Of a DNA stretch of 36,953 bases, positions 1 to 36,953 are shown one piece after another. The stretch covers positions 1-36,953 of the forward strand of contig JAFYWK010000037.1 in NCBI GenBank assembly GCA_017558065.1, in the 5' to 3' direction. A program made the translations under genes and the position numbers. The notes below the pieces were generated by a model. The model saw nothing but the letters and a program-made list of their open reading frames with translations, was not told where the DNA came from and did not search any database. Positions within the stretch are counted from its first letter, which is position 1; every line of letters starts with the position of its first letter. Origin of the DNA: Paludibacteraceae bacterium. Lineage in GTDB: Bacteria; Bacteroidota; Bacteroidia; Bacteroidales; Paludibacteraceae.

Positions 1-75
1 AAATTGCAGATTATTATAAACAATTATCCAAAATTTTTGGTAATAAATTTCAATAAACTATAATTTTTGGAGCGA

Positions 76-2475
76 ATGAAAATTTCAAAGTTATTAAATA
101 TCCTGGGAATGACGGCGGCGTTTGCTGCGCTGTATATCATTCTCGTGCAGGTGCATTACGACCTGACTTATAACCGCGCTATCCCCGACTCCGAGCGCGT
201 GTATCTGATGACATTGCCAATGTTCGGGCAAGAGAAAACAAATGCGTATATCAACCGCCCTATGGCAGAGGAGATAATTACCAATATACCTTGTGTGGAG
301 GCATGTGGTATCGCGCAACTAAATGAACATACCCAAACAGAAACGATGGTAACCGTGGGAGAGGGAACAGAAGCCAAGACCTTCCCTGTCAAAACTATGC
401 AAGCTACTTCGGGTGCTTTAAAGGTGTTTGGTATTCAGCCGATTGCGGGTTCTATGAATGATATAGGAACTCACGCTTATGTGGCTATCAGCCAAAGTGC
501 AGCTAAGCGTATGGGCGTAGCGGTAGATGATTGTATCAATATTGCCTTTAGCAATCGGTCTTTTCCATACACCATTTGCGCTATCTATAAAGACCAACCC
601 ACGACCAGCGACCTTGGCGAGTTGGAGATGATATGCTGCGATATGCTCGAAAAGCAAGACCTCAACAATACAAGTAACTGGTCGTACAACTACTTCGTTA
701 AATTGCATTCGGCTGAAGACAAAGCAAACTTTGAGGAAGTAGGAGGTAGTAAATATAGAGACATACAATCCCAGCAGATAGCACATTATCGCAATATGGG
801 AGGACTGAACGAAGCACTCGAAAATAAACTCAACGAGATGGAAGAGTTTATGAACGACAAGCAACTAACGCTCATCCCATTACAAGAATTGTATTTTTGT
901 CAAGATCTGAACTATCAAGTAGGGCAAAAAGGCAACAAAACCAGCACTATTACGCTGATGATTGTGGCTGCGTTGATAGTGATTATTACGCTCATCAACT
1001 TCGTGAACTTCTTCTTTGCACAAGTGCCTATGCGTATTCGTAGTGTGAACACGCGCAAAATCTTGGGCAGTTCGCGTGCTGCATTGGTCGGTCGTTTCTT
1101 GGCAGAATCGGCTGTGCTGGTGGCGATAGCGTTGGTATTGGCGGTAGTGGTGGTGCTATTGTTCCGTTCGTCGGAGTGGGCGCACTTCATCTCTTGCGAC
1201 TTGGCGTTAAGTAAAAATATGGTTGTTGCGGTGCTAACCGTGGGCATTGCTTTGGTGATGACGCTCATGGCGGGTCTGTATCCTGCCATGTACGCCACCT
1301 CCTTTCCACCAGCACTGGCAATCAAGGGTTCGTTTGGCATGTCGCAAAAAGGCAAGTCGCTGCGCTACGCGCTGATTGGTTTGCAGTTCGTGATTTCGAT
1401 TGCATTCATCATCTGCGCAATGTTTTTCAAACAACAACATAAGTACATGATGAGTTACGACATGGGTTACAACAAGGAGTGCCTATTAACCACGCATATA
1501 CCTGTGCGAAATATGGAGAACCGCGAAGCGTTTAGCAATGAATTGCTGAATAATCCAAATATAAAAGATGTTGCATGGTCTCAAGGACCTATCACCATGA
1601 ACGACGGTATGACATGGGGACGCTGGCATAACGACCAACAGATGATGATTCGCGTGCTGCCTGTATCATGGAACTTCCTACAAGTGATGGGCATAGAGGT
1701 GGTAGAAGGACGCAATTTCTTGCCTTCAGATGAGAAAGGTGAGGGTGCTATTATCCTCAATGAGTATGCCCAAAAGAAGTACAACCTCAATTTGGAAGAT
1801 AAAATCTCATGGGGAATGAATCCGCATGAAGCGACGGGTTTCTGCCGCGATATTCACTATAAACCCTTGCAGTATGAAAGCGAAGCCCTTGCATTCTATA
1901 TCTATGGCGATGTCAACATCTGGGTAACGGACCATTGCTATATCCGCACAGTGGAGAATGCAGATATCCGTTCGGTGTTTGATGCCATCCGTGCTACCAC
2001 CGACAAGATTTTGCCCGACTACGGCAGCGAGAAAGTGAAAATCAACTTCTTCGACGAGGAACTGGGCGAGAACTACCAAAAAGAGCAACAACTGACCACA
2101 ACGATCTCGTTGTTCACGATGTTGGCGATTATTATTTCGCTGATGGGTGTGTTGGGATTGGTGATTTTCGAGACGCAATACCGCCGCAAGGAGATTGGTA
2201 TCCGCCGTGTGAACGGTGCCACCGTGCGTGAGATCTTGGTGATGTTCAACCGCAAGTTTATGATTATTGTGGGCATTTGTTTCCTCATTGCTGCACCAAT
2301 CAGTTACTTTATTACGGACTATTACTATAGCACTTTTGCGTACCGTGCGCCGATAGCCGTGTGGGTGTTTGTGGTATCGTTGTTGGCTGTGCTCGTCATC
2401 ACAACGCTGGTAGTCACCCTCGCCAGCCTCCGCACCGCGACCTCCAACCCCGTCGAAGCACTGAGGACGGAATAA
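76..2475 (+). CDS. ABC transporter permease, MacB/FtsX type
   Basis: Inner-membrane permease of a MacB-type ABC transporter, a family that moves peptides, lipids or drugs, or transmits mechanical force to the periplasm. The roughly 799-residue protein has an N-terminal membrane segment (about residues 10-28), a periplasmic MacB-type domain, three membrane segments near 290-415, a further segment near 430-450, a second periplasmic domain, and a C-terminal FtsX domain with three segments (about 700-795). This duplicated FtsX layout is usual in Bacteroidetes. I start it at ATG 76; a TTG at 67 in the same frame is less likely. No ATPase gene is visible, so that subunit is presumably upstream of the window or elsewhere. 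A two-component system follows, which may regulate it. Substrate cannot be read from sequence. Confidence 0.88.
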   Translation: MKISKLLNILGMTAAFAALYIILVQVHYDLTYNRAIPDSERVYLMTLPMFGQEKTNAYINRPMAEEIITNIPCVEACGIAQLNEHTQTETMVTVGEGTEAKTFPVKTMQATSGALKVFGIQPIAGSMNDIGTHAYVAISQSAAKRMGVAVDDCINIAFSNRSFPYTICAIYKDQPTTSDLGELEMICCDMLEKQDLNNTSNWSYNYFVKLHSAEDKANFEEVGGSKYRDIQSQQIAHYRNMGGLNEALENKLNEMEEFMNDKQLTLIPLQELYFCQDLNYQVGQKGNKTSTITLMIVAALIVIITLINFVNFFFAQVPMRIRSVNTRKILGSSRAALVGRFLAESAVLVAIALVLAVVVVLLFRSSEWAHFISCDLALSKNMVVAVLTVGIALVMTLMAGLYPAMYATSFPPALAIKGSFGMSQKGKSLRYALIGLQFVISIAFIICAMFFKQQHKYMMSYDMGYNKECLLTTHIPVRNMENREAFSNELLNNPNIKDVAWSQGPITMNDGMTWGRWHNDQQMMIRVLPVSWNFLQVMGIEVVEGRNFLPSDEKGEGAIILNEYAQKKYNLNLEDKISWGMNPHEATGFCRDIHYKPLQYESEALAFYIYGDVNIWVTDHCYIRTVENADIRSVFDAIRATTDKILPDYGSEKVKINFFDEELGENYQKEQQLTTTISLFTMLAIIISLMGVLGLVIFETQYRRKEIGIRRVNGATVREILVMFNRKFMIIVGICFLIAAPISYFITDYYYSTFAYRAPIAVWVFVVSLLAVLVITTLVVTLASLRTATSNPVEALRTE

Positions 2476-2484
2476 CAACATCTT

Positions 2485-2519
2485 TTCTGCTCTGCATCAA
2501 ATACGGGTGCAGAGCAGAA
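2485..2519 (+). terminator. Hairpin after ABC permease gene
   Basis: A perfect 12-bp stem (TTCTGCTCTGCA paired with TGCAGAGCAGAA, 11-nt loop) starts 10 nt after the permease stop codon. The following bases are only moderately T-rich, so it may be a weak intrinsic terminator or a 3' end stabiliser. It separates the permease from the regulator promoter. Confidence 0.6.
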
Positions 2520-2565
2520 TTACCCTTAAAACTTTTAACCCCTCTTGCACTTTTTCTACTCAAAA

Positions 2566-2597
2566 TTTGTAATTACGCAATTTTTGTTGTACCTTTG
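2566..2597 (+). promoter_or_regulatory. Bacteroidetes-type promoter for the response regulator
   Basis: TTTG at 2566-2569 and TACCTTTG at 2590-2597 are separated by 20 nt, matching the Bacteroidetes -33/-7 consensus. The regulator ATG is 8 nt downstream of the -7 box, so the leader is very short. Confidence 0.85.
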
Positions 2598-2605
2598 CAC
2601 CCACT

Positions 2606-4006
2606 ATGAAATCCAAAGCCAAAATACTTGTTGTGGACGACAACAAAGGTATTCGCGCAGCGCTGGAGATGTTGCTGCCGCGATTCTTTGCTCAGGTGGA
2701 GATGCTGTCTTCGCCTAAGTCGTTGCAATCCACTATTCGCGAACTGCAACCCGATGTGGTGCTACTCGATATGAACTTCCAAACCGCTATCAACACGGGC
2801 AACGAAGGACTATACTGGCTCTCCGAAATCAAACAGTTTGCACCCAATATAGAAGTGGTGCTCTTTACCGCTTACGGCGATATTCAACTCGCAGTAGAGG
2901 GTATGAAACGCGGAGCTTTCGATTTCATTGTCAAACCTTGGGACAATAACAAACTCGTTGAGACCCTTACCCTTGCGTACCAACAGAAACTCAAACGCAC
3001 AGGCAAGAAAGCTCCAACCTCATCGCCCATCACCAATAGCCCATCGCCCAAAATGCACTGGGGCTCTAGCCCTGCCATGACCACGATTCGCAAGCAACTG
3101 GATAAAGTGGCTACCACCGATGCCTCTATCCTCATCACGGGCGAGAATGGTACGGGTAAAGATGTCCTTGCCAACGAGATCCACCGCCTCTCGGCGCGTG
3201 CCAACCGTCCGATGGTGTGCGTGGACGCAGGCGCTATTACCGAAACACTCTTCGAAAGCGAACTCTTTGGACATGTCAAAGGTGCTTTTACCGATGCACA
3301 CGCTGACCATATTGGTAAGTTTGAGCAAGCCAATGGTGGCACACTCTTCTTGGATGAGATTGGTAATATCCCATTGCACTTGCAAGCGAAACTCCTGCGC
3401 GTGCTGCAAAACCGTGCTATCGTTCGTGTCGGTGATACCAAAGAGATACCTATTGATATCCGCCTCATCTGTGCTACCAACCGCGACATTCCGCAAATGG
3501 TACAGGACGGCACTTTCCGTGAGGACTTGTACTATCGCATCAACACGATGCACCTGCAACTCCCACCACTTCGCCAACGCCAAGACGAGATTCTGCCGCT
3601 GGCTGAACGCTTCATGCAAACCTATGCCGAACGCTACCACCGCAGTGTGAATGCGTTGGCACCCGAAGCGCAACAAGCCCTGCTGGCACATACTTGGTCG
3701 GGCAACATCCGCGAACTCAACAACTGCATCGAAAAAGCGGTCATCCTCTCCGAAGGCGACACCCTCACCCTTGCCGACTTGCAACTGCCGTTGCCATCCA
3801 ACACCCCATATCCAATAGGCGGAACGCCGTCCAATAGCCAATATCCAACAGCCGACAGCGTAGCTGTAGAGACTTTAGAAACCGTCGAAGAGCGTGCTAT
3901 CCGCAACGCTATGGCGCAACACGATGGCAACTTGTCTTTAGTAGCCAAAGCCCTCAACATCAGCCGCCCAACCCTCTACGCCAAACTGAAAAAGTACGGG
4001 ATATAA
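2606..4006 (+). CDS. Sigma-54-dependent response regulator, NtrC family
   Basis: Cytoplasmic activator of sigma-54 RNA polymerase, 466 residues. It has a receiver domain (acidic D11/D12, phospho-acceptor D55 in VVLLDMN, K110), an AAA+ domain with Walker A GENGTGKD (179-186), Walker B around D250/E251, and a C-terminal Fis-type helix-turn-helix. The sigma-54 contact loop reads GAFTDA (226-231) instead of the canonical GAFTGA. Both interdomain linkers are built from heptanucleotide repeats (residues about 139-148 and 402-418). The histidine kinase starts 2 nt after the stop, so the two form a pair, and rpoN itself lies 11 kb downstream. Target promoters are not evident. Confidence 0.95.
   Translation: MKSKAKILVVDDNKGIRAALEMLLPRFFAQVEMLSSPKSLQSTIRELQPDVVLLDMNFQTAINTGNEGLYWLSEIKQFAPNIEVVLFTAYGDIQLAVEGMKRGAFDFIVKPWDNNKLVETLTLAYQQKLKRTGKKAPTSSPITNSPSPKMHWGSSPAMTTIRKQLDKVATTDASILITGENGTGKDVLANEIHRLSARANRPMVCVDAGAITETLFESELFGHVKGAFTDAHADHIGKFEQANGGTLFLDEIGNIPLHLQAKLLRVLQNRAIVRVGDTKEIPIDIRLICATNRDIPQMVQDGTFREDLYYRINTMHLQLPPLRQRQDEILPLAERFMQTYAERYHRSVNALAPEAQQALLAHTWSGNIRELNNCIEKAVILSEGDTLTLADLQLPLPSNTPYPIGGTPSNSQYPTADSVAVETLETVEERAIRNAMAQHDGNLSLVAKALNISRPTLYAKLKKYGI
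3022..3049 (+). repeat. Heptanucleotide repeat in regulator linker 1
   Basis: Four 7-nt units, ATCGCCC, ATCACCA, ATAGCCC, ATCGCCC, lie in the coding sequence between the receiver and AAA+ domains and encode a Ser/Pro-rich stretch. The 14-mer ATCACCAATAGCCC recurs exactly in the yggS-like gene at 20928-20941 or within one nt of that. Confidence 0.8.
3811..3859 (+). repeat. Heptanucleotide repeat in regulator linker 2
   Basis: Seven consecutive 7-nt units, the last four being CAATAGC, CAATATC, CAACAGC and CGACAGC. The array contains a small hairpin GGCG-gaa-CGCC (3818-3828) with a 3-nt loop. It codes for the linker between the AAA+ domain and the DNA-binding domain. Confidence 0.75.
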
Positions 4007-4008
4007 TC

Positions 4009-5211
4009 ATGGATACACTTTTCATCATACTCACTTGCCTTGCCACTGCTATTGTGGTGGGAGTCGTTGTGGGGGTAGTGGTGAAACAACGATTGCAAAA
4101 GAAAATCAATTACATGCTCGATGCGCTCGAAGATAAGGAACTCAACTTCCGATTCAACGAGCAGGGCATTCGGAATAGAAGCTTCAACAAAACACTCAAC
4201 CGTCTGCGTGATCTTTTCGACAAAGAGCGCCACGAAATCAGCGAACAAGAACGCTACTTTGGACAGATGCTCGACCATGTGCAAACGGGTATCATCACCG
4301 TCACAGACAACCGAGTGACATATCACAACAAAACAGCCCTCTCGCTCTTGGGCTTGCTGACCTTCAGTAATCTTCGCCAACTGGATAATATCCATCCATC
4401 GCTTGCGGAAGCGTTTCGACAAGTGTCAGCCAATAGCGAACAACGCGCTACTTTCTTTACCGAACGAGGCGAACGCACTATCATTCTCACAGCTACCGAA
4501 GCGGCAATACACGGCAAAACAGTAAAGATCATTGCCTTTAACGATATTAGCAACGAGATTGCCGAAAATGAGGAGTTGGCATGGTCACGCCTAATCCGTG
4601 TACTCACACACGAGATTATGAATACCATCACGCCTATCGCTTCGCTCAGCGAAACACTCTCCAAAGACCCTGCCTCTCCTGATTTGGTAATGGGCTTGCA
4701 GACTATTTCAACCTCTTCTAAGGACCTCATCAAATTCGTCAACACCTACCGCAGTCTGACACGAGTAGCAACGCCAGTTAGGAAACCATTTTACTTGCGC
4801 GAACTCATGGAACGCGTGGAGCAGTTGACCAAACCGCAGATAGATGCCGCAGGTGCACGCTATCAATATGCCGAACTGACCGATGATATTCTGCTATATG
4901 CGGATGAGGGACAAATCTCGCAGGTAATAGTCAATCTCATCACCAATGCCTTGCAGGCAGAGGCAACCCAAATCACCATCACAGCCAAGATTGATGATGC
5001 TGATGCCGTTGTGATAGATGTCTGCAATAATGGTCATCCTATCAGCCTTGATAGTCAGGAGCAGATATTCATTCCATTCTTCACCACCAAACCCGAAGGC
5101 TCTGGTATTGGATTGAGCCTCTCCCGCCAAATCATGCGCCTACACAATGGCAGCATCCGCCTCGTTCGCAGCGACGAGAAGGACACAATCTTTACTCTCG
5201 TTTTTAGATAG
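4009..5211 (+). CDS. Sensor histidine kinase, NtrB/NtrY-like
   Basis: Membrane-attached kinase of 400 residues that should phosphorylate the adjacent sigma-54 regulator. One N-terminal membrane segment (about 4-26) leaves almost nothing outside the membrane. Then come a helical linker, a PAS-like sensor region (about 85-185), an H-box with H201 in LTHEIMNTITP, an N-box with N309 and N313 (NLITNAL), and a G-box GSGIGLS (364-370). The HEIMN-TITP form of the H-box is typical of NtrY-like kinases paired with sigma-54 regulators. With no periplasmic sensor domain, the signal is probably sensed in the cytoplasm or through the membrane. It starts 2 nt after the regulator. Confidence 0.93.
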   Translation: MDTLFIILTCLATAIVVGVVVGVVVKQRLQKKINYMLDALEDKELNFRFNEQGIRNRSFNKTLNRLRDLFDKERHEISEQERYFGQMLDHVQTGIITVTDNRVTYHNKTALSLLGLLTFSNLRQLDNIHPSLAEAFRQVSANSEQRATFFTERGERTIILTATEAAIHGKTVKIIAFNDISNEIAENEELAWSRLIRVLTHEIMNTITPIASLSETLSKDPASPDLVMGLQTISTSSKDLIKFVNTYRSLTRVATPVRKPFYLRELMERVEQLTKPQIDAAGARYQYAELTDDILLYADEGQISQVIVNLITNALQAEATQITITAKIDDADAVVIDVCNNGHPISLDSQEQIFIPFFTTKPEGSGIGLSLSRQIMRLHNGSIRLVRSDEKDTIFTLVFR

Positions 5212-5270
5212 AAGGTGCATAGAAAAAAGCAATAGATATGCCACCGATAGGCAAACGATGTGCCAGTATC

Positions 5271-5303
5271 AACCCGTCATAAACCCGTCATGAACCCGTA
5301 ATT
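5271..5303 (+). repeat. 11-bp tandem repeat downstream of the kinase gene
   Basis: Three units of an 11-bp repeat with consensus AACCCGTCATR, starting 60 nt after the kinase stop codon and ahead of the gmk promoter. The third unit is diverged. It resembles the other short-period arrays of the window in placement but has its own sequence. Confidence 0.75.
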
Positions 5304-5335
5304 GCTCGCATGCGTGTGAGGAATTACACAAAAGA

Positions 5336-5367
5336 TTTGTATATATGCAATATTTTTTGTAATTTTG
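5336..5367 (+). promoter_or_regulatory. Bacteroidetes-type promoter for gmk-nadD
   Basis: TTTG 5336-5339, a 20-nt spacer and TAATTTTG 5360-5367 match the consensus exactly, 43 nt before the gmk ATG. Confidence 0.85.
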
Positions 5368-5410
5368 CAGCGCAAATTGTAAATCGTAAATACTCAAATA
5401 GTAAATCCAT

Positions 5411-5956
5411 ATGATTATTATCCTCTGTGCGCCCAGCGGTTCGGGCAAATCGACAATGGTGAAACACCTACTCGAAACCTATCCAGGACAATACGAACTC
5501 TCCATTTCTGCCACCACTCGTGCTCCACGTGGGCAAGAGCAACATGGCAAAGAGTACTACTTCATCAGCCGCGAGGAGTTTGAACAACACATACAAAACA
5601 ACGATTTCATCGAATACGAACAGGTATATGAAGGTTTGTACTACGGCACACTGAAATCCGAAATCGAACGCATCCAATCCGCAGGACGCACCATCGTCTT
5701 CGACATTGATGTGAAAGGCGGTCTCAACCTCAAACGCATCTTCGGCGATGAGGCATTGGCGATCTTCATTGCCCCACCATCCGTAGAAGAACTCTCACGC
5801 CGCTTGCACGGACGCGGCGACACCAGCGAAGAAATGATACAAAAGCGCCTCGCCAAAGCCGAAATAGAAATGGCAGACGCGCCATACTTTGACCACATTG
5901 TCATTAACGATAACCTTCTGCAAGCAAAAACAGACTTAGATAAACTCGTTCGATGA
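5411..5956 (+). CDS. gmk: Guanylate kinase
   Basis: Phosphorylates GMP to GDP with ATP in the cytoplasm; essential for purine nucleotide pools. The 181-residue protein has the P-loop PSGSGKST (8-15), the GMP-binding region with SATTRAPR and GKEYYF, and the typical lid/CORE motifs VFDIDVKGG and RLAKAEIEMA. Length and domain order are normal. The stop overlaps the nadD start (ATGA), so translation of the two is coupled, a gene pair commonly seen in Bacteroidales. Confidence 0.97.
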   Translation: MIIILCAPSGSGKSTMVKHLLETYPGQYELSISATTRAPRGQEQHGKEYYFISREEFEQHIQNNDFIEYEQVYEGLYYGTLKSEIERIQSAGRTIVFDIDVKGGLNLKRIFGDEALAIFIAPPSVEELSRRLHGRGDTSEEMIQKRLAKAEIEMADAPYFDHIVINDNLLQAKTDLDKLVR

Positions 5957-6528
5957 AGGTTGGCATTTACGGCGGGTCATTCAATCCTATACACTTTGGG
6001 CACACGGGATTGGCGAAGTGGGTATTAGAGCATACCGACTTAGATGAAGTATGGCTCATGGTTTCGCCCAACAACCCGCTGAAAGACAAGAGCATACTCG
6101 CCGATGAGCAAGAGCGACTGGAGAAGGCGAGAGAGGCAATTGGCGATGAAGCGAAAGGCAAGAGGATATGGGTATCGGACTTCGAGTTTCATCTCCCCCG
6201 CCCTACATATACTGCTAATACATTGCGCGCGCTCGCGAGAGAATACCCCGAACACGAATTTACCCTCATCATCGGCGAAGATAACCTTCAGATATTCGAC
6301 CAATGGCGGGAATACCAATACATATTGGATAACTATCGCGTGTTTGTGTATCCGAGAAGAGATAAAGCGGGTACGCAAGGAGCAACACTACCTGCCGCAG
6401 GCACACAACCTAGCGAAGTGACACAACCTAGCGAAGTGACACAACCTGCCAAAGGCACAATTTTCCTAACAGGAGCACCCTATTTTGATATTTCTTCAAC
6501 AGAATTGCGAAAAAATTTGCATATATAA
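5953..6528 (+). CDS. nadD: Nicotinate-nucleotide adenylyltransferase
   Basis: Transfers AMP from ATP to nicotinate mononucleotide in NAD synthesis. The 191-residue protein carries the nucleotidyltransferase motif GGSFNPIHFGH (7-17) and the C-terminal ISSTELR motif (180-186). Between the conserved FVYPRR and the ISST motif sits a foreign-looking segment of four 6-residue repeats: TLPAAG, TQPSEV, TQPSEV, TQPAKG (residues 145-168). It is encoded by 18-nt units of the same family as the intergenic hairpin arrays, and the reading frame stays open. The insertion lies in what should be a surface loop, so the enzyme is probably functional. The next promoter's -33 box overlaps the end of this gene. 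Confidence 0.95.
   Translation: MKVGIYGGSFNPIHFGHTGLAKWVLEHTDLDEVWLMVSPNNPLKDKSILADEQERLEKAREAIGDEAKGKRIWVSDFEFHLPRPTYTANTLRALAREYPEHEFTLIIGEDNLQIFDQWREYQYILDNYRVFVYPRRDKAGTQGATLPAAGTQPSEVTQPSEVTQPAKGTIFLTGAPYFDISSTELRKNLHI
6385..6456 (+). repeat. Four 18-nt repeat units in frame inside nadD
   Basis: Units at 6385, 6403, 6421 and 6439; the second and third are identical. The spacer part is ACACAACC, the reverse complement of the GGTTGTG spacer in the intergenic arrays. The remainder is a small hairpin: TGCC-gca-GGCA and TGCC-aaa-GGCA in the outer units, imperfect TAGC-gaa-GTGA in the inner two. Confidence 0.88.
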
Positions 6529-6547
6529 AAAAAAAGTGTTACCTTTG
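6516..6547 (+). promoter_or_regulatory. Bacteroidetes-type promoter for the 80-aa gene
   Basis: TTTG 6516-6519, 20 nt, TACCTTTG 6540-6547. The -33 box lies within the last codons of nadD. The leader to the next ATG is about 75 nt and A/T-rich. Confidence 0.85.
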
Positions 6548-6622
6548 CACACGAGTTTGAGAAACATCTTCTAAAAGATAAACAAAATAACTTTATTATT
6601 AACTATAAATGAATTAGTTACT

Positions 6623-6865
6623 ATGATTCGCACAACATTCAACAAACTGAGAGAAGTGAAGGATAGCCTTCCAAAAGGTAGTTCAGCTGTAATTGCTGAG
6701 GAGTTAGGAATTGCAGCTGACGATGTAAGAGCATTTTTCAACGGCACTGCTACTGTGGGTTATCACATCGAGCCAGGTCCTGATGGTGGAATCGTGGTTT
6801 TGGATGATACTAAAATCCTGGAAGTAGCGTTGCGCATCGCTTGGGCGAGCAAAAACGCATTATAA
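6623..6865 (+). CDS. Small HTH-like conserved protein, unknown function
   Basis: An 80-residue protein with its own consensus promoter. The central part (SAVIAEELGIAADDVRAFFNG, residues about 22-42, given here only as a description of the region) has the pattern of a helix-turn-helix. The C-terminal part contains a possible beta hairpin followed by an Ala-rich helix. I recall similar small putative DNA-binding proteins in Bacteroidales, but no function is established to my knowledge. It precedes an outer-membrane protein gene by 16 nt and may be co-transcribed with it. Confidence 0.75.
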   Translation: MIRTTFNKLREVKDSLPKGSSAVIAEELGIAADDVRAFFNGTATVGYHIEPGPDGGIVVLDDTKILEVALRIAWASKNAL

Positions 6866-6881
6866 TGACAAGAAATAACAA

Positions 6882-7778
6882 ATGAAAAAAACATTATTGG
6901 TTTTAGCACTAGCGCTGATAGGCGTTAGTGCTTGTCCTTATCAAGCATACGCTAAGGATAAAGAAGAAGGGGCAAAAAAAGAATTAGGTATCACCTTTGA
7001 AGTAGGTGCAGATGTAGTAAGTTCCTACCTATGGCGCGGATATAACCTCGGCGGTATATCTATCCAACCATCAGCCACCTTTGGCTGGAAGGGTCTATAC
7101 GTATGCGGTTGGGCAAACATCGGTGCAGACAACTGGACTTTCGAAGATCTGAACCCCGAACTCGATATCACTATCGGTTACGATGACTTCGGTGTACAAG
7201 TAGATTTGACCCACCTACATTATTTCAACAATGAAGCATATTTCCCAAAAGGCGGATTCAAAGTCATTCCCGATGACACCACCTCCACCAGCACCATGGA
7301 ACTGCACGCAGGATTCCATTTGGGCGATATCGTAGAATCAGTACCATTGAGCATTGATTGGTACACCACCATCTTTGGTAACGACTACTTCATCAATGAT
7401 CAAGGCGAAGCGCAACGCGCATGGTCCACCTATATTGAGTTGGGATACCAATTTAAATTACCCTTGGGTATCATATTGGACACACGAGTAGGTATCACAC
7501 CTTGGCGAGGTATGTATTCTAATTATGAAGAAGTTTGGAGAAATGCTAAAACCGTAGCGATTAATAATATCAACCTGCGCCTACAACGCGACTTCGAACT
7601 CAAACACGTATTCTTAGGCGTATGGGGAGAATGCATGCTCAACTGCTATGGAATTGATAAAACCAATGTTAAGACCGAATTGAGCTCCGTCATTAACGAA
7701 TTTGAACAGGGGAATAATAATTACCAACGCCTCAACTGGCGCATTGGCGCAAGCTTGTACTTCGGTAGCGAATGGTAA
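6882..7778 (+). CDS. Predicted outer-membrane beta-barrel protein
   Basis: A 298-residue protein with an N-terminal signal peptide (KK-rich start, hydrophobic core, cleavage near AYA-KDK at about 24). Alternating aromatic/hydrophobic strands follow, and the C terminus is an aromatic residue (YFGSEW), as in outer-membrane barrels. The phrase SSYLWRGYNLGG near residue 45 is typical of a porin-like family seen in Bacteroidetes and related to TorF-type barrels. Substrate unknown. The preceding small gene is 16 nt upstream and apbE follows after a 43-nt gap. Confidence 0.8.
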   Translation: MKKTLLVLALALIGVSACPYQAYAKDKEEGAKKELGITFEVGADVVSSYLWRGYNLGGISIQPSATFGWKGLYVCGWANIGADNWTFEDLNPELDITIGYDDFGVQVDLTHLHYFNNEAYFPKGGFKVIPDDTTSTSTMELHAGFHLGDIVESVPLSIDWYTTIFGNDYFINDQGEAQRAWSTYIELGYQFKLPLGIILDTRVGITPWRGMYSNYEEVWRNAKTVAINNINLRLQRDFELKHVFLGVWGECMLNCYGIDKTNVKTELSSVINEFEQGNNNYQRLNWRIGASLYFGSEW

Positions 7779-7821
7779 AAACCATTTACTATTTGACTAT
7801 TTACAAAGTACTATTATATCT

Positions 7822-8823
7822 ATGAAGAAATGGATTGCATTGGGATTCGCAATAATAGCAGCAGTTTTGCTGCTATTATTGCCTAATACCCCTAAAAAAC
7901 AATACTATCACCACCAAGGACATATCTTTGGTACCTATTATAATATACGCTACGAAGGCACCGAAGATTTGCACCATGCTATCCAGCAGCGCTTGCAGGC
8001 GTTCGACCATTCGCTGAGCATGTTCAACCCCAACTCCGTGATAAGCCACATCAACCGCAACGATAGCATTCTGACCGACTCGCTCTTCGAAGCCATGTAC
8101 CACGAGGCACACACCATCAGCCAACTATCTGGCGGTGCGTTTGACATCACAGTAGCTCCACTGGTCAATGCGTGGGGATTCGGCATAAAGAGCCAAGAGC
8201 CAAGAACCAAGAGCCAAGACATCAACTTGGATAGTATCAAAGCATTGGTAGGATACAATCATATTCGCTTGAATAATCATCATTTGGAGAAAGACGATGA
8301 GCGTATCACACTGGACGCCAGCGCTATAGCCAAAGGATACGCCTGCGACGTAGTGGCAGATTTGCTGCGAGAGAACGGATGCTATAACCTGCTGGTGGAT
8401 ATTGGCGGCGAAGTAGTACTGCAAGGCGTTAACGACAAAGGCAATGCATGGCGCGTAGGCATCACGCGTCCCACGATAGATGCCACTGGAGCTGAAAAAG
8501 AGTTGCAAGAAGTGATTGCAAGCAACAACCTCTGCATGGCTACATCAGGCAACTATCTGCAATACTACATCGCGAACGGCGAACGCCGTAGCCACACAAT
8601 TGACCCTCGCAGCGGGTACCCCGTGCAACACTCCCTGCTGAGCGCCACCGTCACCGCCAGCACATGTATGCGCGCTGATGCATTGGCTACTGCGTGTATG
8701 GTATTGGGCGAACAAGCAGCATTGGAAATGATCAACAAGACAACAGACGCCGCCTGCTACCTAATCATAGCCGACAGCGACACATTGCGCATTGCCACCT
8801 CACAAAGATGGTATTTTGAATAA
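7822..8823 (+). CDS. apbE: FAD:protein FMN transferase
   Basis: Covalently attaches FMN to threonine residues of target flavoproteins such as NqrB/NqrC and RnfG in the periplasm. A 333-residue protein with an N-terminal hydrophobic anchor or signal (residues 4-20), the GTYYNIRY start of the ApbE domain, the ALDASAIAKGYACD-type flavin/Mg region, VDIGGEV, and HTIDPRSGYPV near the C terminus. The open frame extends upstream to 7702 inside the preceding gene; ATG 7822 gives the signal sequence and is the likely start. Residues about 123-133 (KSQEPRTKSQD) are encoded by a 7-nt repeat and look inserted. Confidence 0.92.
   Translation: MKKWIALGFAIIAAVLLLLLPNTPKKQYYHHQGHIFGTYYNIRYEGTEDLHHAIQQRLQAFDHSLSMFNPNSVISHINRNDSILTDSLFEAMYHEAHTISQLSGGAFDITVAPLVNAWGFGIKSQEPRTKSQDINLDSIKALVGYNHIRLNNHHLEKDDERITLDASAIAKGYACDVVADLLRENGCYNLLVDIGGEVVLQGVNDKGNAWRVGITRPTIDATGAEKELQEVIASNNLCMATSGNYLQYYIANGERRSHTIDPRSGYPVQHSLLSATVTASTCMRADALATACMVLGEQAALEMINKTTDAACYLIIADSDTLRIATSQRWYFE
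8189..8220 (+). repeat. 7-nt tandem repeat inside apbE
   Basis: Units AGAGCCA, AGAGCCA, AGAACCA, AGAGCCA plus a partial AGAC lie in the coding frame right after the conserved WGFG phrase. Four and a half units keep the frame open. The period equals that of the CCGG arrays and the regulator linkers. Confidence 0.85.
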
Positions 8824-8847
8824 AAATACGCTAAAAATTCACTTTTA

Positions 8848-8879
8848 TTTGCATATTTGGAAAAAATATAGTAATTTTG
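8848..8879 (+). promoter_or_regulatory. Bacteroidetes-type promoter for bamD-omega-coaBC
   Basis: TTTG 8848-8851, 20 nt, TAATTTTG 8872-8879. This places the transcription start upstream of ATG 8898 and argues against the TTG at 8877 as a start codon, because that TTG is part of the -7 box. Confidence 0.85.
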
Positions 8880-8897
8880 CAGGCTGAATTTCGTAGT

Positions 8898-9704
8898 ATG
8901 ACAAAAAAGGGCATTTTAATATTGTTTAGTGCGTTGTTACTGACTGCTTGCGGTGAGTATCAACAGTTGTTGAAATCCAGAGATCCTGAGCTGAAATACC
9001 AACAGGCATTGGTGTATTTCAATAACGAGCAATATATCAAAGCACAAACGCTGCTGGACGACGTCACTTCCTATTATCGCGGAACCGACCGTTCGCAAGA
9101 CGTCTTGGCGTATTTGGCCCGTTGCCACATGGGACAAAAAGACTATTCTGCTGCCTCTGAGTACTACCAAGCTTACATCCGCAACTATCCCAAGGGACGA
9201 TACATCATCGAAGCACGCTTTCAAGTAGGACACTGCTATTATTTGGACGCACCCGATGCGCGATTGGACCAAACGGAAACAAAAAAGGGAATAGAGTTCT
9301 TCCAACAGTTTGTAGAGTTATACCCCGAAAGTCCATACGCTGAACAAGCATACAAAGAGATGGGCGAACTGTACGACAAACTGGCAGAAAAAGAATATTT
9401 AAGTGCACGATTGTACTACAATCTGGGTACCTATCTGGGCAACAACTATTTGAGCGCCGAGATTATCGCTAAGAACGCGCTAAAAGACTATCCCACCAAC
9501 CAATATCAAGAGGAATTGAACTGGCTGATCTTGCAATCAAAATACCAGCAGATGTTAAATTCTATTGATACTAAGAAAGAAGATCGAGCACGCGAAACAG
9601 AAGATGAATACTACAACTTCATTACCGAATATCCAGATTCAAAACATCGCAATGCAGCTGAGCGCATCGGTAAAGAAGCAAAAAAAATCACCCACGCACT
9701 TTGA
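8898..9704 (+). CDS. bamD: Outer-membrane assembly lipoprotein BamD
   Basis: Lipoprotein of the BAM complex that folds beta-barrel proteins into the outer membrane. 268 residues with a lipoprotein signal (LLLTAC, Cys at about 18) and successive TPR-like helical pairs: YFNNEQYIKAQTLL, YSAASEYYQAYI, and GIEFFQQFVELYP later on. This is the standard BamD/YfiO arrangement. The start at ATG 8898 follows from the promoter. Linkage to the omega subunit and coaBC downstream is the order I know from other Bacteroidales genomes. Confidence 0.93.
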   Translation: MTKKGILILFSALLLTACGEYQQLLKSRDPELKYQQALVYFNNEQYIKAQTLLDDVTSYYRGTDRSQDVLAYLARCHMGQKDYSAASEYYQAYIRNYPKGRYIIEARFQVGHCYYLDAPDARLDQTETKKGIEFFQQFVELYPESPYAEQAYKEMGELYDKLAEKEYLSARLYYNLGTYLGNNYLSAEIIAKNALKDYPTNQYQEELNWLILQSKYQQMLNSIDTKKEDRARETEDEYYNFITEYPDSKHRNAAERIGKEAKKITHAL

Positions 9705-9724
9705 AATTTTTAACACACTTAGAT

Positions 9725-10060
9725 ATGATTGATTACAAACAAACCAAAGCTCCCAAAACCACTATCACAAGGGACCTCAACGAATTGACCGAAAAAGTAG
9801 GCAATGTGTATGAGACAGTGGCTATCATCGGCAAACGCAGCAACCAAATCAGCGCTGCGCTGAAAAAAGAATTAGACTCCAAACTGCAAGATTTCTCTAT
9901 CCCACAAGACTCTATCGAAGAGACTTTTGAGAACAAAGAGCAAATCGAGATTTCACGCAGTTACGAGCAATTGCCAAAGGCAACACTCATCGCCACACAA
10001 GAGTTTATTGACGATGAACTCATCTATCGCAGTGGCAATAAAGATGAAGTACTGAAATAG
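9725..10060 (+). CDS. rpoZ: RNA polymerase omega subunit (Bacteroidetes Rpb6-like)
   Basis: Small RNA polymerase subunit that helps fold and assemble beta-prime. 111 residues with the phrases NVYETVAIIGKRSNQIS and LPKATLIATQEFIDDE, characteristic of the Bacteroidetes omega/Rpb6 family. A TTG at 9701 overlapping the bamD stop is in frame, but ATG 9725 gives the family's usual MIDYKQT start, so I use it. Stop at 10058-10060 abuts the coaBC start. Confidence 0.9.
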   Translation: MIDYKQTKAPKTTITRDLNELTEKVGNVYETVAIIGKRSNQISAALKKELDSKLQDFSIPQDSIEETFENKEQIEISRSYEQLPKATLIATQEFIDDELIYRSGNKDEVLK

Positions 10061-11269
10061 TTGAGTCTATCTGGCAAACATATTTTAGTGGGAATAAGCG
10101 GCGGCATCGCCGCTTATAAAATACCCGAACTGATTCGCCTGCTGAAAAAAGCAGGCGCAGACGTACAGGTAGTCACCACTAAAAATGCACTGGAGTTTGT
10201 CACCCCTCTCACCCTACAAACCGTCAGCGGGCACAAGGTATATTCGGATGTGTTTGCAGCCATCAACGAGCACAGCACTGAGCACATCTCCCTACCCGAC
10301 TGGGCAGACCTGATGATCATTGCGCCTGCCACTGCCAACGTGCTATGCAAGATGGCAAATGGCATTGCTGACGATGCACTGACCACCACTTTTGCCGCTA
10401 TGCGCAAGCCCGTGGTCATTGCCCCCGCAATGAACACCAACATGTACGAATCTCCTGCCACACAAAAAGCTATCCACCAGTTAGCACAGTGGCAGAACAT
10501 CACTATGCTTGACGCTGCCAGTGGCGAATTGGCATGCGGCACCACAGGCAAAGGACGTATGCAGGAGATTGATGTACTGGTCGCCGCTATAGACTACGCC
10601 CTCACCCCCAAGACCCTCTCTGGCAAACATATACTCATCACAGCGGGTCCTACGCAAGAAGCCATTGACCCTGTGCGCTACATCAGCAATGCCTCTACAG
10701 GCAAAATGGGCTACGCACTCGTGCGCGCGTGCTTGAATAGAGGTGCAGAAGTCACCTTGGTGAGCGGCCCTACCCATTTATCGCTGAAGGCATGGCAAGC
10801 ATTCTGCCCCCTGCATATAAAGAATATTGTATCAAGCGCAGAGATGTGCGAAGCCACCACAACCATATTCCCACAAACAGATATGGCAATCTTATGCGCC
10901 GCAGTAGCAGACTTCACTCCGCGCACAACTGCGGACAAGAAAATCAAGAAGCAGCCCGGCACGACCGACATGAGTATCCAGCTCATCACCACCACAGATA
11001 TTGCTGCCACATTAGGAAAAAACAAAACACCCAATCAGACACTGGTTGGTTTCGCCCTCGAGACACACGACGAACTGGCTAATGCCGAACGAAAATTACA
11101 ATCCAAGAACCTTGACATGATTGTGCTTAATTCACTGCAAGACGCAGGTGCTGGTTTTGGCGTGGATACCAACAAAGTGACTTTCCTCTACAAAGATGGC
11201 ACAAAAAAACACCTCCCACTTCTTTCGAAGCAGGAGGTTGCTGATGCTATTATTGATCAAATCTATTAG
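10061..11269 (+). CDS. coaBC: Bifunctional CoaBC (Dfp): PPC synthetase/decarboxylase
   Basis: Makes 4'-phosphopantetheine for coenzyme A: the CoaB half adds cysteine to phosphopantothenate and the FMN-dependent CoaC half decarboxylates the product. 402 residues. The N-terminal flavin domain has GISGGIAAYK, PAMNTNMYESPATQ and the cysteine-containing SGELACGTTGKGRM. The C-terminal domain has ITAGPTQEAIDPVRYISN, SGKMGYAL-type phrase and AAVADFTP. No ATG is available near the N terminus; TTG 10061, directly after the previous stop, gives the expected start LSGKHILVGISGG. The stop codon overlaps that of the convergent downstream gene. Confidence 0.95.
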   Translation: MSLSGKHILVGISGGIAAYKIPELIRLLKKAGADVQVVTTKNALEFVTPLTLQTVSGHKVYSDVFAAINEHSTEHISLPDWADLMIIAPATANVLCKMANGIADDALTTTFAAMRKPVVIAPAMNTNMYESPATQKAIHQLAQWQNITMLDAASGELACGTTGKGRMQEIDVLVAAIDYALTPKTLSGKHILITAGPTQEAIDPVRYISNASTGKMGYALVRACLNRGAEVTLVSGPTHLSLKAWQAFCPLHIKNIVSSAEMCEATTTIFPQTDMAILCAAVADFTPRTTADKKIKKQPGTTDMSIQLITTTDIAATLGKNKTPNQTLVGFALETHDELANAERKLQSKNLDMIVLNSLQDAGAGFGVDTNKVTFLYKDGTKKHLPLLSKQEVADAIIDQIY

Positions 11270-11664
11270 CCTTTCAACTTATCCAAGAGACTGCCCAACA
11301 GAGACTTATCCTCTGCTTTCTCACCCTCATTGGCAACAACAGTTGCTTCATCATCAGCCGTTTCAGGAGTCCACTCTTTACGCTCCTCTATCTCGCCCAA
11401 TTGACCTTGCACAAACGCAATAACGTCATTCAAGCCCTCTGTGAAATGCGCAAAATCCTCTTTATACAAGAACACTTTGTGCTTTTCAAATTGAGGAAAT
11501 TCATCTTCAGCTCCCTGCTTGCGTTTGCTCTCAGTGATACACAAATACAAATCTTCGTTACGAGCCTTCTTCACATCCAGATAATAAATACGTTTACCCG
11601 CCTTGATTGAACGCGAATACACGATCTCTGGTTCATTCTTCATTTCGTGTCTACGATTTTCCAT
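11266..11664 (-). CDS. PUR-alpha-like nucleic-acid-binding protein (DUF3276)
   Basis: A 132-residue protein of the DUF3276 family, bacterial relatives of eukaryotic PUR-alpha that bind single-stranded DNA/RNA through a PUR fold. The domain is seen in IVYSRSIKAGKRIYYLDVKKA and LYLCITESKR with FEKHKVFLYKEDF. The acidic C-terminal tail (after residue 95) is low-complexity. Start ATG 11664, or ATG 11643 eight residues later; the first is retained because the Bacteroidetes promoter lies about 35 nt upstream. Convergent with coaBC with overlapping stop codons. Confidence 0.85.
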   Translation of the reverse strand: MENRRHEMKNEPEIVYSRSIKAGKRIYYLDVKKARNEDLYLCITESKRKQGAEDEFPQFEKHKVFLYKEDFAHFTEGLNDVIAFVQGQLGEIEERKEWTPETADDEATVVANEGEKAEDKSLLGSLLDKLKG

Positions 11665-11698
11665 ACAGTTGTTTTGATAAAGTTAAAATAATACGCTG

Positions 11699-11730
11699 CA
11701 AAGTTACAAAAAACTATTGACGTGTGCAAT
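11699..11730 (-). promoter_or_regulatory. Bacteroidetes-type promoter for the DUF3276 gene
   Basis: Read on the minus strand: -7 box TAACTTTG (11706-11699) and, 20 nt upstream, ATTG (11730-11727), one mismatch from TTTG. Confidence 0.7.
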
Positions 11731-11776
11731 ACTTTAGTGTGAAAAAAGTACATATTGAAAAATAAATCTTATTTTT

Positions 11777-11808
11777 CTTGTGTATTTAATAGATTTTTCG
11801 TACCTTTG
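11777..11808 (+). promoter_or_regulatory. Bacteroidetes-type promoter for nusB
   Basis: TACCTTTG 11801-11808 with CTTG at 11777-11780 (one mismatch to TTTG) at the usual 20-nt spacing. It is divergent from the DUF3276 promoter in the same 188-bp gap. Confidence 0.75.
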
Positions 11809-11852
11809 CACTATATTTTGAATAGAAGTGTATTTTCTAAAAAAAATTAGCA

Positions 11853-12800
11853 ATGATAAATCGTACATTAGTTAGAACCAAAATTATTCAAACGCTATTT
11901 GCGTATTTCAAGAAGGAAGAACAATCACCTATGTCTGCCCGCAAGGAGCTGATCAATAGTTTTTCCAACACGTATAGTCTGTACATGATGTTGTTGGCTT
12001 TTGCAGACGAACTGACCACATACGCCGATCAGCAAATAGAGGCAAACAAAGCCCGTGCAGCAGTCATACACCAAGAATACGTACCTAACAGAAACTTCGT
12101 AAACAACCGCATTGCTCAGCAGTTGTTTAACAACCGCCGCTTGCGCACCTATATTGAGGACCAACACCTGAGATGGGACACAGGTATGAATGCCGTAGAA
12201 TCCATCTACAAGCAACTGGTACAAGCGCCTTTTTACACGGAATATATGCAATTGGAACAACCTACCTATGAGGATGACAAACGCATATGGCGAAAAATCT
12301 ATAGCACTCTTATGCTTGAGAACGAAGCATTGGATTCTGCATTAGAGGATTTGGAAATCGCACTGGACTTTCAAGGATGGACCACCGAAGTAGATCTTGT
12401 CATTACCTATATCGACAAGACCATCAAGCGCTTTACCGAGCAACAAGGCGACAATCAAACCCTGTTGGAGATGTTTAATTCAGAGGAAGAATTAACCTTT
12501 GCCAAAGAACTTCTCAGATTAACCATTGAGCATGCAGACGAGCACAAGCAGCTGATTGCCAGTGCACTTCACAACTGGGAAGCAGAGCGCGTGGCTTATA
12601 TGGATTACATTATCCTCATCACTGCCATCACAGAAATATCGTATTTCAACGACATTGCACTCGAGATATCTATGAACGAATACATTGAACTGGCCAAAGA
12701 GTTTTCGGGCGAAAAGAGCTATATCTTCATCAATGGTATTCTGAATAAAATTGTGATGGATCTTAAACGCGAAAACAAGATTTTCAAATCTGTTCGATAA
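11853..12800 (+). CDS. nusB: Transcription antitermination factor NusB (long form)
   Basis: RNA-binding antitermination factor acting with NusE in rRNA transcription. 315 residues, about twice the enterobacterial length, which is normal for Bacteroidales. N terminus INRTLVRTKIIQTLFAY matches the family start. The NusB domain proper is mainly in the last 130 residues, with AYMDYIILITAITEISYF and NEYIELAKEFSGEKSYIFINGILNKI. Co-directional yajC follows after a 36-nt gap. Confidence 0.93.
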   Translation: MINRTLVRTKIIQTLFAYFKKEEQSPMSARKELINSFSNTYSLYMMLLAFADELTTYADQQIEANKARAAVIHQEYVPNRNFVNNRIAQQLFNNRRLRTYIEDQHLRWDTGMNAVESIYKQLVQAPFYTEYMQLEQPTYEDDKRIWRKIYSTLMLENEALDSALEDLEIALDFQGWTTEVDLVITYIDKTIKRFTEQQGDNQTLLEMFNSEEELTFAKELLRLTIEHADEHKQLIASALHNWEAERVAYMDYIILITAITEISYFNDIALEISMNEYIELAKEFSGEKSYIFINGILNKIVMDLKRENKIFKSVR

Positions 12801-12836
12801 GACTTATAATACTTAACAAATAAAAAACTAAACATT

Positions 12837-13178
12837 ATGTTACAATTCATTTTTTTACAAGCTGCAACAGCTGCAGAAGGTGCGCCACAACAAAGTAGTT
12901 GGTCATTTTGGGTGATGATGATCTTGATTTTTGTAGTATTCTATTTCTTCATGATTCGTCCACAACAAAAGAAGCAAAAAGAACTGCAAAAACAACGCGA
13001 AGCGCTCAAGAAAGGTGACAAAGTGATCACTGCTGGTGGTATCTATGGCATTATTAAAGAGGTACAAGAGACCACTTTCTTGATTGAAGTATCTAAAGAC
13101 ACTACCTTGAAAGTAGATAAGGGTAGCGTATATGTATCTGCAGAAGAGGCACAACAAGCTCCTAAAGAAGAGAAATAA
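12837..13178 (+). CDS. yajC: Preprotein translocase accessory subunit YajC
   Basis: Single-span membrane protein associated with SecDF-YidC. 113 residues: N-terminal segment, a membrane helix (about 22-42, with FWVMMILIFVVFYFFMIRPQQKK), then the basic QKKQKELQKQREALKKGDKVITAGGIYG stretch and a small beta domain. These are the hallmarks of YajC. The nusB-yajC-YbbR order matches other Bacteroidales as I know them. Confidence 0.95.
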   Translation: MLQFIFLQAATAAEGAPQQSSWSFWVMMILIFVVFYFFMIRPQQKKQKELQKQREALKKGDKVITAGGIYGIIKEVQETTFLIEVSKDTTLKVDKGSVYVSAEEAQQAPKEEK

Positions 13179-13228
13179 TCCTACTTCATTGATGCAAATC
13201 ATACTAAATTAGCTATTGCGCAAGAGGT

Positions 13229-14203
13229 ATGCGATTGGATATCAACAAGATAAAGCAAGCCACCAACAAGACTTGGATGTGGATGTTGCAGCGAGATGCA
13301 CTCATCTACTTTCTGTTTGTGGGATTAGCCACATTGTTTTGGTGGGGGCGGGCTATGAGTTCACAACGTGAAATCGACATGAGATTACCAATCACATACA
13401 TTGACCTGCCCGCACAAGTTGTATTTGATAATCCATTGCCTACGCATTTGAAAATCACACTTCGCGACAATGGTCGTATCCTTCGACAAATACAGCACAC
13501 CAAACCTAATTTAGTCATTAGCATTGATAACAAACTGGAAAAAACAGATGGTAAGCTGCAATTATCTACCGAATTGCTCCGTCAGAAAGTACAAGATATC
13601 TTGCCTGGTTCTACGACAATTCAACAAATCAACCCCGAAGATATTACCGCAGATTATCATATTGAATCCACAAAAACGGTTCCTATCCACCTGCGTGCTG
13701 ATTGGCGGTTAGAGAATCAATATCAGCTATCCAACCCGCCCGTTTTATCTCCTTGTGTAGTAGATATATACGGCAAGGAAGAGGTGATTGCCACCATTGA
13801 TTCTATCGCGACGGATAGTATTTTTGTGGACCAATTGCACGACATCGTTACGAAGGATGTGGCACTCCTGCTTCCTACAGGAGTGCGTGCATCGTTCAGC
13901 ACGACAACCGTTGTCTGGAAGGCAGAACAATTCACCGAAAAATCATTCGACCTTCCTATCCTCGTAGAAGGACTGCCCTACGGCGAGACCATGCATCTCT
14001 TCCCCAAAATGACTACCGTGACAATACGTGTAGGCATTTCGCATTTTGCTGAAGTCAAGGCAGCTGACCTACGTGCAGTGTGCCATTATCCTAATCATGA
14101 ACAGAGCACATTGCCAGTAGAAATCAAGACTACTAATCCTCATATCACACAAGTGCGTTCCAGCATACGTGAGGTAGAATATATCATCGAACGACAATTA
14201 TGA
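13229..14203 (+). CDS. YbbR-domain membrane-anchored protein
   Basis: 324 residues with an N-terminal basic segment, one membrane helix (about 28-45) and extracytoplasmic YbbR-like beta domains, e.g. LPITYIDLPAQVVFDNPLPTHLKITLRD and KSFDLPILVEGLP. YbbR proteins in Firmicutes (CdaR) modulate a diadenylate cyclase; the role in Bacteroidales is not established. Its stop overlaps the start of the next gene by 4 nt. In many Bacteroidales the following gene is coaE; here an aminotransferase takes that place. Confidence 0.85.
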   Translation: MRLDINKIKQATNKTWMWMLQRDALIYFLFVGLATLFWWGRAMSSQREIDMRLPITYIDLPAQVVFDNPLPTHLKITLRDNGRILRQIQHTKPNLVISIDNKLEKTDGKLQLSTELLRQKVQDILPGSTTIQQINPEDITADYHIESTKTVPIHLRADWRLENQYQLSNPPVLSPCVVDIYGKEEVIATIDSIATDSIFVDQLHDIVTKDVALLLPTGVRASFSTTTVVWKAEQFTEKSFDLPILVEGLPYGETMHLFPKMTTVTIRVGISHFAEVKAADLRAVCHYPNHEQSTLPVEIKTTNPHITQVRSSIREVEYIIERQL

Positions 14204-15339
14204 AAAAAATCCAAATGGTAGATCTGCAAACGCAGTACCAACACATCAAAGAAGATATTGACCGCGGTATTCAAGCGGTTATAGACTCCACAGCATTCAT
14301 CAAAGGTCCTGTTGTCAAAACATTTCAAGAAAACTTAGAAGCATATACGGGTTCCAAGCATGTTATTCCTGTTGGCAACGGTACAGATGCTTTGCAGATT
14401 GCTCTCATGGCACTTGGGCTACAACCTGGCGATGAGGTCATTACTCCTACATTCACTTTTATTGCTACAGCGGAAGTGGTAGCTCTGCTGGGACTGACAC
14501 CTGTGGTGGTAGATGTGGATTGGGATACAATGAACATCTCCGTAGATGCCATCCGCAAAGCCATTACTCCACGCACCAAAGTGATTGTGCCAGTACACTT
14601 GTTTGGTCAGTGCGCCGATATGGACGCCATTATGGACATCGCACACCAACATAATCTATACGTGGTAGAGGACTCCTGCCAAGCTATTGGCGCTAAATAC
14701 ACCCACGCTGACGGCAGTGTGCGTCAGGCCTCTACTATCGGACATATCGGTTGTACCAGTTTCTTCCCTTCGAAGAACTTAGGTTGCTACGGAGACGGTG
14801 GTGCCATTTTCACCAACGATGACGCACTGGCAGATAAGATGCGCGCTATTGCCAATCATGGTATGGTCATCCGCTACCACCACGACCAGATAGGTGTCAA
14901 TTCGCGATTGGATAGTATTCAAGCGGCCGTATTGGATGCCAAGTTACCTCATCTGGATGAGTATATTGCCTCTCGCCAACGTGCTGCTGCCTACTACGAT
15001 AATGCATTCGCTAATCATCCTAATATGCTTATCCCCGCACGCGCCGCACAATCCACCCACGTTTTCCATCAATACACCCTACGCTTGGTGAATGTGAATC
15101 GTGATGCACTGCGAGACGCATTAGCAGAACAGGGTATTCCGTCTATGATATACTACCCTATCCCGCTGCATATGCAAAAGGCATATCAAGACCCACGATA
15201 CCAGGAGGGCGACTTCCCTGTAGCGGAGAAATTGGCTGCATGCGTATTGTCATTGCCTATGCATACCGAACTGGATGATGAGCAATTGGCATACATCACA
15301 CAGAATGTGCTGACTGCAATAGAACATTGTAAGTTGTAA
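14200..15339 (+). CDS. DegT/DnrJ/EryC1/StrS-type sugar aminotransferase
   Basis: PLP-dependent aminotransferase of the family that makes amino sugars for surface polysaccharides. 379 residues. The PLP-binding lysine is K192 in FFPSKNLGCYGDGGA; D158 in VVEDSCQAIGA and GNGTDALQIAL (59-69) are the usual cofactor contacts. Phrases such as MVDLQTQYQHIKEDI and HVFHQYTLRL place it close to WbpE-like enzymes, which aminate UDP-3-keto sugars, but the substrate is inferred only. It is translationally coupled to the YbbR gene and followed by rpoN, with no other polysaccharide genes adjacent. Confidence 0.9.
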   Translation: MKKIQMVDLQTQYQHIKEDIDRGIQAVIDSTAFIKGPVVKTFQENLEAYTGSKHVIPVGNGTDALQIALMALGLQPGDEVITPTFTFIATAEVVALLGLTPVVVDVDWDTMNISVDAIRKAITPRTKVIVPVHLFGQCADMDAIMDIAHQHNLYVVEDSCQAIGAKYTHADGSVRQASTIGHIGCTSFFPSKNLGCYGDGGAIFTNDDALADKMRAIANHGMVIRYHHDQIGVNSRLDSIQAAVLDAKLPHLDEYIASRQRAAAYYDNAFANHPNMLIPARAAQSTHVFHQYTLRLVNVNRDALRDALAEQGIPSMIYYPIPLHMQKAYQDPRYQEGDFPVAEKLAACVLSLPMHTELDDEQLAYITQNVLTAIEHCKL

Positions 15340-15359
15340 ATAGTCTAATCGTTAACAAT

Positions 15360-16823
15360 ATGGCTACTTCACTCACACTGACCCAACAACAGAAGCTTCA
15401 GACCAAGCTCTCACCTGCACAAATTCAGGTGATGCGCATGCTGGAGTTGCCTGCGTGTGAGTTACAGGCACGTATCAATGAAGAATTGCAAGAAAATCCA
15501 GCATTGGAAGAAGGGGTAGATAAGGCACAAGAGCTTGATTACCAAGAGCAAGACTCTATGGATGATGATTATCAAAACCCACTGCAAAACGATGACTTCA
15601 ATTACGATGACTACGTGCAAGATGATGATATCAGTGAGCGCTCCTACAACAATCGCTCACAAGAGAGTATGCGCGAGGACATTCCATTCTCAGTGGGAAT
15701 GAGTTTTGGCGAATACCTCAAATCGCAAATCTATCTTACCAAGATGGATAAGCCTGATAGACACATCGCTAAGTTTGTAGTAGGCAATATAGACGAGAAC
15801 GGCTACTTACGCCGCACCGCAGAGGAACTAGTGGATGACCTCAGTTTTCGCGAAGGCATTACTGTGACCGATGAGAAAATGCAAGAGATCATCGACCAAA
15901 TACAGCAGTTTGATCCACCGGGCGTAGCGGCATACGATTTGCAGGATTGTTTGTTGATTCAATTACAACAGAAGGAGCAAACACCTAATGTCATATTAGC
16001 CACCACTATTATCTCGCGCTACTTTGATATCTTCTCGCGAAAACAGTACAACAAGGTTATGCAACGCTTGGATATCACGGAACAGCAATTGAAGATGGCT
16101 GTTTCCGAGATTACTCGTCTGAATCCTCGTCCAGGTAATAGTTGGCTGGGAACAGTGTATGACCGCAACCAGTCGATTGTTGTACCCGACTTCATCGTAG
16201 AAGAAGAGAATGACGAACTGATCGTGTCGCTCAATCAAGGCGATATTCCACCACTGCACGTATCTGCCGAGTATAGCGAGATGCTCAATTTGTATTCTGG
16301 GGAAGATAAGCAAAAGCCATCTAATCGAGAGGCAGCACGATTTGTGAAGAGCAAGATTGATGATGCCAAGTGGTTTATTGATGCCCTTCGCCAACGCAAT
16401 GAGACACTCATGCAAACCATGAGCGCCATCGTAGCCTACCAACGCGAGTTTTTCTTGCAAGGCGATAGCACCTATCTCAGACCTATGGTTCTCAAGGACA
16501 TAGCCGACAGGACTGGGCACGATGTCTCTACCATATCGCGCGTATGCAGCAATAAATATGTGCAAACGCAATTCGGCATCTTTGCGCTCAAATACTTCTT
16601 CTCCGAAGCTATTCTCAAGAAAGATGGCGAAGAGATTTCCACACGCGAGATCAAACAAAAAGTACGCGAACTCATTGATAATGAAGACAAATCTCATCCT
16701 ATCACAGATGATGACTTGGTAGAGATGCTGCATCAAAGTGGCTATGCAATCGCTCGTCGAACAGTAGCCAAATATCGCGAACAATTAGGTATTCCTGTGG
16801 CTCGATTGCGTCACCAAATATAA
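15360..16823 (+). CDS. rpoN: RNA polymerase sigma-54 factor
   Basis: Alternative sigma factor requiring AAA+ activators. 487 residues. Region I is Gln/Leu-rich (LTQQQKLQTKLSPAQIQVMRMLELP, ELQENPALEE), followed by an acidic region II. The core-binding and DNA-binding region III holds DISTISRVCSNKY-type HTH (DRTGHDVSTISRVCSNKYVQT) and the C-terminal RpoN box ARRTVAKYREQLGIP. Complete and normal in length. The sigma-54 activator at 2606-4006 is a plausible client. Confidence 0.97.
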   Translation: MATSLTLTQQQKLQTKLSPAQIQVMRMLELPACELQARINEELQENPALEEGVDKAQELDYQEQDSMDDDYQNPLQNDDFNYDDYVQDDDISERSYNNRSQESMREDIPFSVGMSFGEYLKSQIYLTKMDKPDRHIAKFVVGNIDENGYLRRTAEELVDDLSFREGITVTDEKMQEIIDQIQQFDPPGVAAYDLQDCLLIQLQQKEQTPNVILATTIISRYFDIFSRKQYNKVMQRLDITEQQLKMAVSEITRLNPRPGNSWLGTVYDRNQSIVVPDFIVEEENDELIVSLNQGDIPPLHVSAEYSEMLNLYSGEDKQKPSNREAARFVKSKIDDAKWFIDALRQRNETLMQTMSAIVAYQREFFLQGDSTYLRPMVLKDIADRTGHDVSTISRVCSNKYVQTQFGIFALKYFFSEAILKKDGEEISTREIKQKVRELIDNEDKSHPITDDDLVEMLHQSGYAIARRTVAKYREQLGIPVARLRHQI

Positions 16824-16828
16824 GGTAT

Positions 16829-17461
16829 ATGCAAAAGATATTCAACATCATATCTCAAACGCTGAGTATCCTGATGCATCCATTGTTCATGCCCACCTAC
16901 GGAATGATCATGTATATGGCTACTATGTACGCTCGTTGGCAAGCACTGCCCACCATATACATATGGGTAGGCATTTTCGGCACATTTGTACTGACAGCGC
17001 TTATTCCCATCGGACTGATAGGCCTACTTTGGAAGCGTGGCAGTATATCTTCATGGCATATTGACAATGCCCACGAACGCACCACACCATACATCTATGC
17101 ACTCATCTGCTTTGGTTTCTGGTGCTATTTTGTAACGGAGGTCATCCAACTGCCTCTCGTTTGGACATGCATAGCGATTGGTGCTACGGTCGCACTTCTC
17201 TTAGTCACCATTATCAATCACTGGTGGAAGATTTCAGCTCACCTCACAGGTATAGGAGGCCTGCTGGGCGGTATATGCAGCATAGCCATGTACTACAGCA
17301 TCTTCCCTATCATACCGATTTGCTGCGTATTAGCATTATCGCTACTCGTGATGTACGCACGCCTTCATCTCAATGCGCACACGCCATTGCAAGTCGTCTG
17401 CGGCTACCTATTAGGCACCCTCTGTACGTTTATTCCTAACCTCATCATCTATCATGCGTAA
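16829..17461 (+). CDS. PAP2-like integral membrane protein
   Basis: 210 residues with about six membrane helices. The C-terminal half resembles PAP2 phosphatases: KISAHLTGIGG in the place of the PSGH motif and ARLHLNAHTPLQVVCGYLLG in the place of SRxxxxxHxxxD. The catalytic-triad Asp is Gln here and the first motif (KxxxxxxRP) is not clear, so hydrolase activity is uncertain. A membrane lipid or undecaprenyl-phosphate role would be typical for the fold. It starts 5 nt after rpoN and overlaps the next gene by 8 nt. Confidence 0.7.
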   Translation: MQKIFNIISQTLSILMHPLFMPTYGMIMYMATMYARWQALPTIYIWVGIFGTFVLTALIPIGLIGLLWKRGSISSWHIDNAHERTTPYIYALICFGFWCYFVTEVIQLPLVWTCIAIGATVALLLVTIINHWWKISAHLTGIGGLLGGICSIAMYYSIFPIIPICCVLALSLLVMYARLHLNAHTPLQVVCGYLLGTLCTFIPNLIIYHA

Positions 17462-18455
17462 ATACCTATTTGCCATATTACTATCTATCTTTACCCTTCA
17501 GGGTATAGCCCAAGCGTTTACTCAACCCATTGCATTGAGTGAAGAGGCCAAAATCTACCTGCTCACCTGCACGCCCGGAACAGAAGTGTGGTCTAAATAC
17601 GGACACACAGGCATACGCGTGTGCGATCCCATGAGAAAGATGGATATTGTCTTCAATTATGGCATCTTCTCCCTCATGGAAAAGGGATTTTATCTGAAAT
17701 TCATTCAGGGCGAGACCTACTACCAGTTAGGCATTGAGTCCTACTCCTATTTCGTAAAGTTCTACAGCTCTATCGGACGAAAAACTTATCTACAAGAGCT
17801 CAATCTCACGCAAGCGCAGAAGCAAAGCGTATTTGATGCCTTGCTCATCAATTATCAACCCGAAAATCGTTATTACCTATATAATTTTGTATTTGACAAC
17901 TGCGCTACGCGCCCTTATCACTTACTCAAGAACGCCTTGCAGGACACGATTATTTCTTCCTACCAAGGCTATCTGAACCAACCATTTCGTTCTACCATCA
18001 CCCATTATACAGGTCCCTATTCATGGGTGGACTTAGGCATCAATCTTGTTTTCGGCACCAAAGCCGACCAGCCTATGAGCAACGAGCAACGGTTGTTCTT
18101 GCCCGAAGAACTGATGTTCTATCTGTCTGAGGCACACCTCACCGATGGCACGCCATTGGTCGTTCGCGAAAACATCGCTCCATTCCAAGTGGCACCCGTA
18201 CCTTGGTATGCCGACTGCCGACTGGGGTTGGCACTCTTTGCTTTATGCATGATCATCATTAGTTGGTGGGATAGAAAACGCCATAAACTATCCTGGTGGA
18301 TTGACGCCATACTGGGTATCGTTTATCTTATTCTGCTGACTATTGTTATATTCCTCACATTCTTTTCTGTACATCCGTTGGTTGGTTTCAGCTGGCGACT
18401 TATTATTTTACCTCTCATTCATTTATGCGCTCGACTCATTTATTGGCTACGTTGA
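17454..18455 (+). CDS. DUF4105 protein, probable lipoprotein N-acyltransferase (Lnb-like)
   Basis: 333 residues: signal peptide (about 1-20), a periplasmic DUF4105 domain with WSKYGHTGIRV (His at about 51) and FVFDNCATRP (Cys about 150) as probable catalytic His and Cys, and C-terminal membrane helices (about 255-333). The DUF4105 family has, to my recollection, recently been linked to N-acylation of lipoproteins in Bacteroides (named Lnb); that assignment for this gene is by family resemblance only. Overlaps the upstream PAP2-like gene and, by 31 nt, the downstream gene. Confidence 0.75.
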   Translation: MRKYLFAILLSIFTLQGIAQAFTQPIALSEEAKIYLLTCTPGTEVWSKYGHTGIRVCDPMRKMDIVFNYGIFSLMEKGFYLKFIQGETYYQLGIESYSYFVKFYSSIGRKTYLQELNLTQAQKQSVFDALLINYQPENRYYLYNFVFDNCATRPYHLLKNALQDTIISSYQGYLNQPFRSTITHYTGPYSWVDLGINLVFGTKADQPMSNEQRLFLPEELMFYLSEAHLTDGTPLVVRENIAPFQVAPVPWYADCRLGLALFALCMIIISWWDRKRHKLSWWIDAILGIVYLILLTIVIFLTFFSVHPLVGFSWRLIILPLIHLCARLIYWLR

Positions 18456-19906
18456 TAGCTCTTGTTTTGGTATTCTTTCCCGTATCATTGTCTGCCACAC
18501 AACCTCGTTTGACAGTTGTGGTGGTGGTGGACGGTATGACGCAAGACAATCTCACCAAACTCCGTCCTTACTGGTCGGCTGGTGGCTTACGCACGATGAG
18601 CGAAGAGGCGTTCCAAACCACCATAGCTTTCCCACATATTGTTAATGGAGGACAGGAGACCACTGCCACCCTGATGACGGGCACTACCCCGTCGCGCCAT
18701 GGCATGATGAGCGATCAATCCTTCAATCGCACTTATCGCACTATCAACTACACGCTTTTTGACGACCAGTCATCGGGCATCGGAACCTCGCTACAACTAT
18801 CCCCCCGCGCTATCGCCACCTCCACTATCACAGACGAATGGCGTATTCAGCAAGGCACACAAGCCAAGATTTATGCCATTGGCTTACAGCCACAGGCCAC
18901 TATTCTAATGGCTGGTCATGCTGCCAATGCATGCTGCTGGCTGGATGCTAATAACCTGAAATGGGCTACTACCTCTTTCTATTCAGAGGGATTACCTGCT
19001 GCCGCTGACGCCATGAACATGAGTGGCAGAATCAGCACATTATCCGAGAAGACATGGGCCCCTCGTCTGGATATATCCATGTACACTTCGCCTACCAAGG
19101 ACGAGCGCAGACGCCTCTTCAGCTATATTCCCAAGAAGGACCTACTGCATACGCCCGCAGCCAATACACTCGTCATTGAGATGGCGTTAGGTATGCAACA
19201 AACAGAGAAGTTAGGCGAGGACAACATACCCGACTTACTCCTATTGCAACTCACCACCATCTCGCCCAAAGCGCCATCCGATGCGATTGCTACCGCCGAA
19301 CAGGAAGATATGTATCTAGGAATCAATCAGGATCTGGGGTTCCTGATGGAACAACTCAACCACCGCATCGGCAAAACCAATTATCAATTGCTGGTGGTGG
19401 GTCGCCCCATGAAAGGATACTCCGCACAAGCATACGATATGGCGGGCATTGCCATTCAACATTTCAATATCGACCGCGCCGCAGCACTCACAAGCACCTA
19501 TCTAATGGCTATCTATGGCCACGAGCGATGGGTGGACGGTGGTTATGGTCCGTTCATCTACCTCAACCGCACACTCATTGAGCAGAAACGCCTATCATTA
19601 GAAACCATCCAGCGACAGGTGGCTAACTTCATCATGGATTTTGAGGGAGTACAAGTGGCATACCCTATCCACGAAGCCATACGCTCCGAGTATAGCCATT
19701 CGGTTTATCGCAAACAGGCAGGAGATGTGTTCTTCCAATTGCAAGACCATTGGGTGCTGGACACCAACGAAAATACGCAATATGACCATGTCATTCAATC
19801 TGCCCCCACAGCCCCCTTATTGCTATGGTCAGCCACCCTACGCACTTTCCCTGAAAAGGAATTAGATGCAACAGATGTCAAATCGCTTATAATCAACAAC
19901 AAATAA
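18425..19906 (+). CDS. Alkaline-phosphatase-superfamily protein with degenerate active site
   Basis: 493 residues with a signal peptide (about 1-24). The fold is recognised from VVVVVDGM (first metal-binding Asp kept), TATLMTGTTPSRHGM, ILMAGHAANACCW and IYLNRTLIEQK, all typical of PafA/type I phosphodiesterase relatives in Bacteroidetes. But the nucleophile segment, normally TGPGHA or similar, reads GGQETTA, the usual metal-binding DxxGH reads as part of LTTISPKAP, and the usual DHG reads GRP. By eye, several metal ligands and the nucleophile are missing, suggesting a pseudoenzyme or binding protein in the periplasm. It starts inside the previous gene, so expression is probably coupled. Confidence 0.8.
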   Translation: MRSTHLLATLIALVLVFFPVSLSATQPRLTVVVVVDGMTQDNLTKLRPYWSAGGLRTMSEEAFQTTIAFPHIVNGGQETTATLMTGTTPSRHGMMSDQSFNRTYRTINYTLFDDQSSGIGTSLQLSPRAIATSTITDEWRIQQGTQAKIYAIGLQPQATILMAGHAANACCWLDANNLKWATTSFYSEGLPAAADAMNMSGRISTLSEKTWAPRLDISMYTSPTKDERRRLFSYIPKKDLLHTPAANTLVIEMALGMQQTEKLGEDNIPDLLLLQLTTISPKAPSDAIATAEQEDMYLGINQDLGFLMEQLNHRIGKTNYQLLVVGRPMKGYSAQAYDMAGIAIQHFNIDRAAALTSTYLMAIYGHERWVDGGYGPFIYLNRTLIEQKRLSLETIQRQVANFIMDFEGVQVAYPIHEAIRSEYSHSVYRKQAGDVFFQLQDHWVLDTNENTQYDHVIQSAPTAPLLLWSATLRTFPEKELDATDVKSLIINNK

Positions 19907-19934
19907 AATAGTAACTTATCAAATAGTAAATAAC

Positions 19935-20348
19935 ATGATTTTCTACGAAATTAAAATCAGTTATACCCGCCAGACTGGCGAGGATAACCCAGCAGCAGTC
20001 AAAGAAACGTATCTGGTAGAAGGACTCACTTGTGCCGATGTAGAGAACCGCTTGATTGAAGACATCAAACCCCTCATATCGGGCGAATGGGAAGTGAAGA
20101 GTTGCAAGCAAGTGCAGTTCTACGACCTTATTCCTAATCCAGAAGGCGATCGCTGGTACAAAGCGCGTGTAGAGATGATCACCGTAGAGGACAATGGCAA
20201 AGAGACACGCAAGGCAGTAAGTATCTATGTACAAGCAGGCAATGTGACAGAAGCCAACAAGGTCCTTCATCAATCGCTCAGCAACCTTGATTGCGAGGTA
20301 GTTAGCATCACCCGCTCACCCATTTTGGAAGTCCTCCGCGCTGTGTAA
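19935..20348 (+). CDS. DUF4494 protein, unknown function
   Basis: 137-residue cytoplasmic protein of a Bacteroidetes-restricted family (DUF4494). Typical phrases are FYEIKISYTRQTGED, ETYLVEGLTCADVENRLIEDI and DRWYKARVEMITVEDNGKE. No catalytic motif is evident. It is followed after 6 nt by the yggS-like gene, and the two probably share a transcript. Confidence 0.85.
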   Translation: MIFYEIKISYTRQTGEDNPAAVKETYLVEGLTCADVENRLIEDIKPLISGEWEVKSCKQVQFYDLIPNPEGDRWYKARVEMITVEDNGKETRKAVSIYVQAGNVTEANKVLHQSLSNLDCEVVSITRSPILEVLRAV

Positions 20349-20354
20349 TAAGAA

Positions 20355-21074
20355 GTGTTAGACGTTCAGCAAAATATTGCAGCTATTCGCCAACACATTC
20401 CCATTGGCGTTACACTAATTTGCGTCAGCAAATTTCATACGGCTGAGACTATCATGCAGGCGTACGATGCGGGCGAACGAGACTTTGGCGAAAGCAGGGT
20501 GCAAGAGTTGTTGCTCAAGCAGCAGACACTTCCAGCGGATATTCGTTGGCATTTCATCGGGCATCTGCAAACCAATAAAGTGCGCCAGATTGTGCCATTT
20601 GTGCATATGATTCATTCGGTGGATAGTGTGCGTTTGTTGGAAGTCATTAACCGCGAAGCGGAAAAGATCGGTCGCCGTGTGAAGGTGTTGCTGGAGGTGC
20701 ATGTGGCTAAGGAAGATACCAAATCGGGCTTCATGCCAGAAGAAATCTTATCTATAGCCAATAGCGAAGCGTCCTATAGCTCGCTAAGCGAGCGTCCTAT
20801 AGCCATACAGACTCTCTACCCCTGGGTCGAAATCTGCGGTATCATGGGCATGGCAACCAACACCGACGACCAGACGGAGTGGCGCCGCTGCTTCCGCGAG
20901 ATCAAATCCATCGCCAATACCCTATCACCAATAGCCCAACGGGCGTCCCATAGCTCGCAAAGCGAGCGTCCTATCATCAGCATGGGCATGTCCGACGACT
21001 ATCTGGTGGCTATCGAAGAGGGCAGCACCATGGTACGTATTGGTTCATCCATATTCGGCGAAAGACAATACTAA
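20355..21074 (+). CDS. yggS: YggS/PLPBP-family PLP homeostasis protein
   Basis: PLP-binding protein of fold type III that buffers free pyridoxal phosphate. 239 residues. The PLP lysine is K26 in CVSKFH; GERDFGESRVQEL, WHFIGHLQTNK, VHMIHSVD, GIMGMATNT and the C-terminal SMGMSDDY and VRIGSSIFGER are family hallmarks. Start is GTG 20355. Two Ser-rich insertions (residues about 134-152 and 192-206) break otherwise conserved stretches. Both are encoded by copies of a 32-nt palindromic repeat translated in the same frame. The protein still looks complete. Confidence 0.93.
   Translation: MLDVQQNIAAIRQHIPIGVTLICVSKFHTAETIMQAYDAGERDFGESRVQELLLKQQTLPADIRWHFIGHLQTNKVRQIVPFVHMIHSVDSVRLLEVINREAEKIGRRVKVLLEVHVAKEDTKSGFMPEEILSIANSEASYSSLSERPIAIQTLYPWVEICGIMGMATNTDDQTEWRRCFREIKSIANTLSPIAQRASHSSQSERPIISMGMSDDYLVAIEEGSTMVRIGSSIFGERQY
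20754..20812 (+). repeat. Palindromic repeat insertion 1 in yggS
   Basis: Core at 20769-20800 contains the hairpin GCTCGC-taa-GCGAGC flanked by GTCCTATA on one side and GTCCTAT on the other. It is preceded by a degenerate heptad stretch (TATAGCC, AATAGCG). It matches the second copy at 30 of 32 core positions. Confidence 0.85.
20926..20977 (+). repeat. Palindromic repeat insertion 2 in yggS
   Basis: Core at 20943-20974 with hairpin GCTCGC-aaa-GCGAGC. Just upstream is a second small hairpin GCCC-aac-GGGC and the heptads ATCACCA ATAGCCC that also occur in the response-regulator linker. Confidence 0.85.
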
Positions 21075-21080
21075 CCCCTC

Positions 21081-21150
21081 ACAACTCTACACCACTCTAA
21101 ACAACTCTACACAACTCTACACCATTCTAAACAACTCTACACCACCCTAC
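21081..21150 (+). repeat. 10-nt tandem array after yggS
   Basis: Seven 10-nt units: ACAACTCTAC, ACCACTCTAA, ACAACTCTAC twice, ACCATTCTAA, ACAACTCTAC, ACCACCCTAC. The array begins 6 nt after the yggS stop and ends 3 nt before the HAD-gene ATG, so it occupies the whole intercistronic gap. Related units occur at 33281-33330, 33557-33642 and 34931-34960. Confidence 0.9.
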
Positions 21151-21153
21151 ACA

Positions 21154-21756
21154 ATGACAATTATCCTCGATTTAGGCGGAGTGCTCATGCAGCACAATAT
21201 GCCAGAATGTATGGCACGATTTCGTGCAATCTTAGGCGAAGAAGGCATGGCAGAAGTATTGGGCATGAAGTCCAATGCGGAGGGTGTGCCTAATAGTTTG
21301 ATGGATCAGTATGAGTGCGGCTCGGTGAGCACAGATGAGTTTGTGAATGCTATCTTGTCGCGTGCCAAAGCGGGTACTACGGCACAGGAGGTGAAAGACG
21401 CATGGAACGCCATGCACGCAGGTATTCCTGCGGAGCGTATGTCATTGATTCAGAGCTGGAAGGATAAGGGGCATCGTTTGGTGATGTTGAGCAACAACAA
21501 TGCCTTGCATTGGGAAGACATACATCTGAAATACGATTTTTCGATGTTTGACTACATGTTTTCTTCACATTTGGTCCATTGCAACAAACCCAATCGAGGT
21601 ATTTATGAGGTTGTGCATCAGTATCTTGTTGATAATCACTACGAACAGCCCTATCATTTTGTAGATGACTTGCCTGCCAATCGCCACATGGGCGAGGCAT
21701 TTGGTTGGATTACTTATCCCACACTGGATGCACTGAATCAAACCATGCATGAATGA
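21154..21756 (+). CDS. HAD-superfamily hydrolase (YihX-like)
   Basis: 200-residue cytoplasmic HAD phosphatase. Motif I is ILDLGGVLM, in which the second catalytic Asp is Gly, the form seen in YihX-like sugar-phosphate phosphatases. Motif II is MLSNNN, motif III lies around the conserved Lys in CNKPNRGIYE, and motif IV is FVDDLPAN. Substrate unknown. The open frame extends upstream through the 10-nt repeat array, but ATG 21154 gives the correct family start and the array would only add low-complexity residues. Confidence 0.88.
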   Translation: MTIILDLGGVLMQHNMPECMARFRAILGEEGMAEVLGMKSNAEGVPNSLMDQYECGSVSTDEFVNAILSRAKAGTTAQEVKDAWNAMHAGIPAERMSLIQSWKDKGHRLVMLSNNNALHWEDIHLKYDFSMFDYMFSSHLVHCNKPNRGIYEVVHQYLVDNHYEQPYHFVDDLPANRHMGEAFGWITYPTLDALNQTMHE

Positions 21757-21783
21757 TGGATAGATAAAATCGGAATAATAATA

Positions 21784-21817
21784 ATCCGCATAATCGGCAG
21801 TAATCGATTATGCGGAT
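21784..21817. terminator. Strong hairpin between convergent genes
   Basis: A perfect 13-bp stem, ATCCGCATAATCG paired with CGATTATGCGGAT, with an 8-nt loop. It sits between the HAD gene (+) and fcl (-) and is a likely bidirectional transcription end. T-rich flanks are modest. Confidence 0.75.
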
Positions 21818-21900
21818 TTAATTTAGGGGGGTATCATCAAAACCCTAGTGGTAACCGAGTGGTTAGCGAAGAAACCTGTGACTTGACAGACGGCTTTGGC

Positions 21901-22842
21901 TTATCGCTCAGCACGCATTGGATTATTGAGGAAATCATCATACGCCAAGCGGATTCCATCCTCTAACTCGGTACGATATGTCCAGCCCAATGCTTTCGCC
22001 TTTGACACATCCAGCAGTTTGCGTGGCGTACCATTAGGGCGAGTAGTATCCCATTCTATCACACCTTCATAGCCCACCACTTTAGCCACCAACTCCGTCA
22101 GTGCTTTGATAGTCAATTCCTTACCAGAACCTGCATTAACTGTCTCGTTACCCGAATAGTTGTTCATCAAGAACACACACAAGTTTGCCAAATCGTCCAC
22201 ATACAAGAACTCACGTAGTGGCGAACCATCGCCCCAACATGTGACGCGCTCCACCCCATTCTCCTTCGCTTCGTGGAAACGGCGGATCAATGCTGGCAAC
22301 ACATGGCTGTGCTCAGGGTGATAGTTGTCATTAGGACCATACAGGTTGGTTGGCATGACAGAAATATAATACGTTCCATACTGGCGATTCAGGTACTCGC
22401 AGTACTTCAAGCCCGAAATCTTTGCCAAGGCATACGCTTCATTGGTCTTCTCCAGTTCGCTGGTCAGCAGACAACTCTCCTTCATAGGTTGAGGTGCCAA
22501 ACGAGGATAGATACAACTGGAACCCAAGAACAGCAGTTTCTTGCAGCCATTCTGCCATGCAGCATGAATGACATTCATCTCCATGATCATGTTATCGTAC
22601 ATGAAATCTGCCAATGCTGATTGGTTGGCTACAATGCCACCCACCTTAGCTGCTGCCAGAAATACATACTCTGGCTGCTCCGCAGCAAAGAAGTCCTCCA
22701 CTGCCTGCTGACGGCACAAATCCAATTGCGCGTGCGTGCGCGTAATAATATTAGTGTATCCCTGACGCTCCAACTCACGCACAATGGCACTACCCACCAT
22801 GCCTCGATGACCTGCAACGTAAATCTTCGAATTCTTTTCCAT
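21901..22842 (-). CDS. fcl: GDP-L-fucose synthase
   Basis: Epimerase-reductase that turns GDP-4-keto-6-deoxy-mannose into GDP-L-fucose using NADPH. 313 residues. NADP-binding GHRGMVGSA near the N terminus; SSCIYP and the catalytic Tyr/Lys in NEAYALAKISGLKYCE; PTNLYGPNDNYHPEHSHVLPALIRRF and EFLYVDDLA are diagnostic of Fcl/WcaG. It starts 2 nt after gmd. Bacteroidetes use L-fucose in capsules and protein O-glycans. Confidence 0.97.
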   Translation of the reverse strand: MEKNSKIYVAGHRGMVGSAIVRELERQGYTNIITRTHAQLDLCRQQAVEDFFAAEQPEYVFLAAAKVGGIVANQSALADFMYDNMIMEMNVIHAAWQNGCKKLLFLGSSCIYPRLAPQPMKESCLLTSELEKTNEAYALAKISGLKYCEYLNRQYGTYYISVMPTNLYGPNDNYHPEHSHVLPALIRRFHEAKENGVERVTCWGDGSPLREFLYVDDLANLCVFLMNNYSGNETVNAGSGKELTIKALTELVAKVVGYEGVIEWDTTRPNGTPRKLLDVSKAKALGWTYRTELEDGIRLAYDDFLNNPMRAER

Positions 22843-22844
22843 AC

Positions 22845-23948
22845 TTACTTCACTATTCCACGTTCAAGGTATTCGGCGAGGTTCACGCGTGCTTGCTCCG
22901 CCGCGTGGTCAGCTGCCACCTTCTGCATATCGTGGCGCACCATCAAACGAACCAACTCCTCAAAAGTAGTCTTCGATGGATTCCAACCCAATGCTTTCTT
23001 CGCCTTGGTTGGGTCACCCCACAAGTTCACCACATCCGTTGGACGGTAGAAGTCTGGCGATACCTCTACGAGTGTCTTACCAATCAAATGCTCAGGACCT
23101 GCTACGCATACACCTTTCTCATCAGCATCCTCGCCACGGAACTCCAAGGTGATACCCACCTCGCGGAATGCCAAATCGCAGAACTCACGCACAGAGTGCT
23201 GTACGCCTGTCGCTATCACAAAGTCCTCAGGTGTCTCGTGTTGCAAAATCAACCACATACACTCCACATAGTCCTTCGCATAACCCCAGTCGCGCAGCGA
23301 TGAGAGGTTACCCAGATACAATTTATCCTGTTTGCCTTGCGCAATACGAGCTGCCGCCAACGTAATCTTACGTGTCACGAAAGTCTCGCCACGGCGCTCC
23401 GATTCGTGGTTGAACAAGATACCCGAGCAGCAGAACATGTTATATGCCTCTCGATATTCCTTCACAATCCAATAGCCGTACAGTTTTGCCACAGCATAGG
23501 GCGAATATGGGTGGAAAGGTGTGTTCTCGTTTTGTGGTACTTCCTCCACTTTACCATACAACTCCGATGTAGATGCTTGGTAAATGCGGCAAGTGTGGGT
23601 CAATCCACATGCACGCACTGCCTCCAACACGCGCAGCACGCCCGTAGCATCAATATCGGCCGTAAACTCAGGCGAGTCAAACGACACCTGCACATGGCTC
23701 TGAGCTGCCAGATTATAAATCTCATCTGGACGCACCTTGCCGATCACCTGAATCAATCCCATGGAATCAGACATATCGCCATAGTGCAAATGGAAATGTT
23801 CTTTACCTTCGAGATGCGCAATACGCTCGCGATAATCTACCGAACTACGACGGATTATGCCATGCACATCATACCCCTTGTCTAAGAGAAATTCTGCCAA
23901 GTACGAGCCATCTTGACCCGTTACACCTGTGATAAGAGCTGTTTTCAT
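22845..23948 (-). CDS. gmd: GDP-mannose 4,6-dehydratase
   Basis: Makes GDP-4-keto-6-deoxy-mannose from GDP-mannose, the step before Fcl. 367 residues. The N-terminal [72 protein letters not shown] (catalytic Tyr/Lys) and [18 protein letters not shown] are all diagnostic. Complete. It follows the SDR gene by 14 nt on the same strand. Confidence 0.97.
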
Positions 23949-23962
23949 ATATTCTGTATATT

Positions 23963-24790
23963 TTATTTCTGGTATTTTCCAATAAATTTCATCACCAAGA
24001 ACACCAACCAGTCGGGCGTGTGCTTGAGCAATGGGGTTGCCAAATGGTTAATCACACCTGGCATGTCCGCTTTCTTGCCACGGAACATCTTCTTGAGTGC
24101 ACGCTTCACCAGTTTCTCTGGCGGGATAGACACGGTGAGGTTCACCGCCAAACGGCGCAGATTAGGTGCCAAACCAAACAATGCTGTATCCACCGCACCA
24201 GGAGTCATCACGGTGATATTCACACCTTTCGGTTTCATTTCGTACCACAACGACTTGGAGAAATTATAGATAAACGCCTTTGTCGCATTATACGATTGAA
24301 TGCCTGGCATCGCCATCCACGCTGACATGGATGACATGTTTAATATATATCCTTTCTTGCGTGACTTGCCACAAATCTTCTGCGTCTGCTCCTCTGCGGT
24401 CAGTTCGCGCTTCATCATCTCTTCGCCAAACAAACGGCAGAGTTTCGCTACCGTAATCATATGCAGATTGAGAATCAAATCAATGCGTTTCATCGATGTC
24501 TCGCAATACGGATTGAAGAAGAACACACCTGCGTTATTGACCAGTATGTCCACCACCAGTTTGTTCTCTTGGCAATATGCAAACAGTTGCTCAGCAGCAT
24601 CTTGCTTTGAGAGGTCCGCATACAGCGCAGTCGTTTTCACGCCGTACTGTGCCGCCAAATCGGCTGCTACGTGTTTCTGTTCTTCCTCTTGATTACTAAC
24701 CAGCAAGAGGTCTGTATGATAATCGCGCGCCAGTTGGGTAGCATATTGCAGTCCTATACCCGATGATGCGCCTGTAACGAGTGCAAGCAT
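23963..24790 (-). CDS. Short-chain dehydrogenase/reductase (candidate hydroxysteroid dehydrogenase)
   Basis: 275-residue classical SDR. Cofactor motif TGASSGIG (6-13), NNAG (about 86-89), catalytic Ser in MSSMSAW and YNATK (Tyr/Lys), then PGAVDT. The C-terminal part is amphipathic and ends in a hydrophobic stretch ([12 protein letters not shown]), possibly membrane-associating. Substrate cannot be told from sequence. Its position downstream of an OYE reductase and a steroid 5-alpha-reductase homologue suggests a 3-hydroxysteroid or bile-acid dehydrogenase role, as an inference. A hairpin array fills the 258-bp gap to the OYE gene. Confidence 0.85.
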
Positions 24791-24815
24791 ATTTATTGTT
24801 TAAAATTCTTTTAAA

Positions 24816-25042
24816 GGTTGTGTCGCTTCGCGAAGTTGTGCGCCTTCGCGGGTTATGTCGCTTTGCGAAGTTGTGCGCCTTTGGCGGGTTGTGTGCGCTC
24901 CGCGCAGGTTTTGTCGGCTTTGCCGAAGTAACTGCTGCGCAGCAGCCACCACCTCCCGAAGGGACATTACCTCCCGCAGGGACACCACCTCGCCCAACAG
25001 GCGACATCATCTCCCACAGGAACATTACCCACGCGCAGCGTG
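24816..25042. repeat. Hairpin array 1, between OYE and SDR genes
   Basis: About thirteen consecutive small hairpins. In order on the plus strand: TCGC-ttc-GCGA, a damaged CGCC unit, TCGC-ttt-GCGA, CGCC-ttt-GGCG, TGCGC-tcc-GCGCA, TCGGC-ttt-GCCGA, palindrome CTGCTGCGCAGCAG, TCCC-gaa-GGGA, TCCC-gca-GGGA, TCGCC-caaca-GGCGA, TCCC-aca-GGAA, CACGC-gca-GCGTG. Spacers are mostly 7 nt (GTTGTG type on the left, CACCACC or CATTACC on the right). It starts 6 nt after the OYE stop codon in transcript direction and ends about 25 nt before the SDR start. Confidence 0.9.
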
Positions 25043-25048
25043 CATTTC

Positions 25049-26290
25049 TTATTTCTCAGGATACCACATTTGTTCGTACTTGAGGGCTTCTTTCTTGAGG
25101 TACTTAGGGATATCCTTGTCGCACTCATGGCACTTCATATCCAGCGTGTACATACGCGCTACGCAATAGTTCGAGCGTTTGCACTCCGAGTGATATTGCT
25201 CCTCCTTCATCTTATTCACGAAGTCGGTATCACGTACCAATGCGTGTCCAATCTGCACAAAATCAAATCCCTCAGCGAGAGCCGTCTCCGCGTTCTCACG
25301 TCCCATCACGCCACCCACATAGATAAGCGGCATCTTCAATGCCTTGCGGAATTGCTTAGCCGTATCCAGGAAGAAAAGCTCTTTGAATGGCACAGTAGGA
25401 ATCATCAAATGACCTACGAAGCGCAGAGCCAAGCGCAACCACCAGAAGCTCCATGGGTTCATGTAGTGCGCGAGTGTCTTGATTGGCATAGCACCACCCA
25501 TCACTGTGAAAGGTGCTTTGCTCACGAAGCCAGCAGTCAATACGAGCGCATGCACGCCATGTTTCTCAATCTCTTGTGCGATACGGATGCACTCTTCCAC
25601 TTTCAAACCCGACTTGAAGCCGTCGTACATATTCGTCTTCACCACCACAGCCATATCATCGCCTGCATGCTCCATCACCTCAGCCATTACCTCGTTCATG
25701 AAACGCATACGGTTCTCCAATGAACCACCATACTCATCACGACGGCGGTTGGTGTATGGAGAGAGGAATTGCGAAATCAAGTAGCCGTGACCTGCGTGAA
25801 TCTCTACGCAGTCAAAACCACACTCGCGGCAGAAATCCACAGCATGACCAAAGGCCTTAACAATATCCTTTATCTCCTCTTTCTTCAGTGCGCGGTGCAG
25901 CGTTGGAGAGTAGAGGTTAAAACCTGTACTCGCACCCACAGGCAAGCACTTGCAGGTATAGAAGTGGGTCATATTGCCGCAGTGACCAAGTTGAATGCTG
26001 GCTTTCGCGCCCTCTGCGTGAATACCGTCGGTGAGGCGCTTCAGATCATCTTTGATCTCATCGTGGATATAGAGTTGACCGTCAAACGACACACCCGAAC
26101 GCGTTACAGAGCAGTATGCTACAGTAGTCATAGCTGCACCACCACGGGCAACAGCCGTATGGTAATTATACAAATCTTGACTAGGTTTGTTACCATATGC
26201 CATATTCTCAAAAGCGGCACTACGGATAGCGCGGTTGCGCAAAGTGATTGGACCGAGTTTATGCTCAGTAAAAAGGAGATTATTGTTCAT
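25049..26290 (-). CDS. Old Yellow Enzyme-type NADH:flavin oxidoreductase (candidate steroid 5-beta-reductase)
   Basis: FMN-dependent ene-reductase with a single TIM-barrel domain, 413 residues. N-terminal [67 protein letters not shown] region and YVGGVMG are hallmarks. Unlike FadH/BaiCD it lacks the FAD/NAD(P)-binding second domain. The C-terminal Cys cluster is altered (C-x5-C-x10-C-x2-C instead of C-x2-C-x3-C-x11-C), so the Fe-S centre may be absent or different. Flanked by a steroid 5-alpha-reductase homologue and an SDR, it fits the 5-beta-reductase slot of gut Bacteroidetes bile-acid clusters; that is inference. Confidence 0.88.
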   Translation of the reverse strand: [413 protein letters not shown]

Positions 26291-26308
26291 TGTTAATATT
26301 TTTTAGCC

Positions 26309-26374
26309 GGACACCGGTAGCCGGCAGCCGGTAGCATTTCTATTTGGAAGCCGGCAGCCAGTAGCCGGTAGCCA
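26309..26374. repeat. CCGG heptamer array between 5-alpha-reductase and OYE genes
   Basis: Two runs of (CCGGNNN) with a 7-nt period: four units at 26309-26336 and four at 26351-26374, the latter with diverged CCAG/CCAT units. Because CCGG is self-complementary, adjacent units can form 3-nt-loop hairpins. The array abuts the stop codon of the 5-alpha-reductase gene. Confidence 0.88.
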
Positions 26375-27163
26375 TTAGTATATAAACGGAATAATGCGCT
26401 TCAGTTTCTTCTCATCAAACTCATCCGCAAACTCTTGCTTATATCGCAAATAGATAGAGTTAGCGCGTGGCACCAAGTTGCAGCAAGAGAACCAGAAGAA
26501 GCTCAATCCAGCCCATGACCATGTCAGTATAGCGAAGCCCAACCACTCGGTGATCTCGCCCAAATAATTCGCACTAGTTACAAAGCGATACATACCCTTC
26601 TTAGGCAAATAGTGATTGGTATCGCCTGGTTTGCGCAAGTGGCGAATCACGTTATCAGAATGCATATTGATAATCCATCCCGCAGCAAAAACTGCCACTC
26701 CAAGGATGAATCGCCAATCGGTCAACCACGACGCAGCATATGGAGCAAACTGAGGCGCCAAATGGAAGAGCCAATAACCTTGAATATAGCCATTCACCAA
26801 ATTCCACATCACCGAAAACGCCATAATAATGATAGGCATCTTGCTATTGCCCTTCAATAGAAATGGGAATATAAACGAACGCTGAAAATAGTGAAACTGG
26901 AAAATCAGGAAGAAAACCAAATAGGGCAATTGGAATTTCACACCCGACTGTGCCCATAAATACAACATCACAAAGAAAACAGGCATCTCCATCAGACACC
27001 ATCCCACCTTATTGTTGATTGCAGGTCCCCATTTCTCGGTACGCATCTTACCATAACCAGCATCCACAAAGTAGAGCGCTATAAACACCACTAATCCTAC
27101 TAAAAAGAGGATAAACAGAAAATTATGAAACGATTCTAAAGCAGTAGATATTTCCATAAGCAT
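26375..27163 (-). CDS. Steroid 5-alpha-reductase homologue (DUF1295/SRD5A-type)
   Basis: Integral membrane enzyme of 262 residues with about six helices. The C-terminal third, FVTSANYLGEITEWLGFAI through RYKQEFADEFDEKKLKRIIPFIY, closely follows animal SRD5A1 (ANYxGEIxEWxGYAL and a final K-IIPF), and the N-terminal GWCLMEMP corresponds to the GWxLQExP region. Family members reduce the delta4 bond of 3-oxo-steroids with NADPH. It is the first gene of a minus-strand run with an exact consensus promoter. Start 27163 is used; ATG 27157 two codons later is equally possible. Substrate (bile acid, host steroid or other lipid) is inferred. Confidence 0.85.
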   Translation of the reverse strand: MLMEISTALESFHNFLFILFLVGLVVFIALYFVDAGYGKMRTEKWGPAINNKVGWCLMEMPVFFVMLYLWAQSGVKFQLPYLVFFLIFQFHYFQRSFIFPFLLKGNSKMPIIIMAFSVMWNLVNGYIQGYWLFHLAPQFAPYAASWLTDWRFILGVAVFAAGWIINMHSDNVIRHLRKPGDTNHYLPKKGMYRFVTSANYLGEITEWLGFAILTWSWAGLSFFWFSCCNLVPRANSIYLRYKQEFADEFDEKKLKRIIPFIY

Positions 27164-27210
27164 TTATTATTTACACATGCCGACTACAGCAGTCCGCACA
27201 AAATTACGTG

Positions 27211-27242
27211 CAAAGGTACGATTTTTTTTTAATACCACCAAA
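27211..27242 (-). promoter_or_regulatory. Bacteroidetes-type promoter for the 5-alpha-reductase operon
   Basis: On the minus strand TTTG (27242-27239), 20 nt, TACCTTTG (27218-27211): an exact consensus match about 48 nt upstream of the start codon. No other consensus promoter was seen before fcl, so five genes may share it. Confidence 0.85.
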
Positions 27243-27331
27243 TCGAACATTAAAATATATTATATTTTTTCCACTTTTCGTCCAATTTTTCGCCATTTTA
27301 ATAACAGGACTACAAATTTAATCGCATTCCG

Positions 27332-27363
27332 CTTGCAAGTTTGCAAAAAAAGTTGTACCTTTG
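27332..27363 (+). promoter_or_regulatory. Bacteroidetes-type promoter for rel
   Basis: TACCTTTG 27356-27363 with CTTG at 27332-27335 (one mismatch), 20-nt spacing. It is divergent from the 5-alpha-reductase promoter. Confidence 0.75.
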
Positions 27364-27371
27364 CAGGTCAA

Positions 27372-27428
27372 ATGAAAATTTCCAAAAACCGAAAGCCGGT
27401 AGCCAGAAGCCGGCAACCGGAAAAATAA
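27372..27428 (+). CDS. Possible 18-codon upstream ORF in the rel leader
   Basis: ATG 27372 opens an 18-codon frame ending at TAA 27426-27428, 13 nt before the rel ATG and just after the promoter. Much of it is encoded by CCGG heptamer repeats, so the product (basic, Arg/Pro-rich) may be incidental. It could act as a leader peptide or be the N-terminal relic of nothing at all; coding is unproven. Confidence 0.25.
   Translation: MKISKNRKPVARSRQPEK
27396..27420. repeat. CCGG heptamer repeat in the rel leader
   Basis: CCGG-tag, CCAG-aag, CCGG-caa, CCGG: four units of the 7-nt family found at 26309-26374, here between the promoter and start codon of rel. Confidence 0.85.
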
Positions 27429-27441
27429 AAAACAGGACACT

Positions 27442-29259
27442 ATGGTAGCCAGCGATTTCACCCCCGAAGAGGAGTTATTGATAGAGAATGAATTTCAAGC
27501 ATTACTGTCAGACTACGCTCACACACGCCACCGCCAAAAGGTGGATATCATCACGCGCGCCTATCACTTGGCGCGCCAAGCGCACAGCGGCGTCCGCCGC
27601 CTCTCTGGCGAGCCCTACATGATGCACCCGTTGGCTGTCGCACGTATCGTGGTGAAAGAGATTGGGCTGGGTAGCACCAGCATCTGCGCTGCCCTTCTGC
27701 ACGATGTGGTGGAGGACACCGACTACACCGCCGAAGACATTGAGCACCAATTTGGTCCCAAGATTGCCAGTATCGTGGTCGGACTCACCAAGATCTCTGG
27801 TGGCGTTTTCGTGGACCAAGCGGTGAAGCAAGCCGAGAACGTACGCAAGCTTCTCCTCACCATGTCCGACGACATACGCGTGATGCTCATCAAGCTGGCT
27901 GACCGCCTACACAACATGCGCACCCTCGCTGCTCAACGACCTGAGAAGCAACGCAAGATTGCCATCGAAACGCAGTATATCTACGCCCCTATGGCGCACA
28001 GACTCGGTCTCTTCCCCATCAAAACGGAACTGGAGAACCTGAGTTTCAAATACGAGCATCCTGAGTTATACCAAGAGATTGAAGCCAAACTATTGGCGAA
28101 CAAAGATGCCCAAATGGAGAACTTCGAGGAGTTCGCCGCCCCCATACGCAAGCACCTCACCATGATGGGATATGAGTTCAAACTCTATGCACGCACCAAG
28201 TCGGTATATTCCATTTACAAGAAAATGCTGACCAAAGGCGTCCCCTTTGAACAGGTATATGATCTGCTCGCCGCACGTATCGTGTTCGAACCCAACTCGC
28301 AGTTCTCCGAGAAAGACCAATGCTGGATGATCTATTCCGCCATCACCGAGATTTATCGTCCACACCCCGAACGTATCCGCGACTGGATTTCCACCCCCAA
28401 AGCCAATGGCTATGAGGCACTGCATGTGACCGTGATGGGGCAACATGGACAGTGGATCGAGGTACAGATCCGCACCAACCGCATGCACGAACTGGCAGAA
28501 CACGGACTGGCTGCCCATTGGCGCTACAAAGCGGGCGGAGAGAGCGAGAACGAACTGGATAAATGGTTGCGCGAAATCAAAGATGTACTCGCCAACCCCG
28601 ACCCTGATGCTATCGCCTTCCTGGATACCTTCAAGCTCAATCTCTATCGACACGAGGTCTTCGTTTTCACACCGCGTGGCGATATCCGCACACTCGCACA
28701 GGGGGCTACTGTACTCGATTTCGCCTTCCTGCTGCATACCGAGTTAGGCGAACATTGTATCGGCGCCAACGTCAATCGCACTACGCGCACCATTGACTAT
28801 ATCCTGCAGAGTGGCGACCAAATAGAGATCCTCACCTCCAGCAAGCAGAAACCCGAACCCGAGTGGCTGGAGATCGCAGTGACCGCCAAGGCCAAAGACT
28901 GCCTCAAAAAGTATTTCCGCAAACAGGAACACACCCTGCAAACCACCAAGAACACCGTGGCGAAGCCCGTGTCGCTGTACATCAAAGGTACAGATACGTT
29001 TGGCGTCCTCATGCGCATCATGAAGGTCATGAGCGAGGAGTACAAAATCAATATCAGCGACCTACATGTCACCTCCGACGGAGACCATTTCACATGCGAA
29101 ATCGAACTCATGCTCTTTGACATGACCATGCTGGGAAAGATGTGTATGCAGCTGCGTAATATTGGCAGCATCAATACCGTCAATGTCACCAAGATAGACA
29201 ATCGTGCACTCACAGCAGAAGAATGTGATTGCGAAAACATCGAACATAACAATAAATAA
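27442..29259 (+). CDS. rel: Bifunctional (p)ppGpp synthetase/hydrolase, shortened
   Basis: Makes and degrades the alarmone (p)ppGpp. 605 residues: HD hydrolase with MMHPLAVA and LLHDVVEDT (H87, D88, E91, D92); synthetase (about 190-360) with KSVYSIYKKM, YDLLAARIVF, PKANGYEALHV and VQIRTNRMHELAEHGLAAHWRYK; TGS domain (about 410-470) with VFTPRGDI; C-terminal ACT domain (about 530-600). The helical region runs from KYFRKQEHT almost directly into ACT, with no conserved Cys-rich zinc-finger/CC domain, which explains the short length compared with about 730-750 in most relatives. Both catalytic domains look intact. Confidence 0.93.
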   Translation: MVASDFTPEEELLIENEFQALLSDYAHTRHRQKVDIITRAYHLARQAHSGVRRLSGEPYMMHPLAVARIVVKEIGLGSTSICAALLHDVVEDTDYTAEDIEHQFGPKIASIVVGLTKISGGVFVDQAVKQAENVRKLLLTMSDDIRVMLIKLADRLHNMRTLAAQRPEKQRKIAIETQYIYAPMAHRLGLFPIKTELENLSFKYEHPELYQEIEAKLLANKDAQMENFEEFAAPIRKHLTMMGYEFKLYARTKSVYSIYKKMLTKGVPFEQVYDLLAARIVFEPNSQFSEKDQCWMIYSAITEIYRPHPERIRDWISTPKANGYEALHVTVMGQHGQWIEVQIRTNRMHELAEHGLAAHWRYKAGGESENELDKWLREIKDVLANPDPDAIAFLDTFKLNLYRHEVFVFTPRGDIRTLAQGATVLDFAFLLHTELGEHCIGANVNRTTRTIDYILQSGDQIEILTSSKQKPEPEWLEIAVTAKAKDCLKKYFRKQEHTLQTTKNTVAKPVSLYIKGTDTFGVLMRIMKVMSEEYKINISDLHVTSDGDHFTCEIELMLFDMTMLGKMCMQLRNIGSINTVNVTKIDNRALTAEECDCENIEHNNK

Positions 29260-29270
29260 CAAATAACGAC

Positions 29271-30356
29271 ATGAAACATGTATTTACTTTCGCAGTGGCT
29301 CTATTGCTTGCCACCACTGCTTTCGGTCAAACACCAGTAATCACTTTTGACAAGACGACCCACGACTTCGGCAAGATCAACGAAGCAGACGGCCGCGTAA
29401 CCACCGTTTTCGAATTTCGAAACGAAGGTATGACCCCTCTCGTACTCAGTAATGTACGCGCCAGTTGCGGTTGTACTACCCCCAAATGGACACGCGAACC
29501 TATCGAGCCAGGTGCAATAGGTGAGATCACCGTCACATACAACCCAAGCGGTCGTCCTGGACGCTTCCAAAAGACCATCACCATCACCAGCAATGCTACA
29601 CAGCCAACCACCAAACTCTATATCAAGGGCGAAGTGATTCCTAAGCCAGCACAACCCGTTGACCAATATCCAGTGAAAATGGGCGAACTGAGTCTGAAGA
29701 AGAAAACGCTGAACTTCGGTTCCATGCTGAAAGGGCAAAACAAAATGCTCAAGATCGAATATGCTAACCAGACCGACCAACCTGTGACTGTCGAGATCCT
29801 CCTGCGCGAGGACGACGCTTTCATCAAACCCAACGTGACATTGGCTACCGTAGGTCCTAAACAGACAGGCGAGTTGCAATTCGCCTTGCAAACAGCCGAG
29901 TGCCCATTGTACGGTCCTGTCACAGTACAAGCATACGTCATGGTCAACGGCAAACGCAACCTCACCAAAGACTACCAACTCACCCTCTCGGCTAATATCC
30001 GCGAGGACTTCTCTCACCTCACCGTAGAACAACGCCAACAAGCGCCTATCGTAGAGGTGGAGCGCGACATCGACTTGGGCGAAATCGCTCAAGGCAAGAA
30101 AGTGGCATCTAAGATCATCCTCAGCAACGCAGGTGTGAACCCATTGCACGTGAGACGCGTGGTGATTAATGATGAGAACATCAAGTTCTACGCACCCAAG
30201 TCTGCCATCAAGGGAGGTCGCAAGGGCGAAATCAAACTCGAATTGACCAACAACGCAGCGAATACCGACACCCAATTCTCACGTAACCTCACCCTCATCA
30301 CCAACGACCCTAACAATCCTGTTATCAACATCAAACTTCGTTGGGTAGCAAAATGA
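29271..30356 (+). CDS. Exported DUF1573 repeat protein
   Basis: 361 residues: signal peptide (about 1-20, cleavage near AFG-QTP) and three immunoglobulin-like DUF1573/ASH-type repeats, of which the first is clearest (ITFDKTTHDFGKI, TTVFEFRNEG, VRASCGCTTPKW, GEITVTYNPSG). The SCGCT cysteines are characteristic of the family. Function unknown; periplasmic or surface location expected. Stop overlaps the meaB start as ATGA. Confidence 0.88.
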   Translation: MKHVFTFAVALLLATTAFGQTPVITFDKTTHDFGKINEADGRVTTVFEFRNEGMTPLVLSNVRASCGCTTPKWTREPIEPGAIGEITVTYNPSGRPGRFQKTITITSNATQPTTKLYIKGEVIPKPAQPVDQYPVKMGELSLKKKTLNFGSMLKGQNKMLKIEYANQTDQPVTVEILLREDDAFIKPNVTLATVGPKQTGELQFALQTAECPLYGPVTVQAYVMVNGKRNLTKDYQLTLSANIREDFSHLTVEQRQQAPIVEVERDIDLGEIAQGKKVASKIILSNAGVNPLHVRRVVINDENIKFYAPKSAIKGGRKGEIKLELTNNAANTDTQFSRNLTLITNDPNNPVINIKLRWVAK

Positions 30357-31444
30357 AACATCCTGAAAACAGCGCAGAATACAAGGGATTGACTGTCAAC
30401 GCTGGTGTAGAGAACCTGCCCAGCGTCAATCCGTATGCCACCTTCCGACGCCGTAAACCGGTACTCTCTGCCGATGAGTATGTAGAGGGCATCTTGCGAG
30501 GCGACATGCGATTGCTCAGTCAGGCAGTCACCCTCATCGAGAGCAACCTGCCCTCTGACCAGGCCATTGCGCAGCAGGTCATCGAGCGATGCCTCCCCCA
30601 CGCTGGCAACGCCATACGACTGGGCATCACAGGCGTACCAGGCGCAGGCAAATCCACCTTCATCGAGGCATTGGGCACCATGCTCTGCCAGCAAGGCAAA
30701 CACTTGGCGGTGCTTGCTATCGACCCTTCATCCGAACGCAGCAAAGGTAGTATCCTCGGCGATAAGACACGCATGAACCACCTCTCCGTAGAGGCCAACG
30801 CCTTCATTCGCCCCAGCCCATCGGCTGGCAGTCTAGGTGGCGTGGCACGTAAGACGCGCGAGACGATCGTGCTGTGCGAAGCCGCGGGCTTCGATACGAT
30901 CATCGTGGAGACAGTTGGCGTGGGACAATCCGAAACAGCCGCACACTCCATGGTGGACTTCTTCCTCCTGCTGCAAGTCACTGGCACGGGCGACGAACTG
31001 CAAGGCATCAAACGCGGTATCATGGAGATGGCTGACGGTATAGCCATCAACAAATGCGATGGAGCCAATGTGGAGCGCGCCGAGGCAGCACGCGTCAGCT
31101 TCAAGAACGCACTGGCGCTCTTCCCTCCTACCGAGTCGGGTTGGAAACCCTATGCGGAGACCTGCTCTGCCATCGAGGGCAATGGCATCCGACGCGTATG
31201 GAAGATGGTAGAAGACTATATCAGCTTCACGCGCGAGAATGGCTATCTCGACCATCTGCGCACACAGCAAGCCAAGTACTGGATGTACGAAACCATCAAC
31301 CAGAACCTGCTGGATAGTTTCTACAAGTCCGACAAGATGGAGCAACTCATCACGCAAACCGAACAACGAGTACTCAACAACGAAATCAGCAGTTTTACCG
31401 CTGCATATGACCTCTTAAAAGAATATGGCAACAACAAGCAATAA
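30353..31444 (+). CDS. meaB: Methylmalonyl-CoA mutase-associated GTPase MeaB
   Basis: G3E-type GTPase that loads and protects the B12 cofactor of methylmalonyl-CoA mutase. 363 residues from ATG 30353. P-loop GVPGAGKST, DPSSERSKGSILGDKTRM, PSPSAGSLGGVARKTRET, VETVGVGQSE and the INKCDGAN base-recognition motif (NKxD) are all present. The mutase genes (mutA/mutB) are not in the window, though Bacteroidales use this enzyme in propionate formation. Overlaps dnaB by 20 nt. Confidence 0.95.
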   Translation: MKHPENSAEYKGLTVNAGVENLPSVNPYATFRRRKPVLSADEYVEGILRGDMRLLSQAVTLIESNLPSDQAIAQQVIERCLPHAGNAIRLGITGVPGAGKSTFIEALGTMLCQQGKHLAVLAIDPSSERSKGSILGDKTRMNHLSVEANAFIRPSPSAGSLGGVARKTRETIVLCEAAGFDTIIVETVGVGQSETAAHSMVDFFLLLQVTGTGDELQGIKRGIMEMADGIAINKCDGANVERAEAARVSFKNALALFPPTESGWKPYAETCSAIEGNGIRRVWKMVEDYISFTRENGYLDHLRTQQAKYWMYETINQNLLDSFYKSDKMEQLITQTEQRVLNNEISSFTAAYDLLKEYGNNKQ

Positions 31445-32960
31445 ACGCAAATCCACCACTGCTATCCCCAAGGTAGGAGCCAATGAGATGGGCAAACTCC
31501 CCCCACAGGCACCCGAACTGGAGGAGTCAGTGCTGGGTGCCCTGATGATAGAGAAAGACGCCTATGCCACCATCGCAGACCTGCTGCGACCCGAATCCTT
31601 CTATGCCGACAGCAATGCCTGCATCTTCGAGGCTATTCGTGCGCTCGCTGCCAAAGATGCGCCTATCGACCTGCTGTCGGTAGTGGAGCAACTCAAGTCG
31701 CAAGGCGATTTGGAGAAGGCAGGCGGTGTGATACGCCTCAGCGAACTCACACGCCGCGTGGCTTCGGCAGCCCACTTGCGCTACCATGCGCAGATCGTGG
31801 CACAGAAAGCCACAGCACGCGACCTCATCTCCGTGGCATGCCAGATCGAGGAGAAGGGATACGATGAAACACAAGACGTCGATGTGCTGCTCCATGAGGC
31901 AGAAGGCAACATCTTCGAAATCTCGCAACGCGCACAGAAACGCGACGTCACTCAGATCGACCCTGTTATCGAGGAGGCATTCGAGCGTATGCGTAAGGCA
32001 GCCAAAAACGAAGGCAATATATCGGGTGTGCCTAGCGGCATCACCGAACTGGATAAGATCACGTCAGGCTGGCAGAAATCCGACCTCATCATCATTGCTG
32101 CCCGTCCTGCTATGGGTAAGACGGCATTCGTCTTGTCGATGGCCAAGAATATCGCCGTTAATTTCCATCGCCCAGTGGCTATCTTCTCGTTGGAGATGTC
32201 CAATGTGCAGTTGGTCAACCGTTTGATTATGAATGTCTGCGAGATCGAGGGTGACAAGATCAAGAACGGACGCCTCACCAATCAGGAGTGGAATAAGATG
32301 GAGACCAAGATCAACGAACTCATGGGTGCGCCTATCTATATTGATGACACCCCTGGTCTGAGTATCTTTGAGTTGCAGAGCAAGGCGCGCAAACTGGTGC
32401 GCGAGAAGAAGGTCGAACTCATCATCATCGACTACCTCCAGCTCATGAATGCCAATGGCGCTAATTTCGGTAGCCGCGAGCAAGAGGTGAGTATCATCTC
32501 ACGCCGTCTGAAGTGGATTGCCAAAGAATTGGATATTCCTGTTATTGCGTTGAGCCAGTTGAACCGTAACGTGGAAAAACGCGACTCCAGCAATAGCAAC
32601 GTGGAGGGCAAGAAACCACAGCTCTCCGACTTGCGTGAGTCAGGTGCGATTGAGCAAGATGCGGATATGGTATGTTTCATCCACCGCCCCGAGTACTATC
32701 GTATTTATAATGATGATAAGACGGGCAAGGATCTCCGTGGTTTGGGTCAGATCATCGTGGCTAAGCACCGTAATGGTGCCACAGATGAGGTCTGGATGCG
32801 TTTTGTGGGCAAGTATGCTAAGTTCCAAAACGAGAACGAGGGCTTCGAGGATAATATCTACGACACCCCTACCCCACAACCTGCCACCACATTCCAAAGC
32901 CGCATGAACACCTCCGATGCACACGGCGCCCAACTCGACGACGACATCACACCGTTTTAA
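31425..32960 (+). CDS. dnaB: Replicative DNA helicase DnaB
   Basis: Hexameric helicase that unwinds the replication fork. 511 residues: N-terminal domain (PPQAPELEESVLGALMIE onward), linker, RecA-like domain with Walker A ARPAMGKTA, Walker B LIIIDYLQLM, SREQEVSIISRRLKWIAKEL and the arginine-finger region SDLRESGAIEQDADMVCFIHRPEYY. No intein is present. The C-terminal tail is acidic. Its stop is followed by a strong terminator hairpin. Confidence 0.98.
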   Translation: MATTSNKRKSTTAIPKVGANEMGKLPPQAPELEESVLGALMIEKDAYATIADLLRPESFYADSNACIFEAIRALAAKDAPIDLLSVVEQLKSQGDLEKAGGVIRLSELTRRVASAAHLRYHAQIVAQKATARDLISVACQIEEKGYDETQDVDVLLHEAEGNIFEISQRAQKRDVTQIDPVIEEAFERMRKAAKNEGNISGVPSGITELDKITSGWQKSDLIIIAARPAMGKTAFVLSMAKNIAVNFHRPVAIFSLEMSNVQLVNRLIMNVCEIEGDKIKNGRLTNQEWNKMETKINELMGAPIYIDDTPGLSIFELQSKARKLVREKKVELIIIDYLQLMNANGANFGSREQEVSIISRRLKWIAKELDIPVIALSQLNRNVEKRDSSNSNVEGKKPQLSDLRESGAIEQDADMVCFIHRPEYYRIYNDDKTGKDLRGLGQIIVAKHRNGATDEVWMRFVGKYAKFQNENEGFEDNIYDTPTPQPATTFQSRMNTSDAHGAQLDDDITPF

Positions 32961-32973
32961 GTTTATAATAGCA

Positions 32974-33011
32974 AAAATCTCCGTCAGTGCAATCACACTA
33001 ACGGAGATTTT
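32974..33011. terminator. Bidirectional intrinsic terminator after dnaB
   Basis: AAAATCTCCGT pairs with ACGGAGATTTT (11 bp), and the stem continues across one mismatch with AGTG/CACT. A T-run follows on the plus strand and an A-run precedes it, so it can end dnaB (+) and the minus-strand gene stopping at 32998. Confidence 0.9.
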
Positions 33012-33429
33012 TTATTATATACATACGAAGTATGCCATATAGCACACCCAAGATAATAGTTACCCACAGCGCAATCGTGCAGCGTTTGTAGAATGGTGGC
33101 ACATACCGCTCGGGCGGGTGCTCAATGACTTGCACGATGCTATCGACACGGACTATCGTGTCATGCACCAGCTGTGTGCGCCAGCGGTCGCGCCACTCCA
33201 CGCGTGTCAGATACACTGTGTCGCCACGCTGCCGCTCGCTCACAAACACGCTATCCCGCACCACCACGGTGTCCACCGAGCGAACAATACTGAACAACTC
33301 AGAACCATTCTGAACTACCGCTGAACAATGCTCATGGCATTTGCAACTCGGGAGGACAAGGATGGTCATAACCATACTGAGTACCAGAAGTAAAGTCGCT
33401 GACTTCCAAAATAATCTCTTCATGTTCAT
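32998..33429 (-). CDS. Spanin-like small membrane lipoprotein, unknown function
   Basis: 143 residues with an N-terminal hydrophobic segment and possible lipobox (VLPSC, Cys at about 29), a charged DTVVVRDSVFV / DTVYLTRVEWRDRW / DTIVRVDSIVQ coiled region, and a C-terminal membrane helix (about 118-137). Such proteins accompany lysis or amidase genes in Bacteroidetes prophages and islands and are reminiscent of Rz-type spanins; this is inference. It overlaps the DUF5675 gene by 98 nt. Residues about 34-50 are encoded by a 10-nt repeat array starting just after the DUF5675 stop. Confidence 0.6.
   Translation of the reverse strand: MNMKRLFWKSATLLLVLSMVMTILVLPSCKCHEHCSAVVQNGSELFSIVRSVDTVVVRDSVFVSERQRGDTVYLTRVEWRDRWRTQLVHDTIVRVDSIVQVIEHPPERYVPPFYKRCTIALWVTIILGVLYGILRMYIIKNLR
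33281..33330. repeat. 10-nt repeat array inside the spanin-like gene
   Basis: Five 10-nt units on the plus strand: CGAACAATAC, TGAACAACTC, AGAACCATTC, TGAACTACCG, CTGAACAATG. In transcript direction the array starts 1 nt after the DUF5675 stop codon (33332-33334) but lies within the overlapping reading frame of the downstream gene. Confidence 0.8.
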
Positions 33430-33832
33430 CTTGCGCTTTGAGGATTAAATCAGTTAATTCTTTTTCTATAGCCCGATTGGGAACTAATATACAACCAGTG
33501 GAGTGCTCTGGCTTCGTGCCTACATGGAAACGGATGCCTGCGCGCATTCCGCTTGGTGTAGAGTGGTTTAACGGTTGTGTAGAGTGGTTTAGCGTTGTCT
33601 TTTCTGCGGGAGACAATTCTACACCATTCTGAACAATGCTCCGGGGAACGCCAGTGACCAGCGGCAGTAGCCGCTTAAACTTTGGGGAACAGGTGACGAC
33701 AACATGGTAGCAGAGCGCTAGTATCTCATACTTTTTACGTTCAAGTGTATCGCAGAACCATCTGCCATCTATCACCAGCCGCCCTGTGATGGCATTGCCT
33801 TGCGGCTTATTTCTAATCAATTGTATATACAT
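33332..33832 (-). CDS. DUF5675 family protein with repeat insertion
   Basis: 166 residues from ATG 33832. Family phrases: LVIDGRWFCDTLE, SPKFKRLLPLVTGVP and GIRFHVGTKPEHSTGCILVP. DUF5675 proteins are found in Bacteroidetes and phages in the slot often taken by a lysis or amidase gene; activity is unknown to me. Between VTGVP and GIRFH about 35 residues, including LNHSTQPLNHSTP, are encoded by the 10/21-nt repeat family and appear inserted in frame. The open frame upstream of ATG 33832 runs through hairpin array 2 and is not coding. Confidence 0.75.
   Translation of the reverse strand: MYIQLIRNKPQGNAITGRLVIDGRWFCDTLERKKYEILALCYHVVVTCSPKFKRLLPLVTGVPRSIVQNGVELSPAEKTTLNHSTQPLNHSTPSGMRAGIRFHVGTKPEHSTGCILVPNRAIEKELTDLILKAQDEHEEIILEVSDFTSGTQYGYDHPCPPELQMP
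33557..33642. repeat. 10/21-nt repeats inside the DUF5675 gene
   Basis: The 14-mer TGTAGAGTGGTTTA occurs at 33557-33570 and 33578-33591. After a short centre come ACAATTCTAC, ACCATTCTGA, ACAATGCTCC at 33613-33642. The two halves are in opposite orientation, and the units match the family in the yggS-HAD gap. Confidence 0.85.
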
Positions 33833-33848
33833 AATTTTACTCTTTTTA

Positions 33849-34021
33849 GTTATGTGCGCTTTGCGCAGGTTATGTCGCTTCGCGAGGTTGTGCGCCTTTG
33901 GCGAATTGTGTGCCTTTGGCGGGTTGTGTGCGCTCCGCGCAGGTTTTGTCGGCTTTACCGAAGTAACTGCTGCGCAGCAGCCACCACCTCCCGAAGGGAC
34001 ACCACCTCGCCCAACGGGCGA
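33849..34021. repeat. Hairpin array 2
   Basis: Nine hairpins with mostly 7-nt spacers: TGCGC-ttt-GCGCA, TCGC-ttc-GCGA, CGCC-ttt-GGCG, a TGCC-ttt-GGC variant, TGCGC-tcc-GCGCA, TCGGC-ttt-ACCGA (one mismatch), palindrome CTGCTGCGCAGCAG, TCCC-gaa-GGGA, TCGCCC-aac-GGGCGA. It begins 2 nt after the stop of the 61-residue membrane-protein gene (transcript direction) and ends 16 nt before the DUF5675 start. Confidence 0.9.
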
Positions 34022-34023
34022 CA

Positions 34024-34209
34024 TCACTCGCGATAGCGGTAGTGGTAGTCTATCCCTATCAGACTCCCGCTGAAGGTGAGTATCTCTCCAAAAGCAATGA
34101 GTACGGAGTGGTGTATCTCGCCCACAGGTGGGCAGCAGAAGCCCGCGATGAGCAGGACGCCTCCAAAGACGCATAGCCCGACAGATAATATCAATTGCAC
34201 TTTCTTCAT
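34024..34209 (-). CDS. Small membrane protein, unknown function
   Basis: 61 residues with two hydrophobic stretches (LILSVGLCVFGGVLLIAGF and SVLIAFGEILTFSGSLIGI), ending in the polar YHYRYRE. I recall near-identical small membrane proteins in Bacteroides-type islands next to lysis genes, so a holin-like role is conceivable but unproven. Start ATG 34209. Its stop abuts hairpin array 2. Confidence 0.7.
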   Translation of the reverse strand: MKKVQLILSVGLCVFGGVLLIAGFCCPPVGEIHHSVLIAFGEILTFSGSLIGIDYHYRYRE

Positions 34210-34236
34210 ATTGACTTCTTTTAGGTTAGAGGTTAA

Positions 34237-34384
34237 ATCGCCCTAAAGGGCTTGAAGATAGAGGATCGCCCTAAAGGGCTTGAAGTTCGGGCTGAAGCCC
34301 TTGAAGACTTCAAGCGAAGCGAACTTCCATCTTCAAGCGAAGCGATCTTCAAGCCCTTCAGGGCGATCTTCAAGCGCAGCGATC
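34237..34384. repeat. TTGAAG/CTTCAAG repeat array with inverted halves
   Basis: Left half: hairpins GCCCTaaAGGGC (34240-34251, 34268-34279) and GGGCTgaAGCCC (34289-34300) with TTGAAG spacers. Centre: CTTGAAGACTTCAAG (34300-34314), a near-perfect palindrome. Right half: spacers ATCTTCAAG with units AGCGAAGCGA, AGCCCTTCAGGGCGA, AGCGCAGCGA. It fills the gap between two minus-strand genes and abuts the stop codon at 34385. Confidence 0.88.
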
Positions 34385-34717
34385 TTACCCCTCATACTCA
34401 TTCCACTCTTGGCGGAAGACGTAGTGATAGAGGGTCTTGTACTTGGTTTGCGCCTTGAACGCCATCATGTCGGCAGCGGCTTGCGATGGGTCTGCCATAC
34501 GCGAACGAGTAGCAGCAGCCACGGCCTTGAACTTAGCGCGGTGCATGAGTTCCTTCTCGGTGTAGGGCTTGTTCTTCAGGTCGCGTTGACCCGTAGCAGA
34601 GCATCCGCGTGGGCGTTTGCCCCAGTTGCGGGTCACTGCGGTAAATTTCTGTTTCTTTCCAAAGATTTTGCCTGATGCGTTATCCACAGGCGCAAGGTAA
34701 TTAATTGATCCAGCCAT
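34385..34717 (-). CDS. Hypothetical protein, paralogue of the 35305-35640 product
   Basis: 110 residues from ATG 34717; the in-frame ATG at 34741 lies in the promoter. Family pattern: LAPVDNASGKIFGK near the N terminus, KPYTEKELMHRAKFKAVAAATRSRMADPSQAAADMMAFKAQTKYKTLYHYVF in the C-terminal half. It aligns by eye with the protein encoded at 35305-35640 (SGK, TE-x6-F, ADP, AFKAQ/AYKAQ). Common in Bacteroidetes islands near lysis-type genes, but function unknown. Confidence 0.7.
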   Translation of the reverse strand: MAGSINYLAPVDNASGKIFGKKQKFTAVTRNWGKRPRGCSATGQRDLKNKPYTEKELMHRAKFKAVAAATRSRMADPSQAAADMMAFKAQTKYKTLYHYVFRQEWNEYEG

Positions 34718-34738
34718 AGTATTTTCGGCAATCGAACA

Positions 34739-34770
34739 CAAAGTTAGAAGACAAACAAAAATTATTCAAA
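34739..34770 (-). promoter_or_regulatory. Bacteroidetes-type promoter for the 34385-34717 gene
   Basis: Minus strand TTTG (34770-34767), 20 nt, TAACTTTG (34746-34739), 21 nt upstream of ATG 34717. This decides the start codon. Confidence 0.85.
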
Positions 34771-34930
34771 ATTTCTGGGAACTTGCGCTACCAAAATTAT
34801 AGAAAATTATAGAATATTAATCAAAATTATTTTATGAAATTTTGTTTAATTTTTTACAATAAACTTCAATTTTGGGAGAGCATTATTTTCGTTGCCTTTT
34901 TGTTCGTTATCCTCCATGCCGTCGGAGGGG
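34771..34930. other. AT-rich non-coding stretch
   Basis: Very A/T-rich DNA upstream of the minus-strand promoter, ending in a short G-rich run (GTCGGAGGGGG). I see no gene or other signal in it. Confidence 0.5.
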
Positions 34931-34960
34931 GTTAGAGTTGTTTAGAATTGTTTAGAGTTG
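34931..34960. repeat. 10-nt repeats at the edge of hairpin array 3
   Basis: GTTAGAGTTG, TTTAGAATTG, TTTAGAGTTG: reverse-complement form of the ACAACTCTAC family, running directly into array 3. Confidence 0.85.
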
Positions 34961-35293
34961 TGTCGCTTTGCGAGGTTGTGCGCCGTTGGCGGGTTGTGTC
35001 GCTTTGCGAAGTTGTGCGCCTTTGGCGGGTTGTGTCGCTTTGCGAGGTTGTGCGCCGTTGGCGGGTTGTGTCGCTTTGCGAAGTTGTGCGCCGCTGGCGG
35101 GTTCTGTCGGCTTTGCCGAAGTAACTGCTGCGCAGCAGCCACCACCTCCCGAAGGGACATTACTTCCCGCAGGGACACCACCTCGCCCAACGGGCGACAT
35201 CACCTCCCGAAGGGACATCACTTCCCGCAGGGACACCACCTCGCCCAACGGGCGACATCACCTCCCGAAGGGACACCACCCACGCGCAGCGTG
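34957..35293. repeat. Hairpin array 3, the longest and most regular
   Basis: Eighteen hairpins. The left part is eight units at exactly 18-nt spacing (starts 34963, 34981, 34999 ... 35089) alternating TCGC-ttt-GCGA and CGCC-nnt-GGCG with GGTTGTG or AGTTGTG spacers. Then come TCGGC-ttt-GCCGA (35107-35119) and palindrome CTGCTGCGCAGCAG (35125-35138). The right part has TCCC-gaa-GGGA, TCCC-gca-GGGA, TCGCCC-aac-GGGCGA, the same trio again, TCCC-gaa-GGGA, and finally CACGC-gca-GCGTG (35281-35293), with 7-nt CACCACC/CATCACC-type spacers. It begins 11 nt after the stop of the 35305-35640 gene. Confidence 0.93.
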
Positions 35294-35304
35294 CTCAACC
35301 TTGC

Positions 35305-35640
35305 TTAGGCGATGGGATCGCCATTCTCGTCGTACTGGTGTTTGATTTTTTTGATCACGTAGCCGAGCAGCGAACCGATACGATGCTGTGCCTTGTAGGC
35401 AGTTTCGTACTTAGCACGTTGCTCTGGATCGGCAAGGATAGCGCGAGCAGCGTCGCCGATTTTGGTAAAGCGGGTTTGCACTTTGATTTGTGCTTCCGTA
35501 GGTTCCGCATCCGATGGGTTGCACAACTTACCCGTGCTGACCTCGCTGGTCTGACGGTTGGTACGGAAATACATGTCGGAGTGTTGGCACACCTTGCCAC
35601 TCATCGACTCTACGATTGCGATTGGTTTGATTTTGGACAT
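35305..35640 (-). CDS. Hypothetical protein, paralogue of the 34385-34717 product
   Basis: 111 residues. N-terminal IKPIAIVESMSGKVCQHSDMYFRTNRQT; C-terminal TEAQIKVQTRFTKIGDAARAILADPEQRAKYETAYKAQHRIGSLLGYVI. No known domain is apparent to me. Homology to the other paralogue suggests gene duplication within the island. No good promoter was found; a TAATTTTG-like box on the minus strand at 35794-35787 lacks a matching -33 element. Confidence 0.7.
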   Translation of the reverse strand: MSKIKPIAIVESMSGKVCQHSDMYFRTNRQTSEVSTGKLCNPSDAEPTEAQIKVQTRFTKIGDAARAILADPEQRAKYETAYKAQHRIGSLLGYVIKKIKHQYDENGDPIA

Positions 35641-35670
35641 ACTGTTTTGTTTTTAGGGTTAATATTTACC

Positions 35671-35702
35671 ACTGAAATTCACTGAAACACACTGAAACTC
35701 AG
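35671..35702. repeat. CACTGAAA 10-nt repeat
   Basis: ACTGAAATTC, ACTGAAACAC, ACTGAAACTC plus a partial unit, 30 nt upstream of the start codon at 35640. Confidence 0.8.
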
Positions 35703-35850
35703 AAAAATATTCCGTATTTCCGTGTTCGTCTGTGCTCGTCAGTGGTTGGCTGTTTCTTGAATGGCGCGCTCATTCGAAAAACGATGCAAAATTACAACAC
35801 GCTCAGTGCGCATTGTGGAACACGTTCGCTCTGCGTGGGACATTGCCCGA

Positions 35851-35890
35851 CAAAACACGACAAAACACGACAAAACACGACAAAACGATG
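35851..35890. repeat. CAAAACACGA 10-nt tandem repeat
   Basis: Three perfect CAAAACACGA units and a fourth diverged one, in a non-coding stretch about 55 nt upstream of a terminator hairpin. Confidence 0.9.
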
Positions 35891-35945
35891 GGCGCAGAGA
35901 TCCAATAACCCACTGCAATACAATAAGATTCTTTTCATAAACATC

Positions 35946-35978
35946 AGAGCGGCACGCTTATTGTGCCGCTCTTTTTTT
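35946..35978 (+). terminator. Intrinsic terminator without an obvious upstream gene
   Basis: AGAGCGGCAC pairs with GTGCCGCTCT (10 bp, 7-nt loop) followed by a run of T on the plus strand. No plus-strand gene lies upstream for more than 2.9 kb, so it may end a small RNA or an island relic. Confidence 0.8.
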
Positions 35979-36258
35979 CTCCTATCCCGCCACCTGTTTT
36001 GCGTTGCCAGTGGTCTGGCATCTATCCTTGTCCTTCTATGTCCATTTCCCCGAATGTCATTCGGGTACCCTTGCATTGTCTTCATTGTTGAAATATCATT
36101 GTTGATATTGTTGTTTATAGTATTTCAATTTTTGTTTTGCGTTGCCAATGCGCCGCGCGCATTCTTCCAACCCAAACAAAAATAACCCTCGAATTGACAT
36201 TCATTGACAGAGGTTGCTTTTAATAAATTGCTTTATGAAGATTTTGAGGTTAGTATTG

Positions 36259-36319
36259 AGCAGATAGTAGTGCGGAGTGAGTGAGTGGTGCGAGCACCAC
36301 GATTGAGCGACAATCTGCT
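36259..36319. other. Structured element upstream of the XRE gene
   Basis: Outer stem AGCAGAT (36259-36265) with ATCTGCT (36313-36319), extendable past one mismatch; inner hairpin GTGGTGC-ga-GCACCAC (36285-36300). It could be a structured RNA, an operator or a replication/transfer site of the island. Confidence 0.5.
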
Positions 36320-36514
36320 AGATGCCAATAATAAACCAAAAGATCATAAAAGTGTTTAATGTATACGTCCTTTAATGTTACAAGTAAAACGTGCAATTTT
36401 TAAAAGAAACCTCACATTGACGACAATTGTCTTTAAAAATTGTCCTTGATTTTTCAATATCCTTCAAGTGATATTTCTTGACAATTTAGCAATGGTAGTG
36501 TGAGTAAAAATTGG

Positions 36515-36522
36515 TACTTTTG
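36515..36522 (+). promoter_or_regulatory. -7 box for the XRE gene
   Basis: TACTTTTG fits TAnnTTTG, 30 nt before the ATG. The -33 position reads AATG, a poor match, as may be expected for a regulated promoter. Confidence 0.55.
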
Positions 36523-36552
36523 CATAGTGTTTAATACATAAAATTCACCATT

Positions 36553-36795
36553 ATGCAAGCTACAAAACAACTACGCGACAACATCGCAAAATGCTTGAAT
36601 GACAAGCACATGACCCAAAGTCAACTATCCGTCCTTTCAGGTGTACACGAGTCCACAATCTGCCGAATCCTATCTGGAAAACGCGAAATTCACTACCAAC
36701 ACCTGTACGATTTGTCAAGAGGTTTTGGATTCGAATCGCCTGCCTCGTTGATTCATTATCCTGAGCAAATTGCCATCATCTCTCAACTCCTTTGA
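36553..36795 (+). CDS. XRE-family transcriptional regulator
   Basis: 80-residue Cro/CI-type DNA-binding protein. The helix-turn-helix covers MTQSQLSVLSGVHESTICRILSGKREI (about 19-45). Likely the regulator of the mobile segment. The gene begins after a long AT-rich leader containing inverted repeats (GACAATTGTC at about 36420-36430), and ends 2 nt before the next start codon. Confidence 0.85.
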   Translation: MQATKQLRDNIAKCLNDKHMTQSQLSVLSGVHESTICRILSGKREIHYQHLYDLSRGFGFESPASLIHYPEQIAIISQLL

Positions 36796-36797
36796 TT

Positions 36798-36953
36798 ATG
36801 GCACTTGCTTATGAAGAAATCCGCGCCCGTCGTATCACTCCCGATACGACGGTTCCCCAACACGACTTCCTCTTCCGTTGGGGCAACCAACCCTGTTATG
36901 CTCGCGGCGAACTCGTAGCCCTTACCGGCAAAGCCAAATCGGGCAAGACCTTC
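36798..36953 (+). CDS. P-loop ATPase (RepA/DnaB-like), 5' part only
   Basis: 52 codons from ATG 36798 to the window edge, no stop reached. Near its end the translation has ALTGKAKSGKTF, a Walker A motif of the RecA/RepA-like AAA ATPase type used by plasmids and integrative elements of Bacteroidetes for replication. It starts 2 nt after the XRE stop, so the two are co-transcribed. Family assignment rests on the P-loop and the context only. Confidence 0.65.
   Translation, partial: MALAYEEIRARRITPDTTVPQHDFLFRWGNQPCYARGELVALTGKAKSGKTF

Follow-up and report, generated by a model that had tools for sequence, protein, structure and literature searches.

The locus between positions 34957 and 35293 of the window (the whole stretch of DNA analysed here, 36,953 nt from the genome of a Paludibacteraceae bacterium, G000) raises the question what kind of element consists of a string of tiny hairpins with differing stems, and how such stems stay paired. 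The coordinates given for the array in an initial annotation are correct, and the 18 hairpins described there, most of them with 3-nt loops, were recovered: 18 non-overlapping hairpins with stems of 4–6 bp lie at 34963–35293, and the loop is 3 nt long in every one of them (18/18). The annotation had proposed a comparison with shuffled sequence of the same composition, and such shuffles do not reach the observed density. In 1000 dinucleotide-preserving shuffles of the array region, 1.9 hairpins were found on average and 8 at most, which rules out a chance origin. With the centre taken as GCTGC-GCA-GCAGC, all linkers are 7 nt long (17/17), as had been claimed, but the 18-nt period claimed along with them does not hold. 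Stems of 4 bp give a step of 18 nt, those of 5 or 6 bp one of 20 or 22 nt, so that the linker, and not the period, is the constant part of the array. Seven stem words were counted including the centre (TCCC five times, TCGC and CGCC four times each, TCGCCC twice, and TCGGC, GCTGC and CACGC), in line with the "at least six" of the annotation. Since many of the 18 hairpins are tandem duplicates (with a period of 36 bp on the left and 58 bp on the right), the independent evidence for stem change within this array amounts to seven words and not to 18. Open frames run across the array because of the 18-nt step; a protein-coding reading was rejected, as the 5-bp stems give a step of 20 nt. A tRNA identity was rejected as well, and no Rfam match in the window reached the gathering score, which leaves no known structured RNA family.

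On the minus strand, which is the coding strand of both neighbouring genes, the stop codon of the upstream gene (35305–35640, minus strand, 111 aa, no Pfam match) is followed after 11 nt by the terminal hairpin CACGC-GCA-GCGTG (35281–35293). Next comes the B side (35140–35280), seven hairpins (TCCC x5, TCGCCC x2) joined by GGTGRTG linkers, i.e. of the GGTGGTG/GGTGATG type, and then the centre hairpin within the palindrome CTGCTGCGCAGCAG (35127–35139). The A side (34957–35121) comprises nine hairpins (TCGC x4, CGCC x4, TCGGC) with the linkers CACAACC or CACAACT and one CAGAACC. Between it and the next gene (a 118-aa ORF at 34385–34741, minus strand, without a match in the Pfam scan) lies a hairpin-free 10-bp repeat of the ACAACTCTAA type (34932–34961, minus strand), which has the same linker and continues into the array. 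Read on the plus strand, the left linkers are of the GTTGTG type and the right ones of the CACCACC type, as annotated, and the right ones resemble the reverse complement of the left ones. The description of the array as a quasi-palindrome is appropriate for linker type and overall fold, whereas the halves are not inverted copies of each other: a repeat search (exact seed 9) revealed no inverted pair of at least 10 bp within the array, and the stem words are not alike on the two sides.

Hairpin-free 10-bp repeats of the ACAACTCTAA type, with the linker sequence of the array, are also found at 21080–21154 of the window and in G000 at C35:24229, C19:8144, C70:29087 and C68:28765 and 111996; by eye, they lie right before likely start codons at several sites. 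The 111-aa protein belongs to a multi-copy family, as it is matched 13 times in G000 and several times in many relatives. Further 10-bp repeats upstream of its gene (CGACAAAACA four times, and CACTGAAACT) are located at 35848–35886 and 35670–35701.

Folding of RNA and single-stranded DNA, another check proposed in the annotation, gave negative z-scores against shuffles on both strands (plus-strand RNA -5.5, minus-strand RNA -4.0, minus-strand ssDNA -3.0). The picture of beads on a string is not what equilibrium folding predicts for the sense-strand RNA, where a long rod (-164.6 kcal/mol) is favoured over separate hairpins (-85.1 kcal/mol). Despite the predicted rod, local hairpins could form during transcription or in single-stranded DNA. 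The sequence GCGAAGC, an unusually stable DNA hairpin, looks by eye like a 2-bp version of the array unit.

Linker families and their distribution

The array had been taken for one local object. There are, however, at least two linker families dispersed in the clade, in intergenic gaps as well as in coding sequence, and the array is a member of one of them. Family 1 has linkers of the CACAACC and GGTGATG types, as in the window array, while family 2, with an 8-nt linker of the GTCCNATA type, surfaced in a de novo search. Within the window, a sister array with the same B-centre-A layout (24815–25041, minus strand) is flanked by genes for a short-chain dehydrogenase and an FMN oxidoreductase, both on the minus strand, and another one (33853–34040, minus strand) is located upstream of a DUF5675 gene, whose ORF as called passes through it. 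Four linker-hairpin units (two perfect, two imperfect) are found in frame in a nadD-like gene (6385–6459, plus strand; Pfam CTP_transf_like, gene name by sight), and family 2 units with the linker GTCCCATA within a yggS-like gene (20921–20985, plus strand; likewise named by sight). A hairpin cluster with TTGAAGAT and ATCTTCAAG linkers (34240–34390) possibly represents a third family; its linker orientation flips midway.

Elsewhere in G000, an array at C53:55066–55215 holds eight hairpins and an array on C51 repeats the B-centre-A layout. The centre word GCTGC, with another loop, is central in both of these and in an array on contig C14 of the related genome G014. The annotation had named an assembly artefact confined to this place as the outcome that would speak against a real element; comparable arrays exist elsewhere in the window, in the genome and in other species, and the recurrence of this layout at further sites of G000 and in assemblies of other species rules an artefact out. 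In approximately 371 kb of G000, a sample including the window and stretches picked for containing matches, a spacing of 7 nt separated 37 pairs of consecutive 3-nt-loop hairpins, of which the window array contributes 17 (one pair in one shuffle), and every other distance up to 20 nt occurred in at most four pairs. Chains of at least two hairpins numbered 19 in 568 kb of G000 (shuffled, three) and 12 in 417 kb of G014 (shuffled, one). Such enrichment was absent from a 406-kb set drawn from many species of the genus, made up of the surroundings of uvrA and nadD and of other stretches (two chains, shuffled six); one of these two chains is the uvrA of G000 itself.

When named genomes were scanned with a pattern, 20 stretches matched, two of which stem from Paludibacteraceae metagenome-assembled genomes (MAGs; water buffalo caecum and roe deer colon). 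The 18 others were taken for chance matches, and arrays like that of the window were found in none of the four examined. Family 1 gave 19 matches in six of 121 species of the genus and none with the reversed pattern; the pattern fixes the C and G closing the loop and is therefore not a neutral test of pairing. Patterns consisting of the linker only leave the stems free and represent a fair test. For family 2, the pattern GTCCNATA-N11-GTCCNATA matched 95 times in 16 of 178 genomes of the genus (reversed pattern, three times). Perfect 4-bp stems with a 3-nt loop, made of seven words, were found in 83 of the 95 matches and stems with one mismatch in 11, while the single match in G072 is not a hairpin; accordingly, 15 of 178 species carry this form. 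With reshuffled arms 35.2 perfect stems were obtained (maximum 50), an expectation that is high because two words dominate. The pattern GTCCNATA-N13-GTCCNATA matched 25 times in seven of 121 genomes and yielded 17 perfect 5-bp stems of six words (2.9 expected from reshuffled arms, maximum 10); in G083 and G009 the matching sequence does not form a hairpin. With the N13 pattern reversed, 15 matches resulted, never more than one per genome, as compared to 14 matches of the true pattern in G014 alone.

A uvrA search covered 61 genomes, and each of the five relatives that are at least 87% identical to G000 in this gene (G014, G074, G070, G055 and G041) has family 1, family 2 or both. In the other 55 of these genomes, the three patterns matched only in G009 and G072, in neither case a hairpin. 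An order-wide search of 295 genomes with a stricter pattern gave a match in G000 only; as this pattern is rare even there (one match), the search is insensitive and tests the limit of the clade outside the genus only roughly. Phage origin was rejected on zero matches of two narrow exact patterns in viral contigs, which is a weak test. Contigs of G055 are 98–99.5% identical to G078 and 98% to G077 (L228 versus L225; L302 versus L303). This suggests a transfer or a mixed bin, and results for G055 are to be taken with care.

Arrays in intergenic gaps and in protein genes

Presence and absence of arrays at one site are observed directly between relatives. The two genes flanking the window array also stand together in G070 and G014, and short repeats free of hairpins make up the gaps of 34 and 39 bp, respectively, between them; in G074, where the identity of the next ORF is doubtful, the gap contains short repeats and two single hairpins. 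At a second site (locus V), an array is present in G077 and missing from the short gaps of G074, G014, G070 and G000. A third (locus X) is an array site common to G000, G055 and G070 with different units, while G014 has other sequence there. The same three words are found in G078 and G014 at locus U, in reversed order. In the leader of a uridine-kinase-like gene (locus T, L293–L297; name by sight), two hairpins are common to five species, one of which gained a further unit; mismatches persist in three of the five, which is unlike strong selection on pairing. This two-hairpin leader is nearly identical in the five species and lies directly behind a TAACTTTG motif, which we take to be promoter-like. 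Array-free orthologous gaps are too diverged for the exact array ends to be read, and no target-site duplication was established.

Ten array-bearing proteins were scanned for domains. The array lies within a Pfam domain match in four of them (RecQ DEAD, RecJ DHH of G014, radical SAM and MutY-type NUDIX) and outside or between domains, or in a protein with no domain above the cut-off, in the other six. The nadD-like array of the window occupies a loop which is variable among 30 species including G000, the other 29 having other sequence at this place. At its uvrA-like array, the G000 protein is 6 to 18 aa longer than those of six relatives (G074, G041, G009, G065, G049 and G066), with 18 aa against the two closest of these. 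RecJ is encoded with two arrays in G014, with decayed ones in G077 and with none in G000, where one loop has hairpin-free CTAACC repeats. In the recJ of G014 (L240 6719–7240), a family 2 array flips its linker orientation midway, as does the window array. Conserved repair proteins (UvrA-like, RecJ, RecQ, MutY-type) can thus carry loops encoded by repeats. Two different reading frames in G014, one encoding a radical SAM protein and the other a protein without Pfam match above the cut-off, share a 98-bp string at 95% identity, which is direct evidence of dispersal.

These observations bear on plain slippage, i.e. local tandem expansion of gap sequence in the absence of any dispersal. Such a process would account for the different 7–10-nt repeats which the same gap site holds in different species and for the hairpin-free repeat running on into the window array. 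It may apply to the hairpin-free repeats. For the hairpin units it is contradicted by the same stem words and linkers at many unlinked sites in many species and by the near-identical string in two different genes, and as an explanation of the arrays we regard slippage as very unlikely. The observed dispersal and tandem growth rather point to a modular repeat that is copied to new sites.

Stem pairing and gene orientation

That stems vary as units and stay self-complementary, as stated in the initial annotation, applies genus-wide, as evident from the seven words and 83 perfect stems (out of 95) in the linker-only matches. All four states of a compensatory change, including the one-step intermediates, were found for two words (N11 matches): GGCG/CGCC (30), GGTG/CGCC (2), GGCG/CACC (1) and GGTG/CACC (2) in one set, GCCC/GGGC (45), GTCC/GGGC (1), GCCC/GGAC (1) and GTCC/GGAC (1) in the other. 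Loops are more variable than stems. When family 2 units were restricted to those with no more than one mismatch (100 units, 91 of them perfect), a cut-off that favours good stems in this comparison, 53 of 219 loop sites deviated from the usual loop of the word (for words seen at least three times), while nine of 962 stem sites were mismatched. When no mismatch cut was applied, 96 of 115 linker-flanked units were perfect. In the A-side units of family 1, 18 of 96 loop sites differed, with 11 mismatches in 410 stem sites. The annotation had offered selection for structure or templated copying as causes, and the results are compatible with either.

Template switching at quasi-palindromes, in which the polymerase copies one arm from the other, is a known mutational process and predicts correction of arms anywhere in the genome. 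Taken alone, with neither a function nor mobility beyond tandem slippage, it would fit stems that are mostly perfect in gaps and coding sequence alike and the compensatory states with intermediates, which look like arm correction. In yeast genes the process homogenises the arms of inverted repeats, those considered in the available portion of that report being at least 7 bp long (PMC8604942), as opposed to mostly 4–6 bp here. The process also predicts some inversion of loops, and none was seen for the commonest word, GCCC (0 of 45). It leaves unexplained the same words and the 98-bp string at unlinked places as well as the bias in orientation described below, and the mismatches at locus T persist. 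As the sole cause, template switching is unlikely.

Orientation was counted relative to plain ORFs of at least 100 aa. Family 1 arrays are in sense in all 13 gaps between codirectional genes and in one divergent gap (14/14, three of which represent one orthologous site). Family 2 arrays in codirectional gaps are in sense in 22 cases and in antisense in nine, two of the latter being one near-identical site in G078 and G055. In convergent gaps they are in sense with the nearer gene (6/6), and in divergent gaps the counts are two and one. In coding sequence 11 are in sense and 13 in antisense, so that family 2 is biased towards sense in gaps and not in coding sequence. Arrays often start within approximately 20 nt of a stop codon or finish within approximately 30 nt of a start codon. 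Two convergent genes on L225 each have their own sense array 3 nt after the stop codon (14661–14715, plus strand, and 14840–14871, minus strand).

This arrangement would suit intercistronic RNA elements, i.e. functional mRNA structures between co-transcribed genes, with stems kept paired by selection on RNA; they might stabilise the upstream message, stop ribosomes or exonucleases, or shape downstream initiation. Besides the sense bias and the proximity to stop and start codons, the variable loops next to invariant stems and the persistence of orthologous arrays at locus X (three species, changed units) and in the uridine-kinase-like leader (five species) are in favour of such a role, with co-transcription inferred from gene order only. 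If stems are kept by selection on RNA, they should be better in gaps, and family 2 shows a trend in this direction (73 of 80 gap units had perfect stems, as did 41 of 51 units in coding sequence, p = 0.11; units with at most two mismatches, seven units in short ORFs excluded). Such selection also predicts G.U-type intermediates on the sense strand, and no excess of these was seen among the few single mismatches (four G.U versus six A.C). Scored on the GTCC strand (antisense in most gaps), single mismatches were of the G.T type in five cases, of the A.C type in three and of other types in three. Family 2 units in coding sequence, in both orientations and with nearly as many perfect stems, orthologous gaps that manage without arrays, and a predicted fold other than local hairpins stand against this explanation, which we consider possible, if somewhat improbable, as the main account.

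Taken together, the array is probably a dispersed, modular hairpin-forming repeat in one species group of a Paludibacteraceae genus, with units that are copied, grow in tandem and keep their pairing. The unit would comprise a 7- or 8-nt linker and one micro-hairpin (mostly with a 4–6-bp stem and a 3-nt loop) whose stem is one of a limited set of words. Single units or short strings would be copied to new sites, i.e. intergenic gaps and protein loops, and then multiplied in tandem; the complementarity of the stems would survive while the loops drift. We infer that pairing is kept by a mix of recent copying and of template switching that restores one arm from the other; in gaps, where the arrays are predominantly in sense orientation relative to the genes, selection for a folded mRNA stretch may add to this. 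More tentatively, and with considerable doubt, the arrays might form a new class of bacterial repeat, in which a short linker with an interchangeable hairpin word spreads without a transposase of known type and its stems, held paired by copying, change as units across a clade. With its many species, two linker families, dozens of copies, array-free orthologous sites and insertions in core genes, the clade would allow tree-based counts of gain, loss, arm correction and strand preference, followed by tests in a cultured Bacteroidales host.

Comparison with known repeat systems

CRISPR arrays are composed of identical 24–48-bp repeats parted by unique spacers, and MITEs have terminal inverted repeats, target-site duplications and a partner transposase. 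The regular spacing is common to CRISPR and the present arrays; a long identical repeat and unique spacers of constant length are missing here, and the variable part is itself palindromic, which bears out the view of the initial annotation that the array is not CRISPR. Assignment to REP/RAYT, which it had likewise doubted, is not supported. The RAYT/TnpA-REP or reverse transcriptase partner that it suggested looking for did not emerge: Y1_Tnp (PF01797) had no match in the near-complete MAGs G000 (94% complete) and G014 (98% complete), from which a contig may be missing, while eight of nine genomes of other families of the order matched. One reverse transcriptase is encoded in G000 and none in G014, and this enzyme was rejected as a common factor.

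A REP/BIME-type element mobilised by a RAYT transposase would share with the arrays the grouping of short extragenic palindromes in both orientations and the alternative stems. In the accessible part of their description, REPs are grouped extragenic palindromes in opposite orientations, with families of alternative stems, mostly of 6–9 bp, and a possible role in transcripts, and that part contains no arrays with constant 7–8-nt linkers (PMC3733652). The arrays differ in their shorter stems, constant linkers, many insertions in coding sequence and the absence of a RAYT from G000 and G014. A constant GTAG/CGTC foot is likewise absent, GTAG occurring in 11 of 100 family 2 linkers, and family 1 linkers being of the types given above. 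Altogether, this origin is extremely improbable. The in-frame insertion into unrelated genes (nadD-like, uvrA-like, recJ, recQ and others) is also met in the palindromic elements of Rickettsia, with ten identified families of units of approximately 150 bp according to the excerpted account (PMC10969869); by that description they are set apart from modules of approximately 18–23 nt that are strung together and have interchangeable stems.

In the open-access literature, at the level of titles and abstract openings, no description of linker-plus-hairpin arrays in Bacteroidales was found. The closest likeness is with mitochondrial repetitive hairpin-forming elements, small inverted repeats and GC clusters, which, in the sections available, are likewise short hairpins between and inside genes, with conserved stems, more variable loops and differences among relatives, a likeness of kind that implies no common descent. 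In sponge mitochondria, stems are conserved, loops differ, a few complementary substitutions are present and hairpins occur in tandem as double or multiple copies, as far as the excerpt of that study goes (PMC2800124). Placozoan mitochondria have a GC-rich family of hairpins with variable stems and a 3-nt loop, the multiplication of which is left to further work in the part of the paper at hand (PMC7813641). The arrays described here differ from these elements in their location on a bacterial chromosome, the constant 7- or 8-nt linker, the number of units (up to 18), the in-frame position in conserved protein genes and the sense bias in gaps. By analogy, the arrays of these uncultured gut bacteria look like a bacterial counterpart of the mitochondrial hairpin repeats.
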